Source of the DNA: Deltaproteobacteria bacterium
GTDB lineage: Bacteria; Desulfobacterota; Binatia; Binatales; Binataceae
Direction of reading: 5' to 3'
Length of the DNA: 61,353 nucleotides
Assembly (NCBI GenBank): GCA_021817345.1
Contig: JAKAVC010000156.1
Location: 1 to 61,353 of the forward strand
A program made the position numbers and the translations under genes. Position 1 is the stretch's first letter. The number at the start of each line of letters is the position of its first letter. Below are positions 1 through 61,353 of this stretch, in pieces. The notes below the pieces were generated by a model. It did not search any database. It saw only the letters and a list, made by a program, of their open reading frames with translations, and was not told the DNA's origin.

Positions 1-177
1 CTCTCCGGTCTTTGCGGCCGGTTTCGCGGTGGTATCGTCGGGTTCGTTCATCGAGCGCTTGAAATCGCGAATCGCTTTTCCAAGGGCTCCGCCGACATCT
101 CCCAGCTTGCTCGGTCCGAAGATGATCAGAACGATAACCAGGATGACCAGCAGATGGGTTGGCGCAAAAAGATCCAT
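1..177 (-). CDS. tatA: Sec-independent translocase protein TatA/E (partial, C-terminus off the left edge)
   Basis: Twin-arginine translocation pore subunit of the inner membrane. Reading leftward from the ATG at 177, 59 codons are visible and the frame is still open at base 1. The N-terminus is MDLFAPTHLLVILVIVLIIF, a short membrane helix, followed by the family-typical FGPSKL hinge with its Phe-Gly, then an amphipathic helix (GALGKAIRDFKRSM) and the start of an acidic/Lys-Ala tail. It lies 80 bp downstream of the response regulator on the same strand. TatA, TatE and TatB-like proteins cannot be fully separated on this fragment; the short helix and FGP motif favour TatA/E. A Tat substrate candidate lies far to the right (BBE oxidoreductase at 56801). 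Confidence 0.88.
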   Translation of the reverse strand, partial: MDLFAPTHLLVILVIVLIIFGPSKLGDVGGALGKAIRDFKRSMNEPDDTTAKPAAKTGE

Positions 178-257
178 AAAGGCTCCCCGAGGCTATATGC
201 CTGAAGAAATACTATAACGCGCAAGCGCCCGTTGCCAACCGCGAACGCGACGGGTTT

Positions 258-1700
258 TCAGGCACTCTTGGCCGCTTCCGCGGGCGGTCCGTCGGCGGGC
301 GCGGCTTCGAGCCGGTAACGCTGCATCTTGCGGTAAAGCGTGGAGAGGTGAATTCCGAGGATCTGCGCCGCACGCTCCTTGTTGCCGTCGACTTTCGCGA
401 GCACGCGGCGAATATGCTCGCGTTCGAGGTCTTCCAGCGTGAAGTTGGCGTCATCCGCTTCGGCGGGCGGCGCGGCGGTCGAGAGGCGAAGCTTGTCCGG
501 CAGGTCGTGGGAATGGATCACGTCGGTCTCCGCGAGAATCGCGGCCCGTTCGACCGTATTCTCCAGCTCGCGGACATTGCCGCGCCACTGGTAGTTGATA
601 AGCGCGCGCATCGCACCCTTCGAGAAGCGCATCCCGGTGCGACCGAGCGACTTCTCGACTTTCAGAAGGAAGTGATTGGCGAGCAGCGGAATGTCGTCCT
701 TGCGCTCGCGCAACGGGGGCAGCGTAATCGTGATCACATTGATCCGGTAAAGCAGCTCCTCGCGAAACCTCCCGGCCTTCACTTCGGCTTCGAGGTTTCG
801 GTTGGTGGCGCACAGCACGCGGACGTCGAATGAGATCGGCTCGTTTGAGCCGAGCGGATAGCATTCGCGCTCCTGCAGCGCGCGCAGCAGTTTTACCTGC
901 AGCGAGAGCGGCATCTCGCCGATTTCGTCGAAAAATATCGTGCCCTTGTCGGCCGCCTTGAGCAGTCCCACCTTGTCCTGCATCGCGCCGGTGAACGCGC
1001 CGCGCTTGTAACCGAACAGCTCGCTTTCGAGCAGGTTCTCGGGCAGCGCGCCGCAGTTGATCGGCAGGAAGCGTCCGTTGGCGCGCTCGGAGCTGAAATG
1101 GATCGCGCGCGCGACGAGCTCTTTTCCGGTTCCCGACTCGCCGGTGATGAGCACGCTGGAATCGGTGCGCGCAACCTTCTCCATGATGCGGAAGACCTGC
1201 TCGATAGCGTCGCTTTTGCCGATGATGCTCTCGAAGCGGTACTTCTCGCGAAGCTCGCGGCGCAGGAAGCGGTTCTCGCGGAACAGGGTTTTCGCGTTGA
1301 GCGCGTGATGGACCTGGTTCTTCAGATGGTCGTTGGCGAAGGGCTTGGTGATGTAATCGTACGCGCCCTGCTGCAGCGCCTGGACCGCGGATTCGACGCT
1401 CGCGTAGGCGGTCACGATTATCGCCATCACCTCCGGGTCGAGGTCGCGAATTCGCTTGAGCACCTCGAGTCCGTTGCCGCCGCCGCCGAGGTTGAGGTCG
1501 ATTATCGCGAGATCGATTTGTTCGCGCTCGAAAACTGAAAGCGCGATTTCCGCGCCCGGCGCTTCGAGCACGTCGTAGCCCTCGCCGCGCATCAGGTCGC
1601 GGATGATCTGCCGCATGAGCGGCTCGTCTTCGACCACGAGGACCCGGTAACGGCGTCCGCTCTCGGGCGCAAATGCGGCGGCGTTCTGTTCGGGACTCAT
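258..1700 (-). CDS. Sigma-54-dependent response regulator (NtrC family)
   Basis: 480 aa, three domains in order: receiver (VVEDEP at about 22-27, phospho-acceptor Asp68, Lys119 in YITKPF), AAA+ sigma-54 interaction domain (Walker A GESGTGKE at 187-194, the RNAP-contacting GAFTGA loop at 234-239, Walker B TIFFDE), and a Fis-type helix-turn-helix near the C-terminus ([19 protein letters not shown]). The kept GAFTGA motif means it should open sigma-54 promoters. Its ATG overlaps the upstream histidine kinase stop by 4 bases (ATGA), so the two are translationally coupled and very probably cognate. The target genes are not shown by the sequence; candidate -24/-12 promoters occur around 43911 and 44217. 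Confidence 0.95.
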
Positions 1701-3457
1701 GATGCGGAAGCCGTTTGCGCCTGCGCGGCGCCCTCATGGACGGGCAGGGTAATCGTGACCGAGGTGCCTTTACCGACTTCGCTCTCGATACGGATACTGC
1801 CGCGGTTGCCGAGAATTATGCGCTGGCAGAGCGAAAGCCCGAGACCGACGCCGGAGCCGGCGGGCTTGGTGGTGAAAAAGGGATCGAAGACGCGCTCCAG
1901 GTACTGTTTGGGAATTCCGATCCCGTTGTCGGTTACGCGCAGCATCACGCGCCCCGAGCGGTCGCCGTCGGTGGGGCGAAGATTCTCGGTTCTAATCCGG
2001 ATGCAGCCGCCGGCCTGCTGGGTCGCGTCGGCCGCGTTGAGCAGCAGATTCAGAAGCACCTGCTGAATCTCGTTGTTGTCTGCAAAAACGGGCTTCAGAT
2101 CGGGCGCGAGCGCAGGCTCGATTTGCAGGCCGCTGAAGCGCTTGTTGTAGCTAATCAGGCGCAGAGTCTCCGTGATCAGATTGTTCAGGTCGACAGGTTT
2201 TCGCTCGACCGTCGAAGGTCGCGCGAAATTCACCAGGTCTTTGAGCGTTCCGGAAATCCTGGTTATCTGCGAAAGGATCGTGTGCAGTGTTGTGCGCCGC
2301 GTGCTGTCGCTTTCGCCAGGCAGAAGCGACTGGACCAGCGAAGAGATCGACGCGAGCGGGTTGTTCACCTCGTGCGCGACGCCGGCGGCGAAAGTTCCGG
2401 CCGCCGCCAGGCGCTCAGCCTTGACCAGCGAATCCATCATTTCGCGCCGCTGGGTCACGTCGCGCAGCATCATCTGGATGAACCGCTCGTTGCCGTAGGA
2501 GATGATCGCCGAGTTGACGTCGAAGAAGAACGGTCCGAGCGGCAAATCGTAGGTCTGGTCCGACCCGCGCTCCATCACGCGCTGCAGATGCGCGACGGTT
2601 TCCTCGCGCATCTCGGGCGGCACAAAATCGGTAATCGGCGCGCCGAAATGGCTGGCTATCGAATGCGGTCCCGGCGCGAGCATCGCGTCGGCCTTCTGCA
2701 GGGGCGATTCCACCGAGCGATCTGCCATCAGCATCCGATGCACCTTGTCGGCCGCGCTGTTTGCGCCCAACACCCGCCATGTGCCGGGTTCAATCTCGTA
2801 GATCACGTCCGGCGCATGGTCGATCGAATTGCGATACTTCTCTTCCGAAGCGCGCAGCGCGCTTTCGCGCGATTCGATGTAGAACCATGCCACCATCAGC
2901 CGCCGCTCGTCGATCGATGCGACCACCACGTCGCGGAAATTTTCTTCCTTGCGCCCGCGTACGCTCGACCGGACGTGCTTGAGAATCACCTGCTTGAGCG
3001 CGATATGGAGCGTGTTGAACTGCGAAGGAGTCGCCCGCGAGAGCATCCCCTGCTGGCAATGGCGGCGGAGATAGACGTAGGTGCTGAGGTCGTCGGGGTC
3101 TCTAAGATGAGCGACGAACCGGATGAGGGCGTTGGAAAGGCTCTCATTGAGTTCGCCCGGTTCCTGCTTGAGAGTTGGAAAGCCGAAGATGGAACCGATA
3201 GCCTCCTCCCATTGGTTAACGATCCCTTCGAAGTGACGCTCGATAAGCTCGGCTACGTGCCCTCTTATCCTGAGGCTCTCAGGCTTTCGGCTGTAAATAG
3301 GGCCAAATAATCCACCGAGCAAGTTCTCGATTGTACGCAGGTGAAGCTGAATCGCTTCCAGTTCGCCGGGCGTCGGTTGCAGAGGAGTGTCAGTCGGGTG
3401 GCGAGTTTGCTTCGCCTCGCTCTGATGGCAGCATCCGCACTCTTGCGACATGTTCAT
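1697..3457 (-). CDS. PAS-domain sensor histidine kinase
   Basis: 586 aa soluble kinase with no evident transmembrane segment. The N-terminus has a Cys-rich patch (CGCC at 7-10) and a helical region at about 35-195 that reads like an RsbRD-type or globin-like sensor domain. A PAS region follows at about 205-335, then HisKA with phospho-acceptor His362 (AAGVAHEVNNPLAS) and a HATPase domain with N box (NLLLNAADAT), G1 (DNGIGI) and G2 (GVGLGLSL). The arrangement resembles NtrB-like cytoplasmic kinases. It starts at the ATG at 3457 (second in-frame ATG at 3451) and is followed by the overlapping NtrC-type regulator. The input signal is unknown; the Cys cluster could bind metal or sense redox state, which is inference. 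Confidence 0.93.
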   Translation of the reverse strand: MNMSQECGCCHQSEAKQTRHPTDTPLQPTPGELEAIQLHLRTIENLLGGLFGPIYSRKPESLRIRGHVAELIERHFEGIVNQWEEAIGSIFGFPTLKQEPGELNESLSNALIRFVAHLRDPDDLSTYVYLRRHCQQGMLSRATPSQFNTLHIALKQVILKHVRSSVRGRKEENFRDVVVASIDERRLMVAWFYIESRESALRASEEKYRNSIDHAPDVIYEIEPGTWRVLGANSAADKVHRMLMADRSVESPLQKADAMLAPGPHSIASHFGAPITDFVPPEMREETVAHLQRVMERGSDQTYDLPLGPFFFDVNSAIISYGNERFIQMMLRDVTQRREMMDSLVKAERLAAAGTFAAGVAHEVNNPLASISSLVQSLLPGESDSTRRTTLHTILSQITRISGTLKDLVNFARPSTVERKPVDLNNLITETLRLISYNKRFSGLQIEPALAPDLKPVFADNNEIQQVLLNLLLNAADATQQAGGCIRIRTENLRPTDGDRSGRVMLRVTDNGIGIPKQYLERVFDPFFTTKPAGSGVGLGLSLCQRIILGNRGSIRIESEVGKGTSVTITLPVHEGAAQAQTASAS

Positions 3458-3709
3458 TTGCTTCGGCTATTCCGATTGATGAAATCGATCCAGCGCGGCG
3501 CCATAGTCATAAGCGGTCCGTTTCTCGACGTGCCGGACAGAACCTATAAATGATTTTACGCAAAATGCCAAGCGGATAGCCAGTGCCTGTTCGCAGCTTG
3601 CGAATTCTGAGGCAACGGCGTCGCAAAACGTAGAACGTCCATTCCAAATTCGTCATCGAACCATCATCCTGCCGAAAAATGTTCGACGAACCGGGCGCTT
3701 TCTGCTGGC

Positions 3710-4573
3710 ATGGCTTTGGCTCTCATCAGCCAAGTGGCTTTCGAACTGAAAACAAGACCCAGAGTCGATTGCCAGAATAAACTCTTCTCCCGAAACGGCC
3801 AGAGTTTTCCCTTCAAGGCGATGCGCCTTGAAGGGATTGCTCTGCAGCTCGATTTCAATGCGAAGCTCGCGCTGCTCAGGCGTTTCGAGAAGCTCAAGGC
3901 GGCGCACACGACCGGCCTGGTGCTGAGTTGGAATCAGGCAGACGCGATCATAGAGCTCGCGGCGTGTGCAGGATTGCCCGCGCTCGTCGAGTTCGACCTT
4001 GCGCCCAAGGACGTCGTTGATTCGGGCGCGATGACTGCGGCGTTAGAAAACGCCGAGCGTCTCGTGCGTCTTCTCCAGGGACGTCCCGGATTGTTCGGTT
4101 ACGTGGTCAACTGTCAGTTTTCGCCCGAGACGGTTCGCGCGCGGGGGTTGAGGCGCCTGCGCCGCGGCCTGGCGGCATTTTTCGACACTATCCACGGAGG
4201 AGACAGCGGCGCGCTCGCCGCCGTCCGCCGTCGCGCCGACATGATGGCGATCTCGATCCCCGGCGAGGATTTCATCTACGCCGACGCCGCGGCGCTCAAG
4301 CCCGTCGAGTTATGCGGGTACCTGGCCGCGCTGCGCGACATTGCCGGGCAGCGGCCCGTGGTGCTCGAATTCACCGAGCCGTCGCCGGAGCAGGACGAAG
4401 CGGTTGCGACAGCGTTCGCAAACGGCGCCGCAGGGGTGGTCGCTCCGCGCCTTCCCGCGCCGGAGTCGGTCGAATGGCTGGATGTACGCGCTTTGAGACC
4501 TGAGGGCGCGATGCCGTTTCGCCGGTTCGACACGAATTGCCCCTCCGCTCCATACGGATCCTCGAAACCGTGA
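3710..4573 (+). CDS. Degenerate TIM-barrel glycosidase-like protein
   Basis: 287 aa, not assigned with certainty. The layout (NGQSFPFKAMRLEG start, LRRFEKLKAAHTT, then GLPALVEF, GRPGLFGYVV, YLAALRDIAGQRPVVLEF, NGAAGVVAP) reads like the glycoside-hydrolase-type barrel often fused to family 2 glycosyltransferases. The expected acid/base Asn-Glu pair after the GLFGYVV strand is replaced by Asn-Cys-Gln, and the second Glu region reads VLEFTEP, so catalysis is doubtful. No signal peptide is evident. An alternative start at ATG 3821 sits exactly in the loop of a long palindrome (3800-3844); upstream residues look conserved for this barrel, which favours the longer frame. It faces the kinase divergently and precedes ftsH. 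Confidence 0.55.
   Translation: MALALISQVAFELKTRPRVDCQNKLFSRNGQSFPFKAMRLEGIALQLDFNAKLALLRRFEKLKAAHTTGLVLSWNQADAIIELAACAGLPALVEFDLAPKDVVDSGAMTAALENAERLVRLLQGRPGLFGYVVNCQFSPETVRARGLRRLRRGLAAFFDTIHGGDSGALAAVRRRADMMAISIPGEDFIYADAAALKPVELCGYLAALRDIAGQRPVVLEFTEPSPEQDEAVATAFANGAAGVVAPRLPAPESVEWLDVRALRPEGAMPFRRFDTNCPSAPYGSSKP
3800..3844. repeat. Long palindrome around an in-frame ATG
   Basis: CCCTTCAAGGCG (3809-3820) and CGCCTTGAAGGG (3824-3835) are perfect inverted 12-mers separated only by ATG at 3821-3823. The match extends outward as CAGAG (3800-3804) against CTCTG (3840-3844) across a 4x4 internal loop. In mRNA this would form a stable hairpin with the ATG in its loop. Confidence 0.85.
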
Positions 4574-4811
4574 AGCGTCGCCGCCGTCCGACGCCAGTGA
4601 ATGGGAACGAGCTACGTCTTGTGCGGCCCGCGCGCCGGTTTTCAGATTCGATCGCCGGGGCGTAACATAACGCCCGCGGTTCCCTCAATCGCAACCGGTG
4701 CTCAGTCGAGCATCCGGTGCGACCGAAGACGCGCTTATTTCAGCTCGTTCGGCGGCGGTTGGCACGAGGACCCTCATCGGAGCCCGAAGGCTCCAGCTAA
4801 GGAAACCGTCC

Positions 4812-6818
4812 ATGGCATCTCAGGAACCCGGCTCGGAACGCAAAAAGCCCGGAGCGCAGCCGCAACTTCCCTTTCGTTTCCCCTTCTGGTGGGTGTTTCT
4901 GATCGTCCTGGTCATGTGGACGGTGCTTTCATTGTGGCCGCAGCCGCAACTGCGCGCCAAGCTGCCGTACACGACTTTTCTCACGCAGGTTGGCGCCGAT
5001 AACGTTTCCAAGGTTCATATCGTAGGCCCCTCGATCACCGGCGTTTTCGTAAAGCCCATTTTGTGGCCGCCGCAACCCCAGCCTGAATCGAAACCGTCCA
5101 AGGCAGGCAAGCCCGGCTCGCCGACGCCGGGCGGGAAAACCAAAGCCGCCGCTCCCGAGGAAAAACCGGCTTCCTACACGCGCTTCCAAACCACCTTCCC
5201 CGAGGCTATCGGCGACCCGAAACTGATGCCGCTGCTGGAGGCGCATCACGTCGTGGTCGAGGCGTCTTCCCCCTCCTCAGGCTGGTGGATGGATCTGCTG
5301 GTCGGATGGCTGCCGCTCATCCTGCTGTTCGCATTTTTCTGGTGGATGCTCAGCTCGGCGGGGCATGCCCAGAGCAATCTTTTGGGCCGGTTCAGCGGGA
5401 TGAAGACGCGCCGCTACTCGAACACGCAGCCGAAGGTCACATTCAACGACGTCGCCGGTGCGGACGAGGCCAAGGCCGAGCTTCAGGAGGAAGTCGATTT
5501 CCTGCGCCATCCCAAGAAGTACCACGACCTGGGCGCGCGCATCCCAAAAGGCGTGCTGCTGGTCGGACCGCCGGGCACCGGCAAGACGCTGCTGGCGCGG
5601 GCCGTGGCGGGAGAGGCCGGAGTTCCGTTCTTCAGCATCAACGCGTCGGAGTTCGTCGAGATGTTCGTCGGCGTCGGCGCAAGCCGGGTGCGCGATCTGT
5701 TTCGCCAAGCCAAGGAAGCCGCTCCCGCCATCGTTTTCGTCGACGAGCTTGACGCGGTCGGACGCCGGCGCGGCGCGGGTGTTGGCACCGTGAACGACGA
5801 GCGCGAGCAGACGCTGAACCAGTTGCTCGCCGAACTCGACGGCTTCGACGAGCGCGCCGAGGTCATCATCATGGCCGCCACCAACCGGCCCGACGTGCTC
5901 GACCCGGCGCTGCTTCGCCCGGGCCGGTTCGATCGGCAGGTGGTGGTCGGCCTTCCCGACCGCCTGGGGCGCGAGGGAATCCTGCGCATCCACATCCGAC
6001 GGCTGCAACTGGCGCCCGACGTGGATATCAAGACGATTGCCGGAGCCACCACCGGGATGAGCGGTGCGGACCTCGCCAATCTTTGCAATGAGGCCGCGCT
6101 CGCGGCGGCGCGCCACAGCCGGACCGCAGTCACGATGGAAGATTTCGAGGAGGCGCAGGAAAAAGTCCGGCTCGGCGCGGCCCGTCCGCAACTCGCCGAC
6201 CCCGAGGAGCGCCGCGTGGTCGCCTATCATGAATCCGGGCACGCGGTGGTCGCATGGCTTACCCCGGAGGCGGACCCCGTCCACAAGGTGACGATAGTGC
6301 CGCACGGACAGGCGCTCGGATTGACCGAACAGGTTCCGGGCGAGGACCGTCACAACTACAGCCGTTCGTACCTGATGGCGCGGCTGGCGGTGATGCTTGG
6401 CGGACGCACCGCCGAGGAGATCGTCTTTGGCGAGGTGACGACCGGCGCGGAGAACGATCTGGTCGGGGCGACCAAGCTCGCGCGTCGGATGGTTACGCGA
6501 TGGGGGATGGGCAAGCTCGGCCTGGTCGCGTTCAAGACCGATGAGGAGCAGCCTTTTCTCGGGTACGAAATCTCACAGGGGCGCGAATACAGCGAGGCAA
6601 CCGCGGCGCGGATCGACCAGGAAGTGCAGAGCCTCATCGAGGAAACCCATCAGGAAGTGCGCCGCGTTCTGAGCGATGCGCGCGAGCGTCTGGACCGCCT
6701 GGTCGAAGCGCTGCTGGAGCACGAGACGATCACTCGCGACGAGCTGACCAGGATTCTCGGGTCGCGTCCCGAAGCGGGACAGGATCACGCGGGCACTCTC
6801 GCCTCAGTCCGCCGCTGA
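4812..6818 (+). CDS. ftsH: ATP-dependent zinc metalloprotease FtsH
   Basis: Membrane-anchored AAA+ protease that degrades unassembled and short-lived proteins. The start at ATG 4812 is preceded by AAGGA 8 bases upstream and gives 668 aa. Order: TM1 at about 22-38, a periplasmic segment holding an unusual Pro/Lys-rich linker ([19 protein letters not shown] region), TM2 ([12 protein letters not shown]), AAA domain with Walker A GPPGTGKT near residue 251 and Walker B VFVDELDA, pore motif FVG, second region of homology ([19 protein letters not shown]), and zinc site HESGH at about 473-477. Length and all catalytic motifs are normal; only the low-complexity periplasmic insert is atypical. It converges on merR, with 29 bp between them. 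Confidence 0.97.
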
Positions 6819-6847
6819 GCCGGGGACCTCTACCGTAAGACTCAAGA

Positions 6848-7318
6848 CTAGCTGGCCAGCAGTTTGTGGAGCGACTCAAGGTCGCGGCGTACCTGCTGCA
6901 GAACCTGGCGCGCCTTGCCGCCGTCTTCGGCAGGATGCCCGTCCGGGGAGCTTTCGGACTTGCCGCTGGCGATGGGTTTTTGGACCGTCTCGCCGCCGCG
7001 CGCGAGCGCGTCGATCCCGTGCTCGCGGATGTACTTGTTTGCACCAGCGATCGTGAAGCCCTCGGCGTGGAGCAGGCGCTTGATGACCTGAAGGGTTTCG
7101 ATGTCGCGGGGATGGTAAAAGCGATGGCGCGAGCGGGTGTGCCTGGGTTTCAGAATCGGGAACTGGGTTTCCCAGAAGCGAAGAACGTAGGGCTCGACGC
7201 CCAGCGCGCGAGCGGCCTCGCCGATCTTGAGCCCGCGCTCCGGAATCGATTCAAGCGTTGGGGCAGGCTTTGAGGGTTTGCGGACTGATTTGCTGTTACG
7301 GCGCCTGGAGTCGGTCAT
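6848..7318 (-). CDS. MerR-family transcriptional regulator
   Basis: 156 aa. An N-terminal winged-helix of MerR type starts at about residue 28 (LKIGEAARALGVEPYVLRFWE), followed by HRFYHPRDIETLQVIKRLLH and AGANKYIREHG. The C-terminus is a Ser/Lys-rich linker plus a helix (ARQVLQQVRRDLESLHKLL) likely to dimerise. No effector domain or metal-binding Cys is present. It overlaps ihfA by 4 bases and ends the translation-gene operon. MerR-like genes next to ihfA are common in Gram-negative bacteria; the regulated target is not known from sequence. Confidence 0.9.
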   Translation of the reverse strand: MTDSRRRNSKSVRKPSKPAPTLESIPERGLKIGEAARALGVEPYVLRFWETQFPILKPRHTRSRHRFYHPRDIETLQVIKRLLHAEGFTIAGANKYIREHGIDALARGGETVQKPIASGKSESSPDGHPAEDGGKARQVLQQVRRDLESLHKLLAS

Positions 7319-7605
7319 GACCGCGCTTTGCCATCGTTCACGATATCCTTCAAAACCGGACTTGGTTTGAAGGTCAGCACACGCCGCGATTCAATCGTTA
7401 TCGCTTCCCCGGTCTGGGGATTGCGGCCCCGGCGTGCCCTTTTATCGTTTACCACAAAGCTGCCGAAGCCCGAAATCTTGACTTTCTGGCCGCTGCGCAA
7501 ACTGTCGCGAATAATCGCGAAGACCTCTTCGACGACTTCGCAGGCTTCCTTCTTCGAGGAGCCTACCCGCTCGTAGACGATGTCAACGAGATCGGCCTTG
7601 GTCAT
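7315..7605 (-). CDS. ihfA: Integration host factor subunit alpha
   Basis: 96 aa DNA-bending HU/IHF-family protein. The start at 7605 (MTKADLVDIVYERVG) matches family N-termini and places the usual VKISGFGSF motif and RRGRNPQTGE arm (with the DNA-intercalating Pro) at the expected positions. A longer in-frame extension to 7677 lies in the spacer after pheT and is unlikely to be translated. It sits between pheT and merR, as in many proteobacteria where ihfA is cotranscribed with pheST. IHF can help sigma-54 activators loop DNA, which is relevant to the NtrC regulator in this window. HU versus IHF-alpha is decided mainly by context and by the C-terminal VLKDIVN tail. Confidence 0.9.
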   Translation of the reverse strand: MTKADLVDIVYERVGSSKKEACEVVEEVFAIIRDSLRSGQKVKISGFGSFVVNDKRARRGRNPQTGEAITIESRRVLTFKPSPVLKDIVNDGKARS

Positions 7606-7654
7606 GCTAGGCGGCGTACTCTGCCCCACTCTTTCCGCTCGCTGCAAGCACGCT

Positions 7655-10081
7655 TTACTTTCTAAGCTCAGCTCCAAGACGGGCCCGCGCCTGTTCCATC
7701 AGGACGGCATGGGTCCGATTGACCTCTTCGTCGGTAAGCGTCCGGTCCGCGGCACGATAGCGCAAAGCGAGCGCGACGCTCTTCTTTCCGGGCGCGACCG
7801 CGTCTCCCTGGTAAACGTCGAAGACCTCAACGCTTTCGAGCAATGACGGGGCCATTTCACGGATCGTCTTCACAATCAAGTCCGCTGGAAATTCCCGCTC
7901 AAGGACCAAGGCAAGATCACGCCGCACCGCCGGGAACCTGGGCGGAGCCTCGATCGCCGCGTGCGGCGAAAGACCATAGGAAATGAGTCTGTCTAAGTCA
8001 ATCTCGCAGATAGTGCATTGTTGTTCGAGGCCGCGCTCCATTGCCTCTCGCGGATGCAGTTCGCCCACATAACCTGCCGGCTCATCGGCGAGCAGAATCA
8101 GCGCCGAACGCCCCGGATGCAGAAAATTGAGCTGATGCTCGCCGGTTGGCGCCTTGAACCGCACCCGCTCGGCAAGCCCGAGCGCGCCGAGATAGGTCTC
8201 GGCCACGCCCTTCATCGTAAAGAAGCCGGCCTTGACGCCCGGCTTTCCGATTTCGGCTAGCGCATATTCCCCGTAGGAGAGGGCGCCAAGATGGTATCGT
8301 TCGCTGACCGCGCTATTGACGCGCGCGAACACCTTCGCGATCTCGAAGGCATGAAACGCCGTTGCCTGGCGGTTCAGGTTGAAGCTGAGCGCGGCGAGCA
8401 ATCCCGGAACGAGGCTCCGGCGCATCTCGCGCAGCTCTTCTGAGAGCGGATTCTGCACCCGAAGCGGCTCGCCGTTGCCGATTCCGGTGAATTTCTCATT
8501 ATCCGCCGGCGCGATAAACGCGATCGTGTCGATCTCCGTGAAGCCCGCGCCGAGCATAACTTCGCGCGTGCCCTTGAAGAACTCGCGTTCGCGATTCGGT
8601 TCGGCGTAGGCAAACAGCCTCGGCGGCAGCGAGGCGGGAATCTCTTCCAGTCCGGAGAGCCGCGCGACTTCTTCCGCCAGGTCGGCGGCTTCGTTGAGGT
8701 CCGAGCGCCACGACGGCGGAGTCACGCTGAGCACGCCGCGAGTCTCCGCGCGTTTCACCGAGGCGCCGAGCGAAACCAGCCGCCGTTTCGTGTCGGCGGC
8801 GCTCAGCTCCACGCCGAGCAGCGCGCCCATCCGCTTCAGGTCGAGCGCGATTTCGCGCACCGGCGCGGGACGCGGCTCGAAGTCCGCAACGGCGCCTTCG
8901 GGGCGAGCCTCCGCGTGGCGCTTGAGCAGTTCCGCGACGCGCATCAACGCGGTGGTTTGCCCGGCGCGGTCGATACCGCGCTCGAAACGGTAACTCGCCT
9001 CGCTGCGAAGCCCGAGGCGGCGCGCGGTCTTCGCCACCGTCATCGGTTCGAAGTAGGCGCTTTCCAGCAGGATGGTCCGGGTCGAAAGGCCGACCTCGGA
9101 GTTGAGACCGCCCATCACGCCGGCTATCGCGAGCGGCTTCTCGGGATCGGCGATAACCAGGTCGGTGGATTCGAGCGCGCGCCGCACGTTGTCGAGCGTG
9201 ACGAACTCGCGATCGCTGCCGGCGTGGCGTACGACAATGGTGCTCGCGGCGATTTTATCGAGGTCGAAGGCGTGCAGCGGCTGACCCGTCTCGAGCATCA
9301 CGTAGTTGGTCGCGTCGACGACGTTGTTGAGCCCGCGCATCCCGCAAAGTTCCAGCCGCCGGCGCATCCATATGGGCGACGGCGCGACCCTGACGCCGGT
9401 CATCTTGAGCGCCGCATAGCGCGGGCACTGCTCCGGCGCGGCTATCCGGACCGCGAACGAGGACGAAGCGCCGTCGCCTTGGTGGCGTTCGACCGCGAGC
9501 GGGCGGATCCGCGGCGTGCGGAGCCGCACGCCGAACAGCGCGGCCACGTCGCGCGCGACCCCCAGAATCGAAAGAGCGTCGCCGCGGTTGGGAAGGATCG
9601 CGATATCCAGTACGACGTCGTCAAGCCCGAGATAATCGGCGAGCGGGGCGCCGAGCGGCGCGTCATCAGGGAGCGACAGGATTCCGTGATGGTCCTGCGA
9701 GAGGCCCAATTCGCGCTCCGAGCAGAGCATCCCTTCGGAGCGGACGCCGCGAATCACCGCGGCCTGCAACTCGGGCTCCGCGCCGAGCTTCGCCCCGACC
9801 CTGGCGAGCGCGGCGGTCATCCCGCTTCGCACGTTGGGCGCGCCACATACGACCGAGAAGCGGCCGGCCGGGCCCGCGTCCACCTGGCACAGGCTGAGCC
9901 GGTCGGCGTTGGGATGCTTTGCGGCTTCGAGCACGCGCGCGACCACTACGCCTGAGAACGAAGCACTGACCCGTTCGATATTCTCGACCTCAAGTCCGGC
10001 AACGGTCAGCCGGCGCGCGATTTCCTCGACGGGGGCGTCAACCGAGACGAATTCCTTTAGCCACTTGAGCGGTACTTTCAT
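7655..10081 (-). CDS. pheT: Phenylalanyl-tRNA synthetase beta subunit
   Basis: 808 aa, full length for bacterial PheT. Order: N-terminal domain (MKVPLKWLKEFV), EMAP/OB-type tRNA-binding domain at about 40-150 (VVVARVLEAAKHPNADRLSLC), B3/B4 editing domain (GMRGLNNVVDATNYVMLETGQPLHAFD), B5 domain, catalytic-like core (ERGIDRAGQ, NPLSEELREMRRSLVPGLL) and a C-terminal anticodon-binding FDX-ACB domain (AVRRDLALVLE). Its start overlaps the pheS stop by 4 bases. With PheS it forms the alpha2-beta2 enzyme that charges tRNA-Phe. Confidence 0.98.
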   Translation of the reverse strand: MKVPLKWLKEFVSVDAPVEEIARRLTVAGLEVENIERVSASFSGVVVARVLEAAKHPNADRLSLCQVDAGPAGRFSVVCGAPNVRSGMTAALARVGAKLGAEPELQAAVIRGVRSEGMLCSERELGLSQDHHGILSLPDDAPLGAPLADYLGLDDVVLDIAILPNRGDALSILGVARDVAALFGVRLRTPRIRPLAVERHQGDGASSSFAVRIAAPEQCPRYAALKMTGVRVAPSPIWMRRRLELCGMRGLNNVVDATNYVMLETGQPLHAFDLDKIAASTIVVRHAGSDREFVTLDNVRRALESTDLVIADPEKPLAIAGVMGGLNSEVGLSTRTILLESAYFEPMTVAKTARRLGLRSEASYRFERGIDRAGQTTALMRVAELLKRHAEARPEGAVADFEPRPAPVREIALDLKRMGALLGVELSAADTKRRLVSLGASVKRAETRGVLSVTPPSWRSDLNEAADLAEEVARLSGLEEIPASLPPRLFAYAEPNREREFFKGTREVMLGAGFTEIDTIAFIAPADNEKFTGIGNGEPLRVQNPLSEELREMRRSLVPGLLAALSFNLNRQATAFHAFEIAKVFARVNSAVSERYHLGALSYGEYALAEIGKPGVKAGFFTMKGVAETYLGALGLAERVRFKAPTGEHQLNFLHPGRSALILLADEPAGYVGELHPREAMERGLEQQCTICEIDLDRLISYGLSPHAAIEAPPRFPAVRRDLALVLEREFPADLIVKTIREMAPSLLESVEVFDVYQGDAVAPGKKSVALALRYRAADRTLTDEEVNRTHAVLMEQARARLGAELRK

Positions 10082-11127
10082 GCCGCCGCTCCGCTGAGCG
10101 AAGGAAACTGGTTCAGAAATCGGAGATCGTTCTCGAAGAAAAGTCTCATATCGTCAACGCCCAGACGGAGCAGGGCAGGGCGCTCGACGCCGAAGCCGAA
10201 GGCGAAGCCCTGGTACTCCTCGGGGTCGAGCTTTACCGCGCGAAGGACATTGGGATGGATCATTCCGCAGCCGAGGATTTCGGTCCATCCGCTATGCTTG
10301 CAGACGCGGCATCCCGCGCCCTTGCAGAGCAGGCAATGGATATCGACTTCGGCGCTCGGTTCCGTGAACGGGAAATAGCTCGAGCGGAAACGCACTCCCG
10401 TTTCGGGGCCGAAGAAGGCGCGCAGGAACTCGATAAGCACGCCCTTTAGATGCGCCATCGTGATCCGTCCCACGCGATCGACCATGAAGCCCTCGATTTG
10501 CGTGAACATCGGGGAGGCGCGCACCGATAGTTCGTCGCGCCGGTAGCATCGCCCCGGACATACCACGGCGAGCGGCGGTTTTCGCTGCTCCATCACGCGA
10601 ATCTGCCCGTTGGAGGTGTGCGAGCGCAGCAGCAGGCCGCCGCCGACCAGGAACGTGTCCTGCATCTCGCGCGCCGGATGGTCGGGCGGAAAGTTGAGCG
10701 CCTCGAAGTTGTGGAAGTCGTCCTCGACGTCGCGCGTCATCGCGACTTCAAAGCCCATCGAGACGAATATGTCGAGCATCCGCTCCATGATGTGGGTTAC
10801 GGGATGGATCCGTCCGCGCGGAATCCGCGCGCCGGGCAGCGTGACGTCGAGCCGCGCCTCGGCGAGCGAGCGTTCGAGCGCGGCCTCGGCGAGCCTCTGC
10901 TTGAGCTTCTCGATCCGCTCCTCGAGTTCGCGCTTGATCTGGTTGACAAGCTGGCCGATTGCGGGCCGTTCGGCCGCCGGCACGTCGCGCATCCCGCGCA
11001 TCACCTGGGTCAACTCGCCCGAGCGGCCAAGCACGCGTACGCGCACCGCCTCGATTTGCTCGTCGGATGCGTCGTCGGCGAGTTCGTCGAGCGCTCGGCG
11101 CCTGATTTCGTCAAGTTGTTCTTTCAT
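10078..11127 (-). CDS. pheS: Phenylalanyl-tRNA synthetase alpha subunit
   Basis: 349 aa from the ATG at 11127 (MKEQLDEIRRRALDEL). An N-terminal coiled coil is followed by the class II catalytic core: motif 1 around HPVTHIMERM, then FPPDHPAREMQDTF, motif 2 (FTQIEGFMVD) and motif 3 (GFGVERPALLRLGVDDMR). The stretch CLLCKGAGCRVCKHSGW has four Cys, as in many PheS. A longer frame to 11178 runs through a terminator-like hairpin (11169-11202) and is not preferred. It is separated from rplT by that hairpin, so pheS-pheT expression may be set by readthrough or attenuation at that point. Confidence 0.98.
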   Translation of the reverse strand: MKEQLDEIRRRALDELADDASDEQIEAVRVRVLGRSGELTQVMRGMRDVPAAERPAIGQLVNQIKRELEERIEKLKQRLAEAALERSLAEARLDVTLPGARIPRGRIHPVTHIMERMLDIFVSMGFEVAMTRDVEDDFHNFEALNFPPDHPAREMQDTFLVGGGLLLRSHTSNGQIRVMEQRKPPLAVVCPGRCYRRDELSVRASPMFTQIEGFMVDRVGRITMAHLKGVLIEFLRAFFGPETGVRFRSSYFPFTEPSAEVDIHCLLCKGAGCRVCKHSGWTEILGCGMIHPNVLRAVKLDPEEYQGFAFGFGVERPALLRLGVDDMRLFFENDLRFLNQFPSLSGAAA

Positions 11128-11168
11128 CGCAAGGTTTCCGGCTTTCCTGGGTTCCGGGCCCGTCAAAC

Positions 11169-11202
11169 AAAAAACCATGTGGCGCGCGTGGCCACATGGT
11201 TT
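11169..11202 (-). terminator. Intrinsic terminator or attenuator between rplT and pheS
   Basis: Read on the minus strand: AAACCATGTGGC, a 7-base loop, GCCACATGGTTT (12 perfect base pairs, 11172-11202), directly followed by a T run (TTTTTT ending at 11169). It lies in the 108-bp gap between rplT and pheS, just upstream of the pheS start. In E. coli pheST is attenuated at the same place. Two Phe codons in a row (TTCTTT) occur just upstream, but no convincing Phe-rich leader peptide with its own start was found. Confidence 0.8.
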
Positions 11203-11235
11203 CTCGGTGCGCAGGCAAAAGAAGTCGGTTCGGAC

Positions 11236-11601
11236 TTAAGCGGTTGCGAGCCCAAGCGCGCTCTTCGCGGTGCGCACCAGCTCGGTAAACAAGGTGTCAC
11301 GCTCCAGGGCGAGGGCGGCTATCTGTTTGCGATCGAGCGACACGCCGGCCTTCGCGAGCCCCTCCATCAGGCGGCTGTACGAGAGTCCGAATTCGCGGGC
11401 AAGGGCGTTGATACGGGTGATCCACAGCGAGCGGAACTCGCGCTTCTTCTGTTTGCGGTCGCGATAGGCGTAGGTGAGGCCTTTCTCCAGCGTGTTGCGA
11501 GCCTGGCGATAGACCTTTCGCCCTCCGGTGTATCCCTTGGCGAATTTGAGTTGCCGTTTATGATGGCGGCGGGTTTTAGGTCCGCCCTTGGCGCGGGGCA
11601 T
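11236..11601 (-). CDS. rplT: 50S ribosomal protein L20
   Basis: 121 aa. Basic N-terminus MPRAKGGPKTRRHHKRQLK and the characteristic YRDRKQKKREFRSLWITRINA and YSRLMEGL stretches identify L20, a 23S rRNA-binding assembly protein. In enterobacteria L20 represses the infC-rpmI-rplT mRNA; that control cannot be checked here. It lies 37 bp after rpmI in the usual order and is followed by a strong terminator-like hairpin. Confidence 0.98.
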   Translation of the reverse strand: MPRAKGGPKTRRHHKRQLKFAKGYTGGRKVYRQARNTLEKGLTYAYRDRKQKKREFRSLWITRINALAREFGLSYSRLMEGLAKAGVSLDRKQIAALALERDTLFTELVRTAKSALGLATA

Positions 11602-11638
11602 CGGTGGTCAGTCCTTCCCTCGAAGTTGTTCGTAGAAC

Positions 11639-11836
11639 CTATGCGTACGGCATCAGGGCCGCAAGGGTCTTGGCGTCGGTCTTGTTGAGCAGCGCGTCAT
11701 GGCGAAGCCGGCGCTTGCGTCCGCGGCTCTTGCTGGAGAGCAGGTGGCGCAGGTAGGCCCTCTTGTGCTTGACCTTTCCACTTTTGGTGAAGGAAAAGCG
11801 CTTGGCCGCCGCGCGGTTGGTTTTAATCTTCGGCAT
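11639..11836 (-). CDS. rpmI: 50S ribosomal protein L35
   Basis: 65 aa, strongly basic. It begins MPKIKTNRAAAKRF and contains KVKHKRAYLRHLLSSKSRGRKRRLR, the family signature. It lies between infC and rplT, 29 bp after infC, as in most bacteria. Length is normal for L35. Confidence 0.98.
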   Translation of the reverse strand: MPKIKTNRAAAKRFSFTKSGKVKHKRAYLRHLLSSKSRGRKRRLRHDALLNKTDAKTLAALMPYA

Positions 11837-11865
11837 CGGGCTTGGCCTCTTTTCGTATCAAACCG

Positions 11866-12402
11866 TCATCGCGGCGTCAGCAGGACGGACATGTTCCGCC
11901 CTTCCATCCTGGGCAATCCCTCGGGCTGCGCGATGTCTTGTACCTGTTCGATAACCCGGTTCATCAGCGCCCGTCCGAGTTCCGGATGGGTAATCTGCCG
12001 GCCGCGAAACGAAACCGAGAGTTTAACACGCTGGCCTTCCTCAACAAAGCGCCTGATGTGCTTTATTTTGAAGTCCACATCGTGCTTGTCGGTGAGCGCG
12101 CCCATCTTGACTTCCTTGACGGTGCTGGCGGCCGCGTGAGCCTTTGCGTCGTGGCTCTTTTTCTTCTGGGCGTAGCGATACTTGTCGTAATCGGTGATGC
12201 GGCATACGGGCGGCTTGGCGGCGGCCGCCACCTCGACCAGGTCGAGGCCCTTGCTCTCGGCGATGCGCAGCGCGTCGCGCACCGGCATGATACCGACCTG
12301 CGAGCCGTCGACGTCGATTACCCTGACCTCGGGCGCCCGGATCTGGGCATTGACCCGGACCTGGGGCTCTCTTGTTGGCGGAGTTCTAAAAAACCTTCGG
12401 AT
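11866..12402 (-). CDS. infC: Translation initiation factor IF-3 with an AUC start codon
   Basis: IF-3 keeps initiation accurate on the 30S subunit and discriminates against non-AUG starts. The first ATG (12288) would delete the conserved N-terminal segment. Reading on upstream in frame gives RVNAQIRAPEVRVIDVDGSQVGI, the expected IF-3 N-domain, with no stop until before codon ATC at 12402-12400. AGGAGG (12414-12409) lies six bases upstream of that ATC, ideal spacing, and no ATG/GTG/TTG is nearby. From ATC the protein is 178 aa, matching the family. Rare start codons on infC (AUU in E. coli) are known to give self-regulation by IF-3. C-domain motifs: VKLSVSFRGRQITH, PRMEGRNMSVLL. Confidence 0.95.
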   Translation of the reverse strand: MRRFFRTPPTREPQVRVNAQIRAPEVRVIDVDGSQVGIMPVRDALRIAESKGLDLVEVAAAAKPPVCRITDYDKYRYAQKKKSHDAKAHAAASTVKEVKMGALTDKHDVDFKIKHIRRFVEEGQRVKLSVSFRGRQITHPELGRALMNRVIEQVQDIAQPEGLPRMEGRNMSVLLTPR

Positions 12403-12414
12403 AAAACACCTCCT
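12400..12414 (-). promoter_or_regulatory. Ribosome binding site and AUC start of infC
   Basis: AGGAGG at 12414-12409, six bases TGTTTT, then ATC at 12402-12400 (minus strand). The near-perfect Shine-Dalgarno paired to a rare start is the arrangement expected for IF-3 autoregulation. Confidence 0.9.
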
Positions 12415-12449
12415 CGCGGCGCGTTGCGCCGCTTAAGACCGATATCTCA

Positions 12450-14366
12450 TTAACCTGGCAGGGGCTCGTCCTTGAGCCGCCGGACGAGACCCTCCAGTGA
12501 CATTGCCTCGTTCTTCGCACCGCGCAGCATCCTGAGCGAGACCGTTCGCGCCTCGGCTTCGCGTTCGCCCACGACGACCATATAGGGAACCTTCCCCAGC
12601 TCCGCTTCGCGCACCTTAAATCCCAGCTTTTCATTGCGCAAATCGGCCGAAGCGCGAAATCCTTCGCGTTTGACGAGTTGCGCGACCTCGCTCGCATAAC
12701 CTTCAACCTTCTCGCTGAGCGAAAGCACGCGCACCTGCTCGGGCGCAAGCCAGAACGGGAACACCCCGCCGGTATGCTCGATAAGCACTCCGATGAAGCG
12801 TTCCAGCGAGCCGAGGATTGCGCGATGGATCATCACGGGACGCGCCTCGCTGCCCGCAGCGGTGGTGTAGGACAAATCGAAACGCTCGGGCAGGTTGTAG
12901 TCGAGCTGGATGGTCGCGACCTGCCATTTGCGCTTGAGCGCGTCGGGGACGTAAATCTCGATTTTCGGGCCGTAAAACGCGCCCTCGCCCGGATTCTCTT
13001 CCCACTGAAGGCCGTTTCGCGAAAGCGCGTTGCCGAGCTTGGCTTCGTTCTCGCGCCATTGCTCCTCGCTGCCCATGTGCTCGGCAGGCATCGTTGCCAG
13101 CTTGAACTCGACCGCCTCGAAACCGAGCGAAGCGTACACCTCGCGCACCATCCGGAGGTTGAGATCGACTTCGGATTCGATCTGCTCGGGCGTGCAGAAG
13201 ATGTGCGCGTCGTCCTGCGCCATCGAGCGCACCCGCTCGAGTCCGTGAAGCGTGCCCGAGCGTTCGTTGCGATGAAGCCGGCCGAAATCGGCAAGCCGGA
13301 GCGGAAGATCGCGGTACGAACGCTTCTCCGCCGCGAAGATCACCGTGTGGCCCGGGCAGTTCATCGGTTTGAACGCGTAGTTCGGCTCGGCGCCGGCTGA
13401 TTCCTCGTCGCTGGTGAGGAACATGTTCTCGCGGAAGAATTCCCAGTGGCCCGAGGTCTTCCAGAGATCGTTCTTGAAGACCTGCGGGGTTATCACTTCG
13501 TCGAAGCCGTAACGCCGATAAAGGCGGCGCATGTAGACGATCAGTTCATTGTAAACGATCGCGCCGCGCGGCAGGAAAAACGGCGAGCCGGGCGAGAGCG
13601 GATCGAAAAGGAACAGTCCCATCTCGCGCCCGAGCTTGCGATGGTCGCGCTGGCGGGCAAGTTCGAGCAGCTTCAGATGCTCTTCGAGCGCCTCCTTGCT
13701 CGCAAACGCGGTCCCGTAGATCCGCGACAGCATCGCGTTATGCTCGTCGCCGCGCCAGTACGCTCCCGCGACGTTCAGCAGCTTGAACGCCTTGATATAG
13801 CCGGTCGAAGGAACGTGAGGCCCGCGGCAGAGATCCATCCATTCGCCCTGCCGGTAGATCGAGACCGTCTGCTCGGGGATGTCCTGGAGGATTTCGACCT
13901 TGTACCGCTCGCCCATCGCTTGGAACTTGCCGATCGCTTCGTCGCGCGGCACTTCGATCCGCTCGACGCGAAGGTTGGCCTTGGCCAGTTCGCGCATCCT
14001 GGCTTCGATTTTCGGCAAGTCTTCGACCGTGAACGGCGCCTTTGGCGCAAAGTCGTAATAGAAGCCGTCCTCGATCGTCGGACCGATCGTGACCTGGGTG
14101 CCGGGATACAGCTCCTGCACCGCCATCGCCATCAGATGCGCGGTGGAATGGCGCAGGATGTCGATTCCCTCGGGGCTGTCGGCGGTGACCGGTTCGACGG
14201 TTGCGTCTTCCTCGAGCGCGCGGCTGAGATCGACCAGTTTGCCGTTGACGCGCGCCGCGACGATGTCGCGCCGCTTGTTGCCGTCGAGCAGAACGTCGCG
14301 CACGGCAGTGCCTCGTGGCACGACCCGCCTGCTCGCGCCCAGGGTTACAGTTACCTCGGAGCTCAT
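12450..14366 (-). CDS. thrS: Threonyl-tRNA synthetase
   Basis: 638 aa, full length. An N-terminal TGS domain (about 1-60) is followed by the editing domain with HSTAHLMAMAVQELYPG and the partner motif LCRGPHVPSTGYIKAFKL. The class II core carries motif 2 (RLADFGRLHRNERSGTLHGLERVR), zinc-binding residues including Cys in MNCPGH, and motif 3 (HRAILGSLERFIGVLIEH). The anticodon-binding domain is at the C-terminus (PEQVRVLSLSEKVEGYA). It lies 47 bp upstream of infC and 80 bp downstream of tRNA-Val, all on the minus strand. Confidence 0.98.
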   Translation of the reverse strand: MSSEVTVTLGASRRVVPRGTAVRDVLLDGNKRRDIVAARVNGKLVDLSRALEEDATVEPVTADSPEGIDILRHSTAHLMAMAVQELYPGTQVTIGPTIEDGFYYDFAPKAPFTVEDLPKIEARMRELAKANLRVERIEVPRDEAIGKFQAMGERYKVEILQDIPEQTVSIYRQGEWMDLCRGPHVPSTGYIKAFKLLNVAGAYWRGDEHNAMLSRIYGTAFASKEALEEHLKLLELARQRDHRKLGREMGLFLFDPLSPGSPFFLPRGAIVYNELIVYMRRLYRRYGFDEVITPQVFKNDLWKTSGHWEFFRENMFLTSDEESAGAEPNYAFKPMNCPGHTVIFAAEKRSYRDLPLRLADFGRLHRNERSGTLHGLERVRSMAQDDAHIFCTPEQIESEVDLNLRMVREVYASLGFEAVEFKLATMPAEHMGSEEQWRENEAKLGNALSRNGLQWEENPGEGAFYGPKIEIYVPDALKRKWQVATIQLDYNLPERFDLSYTTAAGSEARPVMIHRAILGSLERFIGVLIEHTGGVFPFWLAPEQVRVLSLSEKVEGYASEVAQLVKREGFRASADLRNEKLGFKVREAELGKVPYMVVVGEREAEARTVSLRMLRGAKNEAMSLEGLVRRLKDEPLPG

Positions 14367-14414
14367 CTAGCGGCGGATTGTAGCATCGGACGACAGTGCT
14401 GCTGATAGGACGGG

Positions 14415-14442
14415 CGACGCTTCGCGCCGTGGCGAAGCGTCG
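14415..14442. repeat. Perfect 11-bp hairpin between tRNA-Val and thrS
   Basis: CGACGCTTCGC (14415-14425) and GCGAAGCGTCG (14432-14442) flank a 6-base loop, starting five bases beyond the tRNA 3' end. There is no T run on the minus strand, so it is more likely a processing signal or a Rho-dependent element than a classic terminator. Confidence 0.7.
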
Positions 14443-14446
14443 GACT

Positions 14447-14521
14447 TGGTAGGCACGGGCGGGATTGAACCGCCGACCCCTTCCGCGTCAAGGAAGTGCT
14501 CTCCCACTGAGCTACGTGCCT
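14447..14521 (-). tRNA. tRNA-Val (anticodon GAC)
   Basis: 75 nt including an encoded CCA. Acceptor AGGCACG/CGTGCCT pairs over 7 bp with discriminator A. T8-A9 and GCTC D stem are present, the anticodon stem CTTCC/GGAAG encloses loop TTGACGC, so the anticodon is GAC. T arm is GGCGG-TTCAATC-CCGCC. It is transcribed toward thrS, which starts about 80 bp downstream, and could share a transcript with the thrS operon. Confidence 0.96.
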
Positions 14522-14652
14522 TTGAATGCGAAGTGTGGACCGAGAACAGCAAGCAGGAAAACCGCTAACAAAAAACCATCGCGCGGGCAACACGCTTTGT
14601 GCTCAAGGCGATTCCTCGCGTCCATTTTGCTAAGCTTCGGGCCGGTCCGGCG

Positions 14653-15732
14653 ATGGAGCGAGAGAGAATCGTCCAGGTTTTTTTCTTCGGCTTCCTGGCC
14701 TTGATGGCCTACGAGCTGTTCCAGCTCCTGTCGCCGTTTCTCGTGCCGATAGCGTGGGCGATCCTGCTTGGGTTCATCGCGTACCCGGCGCAGTTCGAGC
14801 TCAGCCGCCTGATTCGGAGCCGCACCACATCCGCCTTGATCCTGACCATTTCGGTTTCGCTCGGCGTCGTGCTGCCCGCCATCTGGCTTTCGGGCCGTCT
14901 CGCAATCGAGGCCCAGCGCATCTATCTCGCAATCGCCGACACGGTGAAGAACGGCGGACTCAAGGACCTCGACCACTGGATCAACGGCTCGCACCTGGGC
15001 GGACTTTTCCATCGGCTTACCGGGCGCCATTTCAGGATCGAGGATGCGCTGCCCAGCCTGCTCCAAGGCGCGCAACTCACCAGCGAATTCGTCGTCGCCA
15101 ACGTCACCACCGCGGCGAAAAACATCGTCACGTTTCTGATCGACGCCACCCTCGGCCTGGTCACGTTTTTCTACGTGCTGCGCGACGGCGAGACATATTA
15201 CCTGGCGATTCAGAATCTTACCCCTCTGCACGACGAGGACAAGCGCGCGGTTTTCGACAGCCTGCGCGGAACGATGTCGGCGGTGCTGCGCGGACTTTTG
15301 CTCACCGCGCTAATCCAGGGGATTGCGATCGGCCTGGGCTTCCTCGTTGCCGGCGTCCCCTACTGGGCTTTTCTCGCGATGGTTTCGGCCGCGTGCGGAC
15401 TGCTTCCGGTCGGAGGGACCGCTATCGTGTGGCTGCCGGCGGCGCTTTACCTGTGGTACGCGGGCGGATGGCCGATCGCGCTCGGACTTGCGATCTGGTG
15501 CACGGTGGTGGTGCTGGTGACGGACAATTTCATCAAGCCGATGATGATGGGGCAGGGAACCGGACTGCCCACCGTCGCGCTGTTCTTTGGAATCGCGGGC
15601 GGGCTTGAGGTTTATGGAATCGTCGGGGTTTTCGCGGGGCCGGCGGTTATCGCGCTGTTCGCCGCGTTGCTGCAGGTGTATCGGAGAACCTACGGCGATG
15701 AGCGCCGCGCCCGCGCCGCCGGCGGCTCCTAG
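14653..15732 (+). CDS. AI-2E family permease
   Basis: 359 aa polytopic inner-membrane protein starting MERERIVQVFFFGFLALMAYELF. The paired N-terminal helices around LVPIAWAILLGFIAYP, a central soluble stretch at about 110-170, and the C-terminal helices with FLVAGVPYWAFLAMVSAACGLLPVGGTAIVWLPAA and the DNFIKPMMMG motif are the pattern of the AI-2E/UPF0118 family (PerM, YdiK, TqsA relatives). Members export small molecules or ions; the substrate here is unknown. It ends 4 bases into the convergent small membrane protein gene. Confidence 0.88.
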   Translation: MERERIVQVFFFGFLALMAYELFQLLSPFLVPIAWAILLGFIAYPAQFELSRLIRSRTTSALILTISVSLGVVLPAIWLSGRLAIEAQRIYLAIADTVKNGGLKDLDHWINGSHLGGLFHRLTGRHFRIEDALPSLLQGAQLTSEFVVANVTTAAKNIVTFLIDATLGLVTFFYVLRDGETYYLAIQNLTPLHDEDKRAVFDSLRGTMSAVLRGLLLTALIQGIAIGLGFLVAGVPYWAFLAMVSAACGLLPVGGTAIVWLPAALYLWYAGGWPIALGLAIWCTVVVLVTDNFIKPMMMGQGTGLPTVALFFGIAGGLEVYGIVGVFAGPAVIALFAALLQVYRRTYGDERRARAAGGS

Positions 15733-16067
15733 CCGACGGCACCCTTATTCCGCGATGCGGATTCAGGCCGCGCCGCAGCGTATCGGCTCGCTCGGCCCCA
15801 CAGATGCAAATGAGGCGCGTGCGCCGGCTCACGTGAGGATTCGTCCGACGAGTCCTCGTTCGTGCCAAGTTCCCACTCAAGGAACTTTCCGCCTATCCAT
15901 GCGGCCGCCCCGTAGCTCACGGCAAGCACGATCACCAGGTCCAGCACTGCCCCGCGTCCGAGTCCCAACCACTGTTCGAGCCATATTGACGCAAAAATAG
16001 CGAGAACCGCCCCCAGGTCCGCCGCGAGAACGAATCCGGCAGCCACAAGCATCCGCCAAGCTTTCAT
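15729..16067 (-). CDS. Small two-helix membrane protein, unknown function
   Basis: 112 aa. GGAGGTGACAAA directly before the ATG at 16067 is a very strong ribosome binding site, which is the main reason to accept the gene. Two hydrophobic segments (about 5-28, VAAGFVLAADLGAVLAIFAS, and about 38-55, LDLVIVLAVSYGAAAWI) are followed by WELGTNEDSSDES and a soluble tail rich in His, Arg and Ala. No family was recognised. It overlaps the permease stop tail to tail. Confidence 0.65.
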   Translation of the reverse strand: MKAWRMLVAAGFVLAADLGAVLAIFASIWLEQWLGLGRGAVLDLVIVLAVSYGAAAWIGGKFLEWELGTNEDSSDESSREPAHAPHLHLWGRASRYAAARPESASRNKGAVG

Positions 16068-16322
16068 TTTGTCACCTCCGCCCAGTGCTAATGACGTTAA
16101 CGCCGTTTGCTAAATTCGTTTCTCAGCCGCGTTCAGCCCCAAAGCGAGCCGGGCCCCGGCTGATAGAGCCGGAAAAGGGCAGGCGTTCAGCCCGATTTCG
16201 CCGCGATTTGGCCGGTTTACTTCCTCGGGTTCTGGCGAAAAATAAACGCACGCTTTGACGCGGAGGGTGGTTTCGCGATGCAATCACGCCCGGAAATGCC
16301 CCAGGAAGGGAGCGGCTTTGGA

Positions 16323-17102
16323 ATGAAATACGCAATTGTCAGCGGTGGAGCGCGAGGTCTCGGTCTCGGGATCGTCAACGCGCTCCTGGATGAAAACGTC
16401 GTCGAACGGATCGCGGTGATCGATTTGAAGCCGGCCCCGGCGCCCGATGCTATCGCCGCGAAGGTCGAGAGTTTCAAGGCCGACGTCACCGACGAGACGC
16501 AGGTTCACGAGACGATCGAGGCGATCACCAAAAAATTCGGCGCCCATCCCGACGTTCTCTGCAACAACGCCGGCGGCGGCGAAAAGATGTGGTTCGAGCA
16601 CGGCCGCGACGGCGAATGGGAAACCGTGGACATCTGGCGCCGCTATGTCGATCTGAACCTGAACTCCGTCCATATAATGACCCGCGAGGTCGCGCCCCGG
16701 ATGGTCAGCGGAGGCGTGATTTGCAACACCTCCTCGATCGCCGGGATGCTGCCCACGCCGTTTCTCGCGGCCTATGCCGCAGCCAAGGCGGGCGTTATCT
16801 CGTACACCCGCACCTGCGCGCTTCAACTCGGCCGCAAGGGAATCCGTGTCAACGCGGTCGCACCGGGGCTCATCTACACTCGCGTATGGGAGGATCTGGG
16901 CGCGGCGCTGGGCGGCGCGGAGGAACGCGCGCGAGCGACCTTCGAGGCCTCGGTGAAAAGCCTGGTTCCGCTCGGCCGCGAGCAGACGCCCGAGGATATC
17001 GGCCGCGCGGTCTCGTGGCTCTGCTCCGAGCGCGCCAAAAACGTAACCGGGCAGATAATCGCGGTTGACGGCGGGATCGTGCTCGGTCCCGGAGTCAGAT
17101 AG
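16323..17102 (+). CDS. SDR family oxidoreductase
   Basis: 259 aa NAD(P)-dependent short-chain dehydrogenase/reductase. N-terminal Rossmann glycine motif is VSGGARGLGLGI, with Asp at the end of strand 2 (AVIDLKP), which favours NAD over NADP. NNAG is present, the catalytic Ser lies in NTSSIAG and the Tyr-Lys pair is YAAAKAG. The C-terminus has TGQIIAVDGG. GGGAG lies upstream of the ATG at 16323; a 15-codon longer start at 16278 is possible. The substrate is unknown. It stands alone between the small membrane protein and the CCA-adding enzyme. Confidence 0.92.
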   Translation: MKYAIVSGGARGLGLGIVNALLDENVVERIAVIDLKPAPAPDAIAAKVESFKADVTDETQVHETIEAITKKFGAHPDVLCNNAGGGEKMWFEHGRDGEWETVDIWRRYVDLNLNSVHIMTREVAPRMVSGGVICNTSSIAGMLPTPFLAAYAAAKAGVISYTRTCALQLGRKGIRVNAVAPGLIYTRVWEDLGAALGGAEERARATFEASVKSLVPLGREQTPEDIGRAVSWLCSERAKNVTGQIIAVDGGIVLGPGVR

Positions 17103-17177
17103 CCGCGCATCGGCGCCCGTCCCGGCGCATTTTCCGCTCTGGCGAAGGGCTGTAAACTTGAGCCTCCGGAGAGCGCG

Positions 17178-18512
17178 ATGACGGCCAGGGAGGACAAGGC
17201 GCTTTTCATTTTACGCCGCCTTCGCGAGCAGGGATTTATCGCCCTGTTCGCCGGCGGATGCGTGCGCGACCGGATCCTCGGTGTCGAAGCGAAGGATTAC
17301 GACATCGCAACCGACGCGCGGCCCGAGGTCGTCCAGCGCATCTTCGACCATACTGTTGCGGTCGGCGCGAAATTCGGCGTTATCGTCGTCGTGCTCGACG
17401 GCGAACCGTTCGAGGTCACCACGTTTCGCGCCGACGCTCCTTACGTCGACGGGCGCCGGCCGTCGTCGGTGCGCTTCGGCACGATCGAGGAAGACGCCAT
17501 CCGGCGCGACTTCACGATCGGCGGCATGTACTACGACCCGCTCGAGGATCGGGTTATCGATCTGGTCGGCGGCGTCCGCGACTTGCGCGCCGGCGTGATC
17601 CGCGCGATCGGCAATCCCTACGACCGGTTCGACGAGGACCGATTGCGCATCCTGCGCGCCGCGCGTTTCGCCGCGCGCTTCAACTTCTCGATCGATCCCG
17701 CAACCTGGACCGCGATGAAGCGCGCCGCGCCAACCATCGTGAGCATCTCGGCCGAACGGATCGGCGAGGAACTGGCCAGGATCATGACCGAGGGCGGCGC
17801 CGCGCGCGGGATGGATATCCTGCTCGAAAGCGGGCTGATGAACGTGCTGATGCCGGAGGTCCAGGCGATGATCGGATGCGCGCAGCCCGAGAATTATCAT
17901 CCCGAGGGCGACGTTTACGTCCACACCCGGCTGGCGGTCTCGATGCTCGATCCGGGATGCGCGGAGACTCTCGCCTTCGGCATCCTGTTTCACGACATCG
18001 CCAAGCCCAGGTGCCGAGCCGAGCAGAACGGCAAGGTGACCTTTTATGGCCATACCGAGCAGGGCGCCGAGATGGCCGCGGAAATCCTGGCGCGGCTTCG
18101 CCGTTCCCGCTTCGTGCAGGAGCGCGTCGCCTACCTCGTGAAGAACCATCTGAGGCTCACGATGGCGCCGCGGATGCGCGCCGCGACGCTCAAGCGGATG
18201 CTTGCCGAGGACGGCTTCGACGAACTGCTGGAGGTGGCGCGGCTCGACGCGCTCGCGTCCAGTTCGTACCTCGGCTACTACCATTTCTGCCGCCAGGCGC
18301 GCGCGCGGATGGCACCCGCGGAAATCCGTCCGCCCCGGCTTATCGGCGGCAACGATCTGATTCGGATGGGATTCGCCCCCGGGCCCGCCTTCAAGACGAT
18401 CCTGCGCGAGGTCGAGGATCTGCAGCTCGATGGCACGCTCACCAGCCGTGAACAGGCGCTCGAATACGTGCGCTCCCATTACCCGCCGCCGCATCCCGAG
18501 AGCGTCGCCTGA
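17178..18512 (+). CDS. CCA tRNA nucleotidyltransferase / poly(A) polymerase family protein with HD domain
   Basis: 444 aa. The class II nucleotidyltransferase head shows FAGGCVRDRILG and the catalytic DYDIAT, then RRDFTIGGMYYDP and the neck motif RFDEDRLRILRAARFAARF. The C-terminal half holds an HD-type phosphohydrolase (FGILFHDIAKP, YGHTEQGAEMA). The protein would build or repair the tRNA 3' CCA or polyadenylate RNA. Both encoded tRNAs here already carry CCA, so a repair role is plausible. Its TGA (18510-18512) directly abuts the TTG start of the next gene. Confidence 0.93.
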   Translation: MTAREDKALFILRRLREQGFIALFAGGCVRDRILGVEAKDYDIATDARPEVVQRIFDHTVAVGAKFGVIVVVLDGEPFEVTTFRADAPYVDGRRPSSVRFGTIEEDAIRRDFTIGGMYYDPLEDRVIDLVGGVRDLRAGVIRAIGNPYDRFDEDRLRILRAARFAARFNFSIDPATWTAMKRAAPTIVSISAERIGEELARIMTEGGAARGMDILLESGLMNVLMPEVQAMIGCAQPENYHPEGDVYVHTRLAVSMLDPGCAETLAFGILFHDIAKPRCRAEQNGKVTFYGHTEQGAEMAAEILARLRRSRFVQERVAYLVKNHLRLTMAPRMRAATLKRMLAEDGFDELLEVARLDALASSSYLGYYHFCRQARARMAPAEIRPPRLIGGNDLIRMGFAPGPAFKTILREVEDLQLDGTLTSREQALEYVRSHYPPPHPESVA

Positions 18513-19997
18513 TTGCTTAGGGCCACGGGAATCACCAAGCGTTTCTCGCGCGTCGTTGCCCTTGACGGCGTGGATTTCGCCGCCGCCCCGGGCGAAATTC
18601 ATGCGCTCCTCGGCGAGAACGGCGCGGGCAAGACCACGCTGATGAACGTGCTTGCGGGACGGCTTCGTCCCGACGCGGGTGCGGCCACGCTCGACGGCTT
18701 GGAACTTCGCGCCGGTTCGCCCGCCGCGGCGCTTGCGGCGGGAATCGCCGCGGTGCATCAGAGCCCGATGCTGTTCGAGCGCATGACGTGGGAGGAAAAC
18801 CTCGCGCTCGGCGCGATGGGCGCCGGTTCGGGCGTGCGGCTCGCTCTCGACCGCGTCGCAAACGACGCACGGCGGCTCGCTGAGCGGCTCGGCTTCGAGC
18901 TTCCCGCGCCGCGCGCCACCGTCGATGAGCGCTCGATGGGCGAGCGCGTAAGGCTGGAAATCCTGCACGCGCTCAGCCTCGACCCGCGCGTTCTTATCCT
19001 CGACGAACCGACCGCGGTGCTCGCCCCGGGCGAGCTTTCCGCCTTCCTCGACCTTCTGCGCAGGCTTCGCTCCGAGGGCCGAATCGTAATCCTCGTCACC
19101 CACAAGCTCGCCGAGGCGCTTGCCGTCGCCGACCGCATAACCGTGCTGAGGCACGGTCGTGTCGTTGCGACGACCGCTCCGGCCTCGACCAGCGAATCGG
19201 CGCTCGCGCGCCTGATGATCGGCGAGCTCCCCGAAGCCGCGCCCGAAAAGCCCGCGCCGGTCGAAGCGGCACGGCGGGTTCTGCTCGAAATCTCGGCGCT
19301 TACGGTCGAATATCGCGGAAATCGCGCGCTCGACGCTGTCACGCTTGGCGTCGGCGCGGGCGAGATCGTCGGGATCGCGGGAGTCGAAGGCAACGGGCAG
19401 GCGGAACTTGTCGAAGTGCTCGCGGGCGCAAGGCGTCCGAGCGCGGGGCGTATCGCGCTTTGCGGCGCGGAGCGCGTCTGGACGGACGAAATCGCGGTGA
19501 TTCCGCAAAATCGCGATATCGACGGACTGGTTCTCGACATGCCGCTGTGGGAAAACCTGCTGCTCGCGCGTCCGATACGGAAACGGATGTCGCGGCACGG
19601 ATGGCTCGACCGGGCGCGCGCCCTGGAGCTTTGCCGCGAGCTTATCCGCGCGTTCCGTATCCGAGCCGAAGGACCCGGCGCAAGCGCCGCGTCGCTTTCG
19701 GGCGGAAACCGCCAGCGTCTTTCAGTTGCGCGCGCACTGGCGCAGAATCCGCGCGTGCTCGTCGCGCACAACGCAACGCGCGGGCTTGATCTTGCCGCGA
19801 CCGCCGAGGTCCATCGCACGCTCCGCGCCTTTGCCGCCGACGGCGGCGCGGTGCTGCTCATCTCCAACGACCTTGACGAACTGCTCGGGGTTTGCGGCCG
19901 GCTTTTCGTGATGAGCCGCGGCCGGATACGCGAGACGCGGCCCGACGAGCGCACGCCCGAAGCGCTGGGCCTCCTGATGGCGGGGCGTTGGCATTGA
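18513..19997 (+). CDS. Nucleoside/sugar-type ABC importer, fused double ATPase subunit
   Basis: 494 aa from a TTG start that follows the upstream stop codon without a gap. There are two ABC domains, as in the RbsA and NupA/YufO type. The first has Walker A LLGENGAGKTTL, signature RSMGERVRLEI and Walker B RVLILDEPTAVL. The second has the degenerate Walker A typical of the class (GVEGNGQAELVEVL) and signature SLSGGNRQRLSVARAL. Its last bases overlap the permease TTG start (TTGA). The Walker B region of the second domain reads RVLVAHNATRGLD, where the usual acidic Asp-Glu is changed, as in many second domains of this family. Confidence 0.93.
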   Translation: MLRATGITKRFSRVVALDGVDFAAAPGEIHALLGENGAGKTTLMNVLAGRLRPDAGAATLDGLELRAGSPAAALAAGIAAVHQSPMLFERMTWEENLALGAMGAGSGVRLALDRVANDARRLAERLGFELPAPRATVDERSMGERVRLEILHALSLDPRVLILDEPTAVLAPGELSAFLDLLRRLRSEGRIVILVTHKLAEALAVADRITVLRHGRVVATTAPASTSESALARLMIGELPEAAPEKPAPVEAARRVLLEISALTVEYRGNRALDAVTLGVGAGEIVGIAGVEGNGQAELVEVLAGARRPSAGRIALCGAERVWTDEIAVIPQNRDIDGLVLDMPLWENLLLARPIRKRMSRHGWLDRARALELCRELIRAFRIRAEGPGASAASLSGGNRQRLSVARALAQNPRVLVAHNATRGLDLAATAEVHRTLRAFAADGGAVLLISNDLDELLGVCGRLFVMSRGRIRETRPDERTPEALGLLMAGRWH

Positions 19998-21097
19998 ACG
20001 CGCGAACTGAATCGGCGCGCGACCCGTTCGCGCTCCTTAGGCCGCTTGCGGCGCTCGCCGCCGCCGTCGCGCTTATCGCGCTGGTCCTGCTTGCGCTGGG
20101 CGCTTCGCCCGCGCGGGTTTTCGCCGCGCTATGGGAGGGTGCGTTCGGCAACTGGTTCGCGCTCACCGACACGCTGGTCAAATCGACGCCGCTGGTCTTC
20201 ACCGGGCTTGCGATCGCGGTCGCATTTTCGGGCTCGCTGTGGAATATCGGCGCGGACGGCCAACTGATAATCGGCGCGCTCGCCGCGGGCGCGGTCGGCC
20301 CGATGCTCGGCGGATGGCCGCGTCCGCTCGGGATCGCGATAGTGCTGGTGTCGGGCGCAATCGGCGGCGCGCTGTGGGGCGGGGTGTGCGGATGGCTTCG
20401 GGCGCGGCGCGCGACCAGCGAAGTGATCAGCACGATCATGATGAATTTCGTCGCGATGCAGCTCTTGAGTTGGGCGGTTCACGGCCCGCTGATGGAGCCG
20501 TCGGGCGCGTATCCGAAGAGCGTTGCGATTGCGCCAGCCGCGCGGATGTACATGTTCGCGCCGCCCTCGCAGTTGAATCCCGCGATGCTGCTCGCGCTCG
20601 GCCTTGCGCTCGGATGCTATTTCTTCCTGTTCCGCAGCACGGCCGGATTCGAGCTTCGCGCGCTCGGAAGGAATCGCCGCGCCGCGACCTTCTTCGGGGT
20701 CCCGGCGGGCGCGGTCGCAATCTGGGCGATGGCGCTGAGCGGGGCGCTCGCGGGACTTGGCGGCGCGGTGCAGGTCTGCGCGATAACCCATCGACTGTAC
20801 GAAAAAATGTCACCCGGATGGGGCTACGAGGCGATCGCGGTCGCGCTGGTCGCGCGGCTCGACCCGCGATGGATTGTCGCGAGCGCGATTTTCTTCGGCG
20901 CGCTCGACTCGGGCTCGCAGGCGATGCAACGCACCGAGGGAGTTTCGCCCGTGCTCGTCCAGGTGATCCAAGGGCTGGTGATCCTGATCCTGCTCGCGCT
21001 CGACACGCCCGCCTTCTCACGGCTTCGGGAGTCGTTCGGGCGCGCCGCCGAAGCCAGCGCGTCCGGGGAATCGGCAGCGGAGGGCGGCGATGCTTGA
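19994..21097 (+). CDS. Nucleoside-type ABC importer permease 1
   Basis: 367 aa from a TTG start (MNARTESARDPFALLRPLAAL) that overlaps the ATPase stop by 4 bases. Multiple membrane helices of the BPD_transp_2 family include the hallmark SGSLWNIGADGQLIIGALAA, EVISTIMMNFVA and the Gly-rich GALAGLGGAVQV. It pairs with the next gene and the double ATPase to form a YufO-YufP-YufQ-like transporter. Its last codons overlap the second permease start by 8 bases, so the three genes form one operon. Confidence 0.92.
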   Translation: MNARTESARDPFALLRPLAALAAAVALIALVLLALGASPARVFAALWEGAFGNWFALTDTLVKSTPLVFTGLAIAVAFSGSLWNIGADGQLIIGALAAGAVGPMLGGWPRPLGIAIVLVSGAIGGALWGGVCGWLRARRATSEVISTIMMNFVAMQLLSWAVHGPLMEPSGAYPKSVAIAPAARMYMFAPPSQLNPAMLLALGLALGCYFFLFRSTAGFELRALGRNRRAATFFGVPAGAVAIWAMALSGALAGLGGAVQVCAITHRLYEKMSPGWGYEAIAVALVARLDPRWIVASAIFFGALDSGSQAMQRTEGVSPVLVQVIQGLVILILLALDTPAFSRLRESFGRAAEASASGESAAEGGDA

Positions 21098-22004
21098 CGC
21101 ATTCCTCAATTCGACCGTCAGCATGGCGACGCCGATCCTGCTCGCCGCGCTCGGCGAACTGCTGGTCGAACGCGCGGGCATAATCAATATCGGGATCGAG
21201 GGCGCGATGCTCGCGGGCGCCTTTTTCGGCCTTGCCGCCGCGTATTTCATGGGAAGCCTCGCGCTCGGGATTCTCGCCGCGATGGGCGCGGCGGTCGCGA
21301 TGAACGCGATACTGGCGGTGCTGGTCGTGAACCTCGCGGTGAACCAGGTGGTCGCCGGGACCGCGCTCGATATCCTTGCGGTCGGGCTGACTGGCGTCTT
21401 TTACCGGCAGATGTTCGGAATCACGGGCAAGGCTTTCATGGTGCGTTCGATGCCGCGGCTTGCGCTCGGGCCGCTCGCCCGTCTTCCGATCGTTGGCAAG
21501 CCGCTCTTCGAGCAGAGCGCGCTCGTCTATCTCGCCTTTGCGATAGTGCCTGTCGTTGCGTGGGTCGTCGGGCGCACGCGCTACGGGCTTCGGTTGCGCG
21601 CGGCGGGCGAGAATCCCGCTGCGGCAGACGCGCTTGGGCTTGGCGTGTACGCGCTTAGATGGCAGGCGCTTCTGGCCTCGGGCGTTCTGAGCGGTCTTGC
21701 GGGAGCGTTTCTCACGCTCGCCTACGCCAACACCTTCGTCGAGAATATCACGGCCGGACGCGGCTTTGTCGCGCTCGCGGTGGTGATCGTCGGGCGATGG
21801 AATCCGTGGGGATTGGCGCTGGCCTCGCTTCTGTTCGGGGCCGCTATGGCGCTTCAGTTCGGATTGCAGGCTCTCGGTACCGCGCTTCCGTACCAGCTCT
21901 TCCTTGCGCTTCCCTATGCGCTCACGCTCGTCGTGCTGGCGGGATTCGGCGGCGGTGTCGACGCGCCGAGCGCGCTCGGCGAGCCCTACAGCCGGTCTTC
22001 ATGA
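21090..22004 (+). CDS. Nucleoside-type ABC importer permease 2
   Basis: 304 aa, BPD_transp_2 family. The N-terminus MLDAFLNSTVSMATPILLAALGELLVERAG is followed by the diagnostic INIGIEGAMLAGAF, the AVNQVVAGTALDILAVGLT helix and RAAGENPAAADALGL, all as in purine-nucleoside permeases of the NupQ/YufQ type. No substrate-binding lipoprotein (BMP family) lies within the operon; the next sequence is a repeat element. Confidence 0.92.
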   Translation: MLDAFLNSTVSMATPILLAALGELLVERAGIINIGIEGAMLAGAFFGLAAAYFMGSLALGILAAMGAAVAMNAILAVLVVNLAVNQVVAGTALDILAVGLTGVFYRQMFGITGKAFMVRSMPRLALGPLARLPIVGKPLFEQSALVYLAFAIVPVVAWVVGRTRYGLRLRAAGENPAAADALGLGVYALRWQALLASGVLSGLAGAFLTLAYANTFVENITAGRGFVALAVVIVGRWNPWGLALASLLFGAAMALQFGLQALGTALPYQLFLALPYALTLVVLAGFGGGVDAPSALGEPYSRSS

Positions 22005-22013
22005 ACAGGCACT

Positions 22014-22183
22014 GCTAGTGTGATGCTCCGCAGATAAGTTGATGTCGCCCGGTGGAATGAGATTCTTCGCTTCGCTCAGAGTGACAGGCACGCGCACGGT
22101 TGTTGGTCATTCTGAGCGAAGGCTGCCGAAGCGAAGAATCTCATGCGTCCGCTGTAAAATTATCAATGGGACGCCACACCAGG
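22014..22183. repeat. MITE-like repeat, copy A
   Basis: About 170 bp, in the same orientation as copy B (22564-22745) and about 85-90% alike by eye. Inside is a long imperfect stem: ATGAGATTCTTCGCTTCG on the left and CGAAGCGAAGAATCTCATG on the right. It begins GCTAGTGTGATGCTCC and ends GGGACGCCACACC, short imperfect inverted termini. No open reading frame of note. It follows the permease 2 stop by 10 bp. Confidence 0.85.
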
Positions 22184-22272
22184 TTAGCCGACAGACGGCC
22201 GCCCGGTGCGTCCGGGATTCGCTTGCGCGGCGTTCGGAGGCACATTTTCGCACTCGGTGCGTAATGATATAG

Positions 22273-22557
22273 ATGATTGGCGTAACCGCGATGCGCGATG
22301 ACCTGACAGACTCGACTTCGTTTCCCGTCGCCCGATGCGAGCGGTGCGGCAAGTCGGTGCTGGCCTACGTGGCGCTTGCCCCGGACGGTGCCGAGCGCCG
22401 CTTCTGCACGCATTGCGACACGCTTCTCGACGGTGAGCCCGAATGGGTTTCGGCCGAGGAGCTGGAATCGATTGGTTACTACTTTGGCTCGCGTCCGCCG
22501 GGGGGTGGCGGATGCGGCTGTGGCGCGAATGGCGGCGGATGCTCCCGAAAAAACTGA
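22273..22557 (+). CDS. Small zinc-ribbon-like protein with Gly/Cys-rich tail
   Basis: 94 aa (alternative ATG at 22291). Two CxxC pairs, CERCGK and CTHCDT, about 25 residues apart form a likely zinc ribbon. After an acidic linker the protein ends with GGGGCGCGANGGGCS, four more Cys in a Gly-rich tail. The role is unknown; the tail could bind a metal. The gene sits between two copies of the same repeat, and its stop codon touches the start of copy B. The ribosome binding site is weak, so the exact start is uncertain. Confidence 0.7.
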   Translation: MIGVTAMRDDLTDSTSFPVARCERCGKSVLAYVALAPDGAERRFCTHCDTLLDGEPEWVSAEELESIGYYFGSRPPGGGGCGCGANGGGCSRKN

Positions 22558-22563
22558 CGCCGC

Positions 22564-22745
22564 GCTAGTGTGGTGTCCCGCAGATAGGTTGATGAGATGT
22601 CGTTCGGTGGAATGAGATTCTTCGCTTCGCTCAGAATGACAGGCGCGCGCACGGTTGTTGGTCATTCTGAGCGAAGGCTGCCGAAGCGAAGAATCTCATG
22701 CCACTGGCGCCCGCTGTAAAATTATTAATGGGACGCCGCGCTAAC
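22564..22745. repeat. MITE-like repeat, copy B
   Basis: About 180 bp, matching copy A. Ends GCTAGTGTGGTGTCCC and GGGACGCCGCGCTAAC pair as imperfect terminal inverted repeats (12 of 16). A perfect 12-nt direct repeat GACGCCGCGCTA borders it (22556-22567 and 22732-22743). The right end provides the last codons and TAG stop of trmL on the minus strand. Confidence 0.85.
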
Positions 22746-23220
22746 TCTCCGCCGTGATTGCGCCGGTCTGGCGCAGCGCCTCGTAAACCACGATTGAAAC
22801 CGCGTTGGAAAGATTGAGGCTCCTGACGCCCGGCTCGAAAATCGGAATCCGATAGGTCCTCTCAATCCGTTCGCGGATGAAATCCGCTCCAAGCCCCTTC
22901 GTCTCGCATCCGAAGACCAGAAAATCGTCGGGCGCATACTTTGCCGCGAGATATGAGCGGCCCGCGCGCGCCGAAAAAAACTTCATCGGCGCGCCGCCGT
23001 GCTCGCGCGCGAATTCGTCCCATCCCGCATAGGTCTTCAGATCGACCATCGGCCAGTAATCCAGTCCCGCGCGTTTCAGGTAGCGATCCTCGAGCGAGAA
23101 TCCGAGCGGCCCGACCAGATGAAGCCGAAGCTTCATGGCGGCCGTCAGCCTTGCGATGGAGCCCGTGTTCTGCGGAATTTCGGGCCGCACCAGGACGACA
23201 TGAAACAGTGGTTCGCTCAC
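22741..23220 (-). CDS. trmL: tRNA (cytidine(34)-2'-O)-methyltransferase
   Basis: 159 aa SPOUT-class methyltransferase, the size of single-domain TrmL. Motifs: LVRPEIPQNTGSIAR at the N-terminus, FGCETKGLG in the middle and the knot motif IPIFEPGVRSLNLSNAVSIVVYEALRQ near the C-terminus, which forms the SAM site. It would methylate the wobble base of tRNA-Leu isoacceptors; a tRNA-Leu(CAA) lies in this window at 60468. It is the last gene of a dtd-DUF1285-trmL operon, overlapping the DUF1285 stop by 4 bases. Its 3' end runs into repeat copy B, which supplies the stop codon. Confidence 0.95.
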   Translation of the reverse strand: MSEPLFHVVLVRPEIPQNTGSIARLTAAMKLRLHLVGPLGFSLEDRYLKRAGLDYWPMVDLKTYAGWDEFAREHGGAPMKFFSARAGRSYLAAKYAPDDFLVFGCETKGLGADFIRERIERTYRIPIFEPGVRSLNLSNAVSIVVYEALRQTGAITAES

Positions 23221-23705
23221 GATGCCTGCGAAGCGCCGGCGCCCGCGGCGAGCTTTATCCGATGGCGCTCGCCGCCAAGCCGCAGATAGAACGCGCCGTC
23301 GCCGTCGGTCTCGAAGTGCGGGCTCAGATGATAATAGGCGTGGCGCAGGAAGCGCGCGCGGAACTTGCCACCCTTGACGCGCGTATAGAGCACGTTTTGC
23401 TCGCCGACTTCGAGCGTCGAAGGGTCGAGCGGTTCGCGCTCCTCGTCGTTCAGTACCAGAATTAAACCGCCGTGGCCGTCGTCTTCGAGCGATTTGACGA
23501 CGTAAGGCGTATCCTCGACGGTAATCGACGCGCGCTCCTCGGCGACCTGCAGATAATAGGAGCCGTCGGGGTTGCGCTTGATGCTTCGCGAGAACAGAAG
23601 CGCGATGCGCGGATTGTCGATGCGCTCCTCGTCGCTGTACCAGTTGCCGTCTTTGCGAAATGAAATCCTGCCCGACTCGACGGCGTAAAATCCCGCGCGT
23701 GGCAT
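23217..23705 (-). CDS. DUF1285 family protein
   Basis: 162 aa. ISFRKDGNWYSDEERIDNPRIALLFSR followed by NPDGSYYLQVAEERASITVEDTPYVV is the typical DUF1285 pattern of a small beta-rich protein of unknown biochemical function. No signal peptide or membrane segment is seen. It lies six bases downstream of dtd and overlaps trmL by 4 bases, so it is cotranscribed with tRNA-quality-control genes; a related role would be inference. Confidence 0.85.
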   Translation of the reverse strand: MPRAGFYAVESGRISFRKDGNWYSDEERIDNPRIALLFSRSIKRNPDGSYYLQVAEERASITVEDTPYVVKSLEDDGHGGLILVLNDEEREPLDPSTLEVGEQNVLYTRVKGGKFRARFLRHAYYHLSPHFETDGDGAFYLRLGGERHRIKLAAGAGASQAS

Positions 23706-23711
23706 CCTAAA

Positions 23712-24158
23712 TCAACGCTCCCGGCTGTCGAGAATAATGGTAACCGGGCCGTCGTTCGTAAGCGTGACCTGCATCGTCGCTCCGAACCGGCCCGTTTCGA
23801 CCTTAACACCGCTTTTGCGCGCCAGCGAGACGAAATGCTCGTAGAGGCGGCGCGCCTCGTCGGGGGGTGCGGCCCTGGTAAAGGAGGGGCGGCGGCCGGC
23901 GCTGGTGTCGGCGAGCAGGGTGAACTGCGAGATTACCAGCAATTCGCCGCCCACCTTGTCGAGCGCGAGGTTCATCTTGCCCTGGGCGTCGGCGAACACG
24001 CGAAGCCCGAGCGTGCGATCGGCCAGAAACGCGGCGTCCTGGTCCGTGTCGCCCGCCGCGACACCGAGCAGAACCACGAAACCGCGCGAGATTCGGCCGA
24101 CGACGAGACCGTCGATTTCGACCTCGGCCTTTGAGACCCGTTGAAGAACCGCACGCAC
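23712..24158 (-). CDS. dtd: D-aminoacyl-tRNA deacylase
   Basis: 148 aa, GTG start (MRAVLQRVSKAEVEIDG). It removes D-amino acids and glycine wrongly attached to tRNA. The cross-dimer active-site motifs are both present: SQFTLLADTSAGRRPSF and the Gly-cisPro motif near the C-terminus (NDGPVTIIL). Length matches the family. First gene of the leftward dtd-DUF1285-trmL operon, divergent from lgt across an 89-bp promoter region. Confidence 0.96.
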   Translation of the reverse strand: MRAVLQRVSKAEVEIDGLVVGRISRGFVVLLGVAAGDTDQDAAFLADRTLGLRVFADAQGKMNLALDKVGGELLVISQFTLLADTSAGRRPSFTRAAPPDEARRLYEHFVSLARKSGVKVETGRFGATMQVTLTNDGPVTIILDSRER

Positions 24159-24232
24159 GTAAGCGTCCTATATGCGTATAGCGCGGCGGGCAAGTGAAAG
24201 AAGCCGTCTGGTTTCCCAAGCCCACGGACGAC

Positions 24233-24238
24233 TATACT
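24233..24238 (+). promoter_or_regulatory. Candidate -10 element for lgt
   Basis: TATACT lies 9 bases before the lgt ATG at 24248, which would give a very short or absent leader. No good -35 was seen at 17 bp; TGGTTT lies at 18 bp. A minus-strand TATAGG/TATACG pair around 24170-24182 could serve dtd. Confidence 0.35.
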
Positions 24239-24247
24239 GTATCTTAA

Positions 24248-25099
24248 ATGTTTCCCATTCTGCTGAAGCTCGGCCCGATCACCCTTTACAGTTACGGCCT
24301 GATGATGGCGCTGGGGTTCGTGGCCGCGGACCTGATAATCGCCTCGGAATGCAGGCGTCGCGGAATCACCACCGAATACGCTTCCTCGCTGGTGCTATGG
24401 GCCGCGCTTTCGGGCCTAGTTGGTGCGCGGTTGTGGGACATCTGGGATAACTTCCCGATTTACATGCGGCATCCGTGGTCAATTGTTTTCTCCGGTGCGG
24501 GTTTCGTATGGTACGGCGGGTTTGTCGGCGGCGCGGTAGCGGTTTACCTGGTCGCGCGGCGCTACGGCGTGGGGTTTCTCACCACGGCCGACATGGCGGC
24601 GCCGGCAGTGCTTATTGGGCATGCGTTCGGCCGGATGGGATGTCTGCTGTCGGGTGACGGCGACTGGGGATTGCCGACCAAGATGCCGTGGGGGATGGCC
24701 TATCCCAACGCGATCGTCGGCTGGAACGCGGACACTGTCCTCAAGCTCAACGCCAAGGGTCAGCTCGTTTCTGGGTACTTCCCCGGCGTCCGGGTGCATC
24801 CGACGCCGATCTACGAGGCGGTGCTATACGTCGCGATTTTCGCCTTCCTGTGGTCGACCCGTAAGCGCACGTCGGTCGAGGGGCGGATTTTTTACCTGTT
24901 CCTGATATTGGCGGGCGCGGCGCGCTTTCTGGTCGAGTTCTGGCGGATTAACCCGAGGGTGCTATGGGGGATGACCGAGTATCAGCTTTTTTCCATCCTT
25001 ATGATGGTGGTCGGAACGGGCGCGTACCTTTTTACGTTGAACAGAGAGCCTGAGATGGCCTCGTCCAAGCCGACGAGCAAGGAGGCGATAAGGGCCTGA
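24248..25099 (+). CDS. lgt: Prolipoprotein diacylglyceryl transferase
   Basis: 283 aa inner-membrane enzyme that adds diacylglycerol to the lipobox Cys of prolipoproteins. Motifs: YSYGLMMALGF at the N-terminus, SGLVGARLWDIWDN, and the Lgt signature around GHAFGRMGCLLSGDGDWGLPT, then VRVHPTPIYEAV with its conserved His-Pro. About seven hydrophobic segments. It serves the lipoproteins encoded nearby (35465, 42302, 50248). It is followed after 3 bp by a redoxin gene, probably one operon. Confidence 0.96.
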   Translation: MFPILLKLGPITLYSYGLMMALGFVAADLIIASECRRRGITTEYASSLVLWAALSGLVGARLWDIWDNFPIYMRHPWSIVFSGAGFVWYGGFVGGAVAVYLVARRYGVGFLTTADMAAPAVLIGHAFGRMGCLLSGDGDWGLPTKMPWGMAYPNAIVGWNADTVLKLNAKGQLVSGYFPGVRVHPTPIYEAVLYVAIFAFLWSTRKRTSVEGRIFYLFLILAGAARFLVEFWRINPRVLWGMTEYQLFSILMMVVGTGAYLFTLNREPEMASSKPTSKEAIRA

Positions 25100-25102
25100 G
25101 CG

Positions 25103-25687
25103 ATGGAATTGCGTGGAAGGACGCTCGCCGCCATCGCGGGAGCGTTTGTTTTGGCGGGAGTATTGCTGGTCGTGTTGACCCGGGGAAGGCGCGTTGCGCC
25201 GCTTCCCTCGACGCAGACCGCCGAGCAGGATACGATTCCGCCTATTGCGGCTGGTGAAAAGGCGGCGAATTTCACGCTCGAAAGTCTGAGCGGCGACAAG
25301 GTCACGCTGTCCGCGCTGCGCGGCAAGGTCGTGCTTCTCAACATCTGGGCGACATGGTGCCCGCCGTGCCGTGAGGAGATGCCATCGCTCGAGACCCTGT
25401 ACGACGAATTCAAGAATGACAAAAATTTCGTGGTGCTGGCCGTGAGCCAGGACACCAAGGGCCGCGCGGCGGTCCTGCCCTATATCCGCAAACACGGCTA
25501 TCATTTTGAAGTGCTACTCGATCCCAAGAACAAGGTGGGCGAAGCCTATAACGTGAGCGGAGTGCCGGAGACTTTCATTATCGACCGAGACGGCCGAATC
25601 GTGGCCCATCATATGGGCGCGTTCAATTGGGCGCGTCCCGACGTCAGGGAGGCGCTCCAGGAATTGCTCGACTCCAAGCAGGGCTGA
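25103..25687 (+). CDS. Membrane-anchored TlpA-like thiol-disulfide oxidoreductase
   Basis: 194 aa. An uncleaved signal anchor (about 9-28, IAGAFVLAGVLLVVLT) is followed by a periplasmic thioredoxin fold: AANFTLESLSGDKVTLSALRGKVVLLNIWATWCPPCREEMPSL in overview, with active site WCPPC, and the cis-Pro motif GVPETFIIDRDGRI. This is the ResA/TlpA class, which reduces periplasmic disulfides, often for cytochrome maturation; no cytochrome genes are in the window. It lies 3 bp after lgt. Confidence 0.92.
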   Translation: MELRGRTLAAIAGAFVLAGVLLVVLTRGRRVAPLPSTQTAEQDTIPPIAAGEKAANFTLESLSGDKVTLSALRGKVVLLNIWATWCPPCREEMPSLETLYDEFKNDKNFVVLAVSQDTKGRAAVLPYIRKHGYHFEVLLDPKNKVGEAYNVSGVPETFIIDRDGRIVAHHMGAFNWARPDVREALQELLDSKQG

Positions 25688-25774
25688 GATCCTGCTTGTT
25701 ACCTGGGGAGTGCAAGCCAGGGCGTCTTTTGCTTAAATTGGTTTCACATAAGTTCCACAAGCGATGGAATTCCG

Positions 25775-27193
25775 ATGTCAGTAATGAAGAAGAATCGATG
25801 GGCCATCACGCTGGCGGTTTTCCTTGTCGTCTGCTTTCTCGGACTTGAGGAAGTCGCGGTAAGGCGCGCCCAGGCGCTGCCCAACGACACCTACCATGAG
25901 CTCGAAACCTTCGCGAATGTGCTCGCGATAGTTCAGAAGAATTACGTCGAGCCGGTTTCGACCAAGCGTCTGGTCGATGGCGCGATCAGCGGGATGCTGG
26001 CGTCGCTCGACCCGCACAGCGCCTATCTCACGCCCGAACTGTACCGCGACCTCGAAGTCGAGACGCGCGGCAGCTTCGGCGGTATCGGAATCGAGATAAC
26101 GATCAAGAACGGCCTGCTTACCGTCGTCGCGCCGATCGAGGATACGCCCGCTTCCAAGGCGGGAATCAAGGCCGGCGACCAGATAATCAAGATCAACAAC
26201 GAATTCACCAAGGACATGACGCTGACCGACGCGGTCAAGCTGATGCGTGGACCGAGCGGCAGCAAGCTGCGCCTGACGCTGCATCGCGACGGCGTGCCCG
26301 ATCTTTTCTCGGTTACGCTCACCCGCGCGGTGATCAAGATAAAGTCGGTGAAGGCCAAGATGTTGCCCGGCGGCTACGGCTATATCCGGGTCAGCGCCTT
26401 CCAGGAAGACACCAACAGCGGTGTCGAGAAAGCGATCGACAAGCTCACCAAGGAAGACCACGGCCATCTGAAGGGCCTGATTCTCGACCTGCGCGACAAT
26501 CCTGGGGGCCTGCTCAACCAGGCCGTCAAGGTCTCCAATGATTTTCTCGACGGCGGAATGGTCGTTTACACTCTGGGGCGAGACCCGAGCCAGGAGCAGA
26601 AATATTTCGCGCAGCGCAAGACCGACTTCCAGGACTATCCGATGGTCGTGCTGGTCAACGGCGGCACCGCCAGCGCGAGTGAGATCGTATCGGGCGCCCT
26701 GCAGGACCACCGCCGCGCCATAATCGTGGGCACGCAGACCTTCGGCAAGGGCTCCGTACAGACCATCCTGCCGCTTGACGATCACTCGGCGCTGCGGCTG
26801 ACCACGGCGCGCTACTACACTCCCAACGGGAGATCGATCCAGGCGGTCGGAATCACGCCCGACGTCGAGGTCCAGAATCCGCAGCCGACGCTCGCCTCGC
26901 TCGAAAGGCATGGCGCGAAAATCGAGACGAATCCCGAGATTCGCGAAAACGAGCTGCCCGGCCATTTCAACAACGGCCAGAATCCCAAGCTCGAGCATCG
27001 CGAGCAGGTCCAGGAAGAAAATCAGGGCACTACGCTTTCCAAGGGCAAGACGACGGCCAAAGCCAAGAAGCCCAAGGACCTGCAACTCGAAAAGGCGATC
27101 GATATTCTCAAGCACTGGAAGAACTACCAGCTCCAGCTCGCCCAGCGCGACAGCTCGGCCAGCGCGAGCGTGGCCAGCAGCGCGACCCGTTAG
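25775..27193 (+). CDS. Carboxy-terminal processing peptidase (S41 family)
   Basis: 472 aa. A signal peptide or anchor (about 10-30) precedes an N-terminal segment with DPHSAYLTPELY, a PDZ domain at about 95-180 (GIGIEITIKNGLLTVVAPIEDTPA overview), and the S41 protease core with GLILDLRDNPGGLL, the catalytic Ser in GGTASASEIVSGALQDH, and Lys in QTFGKGSVQ. The C-terminus is Lys/Ala-rich with a helical tail ending in Ser/Ala repeats. It degrades or trims periplasmic proteins from the C-terminus. Followed by an intrinsic terminator (27217-27252). Confidence 0.95.
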   Translation: MSVMKKNRWAITLAVFLVVCFLGLEEVAVRRAQALPNDTYHELETFANVLAIVQKNYVEPVSTKRLVDGAISGMLASLDPHSAYLTPELYRDLEVETRGSFGGIGIEITIKNGLLTVVAPIEDTPASKAGIKAGDQIIKINNEFTKDMTLTDAVKLMRGPSGSKLRLTLHRDGVPDLFSVTLTRAVIKIKSVKAKMLPGGYGYIRVSAFQEDTNSGVEKAIDKLTKEDHGHLKGLILDLRDNPGGLLNQAVKVSNDFLDGGMVVYTLGRDPSQEQKYFAQRKTDFQDYPMVVLVNGGTASASEIVSGALQDHRRAIIVGTQTFGKGSVQTILPLDDHSALRLTTARYYTPNGRSIQAVGITPDVEVQNPQPTLASLERHGAKIETNPEIRENELPGHFNNGQNPKLEHREQVQEENQGTTLSKGKTTAKAKKPKDLQLEKAIDILKHWKNYQLQLAQRDSSASASVASSATR

Positions 27194-27216
27194 CGGCGCA
27201 TATCCGCTGATTTGAC

Positions 27217-27252
27217 CGAAGGCGGCCGTAACACTTGCGGTCGCCTTCTTTT
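27217..27252 (+). terminator. Intrinsic terminator after the S41 peptidase gene
   Basis: GAAGGCGGCCG (27217-27227), a 9-base loop, CGGTCGCCTTC (27237-27247), eleven pairs with one G-T, then TTTTT (27248-27252). It separates ctpA from xseA. Confidence 0.9.
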
Positions 27253-27376
27253 TCCTTCAGCGGGATCGCGACAAGCCTTGTTCGAGGCGCGCTCACGCGG
27301 CCGGTTTCGGCTGTCGCATGGATTGCCGGCGCCTTGTAGGTTTGGCGAGCGGCGTTCTGGTAAGTTGCTAGGCACG

Positions 27377-28732
27377 ATGGGCGGACAACTCGATCTTGCT
27401 CTCGGGCGGCGCGGCGCGTCGGCACTCACCGTGACGCAGTTGGTCCGGATGGTGCGGGAGGCGCTCGAGGAGCGCTTCAACGAGTGCTGGGTGGTTGGAG
27501 AGATCTCCAACGCCCGGTTCGCCAACTCGAACCATTTCTACTTCACGCTCAAGGATGCGAACGCGGCGATAAACGCCGTGATGTTCGCGTCGGCGAAGCG
27601 CCGGCTGCGTTTTCGCCCGGCCGACGGGATGCAGGTTATCGTGCGCGGGCGAGTCAACGTTTACGAAACCCGCGGCAGCCTTCAGCTCTACGCCGAGGAA
27701 ATGGAACCGCGCGGCGCGGGCGCGCTGCAGGTCGCGTTCGAGCAGTTGAAGGAACGCCTTGCCGACGAAGGCCTGTTCGACGCCGCGCGCAAGCGCGCGC
27801 TTCCGTTCCTGCCGAGGACTGTGGGAATCGTAACCGCCCTCGGCGGCGCGGGCCTGCGCGACATCCTGCGCGTTCTGTTCGAGCGTTTCCCGAATCTCCA
27901 CGTGATTGTCCGGCCCGCCCGTGTACAGGGCGTCGGCGCGGCGGAAGAGATCGCGCAGGCAATCGAGGATCTGAACCGCGACGGGCGCGCCGAAGTGATA
28001 ATCGTGGGCCGCGGCGGCGGCTCGCTTGAGGATTTGTGGGCGTTCAACGAGGAAGTCGTGGCGCGCGCGATTTACCGCTCGGCGCGGCCGATCGTCTCGG
28101 CCGTGGGTCACGAAATCGACTACACGATAGCCGACTTCGTGGCCGACGCCCGCGCGCCGACGCCGACCTTCGCCGCGCACCTTGTCGCGCCGGACAAATC
28201 CGAGTTGAGCGAGCGGATAGCCGCGTTCGCGCGCGCGATGGAGAGCGCGACGCGCAAGGCGCTGGCCGATCTCAACGAGGAAGTGGCCCGTCTCGGCTCC
28301 CGCGTGAGGCATCCGCGCCTGCTCATCCGCGACGCCCGCCAGCGCCTGGACGAAGCCGCCTTCGATCTGAAGCTTGCGATCGACAGGTGCGCGCGCGATT
28401 CGCGTCTTAGGGCTAGCGCGCTTGCGCGGCGGCTGCGTGCGCCCGTCGGCGCGATACGCGAGGCGCGCCTTAACGCGGCGGGGCTTTCCGGCCTGCTTGC
28501 CGCCGCGGGACGCTCGGTTCTGCAGAACCGGCGAAAGCGCCTTGGCGCGCTCGCAGCCCAACTTGATTCGCTCTCGCCGCTTCGGGTTCTCGAACGGGGC
28601 TACGCCGTCGTTACCAACGAACGTGACGGGCGCGTCGTGACCGACGCCCAAGACGTCGAAATCGGCGATTTGCTCGATATCCGGCTCAAGCGCGGGCGTC
28701 TGCGCGCGCGCGCCGAAAGCCGCCAGGTGTGA
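27377..28732 (+). CDS. xseA: Exodeoxyribonuclease VII large subunit
   Basis: 451 aa from the ATG at 27377 (MGGQLDLALGRRGASALTVTQ); a longer frame to 27212 passes through the upstream terminator and is rejected. An N-terminal OB-fold (WVVGEISNARFANSNHFYFTLKD overview) is followed by the catalytic domain with GRGGGSLEDLWAFNEE and GHEIDYTIADFVAD, then a long coiled coil. With XseB it degrades single-stranded DNA from both ends. First gene of xseA-xseB-tlyA-ROK. Confidence 0.97.
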   Translation: MGGQLDLALGRRGASALTVTQLVRMVREALEERFNECWVVGEISNARFANSNHFYFTLKDANAAINAVMFASAKRRLRFRPADGMQVIVRGRVNVYETRGSLQLYAEEMEPRGAGALQVAFEQLKERLADEGLFDAARKRALPFLPRTVGIVTALGGAGLRDILRVLFERFPNLHVIVRPARVQGVGAAEEIAQAIEDLNRDGRAEVIIVGRGGGSLEDLWAFNEEVVARAIYRSARPIVSAVGHEIDYTIADFVADARAPTPTFAAHLVAPDKSELSERIAAFARAMESATRKALADLNEEVARLGSRVRHPRLLIRDARQRLDEAAFDLKLAIDRCARDSRLRASALARRLRAPVGAIREARLNAAGLSGLLAAAGRSVLQNRRKRLGALAAQLDSLSPLRVLERGYAVVTNERDGRVVTDAQDVEIGDLLDIRLKRGRLRARAESRQV

Positions 28733-28740
28733 GGAGCGCG

Positions 28741-29034
28741 ATGGCTGCGAAGACAAGGAAGTTCGAGGATGAACTTAAGGATCTCGAGGACATAGTAGCC
28801 AAAATCGATTCCGGTGAGCTCGCTCTTGAGGAATCAATCGCCGCCTTCGAGCGGGGCGTCGCGCTTGTCAGATCGCTCAACCAGAAGCTCGACGAGGCCG
28901 AGCGCAGGGTCGAGCTGCTGAGCCGCAACGCCGAGGGCGAACTGAAGAGCGAGCCGCTCGATGTTTCCGAGCTCGACGAGAACCCGCGTGCGCCCTCCGA
29001 GCGCCGCGGCGGCGGCGAAGAGCCGCCTTTTTGA
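28741..29034 (+). CDS. xseB: Exodeoxyribonuclease VII small subunit
   Basis: 97 aa. FEDELKDLEDIVAKIDSGELALEESI is followed by FERGVALVRSLNQKLDEAERRVELL, the two-helix pattern of XseB. GAGGAG lies just upstream of ATG 28741, 8 bp after xseA. The C-terminal 25 residues are a variable charged tail (NPRAPSERRGGGEE). Confidence 0.95.
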   Translation: MAAKTRKFEDELKDLEDIVAKIDSGELALEESIAAFERGVALVRSLNQKLDEAERRVELLSRNAEGELKSEPLDVSELDENPRAPSERRGGGEEPPF

Positions 29035-29050
29035 GCAGGGGGATTCCCCG

Positions 29051-29797
29051 ATGCGTCAGCGGCTTGACGTCGAGATGGCGCGCCGCGGCCTTGCCGAAAG
29101 CCGCGAGATGGCGCGCAAGCTCGTGATGGAAGGGCGGGTGCGCGTTGATTCGCGGCCCGCGCTGAAGCCCGATCTCAAGGTTGATCCCGATACCGAAATT
29201 TCAGTCCTGCCGGGCGGACCCGAATACGCGAGCCGCGGAGGCCACAAGCTCGCCGCGGCGCTCGAACGCTTCGGCGTGCGGGTCGAAGGCAGGCGCGCGC
29301 TCGACGTGGGCGCCTCGACCGGCGGTTTCACCGACGTGCTGATCAGAAACGGAGCCGCGATGGTCGTCGCGCTCGACGTTGGTTACGGGCAGTTGGCCGA
29401 ACGGCTGCGCCATGACCAGCGCGTCGTCGTGATGGACCGGACCAATATCCGCTACGTCACGCCCGACGACCTGCCGTACCGGCCCGACCTGATCGTGATC
29501 GATACCAGCTTCATTTCGCTCGAACTGGTCCTGCCGGCGGTGATTAAACTTGCCGCGGATGAGGCCGAAATCGTCGCGCTGGTGAAACCGCAGTTCGAGG
29601 CCGGCAAGGGCAAGGTCGGCAAGGGCGGTGTGGTGCGCGACGAAGCGACGCGCGCCGAGACCCTGGACAAGATCGTCTCGTTCGCGGGCACGCTCGGGCT
29701 TGAAGTGGCGGGCACGATGGAATCGCCCATAAAAGGTCCGGCCGGCAACGTCGAATACCTGGTGTTGATGCGATGGAAGGGCGCGGGCGCGCGATGA
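29051..29797 (+). CDS. tlyA: TlyA family rRNA (cytidine-2'-O)-methyltransferase
   Basis: 248 aa. An N-terminal S4 RNA-binding domain (MRQRLDVEMARRGLAESREMARKLV overview) is followed by an FtsJ/RrmJ-type methyltransferase: YASRGGHKLAAALE, motif I LDVGASTGGFTDVL, and VKPQFEAGK. TlyA proteins methylate 16S and/or 23S rRNA and can set capreomycin sensitivity. It lies 16 bp after xseB and overlaps the ROK gene by 4 bases (ATGA). Confidence 0.95.
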   Translation: MRQRLDVEMARRGLAESREMARKLVMEGRVRVDSRPALKPDLKVDPDTEISVLPGGPEYASRGGHKLAAALERFGVRVEGRRALDVGASTGGFTDVLIRNGAAMVVALDVGYGQLAERLRHDQRVVVMDRTNIRYVTPDDLPYRPDLIVIDTSFISLELVLPAVIKLAADEAEIVALVKPQFEAGKGKVGKGGVVRDEATRAETLDKIVSFAGTLGLEVAGTMESPIKGPAGNVEYLVLMRWKGAGAR

Positions 29798-30801
29798 GCC
29801 GAAGCTACCTGGTCGGGCTCGACATGGGTGGAACGAATATCCGAACCGCCGCCGTATCGGCGGGCGGCGAGGTCCTGCTGATGCGCCGCGGACCGGCCCG
29901 CGCGACAAGCTCCGCGGCCGAGATCGTGGAGAATATCGCAACCCAGATCCTGGCGCTCGAAAAGGCGGCCCATCAGCATGGACTTGGCCGCGCACGCGCG
30001 CTCGGAGTCGCGGTGCCGGGACCGCTCGATCTGACGACCGGGACCGTGATAGCCGCGCCGCACGTGAAGGCGTGGCGCTCATTTCCGCTAAGACAGAGAC
30101 TCGAAGCGCGCCTCGGCCGCAAAGTCGTGGTTGAGAACGACGCCAACGCGTGGGCGCTCGGCGAGTTCTGGCGCGGCGCGGCGCGCGGACGCAAGGATGT
30201 CGTGCTGTTGACGCTTGGAACCGGAGTCGGCGGCGGGATCATTGTTGACGGCCGCATCGTCCACGGACGAATCGGGATGGCGGGGGAACTCGGGCATGTG
30301 ACGGTCGAGCCCGATGGGATGCGATGTGACTGCGGCGCGGTGGGATGTCTTGAGGCGTACGCCTCGGCTTCGGGGATGCGCGGGCTGGTCGAAAAGGCGC
30401 TCGGCCTCGAGCGCGGCGCGCCGCTTCCCGAAGCGCTGCTGGACGAGGGAGGGGATTTTTCGGTGCGCCGGATGACCGCCGAGGCTCGCCTAGGAAACGC
30501 GCTTGCGCGTTCGGTTTTCGAAATCGCGGGCCGCTATCTCGGAATCGCCCTCGCCTCGTTTATCAATATCTTCGACCCGGAGATGATCGTTATCGGCGGT
30601 GGAGTGGGCGGCGCGCTGCCGTTCATGCGCCGCGCGATGTCGCGCGAGATAAGGGCGCGAGCGTTTCGCGCCTCGGCCGCGCAGGCCCGAATCGTTCGCG
30701 CCGCGCTCGGTCCCAGGGGTGGCGTGGTCGGCGCCGCCTATGCCGCGATTAGTCCGAGCCGCGCCCGGCGGGCGTCTCAAATTGCGGCATTCCCACAATA
30801 A
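29794..30801 (+). CDS. ROK family sugar kinase (glucokinase-like)
   Basis: 335 aa from ATG 29794. ATP motif GLDMGGTNIRTAAVS is at the N-terminus, VENDANAWALGEFW holds the catalytic Asp, and GTGVGGGIIVDGRIVHG follows. The ROK zinc signature CDCGAVGCLEAYAS is complete. It probably phosphorylates glucose or a related hexose or amino sugar. It has no DNA-binding domain, so it is a kinase rather than a NagC-type repressor. Last gene of the xseA operon, start overlapping the tlyA stop. Confidence 0.92.
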   Translation: MSRSYLVGLDMGGTNIRTAAVSAGGEVLLMRRGPARATSSAAEIVENIATQILALEKAAHQHGLGRARALGVAVPGPLDLTTGTVIAAPHVKAWRSFPLRQRLEARLGRKVVVENDANAWALGEFWRGAARGRKDVVLLTLGTGVGGGIIVDGRIVHGRIGMAGELGHVTVEPDGMRCDCGAVGCLEAYASASGMRGLVEKALGLERGAPLPEALLDEGGDFSVRRMTAEARLGNALARSVFEIAGRYLGIALASFINIFDPEMIVIGGGVGGALPFMRRAMSREIRARAFRASAAQARIVRAALGPRGGVVGAAYAAISPSRARRASQIAAFPQ

Positions 30802-30837
30802 GCGCAATGGAATAATGTTATAGATGCAACTTATCGC

Positions 30838-31926
30838 GTGCGTGCGCCGTACAACATGCATCCCATCAGAATTCGGTTCTGTTTCGTGATGCTGCTCGGA
30901 CTGCTTGCCCCGGCCGGCCTGGCTTGGGCGCAGTTCACCGAGCGCACCATTCCACCCTCGGCTCCGGCCCTGCGGCCGGCCGAAGAAGCGGCTCCGAGTA
31001 GCGCAGTCTCCGGCATCCCGGCGCTCGCGATTCCGCCGCGCAGCGCTGGCGCGTCTGCCGCTCAGCCGCGCGGCGAGAACGCACCGGCCGAACAGGCCGC
31101 GCCAGCCGCGTCATCGGCGCCGCGAGCCGCGGCTTCGTCCCCGCATCGGGCCTCGGCGGCGGTGACGATTCGGAAATATTTTCCCTATACGGTCGCTTCC
31201 GGCGATTCCCTGGGAAGGATTGCCTCGTTCTTCGGGATCGATCTCGACACGCTGGCCCACGTCAACCGGCTCCGTCCCGACGACGAGCTGTTTGTGGGCG
31301 AAAAGCTCAAGATTCCCAATCCCTTCGAAGCCGAGCAGCGAAATCTGGACCACGAGCTTGCCGCTCTTCAGGCTGACGACCGCGAGACCCATGACAAGCT
31401 GGGAAAAGCCGAAGCCGAGCTTCTCTCGCTCAAGGAGCGCAACGATAACCTGATGGCCGAGGACGCAACCTTGCGCCATGGCGTCGAGGTCCTGCCATGG
31501 TGGCGCGGAGCCGCGCTCGGGGTCGGCGCGGCCGCGCTGCTGATGCTGGGTGTGACCGTGCTCACGTTGTTCGAATGGTGGATCCTGCGCCGGCGATTTG
31601 AGGTGGTGAGCGACCTGGCGACCGCGCTTGGCCATCTCGACGTTAAATACAAGGAGACTCTGGCCAAGGCGGAACTCCGGATGCAGCAGCTCTACGGCCG
31701 CCGGCGTCCCGGGATGCCAGCGGACGAATCGGAGCATCCGGCAAAGACGCAGGAGGAGATCGAGATTGAGCGTCTCAACCGTCAGCTCAAGACGGTGCTG
31801 GAAGACTATCTTGATCGCCTCGGCATACGTCAACGCGGGATCCAGCCAAGGGGCCGGCTGCGCGAGATGGTCGGCGAATCCGAGGAATCGGAATTGAGCG
31901 CGCGCGGCCGAGTGCCTCGCTCCTGA
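30838..31926 (+). CDS. Exported LysM protein with coiled coil and membrane helix
   Basis: 362 aa (alternative ATG at 30856). A signal peptide (FVMLLGLLAPAGLAWAQ) is followed by an Ala/Pro-rich stretch at about 35-110, one LysM domain at about 115-165 (FPYTVASGDSLGRIASFFG, ending EKLKIPNPF), a coiled coil (LAALQADDRETHDKLGKAEAELLSL), a transmembrane helix at about 220-245 (GVGAAALLMLGVTVLTLFEWWI), and a charged, helical C-terminus. LysM suggests peptidoglycan binding, with a single anchor in the inner membrane; function unknown. Confidence 0.82.
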   Translation: MRAPYNMHPIRIRFCFVMLLGLLAPAGLAWAQFTERTIPPSAPALRPAEEAAPSSAVSGIPALAIPPRSAGASAAQPRGENAPAEQAAPAASSAPRAAASSPHRASAAVTIRKYFPYTVASGDSLGRIASFFGIDLDTLAHVNRLRPDDELFVGEKLKIPNPFEAEQRNLDHELAALQADDRETHDKLGKAEAELLSLKERNDNLMAEDATLRHGVEVLPWWRGAALGVGAAALLMLGVTVLTLFEWWILRRRFEVVSDLATALGHLDVKYKETLAKAELRMQQLYGRRRPGMPADESEHPAKTQEEIEIERLNRQLKTVLEDYLDRLGIRQRGIQPRGRLREMVGESEESELSARGRVPRS

Positions 31927-32256
31927 TCGGCGCCGCCTTTGGGTATCGCGCTGAACCGCCGCTCGTGCGACAACCTGAATGGTTTGCGTAACCCCTGTGG
32001 CGTGGCGAGACCAGCATCCGCCGCTACGTGGCAATCGCATTGCCGCGGCTGCGGATGAAACCGGACCCTCCGAATCACGGGCTGCCTGGCATCCGCTAAA
32101 GCCCACGCCTCCCGCGCGATTTGTGCCTTTTCCGGCCCGTGCGGAAGCGATAAGAATGGTCTGGCTAAACTGGCACGCGCCGTATGGGCGCGTGTGTAAC
32201 CTGTACTTTGCAGGGCGTGCTCGCAAGTCCGAGGCGCCGAATCCGGGAGGTTCAAG
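31927..32256. other. Gene-free stretch with one hairpin
   Basis: No convincing gene. A perfect 8-bp hairpin CACGCGCC/GGCGCGTG with loop GTATG lies at 32174-32194, about 60 bp before the next start, where a leader or operator would be expected. The ribosome binding site GGGAGG of the next gene lies at the right end. Confidence 0.6.
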
Positions 32257-32607
32257 ATGCGCAAACTATTAGCTATCGGTGCGGCGGTGGCGCTGTCATT
32301 CGCCCTTGCCGGAGTGTCGATGGCGGCCGAGACCACGGTTAGCGGCCATCTCAGGGACGCCTACTGCTTCATCAGGATGGGCGCTCACGGGCCGGGCCAC
32401 AAGAGCTGCGCGATCAAGTGCGCCAAGGTCGGTATTCCGGTCCTGCTCGTGACTGACAGCGGGAAGATGTACACGCTGCTTCCGCCCAAGGACGCGCATC
32501 CGTATCCCGCCAGCGTGATTCAGCACATGGAGGACAAGGTCACCGTTACGGGAAACGAGTACAGCAAGGACGGCCAGAACTTCCTCACCGTTGATTCACT
32601 CAAGTAG
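32257..32607 (+). CDS. Small periplasmic protein with conserved Cys triad
   Basis: 116 aa with a clear signal peptide (MRKLLAIGAAVALSFALAGV, cleavage near SMA-AE). The mature part has DAYCFIRMGAHGPGHKSCAIKCAKVGIPV, three Cys and two His that could bind metal or heme, or form a disulfide, followed by an OB-like beta-rich end (KVTVTGNEYSKDG). I recognise the shape from uncharacterised proteins but can give no function. It overlaps the next gene by 17 bases, so the two are coupled. Confidence 0.8.
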   Translation: MRKLLAIGAAVALSFALAGVSMAAETTVSGHLRDAYCFIRMGAHGPGHKSCAIKCAKVGIPVLLVTDSGKMYTLLPPKDAHPYPASVIQHMEDKVTVTGNEYSKDGQNFLTVDSLK

Positions 32608-33118
32608 CGGAGCGGTGCTCGAAAGGCTGCTGCCAGGAGCGTCGCACCTCCAGAATCCGCACCCGCTGGTGGTGCATTTTCCGATAGCGTTTCTGTACGG
32701 TGCGACGCTCTTCTATTTCATCGCGTGGGCGCTCAGGCGCGACGCGCTCGCGTGGACCGCGATGTGGATGCTTGTGCTCGGAGTGGTGGGAGCGGCGGGG
32801 GCGGTTGCAACGGGACTTTACGGCGCCGAGGGCGTGATGATTGCGCCGTCGGTGCGCGAGAAGCTGCTGGAGCCGCACAAGGAGCTTATGCTGGCTACCT
32901 CGGCAGTCGCCCTCGTGCTGTGCGCGTGGGCGGTTATCGCGCGTCCGATGCCGGTGCGGGGGCGATACCTGTTTTTGCTCGCGACGGTCGTGATGGCGGC
33001 GATGCTTGCGAAGGGGGCCGACTACGGCGGCCGCATGGTATTTGACTATAACGCCGGCGGAGGCGCATGCTCCCAGCCGATCCCGTTCGTCAACAACTCG
33101 CCCGCCTTCGGGCCATAA
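32591..33118 (+). CDS. DUF2231-type four-helix membrane protein
   Basis: 175 aa from a TTG start inside the previous gene. LQNPHPLVVHFPIAFLYGATLFYF is the hallmark of DUF2231, with its HPxxVHFPI motif. Four hydrophobic helices follow, with GLYGAEGV between helices 2 and 3 and the typical GADYGGRMVFDYNAGG near the end. Members are often near cytochromes or copper proteins; here the partner is the Cys-containing periplasmic protein just upstream. Confidence 0.85.
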   Translation: MIHSSSGAVLERLLPGASHLQNPHPLVVHFPIAFLYGATLFYFIAWALRRDALAWTAMWMLVLGVVGAAGAVATGLYGAEGVMIAPSVREKLLEPHKELMLATSAVALVLCAWAVIARPMPVRGRYLFLLATVVMAAMLAKGADYGGRMVFDYNAGGGACSQPIPFVNNSPAFGP

Positions 33119-33135
33119 CAGGAAGCGCATCAGCC

Positions 33136-33960
33136 ATGGCGTACGAACAGATTCTCGTCGATATCAAGGACAAAATCGCGACCATAACCCTGAATCGTCC
33201 CGAGCGGCTCAACGCGTACACGTCGCAGATGGGCGCCGAGATCCATCAGGCGTTCGCCGAGCTCGATGAGAACGACGATGTGCGGGTAATCGTTATCACG
33301 GGCAGCGGACGCGCGTTCTGCGCGGGCGCGGATCTGTCGAGCGGTGGCGGCACCTTCGACCGCAGGGAAAGGCGCGACGAATTTCAGCTCGAACGCGTTC
33401 CGATCAGGCCGTGGAACATGAAGAAGCCGATCGTCGCCGCGATCAACGGGCCCGCGGTCGGCGTGGGAATCACGCTACCGATGCAGTGGGACATCCGGGT
33501 CGCGGCGGAAAGCGCGCGAATCGGTTTCGTTTTCGTGCGCCGCGGCGTAATCCCCGAGGCGCTCAGCACCTGGCTCGTCCCTCGGCTGATTGGAGTCGCG
33601 AGGGCCAACGAGCTTCTGATGAGCGGGCGAATCATGAGCGCGCGCGAGGCGCTCGAGTTCGGAATCGTGAGCCACGTGTGGCCCGACGCCGAGTTCCAGC
33701 AGAGGACCCGCGAGCTCGCGCTCGATATCGCCGAGAACACCGCGCCGGTTTCGATCGCGATCACCAAGCGCCTCATCTACGGACTGCTCGCCGAGCCGTC
33801 GCCCGACAAGGCAAACGCTGTCGACTCGCGCGCGTTCTGGTGGGTCGGGCAGCAGGCCGATGCGCACGAGGGTGTGACTTCGTTCCTCGAGAAAAGAAAG
33901 CCCGCCTGGAAGATGAAGCCGTCGAAGGATTTTCCCGACTTTCTGCCCCCGATCAAATAG
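33136..33960 (+). CDS. Enoyl-CoA hydratase/isomerase family protein
   Basis: 274 aa crotonase fold. IATITLNRPERLNAYTSQM, then the oxyanion-hole motifs GRAFCAGADLSSGGG and INGPAVGVGITLPMQWD, and RRGVIPEALSTWLVPRLIG with a Glu where one catalytic acid of crotonases sits. The C-terminal helices (RAFWWVGQQADAHEGVTSFLEKRKPAW) are as in hydratases. Role would be in fatty-acid or aromatic-acid CoA degradation; no other beta-oxidation gene is adjacent. Confidence 0.92.
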   Translation: MAYEQILVDIKDKIATITLNRPERLNAYTSQMGAEIHQAFAELDENDDVRVIVITGSGRAFCAGADLSSGGGTFDRRERRDEFQLERVPIRPWNMKKPIVAAINGPAVGVGITLPMQWDIRVAAESARIGFVFVRRGVIPEALSTWLVPRLIGVARANELLMSGRIMSAREALEFGIVSHVWPDAEFQQRTRELALDIAENTAPVSIAITKRLIYGLLAEPSPDKANAVDSRAFWWVGQQADAHEGVTSFLEKRKPAWKMKPSKDFPDFLPPIK

Positions 33961-33992
33961 GGTCCGCGCGCACGCGCCGCGCCGCGGGGCGT

Positions 33993-35366
33993 TCAGGCGG
34001 TCGATTTGAGCCCCGCCTGCGCGCCCGCGCCGCGCGCGGCCAACCGCTCGCGCATCCGGCGATGGCTGTCGCGGGTGATCGGATAGAAGGAAAACACGAT
34101 CGCGCTCGCGATATAGATCGACGCGGCCGGTATCGAGAACAGAACCTTGAGATTGTGCGCCGCCGCCGGGACCATCGCCGCCGCGTGAGGAACGTATCCG
34201 ACCGCGGCCATCATCGGCCCGATAACCAGCATCGTCACCGCGATCCCGATCTTGGCCGACATCGAAATGATTCCGCCGTACGCGCCCTCCTGCCGTCGTC
34301 CGGTCCGTTCCTCATCCCATTCGATAACGTCCGCCGCCGCTGACATCTGCGTGACCCAGATTCCGATCGCCCCGAAACCCGCCAGCCACATCAGGAAGTA
34401 AATCGCCGCGACGTTGCCCGGATGCACCGCCATTACCAGTAGCGAGCACAGCGCATTGGTCAGCATCGCGAGCAGGAACGCCGGCTTCTTTTCGATTCGA
34501 AGCGTGATCCTGAACCAGAACGGATAGGAGATGAGCGAACCCGCGAAGTACGCGATAAGCCATCGCGCCGCCGCGCCCTCGTCGTGATACCAGTACTTGG
34601 CAAGAAACCGGATCAGCACTCCAGTCGTGTTGACCGCCATGAAGGCGAGCACGGTCGCGGCGAGCAGGATCAGGAACGGGCGGTTCGAGCCGGCCGAGCG
34701 GAGTGCTTCGAAGAATCCGGAACGCTCCCTGAGCGAGAATTCCGCGCGCTCACCAAGGCCAAAGAATGCCCAGAGCGCGCCGCCCGCGACCACCAGCGCG
34801 CATACCGCGCCGGTCACCTTGAAATCAAGCCCGCGCGCCAAAAGATACGTTGCGGCGAACGGGAGCAGCGCCCCGCTGATATCGCCCCCGGTCCCGAACA
34901 ATTGCCGGAAAGTGGAAAGCCGGGTTCGCTCGTCGTAATCGAGCGTAAGCTCCGGCATCAGCGCGCCGTACGCGGTCTCGTAGAACTTCCTCGACGAAAG
35001 CATCACGAAGTAAAAGCCGACGAACCACGCGAAAAGCCAGCGCCCGAGGCCTTCGGGTGGCGAAAACAACATGAAGTAGCCGAGCCCCATCGGGATCGCC
35101 GCGAGGAAAAACGGCCGCCTTCGCCCCATGCGAAAGCGGGCGCGGTCGGAGATATTGCCGACCAACGGATCAGTAACAGCGTCCAAAACCAGCGCGATGA
35201 AGAACGCAAGCCCGGCCAGCGCTGGAGAGAGTCCGCGCCGATCGGTATAAAAGTAAAGCAGGTGAAGAGCGATCAACGTCGCGCAGAGGTTGAGACCGGT
35301 CTGCGCCTGGGAATAGATGAGAATCGGTTTGAGGCCTATCGTCTCGGTCTCGTTCCCAGTGGCCAC
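33993..35366 (-). CDS. GPH-family (MelB-like) MFS symporter
   Basis: 457 aa, about 12 membrane helices. The N-terminal half has LVLDAVTDPLVGNISDRARFRMGRRRPFF, which holds the Asp residues and RxGRRRP loop typical of glycoside-pentoside-hexuronide:cation symporters. The second half carries MSAAADVIEWDEERTGRRQEGAYGG, again the family pattern. Sugar or terpenoid-type substrates are possible; none is indicated by neighbours. Divergent from the lipoprotein gene at 35465. Confidence 0.9.
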   Translation of the reverse strand: MATGNETETIGLKPILIYSQAQTGLNLCATLIALHLLYFYTDRRGLSPALAGLAFFIALVLDAVTDPLVGNISDRARFRMGRRRPFFLAAIPMGLGYFMLFSPPEGLGRWLFAWFVGFYFVMLSSRKFYETAYGALMPELTLDYDERTRLSTFRQLFGTGGDISGALLPFAATYLLARGLDFKVTGAVCALVVAGGALWAFFGLGERAEFSLRERSGFFEALRSAGSNRPFLILLAATVLAFMAVNTTGVLIRFLAKYWYHDEGAAARWLIAYFAGSLISYPFWFRITLRIEKKPAFLLAMLTNALCSLLVMAVHPGNVAAIYFLMWLAGFGAIGIWVTQMSAAADVIEWDEERTGRRQEGAYGGIISMSAKIGIAVTMLVIGPMMAAVGYVPHAAAMVPAAAHNLKVLFSIPAASIYIASAIVFSFYPITRDSHRRMRERLAARGAGAQAGLKSTA

Positions 35367-35464
35367 GGCGCGCTGAGACTAGCCGATCGTGGACGGCTTG
35401 CAAATCCCCAATCCCTATTTCGACGTGTCTCCCGCGGAAGTCTCGGCGCTTCCAGGATTTATTG

Positions 35465-36097
35465 ATGAGATATTCGGGACTTCTGATGGTTGGCGCCGTG
35501 GCGCTCGCGCTTGCGGCGGGATGCTCGCTCAAGGCTAAAACCAAGACTCCGCCGCCGGCACCCGCGACGGCGCCCGCCGAACCGGCGAGCGCCGCAACCC
35601 CCGCAGCCAAAATCCACATAAGCTACGCGCACCCCAACGACACCCTCAAATCACTCAAAGTGACGCAGTTCACCGGGGCGACGCTGCTTCTCAAGGAGGT
35701 TCAGAACGACGGCAAAACCGCTTCGCTCGTCAGGTTCAACGGTGGCGCGCCAATCTGGTCGATACGCGCCGGGCGGAGCGTGCTCAGTCTTTTGTCAAGC
35801 GCCAAAAAATACCACCCGACAACGATCGAGTACGGCAAGCTGCCCGGCGGCTACGTACAGGAAGTTCCGGATCAGGGTCCTCCCGCGCCGCTCGACCCGG
35901 ACAGCTATTATGTCTTCAAGATCGAGCGAGCCTCGGGTTCGACCAATTATGAAGTAATTAAGGTCGCCTCCGACGGCACGGTTGAGGGCTACGACGCGGA
36001 CCCCCGTGCCGGCACCAGTTACAACCTGTGTTGCAACGTGCCGCAATCATTCCTTGAGCTTGATTCGACGCCCGATTTGGATCTTCCCGGCCCCTGA
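35465..36097 (+). CDS. Putative lipoprotein, unknown function
   Basis: 210 aa. The signal MRYSGLLMVGAVALALAAGC has a lipobox (LAAGC), so it should be processed by Lgt and signal peptidase II. A Pro/Ala-rich tether is followed by a beta-rich domain (KSLKVTQFTGATLLLKEV, YYVFKIERASGSTNYEVIKV) ending in NLCCNVPQSF with two adjacent Cys. No family was recognised. An in-frame TTG precedes the ATG by one codon. Confidence 0.75.
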   Translation: MRYSGLLMVGAVALALAAGCSLKAKTKTPPPAPATAPAEPASAATPAAKIHISYAHPNDTLKSLKVTQFTGATLLLKEVQNDGKTASLVRFNGGAPIWSIRAGRSVLSLLSSAKKYHPTTIEYGKLPGGYVQEVPDQGPPAPLDPDSYYVFKIERASGSTNYEVIKVASDGTVEGYDADPRAGTSYNLCCNVPQSFLELDSTPDLDLPGP

Positions 36098-36223
36098 GAA
36101 ACTCCACGACGAAGCCGAACGGTATCCACCCGCGACTCTGCGTTCAAACGCCATGAGTTGAAATCGCCCGCCGGAGCACCTTTTGCGCGTTCATCCGTGG
36201 TCTTCGCACACCTGCTGCTCGAC

Positions 36224-36241
36224 ACTGAATATAGGTTCAGT
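36224..36241. promoter_or_regulatory. Candidate TetR operator upstream of the 36300 regulator
   Basis: ACTGAA and TTCAGT separated by 6 bases, about 60 bp before the tetR start. The half-site ACTGAAT also forms the perfect palindrome at 56718-56736 near the other TetR gene. Confidence 0.5.
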
Positions 36242-36299
36242 AATGAGCAAATAGTCGGTATTGACCGCTGCTTCACAACCGATTATCAGTTCAAATCTC

Positions 36300-36914
36300 A
36301 TGGGGGATGGATTCAAGTCGGTGGCAACCGTTCATCTGAACCGCTTCGACCGCAAGCGCGAGAAAACCCGGGTCGATCTCCTGGCCGCGGCTGAACGCGT
36401 TATCTCCCAAAAGGGCTATCATCGCACCCGTATCGCGGATATCGCGTCCGAGGCCGACGTCGGGCTCGGAACCTTCTACTTCCATTTCAAGACCAAGAAC
36501 GAGATTTTCATCGAGCTTATCGAGCGCGGCGCCGGCGAGCTTCGCGACCAGATCGACCAGGCCAAGGCGGGCGCCGAGGACCCGCGGCGCAAGCTCGAAA
36601 TCGCCATCCATACGATTCTCGACGCGGCGGCCGACAAGCCTGAGTTGTTTCGTATCGTCTTCGGCCACGGGCCCGCATTCCTCGACCTGATGGTTCGCGT
36701 GCACGAGATGTTCATCGAGAACCTGCGGCGCGATCTCGAGCCGACGCTCGGCGCCAGCGCCGAGGCGGTCGCGAATCTGACCATTGGGATGCTCTCGCAG
36801 GCGGTCACGTGGCTGCTCGAGCATACCAACCTTGCGCTCGACGAATTGAAGGAGCTGACCGTGAATTTTGCGCTCGGAGGCCTGGAACGCGCGGTCGCGC
36901 GCGCCGAGCGCTGA
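36300..36914 (+). CDS. TetR-family transcriptional regulator
   Basis: 204 aa from ATG 36300. Its N-terminal helix-turn-helix is KREKTRVDLLAAAERVISQKGYHRTRIADIASEADVGLGTFYFHFKTKNEIF in overview, with the normal TFYFHF recognition-helix end. The ligand domain has PELFRIVFGHGPAFLDLM; the ligand is unknown. It lies 38 bp upstream of a diiron protein gene on the same strand and probably controls that unit, likely through the inverted repeat at 36224-36241. Confidence 0.92.
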   Translation: MGDGFKSVATVHLNRFDRKREKTRVDLLAAAERVISQKGYHRTRIADIASEADVGLGTFYFHFKTKNEIFIELIERGAGELRDQIDQAKAGAEDPRRKLEIAIHTILDAAADKPELFRIVFGHGPAFLDLMVRVHEMFIENLRRDLEPTLGASAEAVANLTIGMLSQAVTWLLEHTNLALDELKELTVNFALGGLERAVARAER

Positions 36915-36952
36915 TTGGAAAGTAAAAGGTTCAGTATCGGAGGATCGCCGCG

Positions 36953-37948
36953 ATGTCCAACGAGAGGACCGAAGTCCATACCCCGCTCGACAGCATCTTT
37001 CACTGGAACTACGAGGTTAAGTTTCCCCAGATCGATCGCCTGTACGAAAACGCCAAGCGCGATCAGTGGAACGGCAGCACGACGCTCAACTGGGAGCAGC
37101 CGATCGAGCGCGAAGTGCTCGACATGTCGCAGATGCCGATGTTCCAGACCGAGATTTATCGCTCGCTGAGCGCCGGGAAGAAGGAAGAGCTCGCGCGCAA
37201 GTTCGCGGCCTGGCGGCTCTCGCAATTCCTGCACGGAGAGCAGGGCGCGCTGATGGTGTGCGGGCAACTGGTCGACGCGGTGCCCGACCTCGATTCCAAG
37301 ATGTGCGCCGCCGCGCAGGTGATGGACGAGGCGCGCCACGTCGAGGTCTTCCGCCGCTACATCACCAAGCTCGACAAGATCTATCCGATCGATCCGACGC
37401 TCGACCGTCTGCTGCGCACCGTGATAGAGGCCGAGCGATGGGAGCCGAAGTACGTCGGGATGCAGATTGTCGCCGAGGGGCTTGCGATCGCGGCCTTCCG
37501 CTTCATGCAGCGCGAGTCAAACGACGCGCTGCTGAAGGAGCTTCTCGAATACGTGCTCAAGGACGAATCGCGCCACGTCGGTTTCGGCGTGCTCGCGCTT
37601 CGCGACGCGGTGCAGAAACTCTCCGGCAAGGACAAGAAGGAGCTCGAGGAGTTCGCGTTTGCCGCGTGCGACATGATGGTCACGAAGATCGTTGACGGCG
37701 AGCCGAAGGACGGATTCCTCTCGGGCGTTTCGGTGTTCGAGGAGGTCGGCATCTCAAGCGGCGATATCGAAGAGGAGATGAAGCGCAATCCCCAGTGGGC
37801 CGCCGCCGAGCAGGACATGGAGCGCAAGTTCAACTCTTTCCTGTTCGTCGACACGATCGTGCCCAACCTGAAGCATCTCGATCTGCTCAACCAGCGCACC
37901 GAACCGTGGTATCGCGAACTCGGAGTACTCGACATGTACGCGGGCTGA
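36953..37948 (+). CDS. AurF/R2-like diiron protein (ferritin-like fold)
   Basis: 331 aa. Two copies of the diiron signature are exact: Glu of LHGEQ then 28 residues then DEARH, and Glu of VAEGL then 28 residues then DESRH. This EX28DExRH pair is the pattern of AurF-type N-oxygenases and ribonucleotide-reductase-R2-like oxidases, so an O2-using oxidase or oxygenase is likely; the substrate is unknown. GGAGG precedes the ATG. It is coupled to the upstream TetR gene and ends at a strong terminator. Confidence 0.85.
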   Translation: MSNERTEVHTPLDSIFHWNYEVKFPQIDRLYENAKRDQWNGSTTLNWEQPIEREVLDMSQMPMFQTEIYRSLSAGKKEELARKFAAWRLSQFLHGEQGALMVCGQLVDAVPDLDSKMCAAAQVMDEARHVEVFRRYITKLDKIYPIDPTLDRLLRTVIEAERWEPKYVGMQIVAEGLAIAAFRFMQRESNDALLKELLEYVLKDESRHVGFGVLALRDAVQKLSGKDKKELEEFAFAACDMMVTKIVDGEPKDGFLSGVSVFEEVGISSGDIEEEMKRNPQWAAAEQDMERKFNSFLFVDTIVPNLKHLDLLNQRTEPWYRELGVLDMYAG

Positions 37949-37972
37949 GCCGGGGGGGCCAGCGTCACCGCG

Positions 37973-38006
37973 AAAGGCGGGCTCGCAAGAGCCCGCCTTT
38001 TCCTTT
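37973..38006 (+). terminator. Intrinsic terminator with GCAA tetraloop
   Basis: AAAGGCGGGCTC (37973-37984), loop GCAA, GAGCCCGCCTTT (37989-38000), then TCCTTT. Twelve perfect pairs closed by a GNRA tetraloop end the TetR-diiron unit. Confidence 0.92.
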
Positions 38007-38204
38007 CCGCGCCGTCCGAGTCCGCATCGGGTTGCGCCGCTTGACTCCACGGCGTGAAATCCGCGCCCCTTACGCAACGGGCCGCCCGCGCGATCGACGG
38101 ATTACGATTGTCGTGCGCGCAAGGAATATGCTACGCGGCCGATCGGGGCGTATCACGTTCGCGAAGCCCGCGTCGCGCTCGTGAAATTTGACTGGGGACA
38201 TGCG

Positions 38205-39650
38205 ATGATTTCTCTGAAGGATTACACGTCGTACGACGCGACCGGGCTTGCGGATCTTGTTGCACGCAGGCAGGTCAAGCCCGAGGAATTGCTCGAAGCG
38301 GCCCTTGCGGCCCTATCGAAGGTTAACCCGAAGATCAACGCGGTGCTGCAAACGCTGCCCGAGCGCGCGCACGGCGAGCTCCGCTCCGGGCCGCCGAACG
38401 GACCCTTTGCGGGAGTGCCGTTTCTGATCAAGGAGCTGGTCCTGCACGCCAAGGGCGTGCGATGCGACGCTGGATCGAAGCTCGCGCAGGGTATCGTGCC
38501 GGAAACCGACACGGAACTGATGGCGCGATTTCGCCGCGCCGGTCTCGTGCTTGCGGGAACCACGCAAACCCCCGAATTCGGCTACAACCCGACGACGGAA
38601 ACCGTCGCCTTCGGCCCGGTTCACAATCCCTGGAACCTGAACCACAGCGCCGGCGGCTCGAGCGGCGGCTCCGGCGCTGCGGTTGCGGCGGGAATCGTCC
38701 CGATGGCGCATGGGAACGACGGCGGCGGTTCGATCCGCATCCCGGCGTCATGCAACGGGCTGGTCGGTCTCAAGCCCACGCGCGATCGGATACCCACCGG
38801 CCCCGACTACGCCGATCCGTTGTGCGGCCTTGCGATCGAGTTCGCCCTGACGCGCACCGTGCGCGACGCCGCCGCGCTGCTCGACGCCGTGGCTGGGCCT
38901 GACGTCGGAGCACCGAGCCTGTGCGTCGCGCCGCCGCGTCCGTACCGGATGGAAGTTGGCGCCCCGACCGGCAGAATGCGTATCGCGTGGACGGCGATGG
39001 CGCCTTCGGGCGAAAAGGTTCATCCCGAATGCGAAAAGGCTGTGCATCAGACCGTAAAGCTGCTCGAAGAGATGGGGCACGAGGCGATCGAAGATCGTCC
39101 GCCTCTCGATTGGGAACTGTTCCTCAAGAACATTCATCCCATCTGGATCGCATTCAACGCGCTTTCCGTTGACGCAGCCGCGCAGGCAACCGGACGCAAG
39201 CCGGGACCTGACAATCTCGAAGCCGTCACTCTTGCCTGCGTCGAAGAGGCGCGCGGGCTCTGCGCGACGGATCTGCTGGTCGCGATAGCGTATCAGAATA
39301 CGGTCTCGCGTGAGGTCGGCGCGTGGTTCGAGAACTACGACGCGCTCATCACACCGACGATCGCGCGCCCGCCCGCGCCGCTTGGCGAGTTGAATCAGAA
39401 CCGCAAAGGCATGAAGCCGTTCGAATGGACGCAGCAGGTGTTCGGCTATTGTCCGTTCACGCCGCTGTTCAATACCACGGGGCAGCCGGCCATCTCGCTG
39501 CCGCTCCATTGGAGTGCCGACGGCTTGCCCGTTGGCGTGCAGATAGCGGGACGGTTCGGCGACGAATCGGGGCTGATTCGGCTCGCCTCGCAGCTCGAAG
39601 AGGCGCGTCCGTGGGCGTCAAAGCGCCCGCCGAATCACGCGGCGTCGTGA
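38205..39650 (+). CDS. Amidase (amidase signature family)
   Basis: 481 aa from ATG 38205 (GGGGA upstream; a GTG eight codons earlier is possible). The Ser-cisSer-Lys triad is readable: Lys in VPFLIKELV, the [14 protein letters not shown] motif, and the nucleophile Ser in [10 protein letters not shown]. The usual Thr of GGS[IV]R context (DTGGSIR) is Gly here (DGGGSIR). It is a GatA-like fold but lies without gatB/gatC and has a different C-terminus ([26 protein letters not shown]), as in stand-alone amidases. Substrate unknown. Confidence 0.9.
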
Positions 39651-40005
39651 GCGGGGCGCGCCGGACTTTGCGCGGCTTAAAAGACCGGCGGGCCCACTCG
39701 GGTCACATCTTTTTTGGTGTGTCCAGCCGCGCCAACAGGCCGCGACCTCGAACAGACCCCCCGATCGCCGGCCGCCAAAAGAGTGCGCATCGCGACGCCC
39801 GATGTGGGCGGGGTGCTCACGCAAGTGCCGCTGGCGTTCCTGATATTGCCGCTCTATACGCGTTCGTAAACGCGCGGCGCGGGCGCGGTGAGCCGCGTTT
39901 GTGGGAAACCGCCGCGTGTCACTCGCGAAGGCGCGGCGCGCGCCGGTGCAAAGGGAAGCCCGCAAGCGCTCGCAAGAGCCCGGCAGTGCGGAATCGTGGA
40001 TTGGC
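39651..40005. other. Convergent intergenic stretch
   Basis: About 355 bp between two converging genes. A weak GACC/GGTC stem followed by TCTTTTTTGG near 39680-39716 may stop the amidase transcript. A short reading frame at 39782-39869 (ending LAFLILPLYTRS) has no start context or recognisable match, and I do not call it a gene. Confidence 0.5.
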
Positions 40006-41055
40006 CTATGCGCCAACCGCTTCGATCACGCAGTAGCCCGAATCGGTGGGCACAATCCTGTTCAGCCTGAGTCCCGCCCGTTCGAAGAGGGCTTTGAATT
40101 CCTCTTCGGTGCGCTCGCATCCGCCCGTCGCCACCATCATGTTCAGATCGCCGTGGACCGCCCGCCGATGCGCCGCGGTCGGCTCGATCCGTGCAGGCAT
40201 GACGTGTTCGACAAGGAGAACTTTGCCGCGAGCGGGATTCACGGCCATCGCGCAGTTGTGCAGGATCTCGACGCTTCGGTCGTCGGGCCAATCGTGAATG
40301 ATGCTCTTGAGAATGCAAGCGTTGGCAGGGCCAGGGACGCGGTCGAAGAAGCTGCCCTCAATCAGTTCGCATCGGGGTAGGACTCCGCCGTCGTCAAGGT
40401 ACTTCCGCGCTCCCGGGATCACTTGCGGCAGATCGAAAAGCACTCCGCGCATCGCAGGATACGCGCGCAGAACCGCGCAGAGCATCGCGCCGTAGCCGCC
40501 GCCGACGTCCACCGCCCGCGCAATCCCGCCGAAGTCGTAGGCGCGCAGGACGGTCTCGGCGACCGCCTCGGTGATGTTCACCATCGCCTGATTGAAGATC
40601 GCGGCTTGCTCGGAATCGCCCATGAAGGAAGCGAAGACCGCGGATGGATCCTCGCCACTGCGGGCGTTCCTGCCGGTCATCACGCTATCGAGCAGATGGC
40701 CCCACATCTCCCAAAGCTGGCCGCCCCAGTGCAGCGCCATGCCGCGGACCGAACCGGGAACGTCGCGCCGCAGATAACTGCCCAACGCCGTTAATTGATA
40801 TTTCCCGTCGGGTCCAATGATGCAGATTTCCAGAGCGACCAGCGCGCGCATCAGGCGCGCCAGGGAGCGGACGTTGGCGCCAGTCGCTTGCGCCAACTCA
40901 CCGTCGTGCAGCGGACCCGCGGCAAGCAGCTCGGGGACACCCAGCTTTGCCGCAACGTAAAGGGTCTGGGTGGTCCACGCGGCGGCCACCATCTCCATGA
41001 GCTTCGCCTGAAAGACGTCAGAGTTCGATCCGCTTGCCTTGGTTTGCTCAGCCAT
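40006..41055 (-). CDS. SAM-dependent O-methyltransferase (class of caffeate/acetylserotonin OMTs)
   Basis: 349 aa from ATG 41055, with AAGGA 8 bases upstream. An N-terminal dimerisation winged helix (LMEMVAAAWTTQTLYVAAKLGVPELL overview) is followed by the methyltransferase domain: motif I VDVGGGYG, acidic motif RGVLFDLPQVI, and the catalytic His in ILKSIIHDWPDDR. The C-terminus EEEFKALFERAGLRLNRIVPT is typical. Such enzymes methylate hydroxyls in secondary metabolites or quinone-like compounds. It lies alone between two convergent and codirectional units. Confidence 0.92.
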   Translation of the reverse strand: MAEQTKASGSNSDVFQAKLMEMVAAAWTTQTLYVAAKLGVPELLAAGPLHDGELAQATGANVRSLARLMRALVALEICIIGPDGKYQLTALGSYLRRDVPGSVRGMALHWGGQLWEMWGHLLDSVMTGRNARSGEDPSAVFASFMGDSEQAAIFNQAMVNITEAVAETVLRAYDFGGIARAVDVGGGYGAMLCAVLRAYPAMRGVLFDLPQVIPGARKYLDDGGVLPRCELIEGSFFDRVPGPANACILKSIIHDWPDDRSVEILHNCAMAVNPARGKVLLVEHVMPARIEPTAAHRRAVHGDLNMMVATGGCERTEEEFKALFERAGLRLNRIVPTDSGYCVIEAVGA

Positions 41056-41144
41056 CACAGGTATCCTTACCAACCGATGGCGGCACGCCGCAGGATTTGC
41101 GCGCGCGTGACCCACCTGTTTATCAACGCAGCGTGCACCCCGGC

Positions 41145-42302
41145 TTACCGAAGCGAAGGCCCGAAGCTTATCAGCAGGGGGTTCTCGATGTTGCTTCCGG
41201 CCGCGTTGGAATCAAGGAAGACGTTCGGCGCAGGGCCGCCGCCCACAACGACCTGGCCGCGCGTCCTGGTGGAATCCCTTCCGCCGCCGGTCGCCACGGG
41301 AGCGCCGCCGCCAACCAGTGCGGCGAGTTGCTTGCGCGTGAACTCCGCCAGGCTGCCATAATTGTCGCTCACCCAGTTTGCAACCCAGAGATTCCCGGAC
41401 TTGTCGAAGGCAAGGCCGTCTGGACCATCAATGCTGTAGGCGCTACCGGTTGCGGTCGTTACGGTTGTCGCGGTTAATGTTGCCGTGGCCGGGGGCGTAA
41501 TCGTGCCCGAGCCGGTGAGACTAGCCGCCGCGAATTCCTGCACAGTGTCAGAGGCAAAATTGGCGACCCAAAGATTTCCCGATTTGTCAAAGGCTATCGC
41601 GTAATCGTAATCGATCGTCCCGGTTGCGAGCGTGAGGTTGGGCGTCTGCGCGCCTCCGGCCGCAAGCTGCGAGGCGGTGAATTCAAGCACGTCGTTGTGG
41701 TCGCGATTGGCCACCCAAAGATTTCCCGACTTGTCGAATTCGATGGCCGAGGGAGACTGTAACGACGAGGACGTAATGGTGATGGCGGGCGAGGGACTTC
41801 CGCTAGCGGCAAGCTGGCTCGGCGTGAACTCCACGATCTCGTCCGCCGACCAATAGGCCACCCAGAGATTGCCCGATTTATCGAATTGCAAACCGGATGG
41901 GCCGGACGACGCCTCCGAAATGACCACCTTGGCCATCGGCGCCGGATTTTTGCGGAGATCCCTGAGCTGGCCCAGCGTGTACTCGGTTATGGTATCGCCA
42001 TTGTAGTTGCTGGACCACAGATTGTGCTTCTTGTCAAACGCGATACCCCACGGCTCATTAAGATCGGTCCCGGAGTTCGTAACCGTGGGAGTAGGAGTGC
42101 CACTGCTCTTGAGTTCCGAGCCTGTGAACTCCGTGACCGTATTGCCGTCGTAGTTCGGCACCCACAGCCCCTGGGGGGCGAGCGCGGAGCCGCCGCCATT
42201 TCCGCATCCGCCCAACGCGGCAATCACTAGCGCGGCTCCGATTAAGCCAGGCAGCGATCTGGCCGTTTTTGCCCACGACTTCCGCAATCCCTGTAAAGAC
42301 AT
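41145..42302 (-). CDS. NHL-type beta-propeller lipoprotein
   Basis: 385 aa. GGGAGG precedes ATG 42302; signal with lipobox (VIAALGGC) gives an outer- or inner-membrane lipoprotein. The mature protein has about six blades, each with FDKSGNLWVAN or a close variant and an EFTxSQLAA strand, a virginiamycin-lyase/NHL-like propeller. The repeat unit is about 50 residues. The catalytic His residues of virginiamycin lyase are not apparent, so a binding or structural role is more likely. Repeats are near-identical at DNA level too, which suggests recent expansion. Confidence 0.85.
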   Translation of the reverse strand: MSLQGLRKSWAKTARSLPGLIGAALVIAALGGCGNGGGSALAPQGLWVPNYDGNTVTEFTGSELKSSGTPTPTVTNSGTDLNEPWGIAFDKKHNLWSSNYNGDTITEYTLGQLRDLRKNPAPMAKVVISEASSGPSGLQFDKSGNLWVAYWSADEIVEFTPSQLAASGSPSPAITITSSSLQSPSAIEFDKSGNLWVANRDHNDVLEFTASQLAAGGAQTPNLTLATGTIDYDYAIAFDKSGNLWVANFASDTVQEFAAASLTGSGTITPPATATLTATTVTTATGSAYSIDGPDGLAFDKSGNLWVANWVSDNYGSLAEFTRKQLAALVGGGAPVATGGGRDSTRTRGQVVVGGGPAPNVFLDSNAAGSNIENPLLISFGPSLR

Positions 42303-42789
42303 CAGACCTCCCCTTTTGGTTGAAGCGTCCGCGCGAAACCATTTGCGCGCTTCGCGAGGGCGGTAAGCACCGGCTTCTAACGGCTTCTGTATTTCCCTGA
42401 AGATCTCGGCCCGTGAGCAAGATTCAGGCCCACTCTGCGTGGCGGGTGGCAAGAGAAAGAAAACTTATCTGGTTGGTCGTTTTCGTCCAGATATCTGCGG
42501 CGTCGCATCGAGCTCTTATAATGGCCAATTGCGCACGGAATTGCCTGCAGGCGTTTTGCATGCGCCACGCGACGAGTCGGCAGTAAGGGCAACGCGCCTT
42601 TTTCCGGCCGGCTTGCCGAGGGCAAATGTCGCTTCACAAATGCAAAACTCTGTGCATCCGAAGGATTCGCTCGGCTCCTTCGGAGTCACAGCATTTTGCG
42701 AGCCCGACCGTGCGATTTTTTACTTTCGCAGACGTTGATCTGGCGCGGCGGCCCCGAGCGCACGGCGCCGTCCGGACTGTGGGGTTCGC
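42303..42789. other. Gene-free stretch with a long imperfect stem
   Basis: No gene is supported in 487 bp. A nested inverted repeat occupies 42642-42699: outer GCAAAA-CTGTG against CACAG-TTTTGC, and inner CCGAAGGA (42658-42665) against TCCTTCGG (42676-42683). It lies about 90 bp beyond the 3' end of the leftward diiron gene and about 340 bp upstream of the lipoprotein start, so it could be a transcript end or a small structured RNA. Confidence 0.55.
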
Positions 42790-43869
42790 TTAGGTGGGCA
42801 ATTCGGTTGGAATCGCGAGCCGGTCAGCGCGGTCGATTCCCGCCATCTTCAGCCGGTGCAGATACTCGGTTATCTGTTTCTTGAAGAGGAAGCGCATCTT
42901 CTTGAAGCCCTCGTCGATATGCTCGATTCCGCCGCCGGCCAGGATTGCGCGCGCCTCGATCGTGTCGCGGGTCTGGTTGAGGTTGAAAGTCGCCTCCTCG
43001 CCGCGCTGCAGGATGTCGTGGATCTCGGATTCGCGCTCGGGATGCTTTTCCAGGAAATACTTGAGATGCATCGTGCCGTAGGCGACGTGGCGCGCCTCGT
43101 CCTGCATGCAGAGCCGGAAGATCTTCTTCTCGACCGGCGTCAGCGAAAACATCTCGCCGTTTCGGAACAGCGTGAGCACAAATCCCTCGCCAAGGATGTG
43201 CATCAATGCGCTTCCGACCGTGAAGTTCGGCGCCTCGATTATCAGCCGCAATCCTTCTTCCGAACTCTTTGACGAGCGCAAGAGGCCGCCGCCGTTGGCC
43301 AGCGCGCGCTTGCGGAAAACCTCCATGTGGCGCGCCTCGTCGAAGATCTGCGAGGCGAGGAACAATTTTACTTCGTGGAAGTCATGGTTGATTCGCCACA
43401 TCCACTTGGCCGGCATGTCGCCCGCGATGAATTCGATCTCGGCCAGGTTGGTGCACACCTGGCACATGGCTTTTTCCAAATCCTCAGGCTGAGGGGTCAA
43501 CTGATCCCAGGGAATGTCGCGCGCCGAGCTCCATTGCCGCGCCACCGCCTCATCGTAAAGGTGCGCAACGTTCTCGGCCCATACGGTGGACTTGTCGTCG
43601 ATGTCGTAACATCCGAGCGCTGGCAGATCGTCCGGGACATTCGAGCCGCGCGGCGCCATGCTTCCGTGCTTGCCGCCCCGCTCCGGCACTTCGCCGTATC
43701 GGCCTACGCGGTTGATGTCCTCCAGGCAGAGTCCGCGTTCGTCACGCGGTGTGGCCTTGACGCCCCATCCGGATGGATTGGAGTTCATCCAGCTCAGATC
43801 GAGCTTACCCCGGCTGACCTCGTTGACGTTCTCCAACGCTTCTTCGACACCCGGACTGACTCGTGCCAT
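42790..43869 (-). CDS. AurF/R2-like diiron protein, leftward paralogue
   Basis: 359 aa from ATG 43869 (GGGGAG upstream); an in-frame extension to 44037 runs through the promoter region and is rejected. Two diiron motifs are clear: IEFIAGD with its Glu, 30 residues, DEARH; then GEGFVL with its Glu, 28 residues, DEARH. The N-terminus carries a family-specific segment (LDLSWMNSNPSGWGVKATPRDERGL overview; LGCYDIDDKS) absent from the 36953 protein. By eye it is over 70% identical to the divergently encoded protein at 44276. It probably uses O2 on an unknown substrate. A -24/-12-like promoter lies 42-57 bases upstream. Confidence 0.85.
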   Translation of the reverse strand: MARVSPGVEEALENVNEVSRGKLDLSWMNSNPSGWGVKATPRDERGLCLEDINRVGRYGEVPERGGKHGSMAPRGSNVPDDLPALGCYDIDDKSTVWAENVAHLYDEAVARQWSSARDIPWDQLTPQPEDLEKAMCQVCTNLAEIEFIAGDMPAKWMWRINHDFHEVKLFLASQIFDEARHMEVFRKRALANGGGLLRSSKSSEEGLRLIIEAPNFTVGSALMHILGEGFVLTLFRNGEMFSLTPVEKKIFRLCMQDEARHVAYGTMHLKYFLEKHPERESEIHDILQRGEEATFNLNQTRDTIEARAILAGGGIEHIDEGFKKMRFLFKKQITEYLHRLKMAGIDRADRLAIPTELPT

Positions 43870-43910
43870 GAGCGAACTCTCCCCACTGGCGATTCTGATG
43901 CTGCGCTGCG

Positions 43911-43926
43911 AGCATTTGCCATGCCA
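43911..43926 (-). promoter_or_regulatory. Candidate sigma-54 promoter for the leftward diiron gene
   Basis: Minus strand TGGCATGGCAAATGCT: GG at -24 and GC at -12 with exact spacing of the TGGCAC-N5-TTGC consensus (T to A at the first base of the -12 half). The predicted transcript start is about 30 bases before the ATG at 43869. Confidence 0.55.
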
Positions 43927-44216
43927 TTGCCGGTCTCCGAAAAATAGCGCGATACGGCGAAAGAAATTTCTTCGCCAAGCGGTGCGCCTGGCGCGCGAAT
44001 CGGTCGCGCAAAGCGGAAGCCGCGGCTGGGAATTCACATGGAAATATCGGGCAGATGTGGCGATCCGATTCTGTATCCGAAGGACGCGATTGAATCCTTT
44101 GGAAGCAAAAGAGGAAGCGGCCGTCGTCGTCCCAAAGGCTCTTTTTTGACAGCGTGTGTGATTTTCCGAGCCATGTTATCCGCCTTTCAACAGGCGATGC
44201 CCGATGGCCGACGCAC

Positions 44217-44232
44217 TGGCATGAGGGGTGCT
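44217..44232 (+). promoter_or_regulatory. Candidate sigma-54 promoter for the rightward diiron gene
   Basis: TGGCATGAGGGGTGCT: GG and GC elements with the same spacing as the oppositely oriented copy at 43911-43926, sharing TGGCATG and TGCT. The predicted start is about 33 bases before the ATG at 44276. Confidence 0.55.
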
Positions 44233-44275
44233 CCCTAACGGGCGTAAGGTTGCCATCACGGGGAGGCTTGGCTAG

Positions 44276-45355
44276 ATGCAACATTATAGTCCTGCGGTCG
44301 AGAGGGTCCTCGACCACATGAGCGAGGTCAGGGGCGGAAAACTTGACCTTAGCTGGATGAATTCCAACCCCGGGGGCTGGGGTGTCAGGGCGACGCCGCG
44401 TGACGAGCGTGGACTCGGGCTCGAAGACCTGAACCAGGTCGGAATTTACGGAGAGGTGCCCGATCACGGCGGCGAGCATGGCAGCATGGCGCCGCGCGGC
44501 GCCGAAGTGCCCGCCGACACGCCGGCGCTCGGATGCTACGACATCAACGACAAGTCCCTCGTATGGGCCGATAACGTCGCGCTTCTATACGACGAGGCGG
44601 TCGCGCGCCAGTGGAGTTCCGCGCGCGACGTTCCGTGGGACAAGCTGAAGCCACTGCCGGACGATCTGGAAAAGGCCATGTGCCAGTTGTGCACGGGCCT
44701 TACCGAAGTCGAGTTCATCGCCGGCGACATGCCGGCCAAGTGGATGTGGCACATCAACCACGACTTCCACGAGGTCAAATGTTTTCTCGCGACCCAGATA
44801 GCCGATGAGGCGCGTCATCTCGAAGTCTTCCGCAAGCGCGCCCTTGCCAACGGCGGCGGCCTGCTCAAGGCCTCACCCGGCTCCGAGCAGCTTCTGCGCG
44901 CGATTATCGAGGCGCCGGATTACACCACGGCCAGTTCGCTGATGCATATCCTGGCCGAGGGCTTCGTGCTCACGCTGTTCCGCAACGGCGAGATGCTCGC
45001 GCTGAGCGAGGTCGAGAAGAAGATCTTCCGGCTCTGCATGCAGGACGAGGCGCGCCACGTCGCCTACGGCACGATGCATCTCAAGTACTTTCTCGAAAAG
45101 CATCCGGAACGCGCCGAGGACATCCATGAGATTCTGCGCCACGGCGAAGAGGCGATCTTCGGCCTGAGCATGGAGCCGCAGACCTCCGAGCCGCGCGCGA
45201 TACTGGCCGGCGGCGGCGTCGATCACATCTTCGAGGGCATGGCGAAGCTCGGTTATCTTTACACCAAGCAGGTGCGCGAGTACCTGCATCGGCTCAAAGT
45301 CGCGGGGCTTGATCGCTCGTCGCGGCTTGCGATCCCGCTGGAGTTGCCGAGCTGA
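44276..45355 (+). CDS. AurF/R2-like diiron protein, rightward paralogue
   Basis: 359 aa, same length as its divergent neighbour. The EX30DEARH (VEFIAGD ... IADEARH) and EX28DEARH (LAEGFVL ... MQDEARH) motifs supply a full diiron site. The N-terminal segment LDLSWMNSNPGGWGVRATPRD is nearly identical in both paralogues. GGGGAGG precedes the ATG. It heads a rightward group with an SCP2-like gene 26 bp downstream, then a hemerythrin-like gene and SBP56. An oxidase or oxygenase role is inferred from the metal site; the physiological substrate is unknown. Confidence 0.87.
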   Translation: MQHYSPAVERVLDHMSEVRGGKLDLSWMNSNPGGWGVRATPRDERGLGLEDLNQVGIYGEVPDHGGEHGSMAPRGAEVPADTPALGCYDINDKSLVWADNVALLYDEAVARQWSSARDVPWDKLKPLPDDLEKAMCQLCTGLTEVEFIAGDMPAKWMWHINHDFHEVKCFLATQIADEARHLEVFRKRALANGGGLLKASPGSEQLLRAIIEAPDYTTASSLMHILAEGFVLTLFRNGEMLALSEVEKKIFRLCMQDEARHVAYGTMHLKYFLEKHPERAEDIHEILRHGEEAIFGLSMEPQTSEPRAILAGGGVDHIFEGMAKLGYLYTKQVREYLHRLKVAGLDRSSRLAIPLELPS

Positions 45356-45381
45356 GCGCACGGCATAGGAGGACTGGGGCA

Positions 45382-45846
45382 ATGCTGTTTCCATCGGTTG
45401 AGTGGTTTCAGGCGCTGTGCAACGCGGCCAACGCGAATCCCGAGCGCTTTCGCAGGCTTGGCACTGTGGACCTCGTCCTGGTAGCCAAAATCGATTATCC
45501 GCATCAGAGCAGGCTGTTCGAAATCGTATTCTCCGGCTATCACTGCGCCGGCGTGCGCGAAGTATCGAGCACCAGGGCGGCGCGCGAGGGCGCGGTCATT
45601 CTCGAAGGCCCGTTCGAGGCGTGGAAAGAGATGGTCGCCAACATCAAGGCCAACGGACAGGCGGACCTCGCCCATACGCTCAATACCCTCACGCTTTACG
45701 ACACCCCGATGCGTGTTTGGGCCGAGAGCCAGCTCGATACCGACCTGTTCTACCGTTACCAGCAGAATCTGCAGGAGTTCTTCGACTCGGCATCGCATTT
45801 CGAAACCGAATTCGCCGGACCGGAGGCCACTTCGGTGTATAATTGA
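45382..45846 (+). CDS. SCP2 sterol-binding-like domain protein
   Basis: 154 aa, no signal peptide. The pattern LFPSVEWFQALCNAANANPERFRRLG followed by alternating strands (DLVLVAKIDYP, LFEIVFSGYHCAGVREV), GAVILEGPFEAWKEMV and a C-terminal helix pair reads like a small SCP2 lipid-binding fold. AGGAGG lies upstream of the ATG, 26 bp after the diiron gene, so it is probably cotranscribed. It may bind a hydrophobic substrate or product of the diiron enzyme; that is inference. Confidence 0.65.
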   Translation: MLFPSVEWFQALCNAANANPERFRRLGTVDLVLVAKIDYPHQSRLFEIVFSGYHCAGVREVSSTRAAREGAVILEGPFEAWKEMVANIKANGQADLAHTLNTLTLYDTPMRVWAESQLDTDLFYRYQQNLQEFFDSASHFETEFAGPEATSVYN

Positions 45847-45904
45847 ACGCACGGGGGGTTTTCGCCGCTCGACAGGGGCAATCGAGCGCGAGGGAGTGAG
45901 AGCC

Positions 45905-46465
45905 ATGCGCGCAGCCCGTAGTAATGTCGTCAAACGCGCCCCGCGCGGGGCCAAAACTGCGTCACGGCGAAAGACCCCAGGCGCGCCGCCCGGCGAGATC
46001 AAGCGCCTGGTCGAAAAGCTCTCAATGGAGGATCTGAAGCTCAGCCTCCCGCTGCTCAACGCGGCGGTTTCGGGTGTGATCCTGGGCTTCAACCCCGAAG
46101 ACGCCCAGATGCGCCGGCTCGCCGCGAGATCCTGGAAACGGATCAAACCGCTGCTGTCGCGCCATCTGATGAGCGAGGACGAAAACGTCATTCCGTGGGC
46201 GGAAACGCAGCGCGAGTTTTCGCGCGCCAAGGTGGAGAAATTCAAAAAGCGCCACGAGGAACTGCGCTCGCTCGTGCAGACGATCAACTCCGTTGACTTC
46301 GAGGCCGGCGAACGCGCCGACGTCTCGCGCGCGGGAAAGGCGCTTTGCCGGCTCGCTGTGAGGCTCGACGATTTGATCGAGGGTGAGGAACGCGAACTGT
46401 TCCCGATGCTCAGGCGATTTGTGATGGTTAAGGAGCAGCCGGTGGAAGAGAGTTCGGGCTGCTGA
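45905..46465 (+). CDS. Hemerythrin-like (HHE-type) protein
   Basis: 186 aa from ATG 45905 (GAGGGAG upstream). A basic N-terminal 30 residues (KRAPRGAKTASRRK) precede a helical bundle. Metal-ligand candidates: His-x3-Glu in RHLMSEDENVIPW, His in FKKRHEELR, and LDDLIEGEERELFPML at the end, as in the HHE family. The first His of canonical hemerythrins is not obvious, so iron binding is uncertain. Position between SCP2-like and SBP56 genes suggests a role in O2 or redox handling for the cluster. Confidence 0.6.
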   Translation: MRAARSNVVKRAPRGAKTASRRKTPGAPPGEIKRLVEKLSMEDLKLSLPLLNAAVSGVILGFNPEDAQMRRLAARSWKRIKPLLSRHLMSEDENVIPWAETQREFSRAKVEKFKKRHEELRSLVQTINSVDFEAGERADVSRAGKALCRLAVRLDDLIEGEERELFPMLRRFVMVKEQPVEESSGC

Positions 46466-46826
46466 GCGAAAGGCTTCCCGCGACGGACGCGCCGCCGGCC
46501 GGCGGTTTCGCAACGGGCGCCATCTGAAGACGCGCCATCCTCCTGGGGAGAGCACGGCTCGAAGGTTTCGGGCCATGCTTTTTTACACGAGTCCCGCGTG
46601 CCGGGACAACCTCACCGATGTTCAAGCGGCGAGTTTCCGATTCCTATCGCGCACAAGCGTGGATGAGCGCGAAATGAATCACGCCGAATGGTTAGCGCGA
46701 AAGACGCCTGCCGAAAGAAATACGCAGCCACGTTAAGGCAGAATCAGGCAAACTCCAGCTTCGCATGGGGGGTGCAATCTTGTAACGTAACAGCGCAGTT
46801 CTTCCAGGGAAGTGAGGTAACAAGCC
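46466..46826. other. 361-bp gene-free stretch before the SBP56 gene
   Basis: No gene is supported. GTAACGTAAC (in TTGTAACGTAACAG, near 46783-46796) and a third GTAAC shortly before the start at 46827 form short direct repeats; TGTAACGTAACA is also nearly palindromic and could be a regulator site. No known riboswitch was recognised. Confidence 0.45.
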
Positions 46827-48218
46827 ATGGCGCTTTGGAAACCCGATCCTACCTTTTATCCGTCGTCACGGATGGCGACGGCTGCGCCGCCCGAAACGCT
46901 CGCGTACATCGTCGCGCTGAATCCGACTCCGTCGAACGGAAGGCATGACGCACTATGCGTGCTGGACCTCGATCCGAAATCGAGCACCTACGGAAGGCTG
47001 GTCGGGCAGGTCGAGATGCCGAACGTGGGCGACGAGCTTCATCATTTTGGCTGGAACGCATGCAGCGCCGCGCTCTGTCCCTACGCCCCTCATCCTCATG
47101 TTGAACGCCGATACCTGCTGGTGCCGGGGCTTCGCTCGTCGCGCATCCATGTGATCGATACCAAGCCCGATCCGCGCAATCCGCGTATCGTGCGCGTGAT
47201 CGAGGCCGAGGAGATCGCCTCGCGCGCCGGTTACAGCCGCCCGCATACCATTCATTGCGGCCCCGACGCGATTTACGTAAGCGCGCTCGGAGCGCCGAAC
47301 GGCGAAGGCCCGGGCGGAATCTTCCTGCTCGACTGCGAGACCTTCGACGTGCTTGGGCGATGGGAAATCGATCGCGGGCCGCAGTATTTCGCTTACGATT
47401 TCTGGTGGAACCTGGGCCACGACGTCCTGGTAACGAGCGAATGGGGCACGCCCAACATGTTCGAGAAAGGGCTTGTTCCCGAACTGCTGCTCGGCGAGAA
47501 ATACGGACGCGCCGTCCATGTCTGGGATCTCAAGCGGCGCACCCATGTCCGCAAACTCGACGCGGGCGAAGGCTATCAGCTCGTCTTCGAGCTAAGGCCG
47601 GCGCACGATCCGACCAAGGCCTACGGCTTCGTAAACTGCGTGCTCTCGACAAAAGACCTTTCGGGCTCGATCTGGGTCTGGCACCGCGCGAACGGCGACT
47701 GGACGATGAAGAAGATCATCGACATCCCGGCCGAGCCGGCCTCTGAAGACCAGCTCCCACCGATGCTCAAGGGATTCAAGGCGGTGCCGCCTCTTCCGAC
47801 CGATATCAACCTGAGCCTTGATGACCGTTTCCTTTACGTCTCGTGCTGGGGCACGGGCGACATGAAGCAGTACGACCTAAGCGATCCGTTTAATCCGAAG
47901 CTGACCGGCTCGGTGCGTCTCGGCGGCATCGTATCCCACGCGCCGCATCCGAAGTCAGGGCCGCTTAACGGCGCGATGCAGATGGTCGAAGTCAGCCGCG
48001 ACGGCAGACGGATATACGTCAGCAACTCGCTCTACAGCGCGATCGACGAGCAGTTCTATCCCGAAGGAATCAAGGGATGGGTTGCGAAGCTCGACGCAAA
48101 TCCGTCGGGCGGGCTCGCGCTCGATCCGAACTTCCTGGTCCAGTTCGAGCATCTGCGACCGCATCAGATTCGCCTGGAGGGCGGCGACTGCTCGTCTGAT
48201 TCGTTCTGCTATCCGTGA
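46827..48218 (+). CDS. Selenium-binding protein family (SBP56 / methanethiol oxidase)
   Basis: 463 aa, normal length. Diagnostic runs: GWNACSAALCPYAPHPH with the conserved Cys, RRYLLVPGLRSSRIHVIDTKPDPRNP, YSRPHTIHCGPDAIYVSALG, FLLDCETF, and FAYDFWWNLGHDVLVTSEWGTP with His and Trp residues seen in methanethiol oxidases. MtoX-type members oxidise methanethiol to formaldehyde, H2S and H2O2 and are copper proteins. Here no signal peptide is seen, so the location may be cytoplasmic. Its stop overlaps the next gene start (GTGA). Confidence 0.93.
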   Translation: MALWKPDPTFYPSSRMATAAPPETLAYIVALNPTPSNGRHDALCVLDLDPKSSTYGRLVGQVEMPNVGDELHHFGWNACSAALCPYAPHPHVERRYLLVPGLRSSRIHVIDTKPDPRNPRIVRVIEAEEIASRAGYSRPHTIHCGPDAIYVSALGAPNGEGPGGIFLLDCETFDVLGRWEIDRGPQYFAYDFWWNLGHDVLVTSEWGTPNMFEKGLVPELLLGEKYGRAVHVWDLKRRTHVRKLDAGEGYQLVFELRPAHDPTKAYGFVNCVLSTKDLSGSIWVWHRANGDWTMKKIIDIPAEPASEDQLPPMLKGFKAVPPLPTDINLSLDDRFLYVSCWGTGDMKQYDLSDPFNPKLTGSVRLGGIVSHAPHPKSGPLNGAMQMVEVSRDGRRIYVSNSLYSAIDEQFYPEGIKGWVAKLDANPSGGLALDPNFLVQFEHLRPHQIRLEGGDCSSDSFCYP

Positions 48219-48862
48219 TCGCCGAGTGGCCGTGGATCGTGGTCGCACTGCTCGGTGCGTACCACGGTCTGGACCCCTCGATGGGATGGCTGTTCGCGGT
48301 GGCGCTGGGCCTGCAGGAGCGGCGGCGCTCCAAGGTTGTGTGGGCGCTTGTGCCGATCGCGCTCGGCCATCTCGCTTCAATTGCAATCGTCGTTGCGCTG
48401 GTGGGAGGGCTTCGCCTGGCCGGGCCGCTTGAAACCTGCCTTCGTCCGGCGGGAGCGATTGCGCTTATCCTGTTCGGGGTGTTCCGCTTCCTGTGGCCGC
48501 GCGCGCATCCGCGATGGGTCGCGATGCGGGTCAACTCGCTCGAACTCGGGTTGTGGTCGTTCCTGATGGCCTCTGCGCACGGCGCGGGCCTGATGCTGTT
48601 CCCCATCCTGATGGACGTTATGCCGATGAAGGGGCTCGCCATGCGTCATCGCGGACACATGCCGATAATCGCGCACACCGCGCTCGAAGGTCTCGCGGTG
48701 CTGGCGGTGCACACGGCGGCGATGCTGCTGGTGATGGGGACGATAGCGCTGCTGGTGTACGAAAGATTCGGCCTGGCGATCCTGAAGAGCGCGTGGGTGA
48801 ACCTGGATTTCGTGTGGAACGGCGCGCTGATCGCCGCGGGAATAATGTCCTTCTTCGTCTGA
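48215..48862 (+). CDS. Multi-pass membrane protein coupled to SBP56
   Basis: 215 aa from a GTG start overlapping the SBP56 stop by 4 bases. Six hydrophobic segments. ALLGAYHGLDPSMGWLFAVALGLQER near the N-terminus has a His-Gly-Leu and a polar Asn/Asp-Pro pattern loosely like NicO/UreH-type metal transporters, and GHLASIAIVVALVGG, MASAHGAGLMLFPILMDV carry further membrane His residues. It could move a metal or a small sulfur compound for SBP56, which is inference. No named family was assigned. Confidence 0.75.
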   Translation: MIAEWPWIVVALLGAYHGLDPSMGWLFAVALGLQERRRSKVVWALVPIALGHLASIAIVVALVGGLRLAGPLETCLRPAGAIALILFGVFRFLWPRAHPRWVAMRVNSLELGLWSFLMASAHGAGLMLFPILMDVMPMKGLAMRHRGHMPIIAHTALEGLAVLAVHTAAMLLVMGTIALLVYERFGLAILKSAWVNLDFVWNGALIAAGIMSFFV

Positions 48863-48921
48863 AGCGGTCTTTCCTTGCACACCGCCCACCTGTTACGAAA
48901 GCAAACCCTCGACGTATATCA

Positions 48922-48954
48922 TTGTCGATAACTTCGCTCGGATTCCATCGACAA
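48922..48954. repeat. Inverted repeat abutting the tolC-like ribosome binding site
   Basis: TTGTCGAT (48922-48929) and ATCGACAA (48947-48954), 17-base spacer. The right arm touches AAGGAGG of the next gene. Possible operator or a stem that hides the Shine-Dalgarno. Confidence 0.6.
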
Positions 48955-48964
48955 GGAGGCGCAG

Positions 48965-50251
48965 GTGGCCGGATTACATGCAATTCGAATGAAAATGCTC
49001 CGCACGCTCGGCCTCGGCGCCTTCGGGTACGCCCTGATTGCGATTGTGTCAGCGCCATCGGCGGCGGCGGCGACGCTGACGCTTGCCGAAGCGATCAATC
49101 GCGCGCTCGCGCTGGCGCCGACGGTCGCGGCGGCGGCGGCCAACAGTGACTTCAGCCAGGCGCGCGTGCGTGAAATGTATGCACCGTTCCTGCCGAGCGT
49201 ATCGGCGGGAATCGAGTACTACCAGGCGCCCGGATACGCGCAGGTCATCACCAACCGCGGACTTTCGAGCATGCTGCTTACGGCCGATTACACGGCCTTC
49301 GACTTCGGACGGCGGCTCGCGCGTCTTCGAGCGGCGCGCTATGCGAATGAGGCGGCCGTGCTCGGCGTACAAGCCGCGCGCGCGCAAATCGTCTTCGATA
49401 CCAAGACGGCCTACTACGGTCTGTTGCGAGCCCATCGTGCGGCCGCCGAATTACAGGCCAGTCTCGACCGTCTGAACCGTTACGTATCGATCATCGAGAA
49501 TCTTCAACGCACGGGCCGCGCCATCATGAACGACGTCCTGAAGATTCGCACGGCGCGCGACAGCGCCGAACTTGCGCTGGCCGCGGCGGAGGGCCGGCAG
49601 CGTCGCGCGGCCGTGATGCTCGGTTCGTTGATTGGCGACTTCGACCGTTCCGATTTCGAGATCGCAAATGTGCCTGAGCTTTCCCCCGAACCCACGGGCA
49701 GACTGGAATCGAATCCCGCGCTTCGCGCCGCCACACGCGCGGTTGCCGCCGCCGCCGAACAGGTAAAAGCCGCCGAGGCGGCGCGCTACCCAACCTTCAC
49801 GCTTGCGCTTACCAGCGGCTTTCTCGGCGTCGATCCTCCAAGTACGATTAATCATAATCTTGGCGCATCCTACGACGGCGTGGTTTCAGTGCCGGTGTTC
49901 CAGGGCGGTCTTATCTCGGCCCGTGTTGACGAGGCCAAGGCGCGGCAGGCAAGAGCTGTGGCGCAGCGGCGCGAGGCCGAATACCTGCTCAAGTCCAGGC
50001 TCAACGACGCACGATTCAGCTACGAGCAGGCTCGCAAACAGCTTTCGATACTTGACCGCGCGCAACCCACGGCCGACGGCTCCTTCGCGCTTGCGTGGAC
50101 CCGCTTCCTCGGTGGCGGAAATGTGACACTGCTCGAAGTGCTAAGCGATTATCAGCAGGCGGAGCGCCTCAGGCTTGCGCGCTTCGACCAGGACTACGCG
50201 CTGGAGCAGGCCGCCGCGGAGATGGCGCTTTTGTACGGGATGGAGAAGTGA
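48965..50251 (+). CDS. TolC-family outer-membrane efflux protein
   Basis: 428 aa from GTG 48965, with AAGGAGG five bases upstream. A signal peptide (ALIAIVSAPSAAAA) is followed by TLTLAEAINRALALAPTV, the standard OEP start, and two repeats of long helices with the strand segments VSAGIEYYQAP and LALTSGFLGV. YDGVVSVPVFQGGLISARVDEAK is the second-repeat signature. It forms the outer-membrane duct for the RND pump encoded next; its stop overlaps the adaptor start (GTGA). Confidence 0.92.
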   Translation: MAGLHAIRMKMLRTLGLGAFGYALIAIVSAPSAAAATLTLAEAINRALALAPTVAAAAANSDFSQARVREMYAPFLPSVSAGIEYYQAPGYAQVITNRGLSSMLLTADYTAFDFGRRLARLRAARYANEAAVLGVQAARAQIVFDTKTAYYGLLRAHRAAAELQASLDRLNRYVSIIENLQRTGRAIMNDVLKIRTARDSAELALAAAEGRQRRAAVMLGSLIGDFDRSDFEIANVPELSPEPTGRLESNPALRAATRAVAAAAEQVKAAEAARYPTFTLALTSGFLGVDPPSTINHNLGASYDGVVSVPVFQGGLISARVDEAKARQARAVAQRREAEYLLKSRLNDARFSYEQARKQLSILDRAQPTADGSFALAWTRFLGGGNVTLLEVLSDYQQAERLRLARFDQDYALEQAAAEMALLYGMEK

Positions 50252-51258
50252 CCGAAGGACGACTGAATCGAAACCTGATGCGCGTCGCCGCTTTCACGAT
50301 ACTTGCGATCGCCCTGTTCGCGCCGGGATGCGGTGGGCCGGCGGAAGCACCCTCCAAGGGGACGCAAGCCGGGCAACCGCCCGTGCTAGCGGTCACTGTC
50401 GCGCGGGTCGAGACCGCTCCGATTCAAAACACGCTCACGCTGCTCGGAACGACCGTCGCACCACAACACGTTATACTGCGGGCGCCGGCCGCCGGCCGAA
50501 TCGTGCGGCTCAATCTCAAGGTCGGCGACCGCGTGCACAAGGGAGAGGTCGTCGCTTACCTGATCAATCGCGAAATCGAGGCCGCCGAACAGGGCCTTGC
50601 GGTTGCCCAAAAACTTGACCCTAAAGACGCGCCAGCCCTCGCACGCTCGGTCAAGCGTTACTCAAAATCGCGCGGAATCCAGGTCGTCTCGCCCGAAAAC
50701 GGGGTCGTCGCAACCCAGCCGCTCGCGGCCGGACAGACTGTATCGTTCATGGAGCCGATCGTGGACCTGATCGATCCGCGCAGCATCTATATCGAGGCGA
50801 ACGTTCCCGAAGAGGACGTCGCCATGATCACTCCCGGGATGAGGGTAAGCATCACCTCGCCGCTTAAGCCGGGCGTGCGGATGGCGGGGCGAGTCGCCGC
50901 GCTTCTGCCGAGCCTCAATCCGGCAAGCGCCACGTCGCCAATCCGAATCGACTTCGCCGGTTCCACACGTATCGTGCAGGCGGGCGCGCCCGTCGAAGCG
51001 AACGTCGTAACCGAATCCGTCCCTGATGCGGTGGTGATACCGCCGGCCGCGTTGTTTCAGGGCGCGGGCCAAAGGCCTTACGTGTTCGTCGCGGGCGCCG
51101 ACGGCCGCGCCCATCGCACGCCCGTAACGGTCGGGATCCAGACGCCGCGCCTGATACAGGTAACCTCCGGCCTGCGCCCCGGCGAGAGCGTAATCACCTC
51201 GGGAGGTTACGCGCTGTCGGACGGACTGCGCATCGCTGTTGCGCAGGAGCCTGAATGA
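50248..51258 (+). CDS. RND efflux periplasmic adaptor (membrane fusion lipoprotein)
   Basis: 336 aa from GTG 50248 (ATG 50278 is the alternative). The lipobox is LFAPGC, so the adaptor is lipid-anchored. Lipoyl half motifs: TTVAPQHVILRAPAAGRIVRLNLKVGDRV and GVVATQPLAAGQTV. The segment between the two lipoyl halves is short (about 40 residues), so the usual long alpha-hairpin is much reduced. The beta-barrel (IYIEANVPEEDVAMITPGMRV) and membrane-proximal domains follow. ATGA overlap with the RND gene. Confidence 0.9.
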   Translation: MTEGRLNRNLMRVAAFTILAIALFAPGCGGPAEAPSKGTQAGQPPVLAVTVARVETAPIQNTLTLLGTTVAPQHVILRAPAAGRIVRLNLKVGDRVHKGEVVAYLINREIEAAEQGLAVAQKLDPKDAPALARSVKRYSKSRGIQVVSPENGVVATQPLAAGQTVSFMEPIVDLIDPRSIYIEANVPEEDVAMITPGMRVSITSPLKPGVRMAGRVAALLPSLNPASATSPIRIDFAGSTRIVQAGAPVEANVVTESVPDAVVIPPAALFQGAGQRPYVFVAGADGRAHRTPVTVGIQTPRLIQVTSGLRPGESVITSGGYALSDGLRIAVAQEPE

Positions 51259-54200
51259 ACCGCACCTCTTCGACGCTGGCCGTCCTTGCGGTAATCGCCG
51301 CGACCGCGCTCGGCATCCTGCTCGCATTTTCGATCCCGAGCGCGGTGTTTCCCGAGATTACCTTCGACCGCGCGATTATCCTTACCGACGCGGGCAATCT
51401 TCCCGCCGAGCAGGTTCTCGTCTCCGTAACGCGGCCGATCGAGGAGGCCGCTTACGGCGTGGTGGGCGTCACCCTGGTGCGTTCCACGACCACGCGCGGC
51501 GCATCCGAGGTGGACGTCACGTTCGGCGAGCACACCAATCCGCTCACCAGCTATCAGCTTCTGAACGCGGCGCTGGCCGAGGTCAAGAGCCGCCTCCCGC
51601 GGGGAACCTCGGTCGATACACGGCTGCTCACGACCGGCACCTTTCCGATCGTTGACGTAAGTCTGAGTTCGCGCGATCGCACTCTGCCCGAGCTGACCGA
51701 CATCGCCTTTTACGATCTCGTGCCGAGCTTTCACCGGATAGCGGGCGTTTATCGCGTCGAGATCGTCGGCGGCAAATATCGCGAATTCGTGGTGACGCTC
51801 GATCAGGCAAGGATGCTTGCGCACGGGCTCTCGCCGCAGCAGGTCGTGGCCGGACTGGCGCGCGCGAACATCATCGCCTCGCCCGGGCGCATCATCGACG
51901 CGCATCGGATGCTGCTCGCGATCGTCTCGACCGAACTTCATACCGCAAGCCAGATCGCCGCGGTGCCGATTGCCGACGCGGGCGGCCAGCCGGTCCACGT
52001 GCGCGATGTCGCGTCGGTCGGTGTCGGCATCCGCGAGGATTACATCCGAACCGCGAGCGAAAATGGCCCCGCCGTCCTGGTCGGAATCTCGCGCCAGCCG
52101 ACCGGCAATACGGTGCTCATCTCGCGCGAGGCCCGTCGCATCATCGGCCAGTTCCGCGAGCGTTATCCCGACGTCGAATTCTCCTTTTCCTATGATCAGG
52201 CCGGGCTGGTCGTGGAATCCGTCAAAAGCGTGCGCGACGCGATCGTCCTCGGCCTCGTGCTTGCCGTCCTGGTCGTGCTCGCTTTCACCGGAAGCCTGCT
52301 GAGCGCGATTATCGCCGCGGTTGTCGTCCCATGCACGATCGCGATCACGTTCCTTGTGATGAAGGTGGCCGGAATGACCTTCAACATGATGACGCTCGGC
52401 GGTCTCGCAGCGGGCATCGGGCTTTTCATCGACGACGCAATCGTCATGATCGAGGCGATCCATCGCGCGCACGCGGGCGGAATCGGCACCGAGGACGCGA
52501 TTCCGCTCGCGCTTGCGGAACTGAAGCGCCCGCTGATCGCTTCGACCGCGACCGTGATCGTCGTCTTCGCGCCGCTGGTGCTGCTCTCCGGGGTGACCGG
52601 CGTTTTCTTCCGTGCGCTTGCGGTGACGCTCGGCGCGGGCCTGGCGATTTCACTCATCGTAGCGCTCTATTTCACTCCGGCGCTCGAGGTTTTCGTCGCG
52701 CGATTGCGCCGTCCGGGCCGGGAACCCGGCGCCTTCTTCGATGTCATCCGCCGCGCCTATGCGGGGCTCGCATGGCCTTTCATGCGCGCCCCCGTCCTCT
52801 CGCTAGCGCTCGCCGTGGCGTCGGTCGCGGGCGGCTACGCCCTCTATCGCACCGTCGGGACCGATTACCTTCCGAAGCTCGACGAAGGCGCCTTCGTCCT
52901 CGATTACACCACGCCGCCCGAGAGTTCCCTTCACGACACCCAGGCGCTGCTCGCGAAGATCCAGCACGTTCTGAAAACCACGCCCGAAGTCGCCGCCTTC
53001 TCGCGCCGCACCGGCACTCAACTCGGTTTCTTCGTGACCGAGTCGAACCGCGGCGACTTTTCCGTGCGTCTCAAGCCCAACCGCACGCGCAGCATCTATC
53101 GCGTCATCGACAGCGTGCGCGCGCGCGTCCTGCACAACGTTCCCGGCGTGACTGTCGAGTTCTCGCAGATGCTCCAGGATCTGATCGGCGATTTGTCGGG
53201 CACGCCGGAGCCGATCGAGGTCAAGGTGTTCGGTTCAGACGAGAACACAATCGAAGCGACCGCGCGCCAGGTCGCCGCCAGGCTTCGCCAAATCCCGGGC
53301 CTGGTGGACGTCTTCGACGGGATCGTGCTGAGCAGCCCCGAGGAAAAGGTGATCGTCAATCAGACCCAGGCCCAGCGCTACGGAATTTCGCCCGCCGACG
53401 TGTATGCCGCCCTGCATTGCGTCATCCAGGGAACGGTCGCGACCGACGTCCGCGTGGGAGATCGCCTCTACGGCGTGCGCGTGCGCTACCCCGACCTGTT
53501 CCATAACGATCTGAGCGCGCTCTCCGAGGTAATCCTGAAAACGCCATCCAACGGCCACGTGCCGCTTCCCGTCGTCACCCGGCTCAAGTACCTGGGCGAA
53601 AGGGCGGAACTCGATCGCGAGCGGCTGCGCTCCGTCGTCCACGTCACCGCGCGGCTTTCGGGAATCGATCTCGGAACCGCGATGCATCTGGTGAAGCGCC
53701 GGCTCGGAAGGATGATCCTGCCCGCCGGCGTTACGCTCGAATACGGCGGCCTTTACGCGCAGCAGCAGAAGGCGTTCAGCCAGTTGACGCTCGTGATGAT
53801 CGCGGGCACGGTGGTGATTTTCCTCATCCTGGTATGGGAATTCGGCCGGCTCGGCCCGGCCGTCGCATGCCTTGTCGCGGCGCTCGCGTCGCTTGCGGGA
53901 AGTTTCGCGGGGCTCTCGATGACAGGGATAACGCTCAACATTTCGTCCTTCATGGGCATCATCATGGTCGCCGGCATCACGGCCAAGAACGGGATCCTGC
54001 TGCTCGATCGCGCGGAGCACGCGATCGGAATCGGTTCGACGCCGCGCGAGGCGCTGCTTCATGCGGCGGAGATTCGGCTGCGACCGATAATGATGACGAC
54101 GCTTGCGACCGCCGCGGGGCTTGCGCCGCTTGCGATGGGAATCGGCGCGGGCGCGAAGGTTCAACAGCCGCTTGCGATCGCGGTGATCGGAGGATTGGTG

Positions 54201-54311
54201 TTCGCGATGCTATTATCGACGCCGATAGCGGGCGGCATCTATCTTCTGACGACGCGAGGGCGCGCGGCCGCTCCGAGGCCCGACGACGAAATCGACGACC
54301 TCCGCGACTGA
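51255..54311 (+). CDS. RND-family efflux permease
   Basis: 1018 aa, about 12 TM helices with two large periplasmic loops. TM1 is LAVLAVIAATALGILLAFS; TM4 holds GGLAAGIGLFIDDAIVMIEAIHRA, where the paired Asp residues carry protons. The C-terminal half has GTDYLPKLDEGAFVLDYTTPPESS and ISSFMGIIMVAGITAKNGILLLDRAE. The LDEG motif and overall pattern lie between the heavy-metal (CusA/CzcA) and drug-efflux classes; I cannot name the substrate. It completes a TolC-adaptor-RND operon. Confidence 0.94.
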   Translation: MNRTSSTLAVLAVIAATALGILLAFSIPSAVFPEITFDRAIILTDAGNLPAEQVLVSVTRPIEEAAYGVVGVTLVRSTTTRGASEVDVTFGEHTNPLTSYQLLNAALAEVKSRLPRGTSVDTRLLTTGTFPIVDVSLSSRDRTLPELTDIAFYDLVPSFHRIAGVYRVEIVGGKYREFVVTLDQARMLAHGLSPQQVVAGLARANIIASPGRIIDAHRMLLAIVSTELHTASQIAAVPIADAGGQPVHVRDVASVGVGIREDYIRTASENGPAVLVGISRQPTGNTVLISREARRIIGQFRERYPDVEFSFSYDQAGLVVESVKSVRDAIVLGLVLAVLVVLAFTGSLLSAIIAAVVVPCTIAITFLVMKVAGMTFNMMTLGGLAAGIGLFIDDAIVMIEAIHRAHAGGIGTEDAIPLALAELKRPLIASTATVIVVFAPLVLLSGVTGVFFRALAVTLGAGLAISLIVALYFTPALEVFVARLRRPGREPGAFFDVIRRAYAGLAWPFMRAPVLSLALAVASVAGGYALYRTVGTDYLPKLDEGAFVLDYTTPPESSLHDTQALLAKIQHVLKTTPEVAAFSRRTGTQLGFFVTESNRGDFSVRLKPNRTRSIYRVIDSVRARVLHNVPGVTVEFSQMLQDLIGDLSGTPEPIEVKVFGSDENTIEATARQVAARLRQIPGLVDVFDGIVLSSPEEKVIVNQTQAQRYGISPADVYAALHCVIQGTVATDVRVGDRLYGVRVRYPDLFHNDLSALSEVILKTPSNGHVPLPVVTRLKYLGERAELDRERLRSVVHVTARLSGIDLGTAMHLVKRRLGRMILPAGVTLEYGGLYAQQQKAFSQLTLVMIAGTVVIFLILVWEFGRLGPAVACLVAALASLAGSFAGLSMTGITLNISSFMGIIMVAGITAKNGILLLDRAEHAIGIGSTPREALLHAAEIRLRPIMMTTLATAAGLAPLAMGIGAGAKVQQPLAIAVIGGLVFAMLLSTPIAGGIYLLTTRGRAAAPRPDDEIDDLRD

Positions 54312-54535
54312 CTTCCCGTCGCGCCGGGCGCCTCGCGTCACGGATGCCGCACGAAAAGAGGCAGCATCCGCGCCGCTCGCCACGTTCCGCCGCCGGAATG
54401 ATCGCTTGCCCTTGCGCTACGTCAAGGCACGGCGTCGCTCCATGTTCCGGCGATGGCTTTTTGGATTTGCCGTCCACAACGCAATAGCGTAATCGATCGG
54501 AATAGGCGAGAAACCGGATTCATTCGGAGCAAAAG

Positions 54536-55426
54536 ATGGCGGAACAAGGCGCAAAATACGGTGACCCGAACACGCTGGTGCAGACGGACTGGCTCGCGAC
54601 GCATCTGGACGACTCGGAACTCAGGATCTTCGACTGCACCACATTTCTGCGTCCGGCGCAGGCCGAGGGCGCGCCCTATCAGATCGTCGCCGGCCGGGCG
54701 GAGTACGACGCCGAGCATATTCCCGGCGCTGAATTTCTCGACCTGCAGGGTGAATTGTCCGACAACACTGTGAAGCTGCGCTTCATGCTGCCGAAAGCCG
54801 AGGATTTCGTGGCGGCGATGTCGCGTCATGGCGTCTCCGACGGCTCGAAGGTGATACTGTACAGCGCGGGAGCGATTATGTGGGCGACGCGCGTATGGTG
54901 GATGCTGCGCGCATTCGGGTTCACGAACGCGGCCGTCCTCGACGGCGGATGGGACAAATGGAAAGCCGAAAACAGGCCCGTTTGTTCCGAACCGTGCAAG
55001 TATCCGTCCGCCGCCTTTACCGCCCGGCCACAAGCCGGCCTGTTTGTGGACAAGGAGCGGGTTCGCTCGGCGATCGGCGATTCCAAAACCGTAACCGTCA
55101 ACGCGCTACCGGCCGAATTACACCGCGGCAAAGGACCGAGCCCTTACGGCCGTCCGGGACGAATCCCCGGCAGCGTCAATATCCCGTTCGTCGAACTGGT
55201 TGATCGCAAAACCAGGACCCTGGCGCCGCTTTCCGAATGCGCGGCGAAATTCGAGGCGACGGGAGTTGAGAAATCGAAAGAGGTTATCTGCTACTGCGGC
55301 GGCGGAATCGCGGCAACGCTGGATGTTTTCGTGCTGCACCAGCTCGGCTACCGGAATCTGCGCGTGTATGACGCCTCGATGAGCGAGTGGGCGCGCGACG
55401 AATCGCTGCCGATCGAGACCGACTGA
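54536..55426 (+). CDS. Two-domain sulfurtransferase (thiosulfate/3-mercaptopyruvate type)
   Basis: 296 aa with two rhodanese domains: an inactive N-terminal one (LVQTDWLATHLDDSELRIFDCTTF, EYDAEHIPGAEFLDL) and an active C-terminal one. The catalytic loop is CYCGGGIAA, Cys followed by Tyr, Cys and Gly residues, closer to thiosulfate:cyanide than to mercaptopyruvate (CGSGVTA) enzymes, but not diagnostic. Motif RIPGSVNIPF is conserved. It is flanked by the RND gene tail and a remnant copy of that tail at 55483-55542. Confidence 0.92.
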   Translation: MAEQGAKYGDPNTLVQTDWLATHLDDSELRIFDCTTFLRPAQAEGAPYQIVAGRAEYDAEHIPGAEFLDLQGELSDNTVKLRFMLPKAEDFVAAMSRHGVSDGSKVILYSAGAIMWATRVWWMLRAFGFTNAAVLDGGWDKWKAENRPVCSEPCKYPSAAFTARPQAGLFVDKERVRSAIGDSKTVTVNALPAELHRGKGPSPYGRPGRIPGSVNIPFVELVDRKTRTLAPLSECAAKFEATGVEKSKEVICYCGGGIAATLDVFVLHQLGYRNLRVYDASMSEWARDESLPIETD

Positions 55427-55789
55427 AGCGTTTGCGGAGAGTCGGACAATTACCAACGTTTCGGGCACGAAGGACGCGTCAGGCGACGCGAGCGCGCGCG
55501 TCCGCCCCGAAGCCCGACGAGAGCGACGACATTCGCGACTGACTTCCCGTCGCACGCGTGGGGCCAAGCGTCACTCTCGGCACCACGCAAAAAATGTAGG
55601 AAATCAACGACTTACGTGGCCGGGCAATACCGCTCTCGAAATCGGCCGGAGTTGCGACATGGACGGTTTTCCAAAACCACGCGGCATTCGAGCAGCCCAA
55701 GCGCGAGTTTGGACTTTTCGAGCGCTTTTCACTATAAAACGATGCTTATACAGGTTTTTGCTTTTTGATCGCCAGCGGGCAAGCGGGAT
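55427..55789. other. 363-bp stretch holding an RND-tail remnant
   Basis: No intact gene. The left part contains the remnant listed at 55483-55542; the right part (55600-55789) is less GC-rich and shows TATAAAA near 55734, a possible promoter for the HD-domain gene. Confidence 0.6.
55483..55542 (+). pseudogene. Remnant of an RND permease 3' end
   Basis: In frame, 55486-55542 reads TRARASAPKPDESDDIRD then TGA, against TRGRAAAPRPDDEIDDLRD then TGA at the end of the intact RND gene (54252-54311). The DNA match continues past the stop (CGCGACTGACTTCCCGTCGC is shared exactly). No further RND sequence was recognised upstream of 55483. Confidence 0.85.
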
Positions 55790-56464
55790 ATGGAGGGCAA
55801 TCCGCAGGAAATAGTCCGGATCCGCGATCCGATACACGATCTCATAGCACTCGATCTCAAAGTTGAACGAGATGCGCTGGCGTGGAAGCTCGTAAACTCC
55901 CGCGAGTTCCAGAGACTAAGGCGAATAAAGCAGCTGGGGTTTTCCGAGCTTGTTTTTCCGGGTGCGACGCACACCCGGTTCTCGCATTGCTTGGGCGCAT
56001 ATTTCATTGCACGCAAATTGTTCGAGGTCATGCGCCGAAAGGTTCAGCAGTTTGATCCTGAGAAGGCCACGATCGCAGCGTTACTGCATGATCTGGGCCA
56101 TGGGCCATATAGTCACGTTTTCGAAGGGGTCCAGAAGGGGCTCGGCAGAAAGCGCAGCCACGAGGAATGGACCGCCGACATCATCGAAGGAGAATCGGAG
56201 GTTCACGATCGGATGGAGAAACACGATGCCTGTCTCGCGTCCAGAGTGGCTACCCTGCTGAGAAGAAAGGATGAGGACCCGGGTGCCTTCCAGAAAATTC
56301 TTATCGGGTTTCCTGGAGGCGGCGGCAAGAGCGAAGATCTCGCTATTCGCTCCGCTCTAGTGTCGAGTCTCTCAAGTAAGTACAGCACTCTCCCATCTGT
56401 TCGGGCAGTGATTGGTTCGGGCGTTCGCGGCTTTTCAGCCGGTGTCCGGCCGGCCCTCCTATAG
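55790..56464 (+). pseudogene. HD-superfamily phosphohydrolase, truncated by an inserted repeat
   Basis: 224 codons. The start RIRDPIHDLIALD, HTRFSHCLGAYFIA and the metal motif LLHDLGHGPYSHVFE are those of COG1078-type HD phosphohydrolases (dNTPase/YwfO relatives), which are usually 400 or more residues. The family-like sequence stops after AIRSALVSS, where members continue QLDADRxDYL; from there the frame runs into a 131-bp inverted-repeat element that supplies the last 30 residues and the stop. The missing half of the gene was not found downstream. Activity is doubtful. Confidence 0.75.
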
Positions 56465-56487
56465 ATATTTGAGAGACGGGACACTAG
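56357..56487. mobile_element. 131-bp MITE-like element with 22-bp terminal inverted repeats
   Basis: The left end CTAGTGTCGAGTCTCTCAAG (continuing TA) and the right end, reversed, CTAGTGTCCCGTCTCTCAAA (continuing TA) match at 19 of 22 positions. Both ends carry CTAG. It has no coding capacity and lies within the 3' part of the HD-domain gene. The outermost CTAGTGT is shared with repeats A and B at 22014-22745. Confidence 0.8.
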
Positions 56488-56544
56488 ACGCATCGACGCG
56501 CTTCTAGAACCCCCTTCCCGACATCCCAGACACCCTCACCCTCG

Positions 56545-56574
56545 CCCTCTCCCATGTCGAAAAATGGGAGAGGG
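56545..56574. repeat. Perfect 11-bp hairpin
   Basis: CCCTCTCCCAT (56545-56555), 8-base loop, ATGGGAGAGGG (56564-56574). Sequences of this form recur between genes of many proteobacteria as REP-like units; no T run follows. Confidence 0.8.
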
Positions 56575-56717
56575 AAAACTGAACGCGGGGGCGGCGCGGA
56601 TGCTACCTTCTTTCCAGTGCAGCATCCGTGACGCGCGCGGGGGCGCCAGCGCCGCCTGGCGCGCCAGGCGCGATATCGACCGTCGCGCCGGCATCGTGAA
56701 CCGTTCCGCCGCGCTTG

Positions 56718-56736
56718 ACTGAATGAACCATTCAGT
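56718..56736. promoter_or_regulatory. Palindromic candidate TetR operator
   Basis: ACTGAATG-AAC-CATTCAGT, perfect 8-bp arms, about 65 bp before the flavoenzyme start and followed by TTATAAAA. A TetR gene lies downstream of the flavoenzyme. The half-site ACTGAAT recurs upstream of the other TetR gene (36224). Confidence 0.65.
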
Positions 56737-56800
56737 TATAAAAAGACGCTGACATCTGCGCCCCGCCTCCGAAGCGCCACACTAATCGGGTTTCCAGGCG

Positions 56801-58678
56801 ATTAACCGAAGAACGTTCCTGAGAACGCTTGCATCGACGGTCCTCCTGCCGATGCTGCCGCGCAGGCTGTGGGCGGCGGATACCCGGTTTCGCCGCCGCC
56901 GCCCTTCCGATGCCGCGTGGCCGTCGAAAGCCGCGTGGAAGCGGCTCAACGAAGCGGTCGGCGGAAACCTGGCTCCGGTCAAGTTTCCCCTCTCGGTGCT
57001 CAAAACCGACCCCGACGGCGCCGCCGCCAAAGCCCTCTGGGAGAACCTGAGAAACCCCTATTACATCGGCGGGAATCCCGGCCTCACGCAGACGCTCGGA
57101 TGGGTCGACGCATGGACCACCAAGCCAAGCGTTTACATGGTCGCGGCAAGAAATGCTCATGATATCGCCGCGGCGGTGAATTTCGCGCGTGAAAATGATC
57201 TGCGCCTCGTCGTCAAGGGCGGAGGCCATAGCTACCAGGGCACCTCCGACGCTCCCGATTCGCTGCTCATCTGGACACGGCACATACACGATATCGCGAT
57301 GCACACCGGGTTCGTGCCGCAGAGATGCGAGCATGCCGTGAAGCCGCAACCGGCGGTGACGGTTGGCGCCGGAACTATCTGGATGCAGGCGTACGACGCG
57401 GTTACGACCAAGGGCGGCCAATACGTCCAGGGCGGAGGATGCACGACGGTGGGCGTGCCGGGCCTCGTCCAGAGTGGCGGCTTTGGAAGTTTCTCGAAGC
57501 ACTACGGGACGGCGGCGGGGAGCCTGCTCGAAGCCGAAGTCGTGACTGCCGATGGCCGGATTCGGATCGCGAATGCGTGCACGAACCCCGACCTGTTCTG
57601 GGCGCTCAAGGGCGGCGGAGGCGGGAGTTTCGGCGTAGTGAGCAAAATGACGCTCGCTCTTCACGGGCTTCCCGATTACTTCGGCGCCGCTAGCTTCAAG
57701 GTAAAGGCCGCGTCGGACGGCGCCTATCGGCGCCTGCTCCGCGAGTTCGTAAGCTTTTACCGCGAGAATCTCTTCAACGACCATTGGGGCGAGCAGGCCC
57801 ACGTGAATCCCGACAACACGCTCGACATCAGCATGGTCTCTTACGCATTGGACACCGAGCAGGCGAAGAAGGTCTGGCAGCCGTTTCTCGACTGGGTCGC
57901 GCATTCGCCGCATGACTATTCGCTCGAAGGGCGGAAGATTATCGCAAGCTGGCCGGCACGGCCGATGTGGAACGTGGGATGGTGGAAAGAGCATTGGCCC
58001 GAGATGGCCTTTCCTCGAAATGGCAATCCCCTGCACGCACTGATTGACGACATCCTCGTCCACGTGATGCACGAGCCTATTCTCGATTTCGACCAGCGGC
58101 CGGGCGCCAAGCCCAATAATGCGTGGTGGACGGGAGATGAGGGGCAAGTCGGATGGTTCATCTGGGGTTACGAGTCGCTGTGGCTGCCCGCCTCGCTGCT
58201 CGAAGACGGCGCGCAGCGGCATCTGGCCGACGCGCTCTTCCGAGCCTCCCGCTATGCGGGAATTGGACTGCACTTCAACAAGGGACTTGCCGGAGCGCCG
58301 CCCGAGGCAATCGCGCGCGCGAAGGACACTGCGATGAATCCGGCGGTGCTGAGCGCCTTCGCGCTGGCGATCGTGGCCGACGCCCAGGGACCCGCATATC
58401 CCGGAATCCCCGGGCATGAGCCGTCGGTGGAGAAGGCCAGAAAGGCTGCGACGCGAATCGACCGATGCATGAGCCAGCTCCGCGCGCTGGTTCCGAACCC
58501 GGGCTCGTACGTGAGCGAGAGCAATTACTTCCAGAAGGACTGGCAGCAATCGTACTGGGGAAGCAATTATCCCCGGCTCGCCGAAATCAAAAAGAAATAC
58601 GATCCGGACGGGCTGTTCTTCGTCCATAACGGAGTCGGCTCGGAGGATTGGAGTGCCGACGGCTTCACCCGGCTCTGA
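56801..58678 (+). CDS. Tat-exported BBE-type FAD oxidoreductase with an AUU start
   Basis: Flavin oxidase/dehydrogenase of the berberine-bridge family. The first ATG (56852) cuts the export signal. Reading upstream in frame to ATT at 56801 gives MNRRTFLRTLASTVLLPML, a textbook twin-arginine signal; an in-frame stop lies at 56783 and no ATG/GTG/TTG intervenes. From ATT it is 625 aa. FAD domain: VVKGGGHSYQGTS with the His for 8-alpha linkage, and GGGCTTVGVPGLVQSGGFG with the Cys for a 6-S bond, so bicovalent FAD is expected. The C-terminal BBE motif is YVSESNYFQKDWQQSYWGSNY in part, ending KKKYDPDGLFF. The substrate is unknown; alcohol or sugar oxidation is usual. TetR gene follows. Confidence 0.85.
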   Translation: MNRRTFLRTLASTVLLPMLPRRLWAADTRFRRRRPSDAAWPSKAAWKRLNEAVGGNLAPVKFPLSVLKTDPDGAAAKALWENLRNPYYIGGNPGLTQTLGWVDAWTTKPSVYMVAARNAHDIAAAVNFARENDLRLVVKGGGHSYQGTSDAPDSLLIWTRHIHDIAMHTGFVPQRCEHAVKPQPAVTVGAGTIWMQAYDAVTTKGGQYVQGGGCTTVGVPGLVQSGGFGSFSKHYGTAAGSLLEAEVVTADGRIRIANACTNPDLFWALKGGGGGSFGVVSKMTLALHGLPDYFGAASFKVKAASDGAYRRLLREFVSFYRENLFNDHWGEQAHVNPDNTLDISMVSYALDTEQAKKVWQPFLDWVAHSPHDYSLEGRKIIASWPARPMWNVGWWKEHWPEMAFPRNGNPLHALIDDILVHVMHEPILDFDQRPGAKPNNAWWTGDEGQVGWFIWGYESLWLPASLLEDGAQRHLADALFRASRYAGIGLHFNKGLAGAPPEAIARAKDTAMNPAVLSAFALAIVADAQGPAYPGIPGHEPSVEKARKAATRIDRCMSQLRALVPNPGSYVSESNYFQKDWQQSYWGSNYPRLAEIKKKYDPDGLFFVHNGVGSEDWSADGFTRL

Positions 58679-58731
58679 CGGCGCGTCGCCGGTCGATTGA
58701 CGGAACGCATCGGTTACCTACTTTAGCGAGC

Positions 58732-59466
58732 ATGGCCAGAACCAGACCTGCCGACCGCGTCGCGAGCCTGATCGATGCGGCAATCCGCGTCTTCTGTCGC
58801 AAGGGTTTCCGCCGCGCCCAGATGGCGGATATCGCCCGCGAGATGGGAGTGTCGCCGGGACTGCTTTACAACTATGTCGAGAGCAAGGAGGCGCTGTTTT
58901 ACCTGGTTGTCGATCAGGGTTTCGGCCAAGAGCCGGTCGAAGAAACGCTCGAGCTTCCGGTCAAGACTCCCGCGCCCGGAGCGATCGTCAAACGGATTGC
59001 TGAGCGCTTTCGGACCGCGGGCGCGATGCCCGCGCTCGCAGCCGCGATACGGCGGCCGCGCGCCGACGACCCGCGCGGCGAACTCGAAGAGGTGGTGCGC
59101 GCGCTTTACGCGATGGTGTCGCGCAGCGCCACCGCAACCACGATGATCGAGCGTTCGGCGCTCGAGCTGCCGGGCCTCGCGGACCTCTTCTATCGCCGGA
59201 TGCGCTCCAGCGTGGTCGAGCGGCTTTCGCGTCTCATCGAATCGCGCGCCGAGGCCGGACAGTACCGGCGCGCGCCACATCCCGCGGTCGCGGCGCGGCT
59301 GATTATCGAAACAATCACATGGTTCGCGCGCAACCGCCTCGGCGATCTCGCCTCGGAGAGCATCACCGATAAGGCGGCCGAAGAAACCGTCGTCGACTTT
59401 ATCGTCAATTCGCTGCTTGCGGATCGGGTACGCCACGGGCGCACGCGCGCGCCGCTCATCAGATGA
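58732..59466 (+). CDS. TetR-family transcriptional regulator
   Basis: 244 aa from ATG 58732. The N-terminal helix-turn-helix reads VASLIDAAIRVFCRKGFRRAQMADIAREMGVSPGLLYNYVESKEALF in overview, with LLYNYV as the recognition-helix end. The ligand domain has a conserved WFARNR-type C-terminal helix pair and no named effector. It is 53 bp downstream of the BBE gene and probably represses it through the palindrome at 56718. Converges on the methyltransferase gene at 59459 with an 8-base overlap. Confidence 0.9.
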   Translation: MARTRPADRVASLIDAAIRVFCRKGFRRAQMADIAREMGVSPGLLYNYVESKEALFYLVVDQGFGQEPVEETLELPVKTPAPGAIVKRIAERFRTAGAMPALAAAIRRPRADDPRGELEEVVRALYAMVSRSATATTMIERSALELPGLADLFYRRMRSSVVERLSRLIESRAEAGQYRRAPHPAVAARLIIETITWFARNRLGDLASESITDKAAEETVVDFIVNSLLADRVRHGRTRAPLIR

Positions 59467-60133
59467 CGCCTGGAATCAGGCGATAGCGGACTTTCGCGCA
59501 ATAGACGCGATACTCACCGTCGTGCGCGAGCAGTTCCTCCTCAAGCCTGATTCGCCACAATAGGAACGGTATCGTGATCGCGAGCAACGCGAAGTTGCGC
59601 GCGCTCGGATAGGCTAACGCAAACCCCGTACTCAGGATGAGCCATCCGAGGTACACCGGATGACGCACTAGCCGGAACGGCCCGCGCGACACGATTCCCC
59701 GGTTCGCCGGAAGCACGCCGAAGCTCCGCCCCATGTAGATTCGCGCCGTCTCGGACAGCATCAGGCCGATAATCTCCAGCGCAAGCGCCACGCTCAGAAT
59801 CGCGCCGGACGCCGCCGGCGTCGGCCGCATCAGGCACGGCGCCGCGAACATCGCACCGGTCGCGGCGAACGCCCGCACATCGAGCATCGCGGCCCGCGGC
59901 GCAACCCGAACCAGCGAGAGCGCGCCCATGATTATGGCACCCGCAGCCCATATCGCGTTGGCAAGGCCGGTGCCGTAGTGGCGAACGTTCGGATACGCGG
60001 CGACGAAGAATGCGCCCGCCAGCAGGATATTGCCGCCCAGATGCCTGAGTTGTGCGGCGCGGCTCACCGACCCGTCGCTCTCGCGTTTGGGGCGGGCGGT
60101 TACCGCGGGCGCTCGAGATGGTGCCACGGCCAT
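59459..60133 (-). CDS. Isoprenylcysteine carboxyl methyltransferase-like membrane protein
   Basis: 224 aa from ATG 60133; a longer frame to 60454 is of poor quality and rejected. Five or so hydrophobic segments. The C-terminal region GIVSRGPFRLVRHPVYLGWLILSTGF with RHPxYxG, then RIRLEEELLAHDGEYRVYCAKVRYRLIPG, is the ICMT/PEMT signature that binds SAM at the membrane. Bacterial members methylate lipids or unknown small molecules. Head-to-head with nothing close; tail overlaps the TetR gene. Confidence 0.85.
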   Translation of the reverse strand: MAVAPSRAPAVTARPKRESDGSVSRAAQLRHLGGNILLAGAFFVAAYPNVRHYGTGLANAIWAAGAIIMGALSLVRVAPRAAMLDVRAFAATGAMFAAPCLMRPTPAASGAILSVALALEIIGLMLSETARIYMGRSFGVLPANRGIVSRGPFRLVRHPVYLGWLILSTGFALAYPSARNFALLAITIPFLLWRIRLEEELLAHDGEYRVYCAKVRYRLIPGVI

Positions 60134-60467
60134 GAGTGATCGTTTTGCATCGGGGCAGGCGCTGACGCAATGAAGCCGCGCAGCCGCAGGCGGTTCGCGT
60201 CGCTTATCTTGCGATTCGACCGCCAGACCGAGTCCCTGATACGCTTTTTCGCGTATAAATCGCGTCGCGCTTCGAGATATTCTTATGTTGGTTTCGCTGC
60301 GATGATGTGGGCCCGCGCCCGGCGCGGGCGTCGCGTTTTTTTCGATTGCGGGATGAGTGAGGCGTGATGGGCGGGCGGCGCGCGGCGCGTTGTCGCGCGC
60401 GGCGAGTCTCAGTATAAAGGATGGACGCGGGGAGAAAGGGACTTCCCCGCACACGCCGGCCTCAAGT

Positions 60468-60553
60468 GCCGAGGTGGCGAAACGGCAGACGCAGAGGACT
60501 CAAAATCCTCCGTGGGCAACCACATGCGGGTTCAAGTCCCGCCCTCGGCACCA
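60468..60553 (+). tRNA. tRNA-Leu (anticodon CAA)
   Basis: 86 nt including CCA. Acceptor GCCGAGG/CCTCGGC, 7 bp, discriminator A. The anticodon stem GAGGA/TCCTC encloses loop CTCAAAA (anticodon CAA). The long variable arm (CGTGGGCAACCACATG) marks the class II fold, and T loop is TTCAAGT. It is a substrate type of TrmL, encoded at 22741. tRNA-Leu 3' ends are frequent integration sites, and a defence-type gene follows. Confidence 0.96.
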
Positions 60554-60582
60554 AATTTCTCCCGACAATTGCTGCGATTTCT

Positions 60583-60651
60583 AGCGCGGTTGACTTTGGC
60601 TGTTAAGTCCCCCGCGCAGATTTCGCGGCCGACTTTGGCTGAACTTTGGCT
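60583..60651. repeat. Short direct repeats downstream of tRNA-Leu
   Basis: GCGCGGTTGACTTTGGCTG (to 60602) and TCGCGGCCGACTTTGGCTG (to 60641) match at 16 of 19; a third GAACTTTGGCT ends at 60651. They start 30 bp after the tRNA and may mark an integration junction. Confidence 0.6.
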
Positions 60652-60702
60652 CTTCCCCGACAGCCGACATTTCGTTTCCGACGGAAGACCGGAAGTATCT
60701 CG

Positions 60703-61341
60703 CTAAAAAAGAGGCTCGTCATCCTGGCAGGGCGGTTCGTTCTGGCCGTCGGAGGGCTGATTCGGGGACAGCACCTCAATCAGCCGCTCACCTTGCCCAA
60801 GCAACTGATCGTACGTCATGACCGTCATTCCCGATAGTCGAGAATTGAGACCGTGCAGTGCCTTGAGTTTTTCCGCGCTCCAGCCTTGGGAGCGTCCAAT
60901 CACAACAATTGCTCGCGGGTGGTATGCCACAATCTCGGGATGATCTCGCAGCCCGTTGGCGGCAACTTCGTGGAGTACGTCCAAGTAGCGGTGCACCTGT
61001 CCGAGCGCACGGGACACATCAGCTGAAAAGTAAAAATTTCGGTGGTCGCCGTCATACAAAAGGACCTCACGATCAGGTCTCTTGAGTTCGACGATGTCTC
61101 GATAGCCGGAGATAACGGTCGGCAGCAACAGGTCAATTGAGTCGCCGGCAGAGATATCTCGCACGTCGTCACTGATGACGTATGCATTTCCGAATGCCCA
61201 GGAATGCTGTTTGCACCATGTCTGATAGGGGAGCAATTGCCGAAAGTTGTGGATTGGATGACGGCATGAAAAAGGCGGCGTACCCTTCCGCGTAAGCACT
61301 ACGCAGCACCCGGTGGGAGCCGGGTGGAAGGAGGACGCCAC
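60703..61341 (-). CDS. Shedu-like (SduA, DUF4263) nuclease, 5' end uncertain
   Basis: The frame is open to the right edge; GTG 61341 is the outermost start visible (212 aa). The domain begins about FRQLLPYQTWCKQHSWAFGNAYV and shows a PD-(D/E)xK core: Asp70 in GDSIDLLLP, Glu85-x-Lys87 in IVELKRP, and Gln115 in RALGQVHRYL, as in the Shedu anti-phage nuclease. IVVIGRSQGWSAEKL is also typical. The first 30 residues (TGCCVVLTRKGTPPFSC) lie inside a nested inverted repeat and do not look like native protein, so the true gene may be truncated at its 5' end. Located 150 bp from tRNA-Leu, facing it. Confidence 0.65.
   Translation of the reverse strand: MASSFHPAPTGCCVVLTRKGTPPFSCRHPIHNFRQLLPYQTWCKQHSWAFGNAYVISDDVRDISAGDSIDLLLPTVISGYRDIVELKRPDREVLLYDGDHRNFYFSADVSRALGQVHRYLDVLHEVAANGLRDHPEIVAYHPRAIVVIGRSQGWSAEKLKALHGLNSRLSGMTVMTYDQLLGQGERLIEVLSPNQPSDGQNEPPCQDDEPLF
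61277..61339. repeat. Nested inverted repeats forming a three-way structure
   Basis: Outer arms GGCGTACCCTTCC (61277-61289) and GGAAGGAGGACGCC (61326-61339) enclose two hairpins: GCGTA-AGCAC-TACGC (61290-61304) and CACCCGG-TGGGAG-CCGGGTG (61307-61326). It covers the apparent 5' end of the Shedu-like gene and may be a mobile-element end or a structured RNA. Confidence 0.7.
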
Positions 61342-61353
61342 CGATGTTGAAGG

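Follow-up and report, generated by a model that had tools for sequence, protein, structure and literature searches.

Two predicted outward-facing sigma-54 promoters between head-to-head diiron oxygenase-like genes of different ancestry

The DNA stretch analysed in this study is 61,353 nucleotides long and is referred to as the window throughout. Its region 43870-44275 most probably regulates transcription in both directions: two head-to-head genes, which encode oxidase- or oxygenase-like diiron proteins of the R2/VlmB fold, would each have a sigma-54 promoter of their own there. In the proposed mechanism, sigma-54 RNA polymerase would wait at each −24/−12 element, and a signal-activated enhancer-binding protein, the gene of which is probably located elsewhere, would bind in the 290-bp spacer and open each promoter for transcription. 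Each promoter would be the ancestral promoter of its own gene, and the two diiron genes would be old paralogues or xenologues set back to back in this lineage. The features of the region are listed in Table 1.

Table 1. Features in and around the divergent region (positions within the window)
Feature	Position	Strand	Remark
Diiron carboxylate protein, minus copy, 359 aa	42790..43869	-	Family-type copy
Shine-Dalgarno GGGGAG of minus gene	43879..43884	-	9 nt 5' of ATG; read from sequence
Sigma-54 −24/−12 element TGGCATGGCAAATGCT of minus diiron gene	43911..43926	-	Predicted start 43900
Spacer of 290 bp separating the two −24 elements	43927..44216	.	Activator site(s) expected
Near-palindrome GGCGAAAGAAATTTCTTCGCC	43956..43976	.	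10-bp arms, one bulged A; not conserved in orthologues
Imperfect inverted repeat TCCGAAGGA-N10-TCCTTTGGA	44076..44103	.	About midway between promoters; weak enhancer-site candidate; chance level in shuffles
Sigma-54 −24/−12 element TGGCATGAGGGGTGCT of plus diiron gene	44217..44232	+	Predicted start 44243
Shine-Dalgarno GGGGAGG of plus gene	44260..44266	+	9 nt 5' of ATG; read from sequence
Diiron carboxylate protein, plus copy, 359 aa	44276..45355	+	Groups with L032/G042
SCP2-like protein, 154 aa, probable operon partner of plus diiron gene	45382..45846	+	Conserved directly 3' of diiron orthologues

The two −24/−12 elements had been pointed out in an earlier note on this DNA, and both their positions and their spacing were confirmed: GG-N10-GC is exact in both elements, which point outward. 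The ATGs, the choice of which matches the orthologue alignment for both diiron copies, are located 57-59 bp downstream of the elements, and the leaders measured from the predicted starts are about 31 nt (minus) and 33 nt (plus), near-equal as had been noted (about 30 nt). Scoring was performed with an approximate consensus matrix made for the present work, on which the consensus TGGCACG-N4-TTGCW scores 20.1. Both elements score 15.1 and rank above every other GG-N10-GC site of the 61-kb window, both strands counted, the next ones scoring 14.0 and 13.8. Both depart from the TTGC box by lacking its first T (A-TGCT and G-TGCT), which counts against the sigma-54 reading. A genome-wide promoter scan with the single pattern TGGCAYGN5TGCW gave 12 matches in the 3.54-Mb genome versus 10 for the reversed control pattern, indicating that isolated matches carry little weight. 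Outward-facing pairs of this pattern at most 300 bp apart do carry weight, because two were observed genome-wide against about 0.003 expected by chance. The second outward pair of sigma-54-like sites, TGGCACGCGCGATGCT and TGGCACGCAGGATGCT, is located at C149:46754-47009 of the source genome G000 (L150:6755-7010; pair C149:46754/46994), with an FBPase_3 gene on one side and a small unknown ORF on the other.

The gene for sigma-54 itself, the absence of which had been named as an argument against these promoters, was found in the source genome (rpoN; Sigma54_DBD E 3e-63) and in 25 of the 25 other genomes searched, all 21 loci L032-L052 among them. For the scan of relatives that had been proposed, the two diiron genes of the window and their orthologues were collected by whole-genome and contig searches into a set of 23, and a site was counted when the −24/−12 score reached at least 12 bits within 300 bp upstream of the gene. 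Such a site was detected for 15 of the 23 genes (two window copies counted). In the nearest clade, consisting of the two window copies and L032-L037, it was present in 8/8, and every gene carries TGGCA(T/C)(G/A)-N5-TGC at 57-111 bp 5' of its start. Judged by p-values that are indicative only, because the counts share descent and are not independent, this level is far above the background of 23 in 1110 300-bp windows (2.1%; binomial 2e-20, uncorrected for relatedness), above the 0/19 of a control, the small-d1-d2 operon that encodes paralogous diiron proteins in the same class (Fisher 8e-6), and above the 1/57 of a second control, relatives at 48-57% identity mostly from Actinomycetota and Chloroflexota (Fisher 1e-9). 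The earlier proposal of two sigma-54 promoters before divergent diiron paralogues thus gains support from the presence of rpoN, from the conservation of the elements at orthologues, and from their absence from the controls. Within the remaining upstream DNA, similarity of either window copy to any orthologue was not beyond chance, suggesting that the −24/−12 element is what selection kept. The other 8 of the 23 genes are without a recognisable site, and loss of rpoN fails to explain them, since all those genomes carry rpoN; sigma-54 control is therefore not universal in this diiron family. Overall, the predicted sigma-54 control of the family is both old and well supported.

The two diiron proteins are equal in length and 74% identical. 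The ligands E144, E178xxH181, E228, and E258xxH261, representing the full diiron set, are kept in both copies in the alignment, and the order E, ExxH, E, ExxH on a four-helix bundle was recognised in both by alignment and is backed by a fold match. With dN of 0.18 against dS of about 1.1 between the copies, both appear to be under purifying selection. In Pfam and NCBIfam, the matches to R2-type families of diiron proteins were all sub-threshold, and the cut-off for the R2-like ligand-binding oxidase (NCBIfam NF006200) was not reached (25 bits vs 194). The predicted structure (pLDDT 88), with TM of about 0.5 to the best structural matches, resembles the ferritin/R2-like helical fold with ExxH...ExxH ligands of VlmB azoxy synthase, R2-like ligand-binding oxidase, and aldehyde-deformylating oxygenase (6d9f, 8wvr, 4ac8), from which the window proteins are set apart by an identity of about 20%, by this level of TM, and by their position under the family cut-offs. 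An AurF-type N-oxygenase-like diiron gene is also located in the window (36953-37948). In literature searches, neither this family of diiron proteins nor its regulation was the subject of any paper found, and the main Binatota genome paper makes no mention of diiron, ferritin, or sigma factors. Binatota is taken to be the class concerned, since G103, listed as belonging to it, is an identical record to L052, a Binatota genome.

Homologues of the 154-aa gene come after nearly all diiron orthologues; in the window it is located downstream of the plus copy only, and the minus copy is without this partner. No match of the 154-aa protein to any sequence family was detected. Its structural model (pLDDT 93) has a predicted fold like those of the SCP2 and UbiJ-type lipid carriers (1c44, 6h6o), the match being weak (E about 0.005, TM about 0.45-0.57). 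The reaction is probably the oxidation of a hydrophobic substrate supplied by this SCP2-like partner. About 1 kb past the plus operon, the window carries an SBP56/methanethiol-oxidase-like gene (46827-48218).

Among the other readings of the region, a single activator at one spacer site might fire both promoters, as FhlA does at hyc/hyp, and the isoenzymes would then be made simultaneously. We regard this as a serious possibility and yet lean against it. With 290 bp between the elements, a site in the middle would lie 110-180 bp from either promoter, a usual distance for an enhancer, and the imperfect inverted repeat of Table 1 is located there; the sister elements have sequence in common, a second outward pair exists in the source genome, and hycA/hypA provides a precedent. 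In contrast, no conserved enhancer site was recognised and the dyads do not exceed chance, none of the other genomes among the 148 of the class showed the arrangement, and the two copies, differing in phylogenetic origin, may answer to different activators, of which the source genome has at least 15 that are full-length-like. The near-palindrome, for which a role as shared enhancer had been suggested, is real as a structure; as a shared enhancer it was rejected, because it is not conserved, is separated from the minus −24 element by just 30 bp, and belongs to a region whose dyads are at chance level. In shuffles, which covered ungapped repeats, inverted repeats as strong as those of the region were common. 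No recurring motif was found among the orthologue leaders, and no gene for an enhancer-binding protein was found in the flanks covered at 80 related loci.

The earlier note had also drawn attention to a GAFTGA sigma-54 activator gene and an IHF/HU-type gene, and both are present in the window (258-1700 and 7315-7677, respectively). The activator was found in 13/13 same-family genomes tested, most of them without these diiron genes, and in G042 and G067, in which the diiron genes are present, its relatives were only 44% identical or there were none at threshold, leaving no recognisable orthologue. The activator is therefore a core regulator of the family, and was rejected as a dedicated diiron regulator. 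Another sigma-54 activator, the N-terminus of which is weakly protoglobin-like, is encoded in an operon of the source genome together with an SCP2-like protein and diiron proteins d1 and d2 (L151:3839-8332; G000 C152). Most metal ligands are lost in this d2, suggesting an active/inactive d1-d2 heterodimer. The small-d1-d2 arrangement is shared by at least 18 genomes of the class, and its linked activator only within the genus of the source genome. As this linkage is confined to one genus and operons of the C152 type carry no sigma-54 site in the 19 cases above, the globin-like activator gained no support as a candidate regulator and was set aside. Five related activators of the source genome (G000 C51, C66, C149, C45, and C152) share the same type of N-terminal sensor region, with 53-63% identity to that of C152. 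Sigma-54-like sites were also observed 5' of luciferase-type monooxygenase genes (L152:5851-7329 and L155:3903-5139, L155 being named from sequence only), one of them accompanied by a sigma-54 activator domain (C134:4200-4706).

It is unlikely that the −24/−12 matches arose by chance and that sigma-70 promoters transcribe both genes. Two weak sigma-70-like matches do occur in the spacer (9/12 positions each, 0.3 expected), one directed at each gene, and the strict sigma-54 pattern is genome-wide no commoner than its control. Chance would have to account, however, for conservation at 15/23 against 2%, 0/19, and 1/57, and for the two best sites in 61 kb being located at the exact promoter position on both sides.

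The two separate sigma-54 promoters are accompanied by separate histories of the two genes. In the phylogenetic tree, the minus copy falls among L033-L036, which are single-copy genes of the same family (support 100/99), and its identity to both L034 and L036 is 83%; the plus copy groups with L032, from another family (support 89/78), to which it is 84% identical. The diiron gene was found in 12 of 148 genomes of the class, and two copies in one of the 148, the source genome only. Together with the dS of about 1.1, these observations indicate that, as far as can be read from sequence, the pair is a lineage-specific juxtaposition of two old paralogues or xenologues, each with its own ancestral promoter, and that the promoter was not copied. 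The differing affinities of the two copies might also be expected if genes of two different organisms had been joined in one contig of this draft genome, and G001, a genome of the same genus, has the flanks on separate contigs, none spanning the region; such an assembly artefact is improbable, since both flanks match G001 at 83-88% and both GC content and GC3 are even over the junction. As its contigs end at the region, G001 says nothing on an empty site. Least probable of all, and rejected, is a recent inverted duplication in which one gene was copied with its promoter, which would give the mirror-image promoters a single origin: equal-length proteins at 74% identity and the common TGGCATG and TGCT of both elements are in its favour, but it is contradicted by the tree, which puts the copies in separate clades, by leaders dissimilar outside the elements, by the dS value, and by the SCP2-like partner gene downstream of the plus copy only. 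The mirror image described before therefore holds as a pair of outward, matching elements and fails as an inverted duplication.

The earlier note had considered paralogous oxygenase-like enzymes under one bidirectional sigma-54 switch to be unusual, but a bidirectional sigma-54 switch has a precedent. In Salmonella and E. coli, the hycA/hypA sigma-54 promoters face outward from one intergenic region under a single activator, FhlA (PMC3844500), and hycA/hypA is listed as a bidirectional spacer (PMC8743547). The hycA element TGGCATGGAAAATGCT is nearly the same as the minus element of the window, and the hypA element is TGGCATAAATATTGCT. The two systems differ in three respects: the hyc and hyp operons are unrelated in sequence whereas the genes of the window are paralogues, the hyp operon carries the gene for the known activator at its end whereas no linked activator was found here, and the promoters are separated by about 115 bp in hyc/hyp versus 290 bp here. 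Diiron oxygenases under sigma-54 control are likewise known, among them the DmpR-type phenol hydroxylases. For the soluble methane monooxygenase genes mmoXYBZ (MmoR/sigma-54), a −24/−12 promoter is present upstream of every sequenced mmoX, so that diiron oxygenase genes stand behind such a promoter in both systems (PMC5874634). That enzyme is a multicomponent one with a linked activator gene, mmoR; the window proteins belong to another diiron subfamily, with no activator linked and no reductase gene adjoining. Neither the combination of Binatota and sigma-54 nor bidirectional sigma-54 promoters as a topic yielded any paper in literature searches. Bidirectional sigma-54 regions and sigma-54-driven diiron oxygenases are thus already known, and new here is the prediction of such control for an uncharacterised diiron/SCP2-like gene pair.

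A wider picture, which we put forward tentatively and consider rather doubtful as a whole, is that a diiron/SCP2-like oxygenase system of Binatota-class and Myxococcota-labelled genomes would be under sigma-54 'demand' control, and that in this lineage two isoenzymes of different ancestry would be joined under one enhancer in the 290-bp spacer that turns on the two together. If sigma-54 controls these genes, their induction should be tight and depend on a specific signal, as in the methane and phenol monooxygenases. The two separate promoters predicted here give access to the regulation of a widespread family of diiron proteins, with the activator and its inducer as what to look for, and they illustrate a route by which genes of different origin may enter a common bidirectional region, each keeping its own promoter.

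Follow-up and report, generated by a model that had tools for sequence, protein, structure and literature searches.

The window, the whole stretch of 61,353 nucleotides analyzed here, contains all five of the rightward open reading frames that an earlier note had placed between positions 44276 and 48862 (Table 1). The first encodes a ferritin-like diiron protein, hereafter Di (DiB for this copy), and is followed by genes for a SCP2-fold partner, a hemerythrin-domain (HHE) protein, a SBP56-family protein, and a multi-pass membrane protein. The last two are joined by a GTGA overlap (48215–48218), as had been stated. DiA, a second Di paralogue transcribed divergently from DiB, had been overlooked, as had an AurF-family ferritin-like protein.

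The SCP2-like gene has an AGGAGG sequence 9 bases upstream of its ATG. Two weak promoter-like matches are found in a scanned region that includes the segment separating DiA and DiB, a number also reached by shuffled sequences. Seven terminator-like hairpins are present in the region, a count not above that of shuffled sequence. The longest, with 8 pairs followed by a T run, is located inside the 361-bp gap before the SBP56 gene and, judging from its sequence, probably marks the end of the first unit.

Table 1. Features of the window discussed in the text.
Feature	Coordinates	Strand	Description
Di (DiB)	44276..45355	+	Ferritin-like diiron protein, 359 aa
SCP2-fold partner gene	45382..45846	+	154 aa, 26 bp 3' of Di
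DiA	42790..43869	-	Second diiron paralogue, divergent from DiB, 74% identical
Region separating divergent DiA/DiB	43870..44275	.	406 bp
HHE (hemerythrin-domain) gene	about 45905..46465	+	58 bp 3' of SCP2-like gene
Terminator-like hairpin and T run	46556..46574	+	Consensus match only
SBP56-family gene	46827..48218	+	Leads a conserved unit distinct from that of Di
Multi-pass membrane protein gene	48215..48862	+	Overlaps SBP56 by GTGA and is part of its unit
AurF-family ferritin-like protein	36953-37948		PF11583 above cut-off
Rhodanese-domain gene	54536-55426		Farther along the SBP56 unit

DiB carries two DEARH sites, at residues 177–181 and 257–261, in agreement with the earlier description. Its putative metal ligands are E146, E178, H181, E228, E258, and H261, all of which are retained in DiA. 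E144 was considered as the helix-1 ligand and rejected in favor of E146, because copies that keep all other ligands lose E144 and keep E146; E146 is therefore the probable ligand on the basis of conservation rather than structure. Alignment columns show a complete ligand set in every readable single-copy Di adjoining a SCP2-like gene (two loci, L062 and L079, are unreadable at these columns, and the single-copy counts include places retrieved twice, from two collections).

The model of Di (pLDDT 90.9) is predicted to form a four-helix bundle with two E-x-x-H motifs and two further carboxylates, the arrangement of a ferritin-like diiron carboxylate protein. The best fold match is the aldehyde-deformylating oxygenase (VIA Z 21.8, 211/220 residues, rmsd 2.2 Å), followed by its palmitate-bound structure 4kvq (21.6), VlmB (20.5), R2lox (19.5), and the MMO hydroxylase (18.9). 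By profile, the best PDB match is VlmB (6d9f/8wvr, E 8e-6). The models thus suggest a ferritin-like diiron enzyme in the neighborhood of aldehyde-deformylating oxygenase, VlmB, and R2lox. Of 34 Di family members, 12 match the AurF model (PF11583) with E values no higher than 0.01, the best being 4e-5; the cut-off of the model is missed by DiA (12.2 of 29.6 bits), DiB not being listed. R2-type and R2lox models appear among the weak sequence matches of Di; the R2lox cut-off (NF006198–NF006202) is missed by both DiB (25.4 of 194 bits) and DiA (23.9 of 194). For PF11266 (Ald_deCOase), no match of DiA or DiB is listed at E up to 1, and for PF02332 (Phenol_Hydrox) none is listed for either of them or, with E limited to 0.01, for any of the 34 family members.

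In a quick tree with some long branches, built from 135 of 151 rows once duplicates, near-copies, and rows whose ligands could not be read had been set aside, DiA clusters with L004–L006 (SH-aLRT 99) and the nearest row to DiB is L002. Since the two copies group separately, an in-situ duplication giving rise to both is not supported. No SCP2-like gene of its own follows DiA; one is present in its closest relatives elsewhere, L004–L006.

Using the diiron protein alone, we located 108 Di loci, the best 80 of which were compared. A SCP2-like homologue lies directly behind Di on the same strand in 79 of these 80, and the 79 coupled loci span at least four phyla. The exception is L029, where the SCP2-like gene is missing. 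Starting from the partner, all 49 SCP2-like matches in 57 relatives adjoin a same-strand Di at a distance of 27–213 bp, and 28 of 31 matches in 24 other genomes are located beside a Di; three Chloroflexota genomes have a SCP2-like gene remote from any Di. Two tandem Di pairs, also from Chloroflexota (G059 and G069), show no SCP2-like gene within the 10–11 kb read. Di and the SCP2-like gene are a conserved unit across phyla. In the literature searched (titles and the openings of abstracts, mostly outside subscription journals), this combination is undescribed.

Apart from the genes of the module itself, the commonest neighbor family is present at 12 of the best 80 of 108 loci, and no conserved metabolic neighbor naming a substrate is found among them. 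Genes of the qNOR type are located near 4 of these 80 loci, and an epoxide hydrolase gene lies near one Di–Di'–SCP2 arrangement (L215), with a similar gene recognized by eye in L216; we regard these as leads only. Plasmids yielded just two distant, partial matches. Matches are carried by the named strains Mycobacterium gordonae, M. nebraskense, and Aciditerrimonas ferrireducens.

The description of the second gene as SCP2-like stands at the level of the predicted fold and finds no support in Pfam. The model (pLDDT 92.7) has the SCP2 structures 1wfr and 2cx7 as top fold matches (Foldseek E 1.5e-5 and 3.4e-5, TM 0.65–0.77), followed by UbiJ-SCP2, and the predicted similarity extends over most of the protein. 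The best PDB profile match is likewise 2cx7, but with an E value of 0.031. None of 38 partner family members matches the Pfam SCP2 model (PF02036), even at E up to 1, so that the partner is a remote SCP2 relative at best, and its predicted fold alone would be no proof of lipid binding. Residues D121, R125, and Q131 are invariant and N101, L103, and F123 nearly so, all in the C-terminal third. A mirror-tree comparison of Di and partner gave a correlation of r 0.56 across 106 pairs, against at most 0.10 after permutation; shared ancestry also contributes to this value, which we do not take as proof of contact.

The remaining three genes, SBP56, membrane protein, and HHE, fail to co-occur with Di, the outcome that the earlier note had itself named as refuting its proposal. 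The SBP56 identification is secure (PF05694, 623 bits against a cut-off of 34). With 107.8 of 650 bits, however, the protein stays far below the cut-off of the methanethiol oxidase (MtoX) equivalog NF052453. No SBP56 or membrane-gene homologue is found at the 80 diiron loci (best 80 of 108, within the sequence available around them). The two genes share a contig in all 26 relatives having both, and among the matches listed for 57 relatives none of their sites outside the window adjoins a Di. SBP56 and the membrane gene are thus a separate conserved unit, and on co-occurrence we reject a single system of SBP56 and diiron protein. The five genes had been presented as one system, with the caveat that the 361-bp gap might divide two units; the caveat was right.

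HHE, identified by PF01814 (37.6 bits, cut-off 25.3), is conserved with neither unit and was rejected as a module member; it is an occasional neighbor. Only one further case near Di is present in the best 80 of 108 loci: at L005, where HHE, an acyl-CoA dehydrogenase-like gene, Di, and SCP2 follow each other on one strand. In 57 relatives, none of 21 HHE matches outside the window shares a contig with a Di match among those listed. As SBP56, HHE, and the membrane protein are not supported as parts of the module, the proposed link between the diiron gene and sulfur-methylated compounds is likewise not supported. The rhodanese-domain gene makes a sulfur-related role possible for the SBP56 unit itself.

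Di loci occur in three layouts. In the more distant branch a ferredoxin gene follows the pair at 56 of 59 loci, and in the branch of the window at none of 21 (best 80 of 108 loci in both counts). All five ferredoxins tested exceed the cut-offs of Fer4 models, and no CxxCxxCxxxC motif is present in the six frames of the window. A ferredoxin gene, in one branch, is the only electron-transfer gene found in Di operons; no adjoining reductase was seen, and one may be encoded at an unlinked site. At nine Mycobacterium loci a second SCP2-like protein recurs 3' of the ferredoxin, and the one tested lies just above the PF02036 cut-off. The third layout contains tandem Di copies, as SCP2–Di–Di' or Di–Di'–SCP2, where one Di keeps all metal ligands and the other does not. 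This holds for 23 of 24 tandem pairs, the 24th being cut by a contig end.

We consider it probable, by a small measure, that the pair constitutes a two-part, O2-using diiron enzyme, whose partner binds and presents a hydrophobic substrate that Di oxidizes. To this extent the earlier suggestion is supported: a module for metal-dependent oxidation, linked with a protein of lipid-binding type, is predicted, and hence a probably hydrophobic substrate. Di, with four carboxylates and two histidines in a four-helix protein, would hold a diiron center and use O2. The partner would most likely bind a hydrophobic substrate, long-chain or polycyclic, and present it to Di, which would hydroxylate, epoxidize, or otherwise oxidize it. 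Electrons would be supplied by the dedicated 4Fe–4S ferredoxin where the operon carries one and, in the branch of the window, by an unlinked donor. In the third layout, a catalytic subunit would probably pair with a metal-free one as a heterodimer. A precedent is provided by the SCP2 domain of UbiJ, to which, according to PMC6747719, the hydrophobic intermediates of ubiquinone bind within a multiprotein complex for its biosynthesis.

The SCP2-fold protein could instead be an effector or structural subunit that docks on Di, tunes O2 activation, and carries no lipid, in which case the substrate could be small or polar, amines included. We regard this as rather unlikely. A partner of ~150 aa fixed beside the catalytic gene does resemble effector proteins, several of its C-terminal residues are invariant, the nearest solved relative of Di by profile is the N-oxygenating VlmB, and tandem catalytic and metal-free copies recall alpha/beta hydroxylases. 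On the other hand, the predicted fold is that of SCP2, whose characterized members bind lipids (as described in PMC6747719), and the highest Z in the fold comparison of Di belongs to an enzyme of long-chain aldehydes, with palmitate bound in 4kvq.

It is improbable that Di, instead of oxygenating a free substrate, works as a R2lox-like oxidase or generates a radical or cofactor, and that the SCP2-like protein serves it as a storage partner: the weak R2-type and R2lox sequence matches and the fold similarity point that way, but Di falls below every curated cut-off, and the dedicated ferredoxin that one branch carries at 56 of 59 loci (best 80 of 108) would imply a repeated electron supply, as O2 turnover would need. 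A single module of all five genes, directed at methylated sulfur compounds or at hydrophobic ones, is highly improbable, since the common strand and order in the window and the rhodanese-domain gene of the SBP56 unit are outweighed by the lack of SBP56 and membrane genes in the sequence available at all 80 diiron loci (best 80 of 108), the location of these genes away from listed Di genes in relatives, the HHE relatives found elsewhere, and the terminator-like hairpin in the gap.

Extending the preferred reading of a substrate-presenting partner, it is quite possible, if short of probable, that the module represents an undescribed class of multicomponent diiron oxygenases, in which Di receives a membrane-derived or polycyclic lipid from a SCP2-fold protein that takes the place of a conventional effector, in at least four phyla including environmental mycobacteria and with a ferredoxin branch and a heterodimer branch. 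Diiron enzymes carry out difficult oxidations, on substrates that are set by their partners. With no Pfam model of its own and a near-constant SCP2-fold partner, the Di family is a clear target in the search for a new oxidation of lipids or hydrocarbons. Its three layouts (ferredoxin, none, and metal-free second subunit) offer a natural comparison of electron supply and complex assembly, and the named strains make the idea testable.

Over some 210 residues, Di has the same ferritin-like diiron fold as the cyanobacterial aldehyde-deformylating oxygenase, whose substrates are long-chain and hydrophobic and whose reductant is ferredoxin. Di differs in having about 125 more N-terminal residues, 12–19% identity, no listed PF11266 match, and a fixed SCP2-like partner. 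The azoxy synthase VlmB and AurF-type N-oxygenases have a similar fold, and VlmB is the best PDB profile match; in contrast, identity is about 20%, the AurF Pfam model stays below its cut-off, no natural-product cluster is seen around Di, and Di has a SCP2-like partner and a ferredoxin. R2lox, which holds a long-chain ligand, resembles Di in fold and ligand pattern, but Di scores 25.4 bits against 194 and is part of a multi-gene module.

Soluble bacterial multicomponent diiron monooxygenases (MMO, phenol hydroxylase) combine a hydroxylase, a small protein, and an iron–sulfur carrier, and pair catalytic with metal-free subunits. The Di module has a small protein and an iron–sulfur carrier, and the subunit pairing in one layout; unlike them, it has no listed PF02332 match for Di, its small protein is of the predicted SCP2 fold, and no adjoining reductase was found. 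With MtoX the likeness is limited to the neighboring gene, a full-length SBP56 family member far below the equivalog cut-off and in a unit separate from Di. UbiJ and UbiT are similar in that a SCP2-fold protein assists the hydroxylation of a hydrophobic substrate (PMC6747719); their partners are flavin or U32-type hydroxylases, whereas here the partner is a ferritin-like diiron protein encoded in an operon of two or three genes.

The diiron gene and the gene behind it form a real, conserved unit. The DiB protein (DiB and DiA are the window's two copies of the ferritin-like diiron family, here Di) was searched alone against one genome per species (84,980 species), giving 108 relatives, the best 80 of which were retained as loci. 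In 79 of these best 80 of 108, a homologue of the window's second, SCP2-like gene lies directly 3' of Di on the same strand; at the sole exception, locus L029, the N-terminal stub of a second diiron copy occupies its expected place. By NCBI names, the best 80 of 108 belong to Actinomycetota (47), Myxococcota (17), Pseudomonadota (7), Chloroflexota (7) and Candidatus Binatota (1), with one given no name; the majority are metagenome assemblies, and Mycobacterium contributes nine. Searching in the other direction gives an equally strong result: a second-family profile found 49 places in 57 related genomes, all 27–213 bp from a same-strand diiron gene. In 24 genomes reached via other loci, 28 of 31 second-family matches adjoin Di, as judged by eye from coordinates. 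The other three are each a second copy in a Chloroflexota-type genome; two of these genomes also carry tandem diiron pairs, and the 10–11 kb read around one pair of each contains no SCP2-like gene.

An earlier note had read five window genes as one candidate system, allowing that they might be two units. All five open reading frames are present as it described, and among their proteins only HHE and SBP56 exceed a Pfam cut-off, the first, second and fifth matching no Pfam family at that level. The coupling of Di to the second gene holds, but SBP56 and the membrane-protein gene are a separate pair and relatives of HHE lie elsewhere. Of the 57 relatives, 32 have SBP56 (E up to 1e-3) and 27 have the membrane protein; the 26 genomes with both carry them on one contig in every case, and the two genes adjoin in all 11 SBP56 regions read from other genomes. 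No Di gene was found in these 11 regions; in five of them (L152, L154, L155, L158 and L159) the pair is followed by homologues of the outer-membrane, fusion and RND pump genes of the window. In two related genomes with a window-type module, G010 and G011, SBP56 lies on contigs other than the module's. HHE relatives are present in 16 of the 57 genomes, at other places, and the region's longest terminator-like hairpin falls between HHE and SBP56. The SBP56-to-rhodanese stretch, which is conserved in G001 (L152), a genome of the same genus, is possibly a sulfur-compound unit of its own.

Coordinates of the features discussed
Location	Strand	Feature
Window 36953-37948	+	Third ferritin-like diiron protein, AurF family, above its cut-off (55.2 bits, cut-off 29.6)
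Window 42790-43869	-	DiA
Window 44276-45355	+	DiB
Window 45382-45846	+	SCP2-like partner
Window 46827-55426		SBP56, membrane gene, outer-membrane, fusion, RND pump, then rhodanese-domain gene
L029:7103-7255		Stub of second diiron copy
L064:10108-10515		Second SCP2-like protein, Mycobacterium
L165:5839-8587		Layout (c) in the window's own genome (contig C152): SCP2-like gene, then catalytic and metal-free diiron copies, by ligand residues
L215:11520-12677		Epoxide hydrolase EHN, PF06441, near Di–Di'–SCP2

The module occurs in three layouts. In layout (a), Di–SCP2, that of the window's branch (L002–L022), no ferredoxin motif was found within 1.5 kb behind Di in any of 21 loci; in three of them the sequence available behind Di is shorter than 1.5 kb. 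Layout (b), Di–SCP2–ferredoxin, accounts for 56 of the 59 remaining loci (of the best 80 of 108), and all five ferredoxins tested exceed Fer4 model cut-offs. Outside this count are L029, where sequence stops 597 bp past Di; L048, with a ferredoxin-like match upstream on the opposite strand; and L062, whose ferredoxin was found by tblastn and missed by the motif scan. Layout (c) adds Di', a copy without the full ligand set: among the 57 relatives, SCP2–Di–Di' occurs at 18 places plus one cut, and Di–Di'–SCP2 at 4. One copy with six ligands is paired with one lacking the full set in 23 of 24 pairs read; in the 24th, a contig end cuts the first copy, whose three readable ligands are kept. The L014 pair has complete and degenerate copies in reversed order. 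Judged by sequence, the two copies appear to have divided roles.

Other genes were seen nearby. Four of the 80 loci (L010, L011, L015, L025) have quinol-type nitric oxide reductase-like genes no more than 8 kb from the module, which they follow directly in L010 and L015; of these proteins, the L010 one was compared with Pfam. In L056 (Mycobacterium), putative genes for a hydrogenase and for a DevR-type regulator were picked out by eye next to the module. Near Di–Di'–SCP2 in L215 and L216 there are a short-chain dehydrogenase-like gene and an epoxide hydrolase gene, the latter identified by Pfam in L215 and by eye in L216. In the nine Mycobacterium loci a second SCP2-like protein stands behind the ferredoxin, and the one tested is barely above the PF02036 cut-off.

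DiA and DiB are divergent, 406 bp apart and 74% identical, each with six of six ligands; the earlier note makes no mention of DiA. In a 135-row tree, DiA clusters with L004–L006, which possess their own SCP2-like gene, and DiB is nearest L002. As the two fall in different groups, the window holds two related modules, one without an adjoining SCP2-like gene. A TetR-type regulator gene precedes the AurF-family gene.

DiB falls below all curated family cut-offs tried. Its predicted structure (pLDDT 90.9) is closest to aldehyde-deformylating oxygenase (Z 21.8, 211/220 residues, 2.2 Å), followed by VlmB (Z 20.5), R2lox (Z 19.5) and methane monooxygenase hydroxylase (Z 18.9), with residues 1 to ~105 scarcely spanned. 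The partner model (pLDDT 92.7) first matches the SCP2 structures 1wfr and 2cx7, then UbiJ-SCP2. Its sequence link to SCP2 is weak (top PDB profile match 2cx7, E 0.031), and the Pfam SCP2 model matches none of 38 family members.

Most likely, Di would activate O2 at its diiron centre and oxidise a hydrophobic molecule bound by the SCP2-fold partner, with the layout (b) ferredoxin as likely reductant; we infer both lipid carriage by the partner and its contact with Di. The chief rival makes the partner an effector or structural subunit, in which case the substrate could be something other than a lipid. VlmB is Di's best sequence relative, so N-oxidation is a possible reaction. For oxidation of a partner-bound molecule, UbiJ offers a precedent: PMC6747719 describes its SCP2 domain as binding ubiquinone intermediates inside a multiprotein complex. 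Searches of open-licence papers did not find the combination or its fixed coupling; the module's parts are of known kinds, and it is classed here as a variant of the ferritin-like diiron oxygenases.
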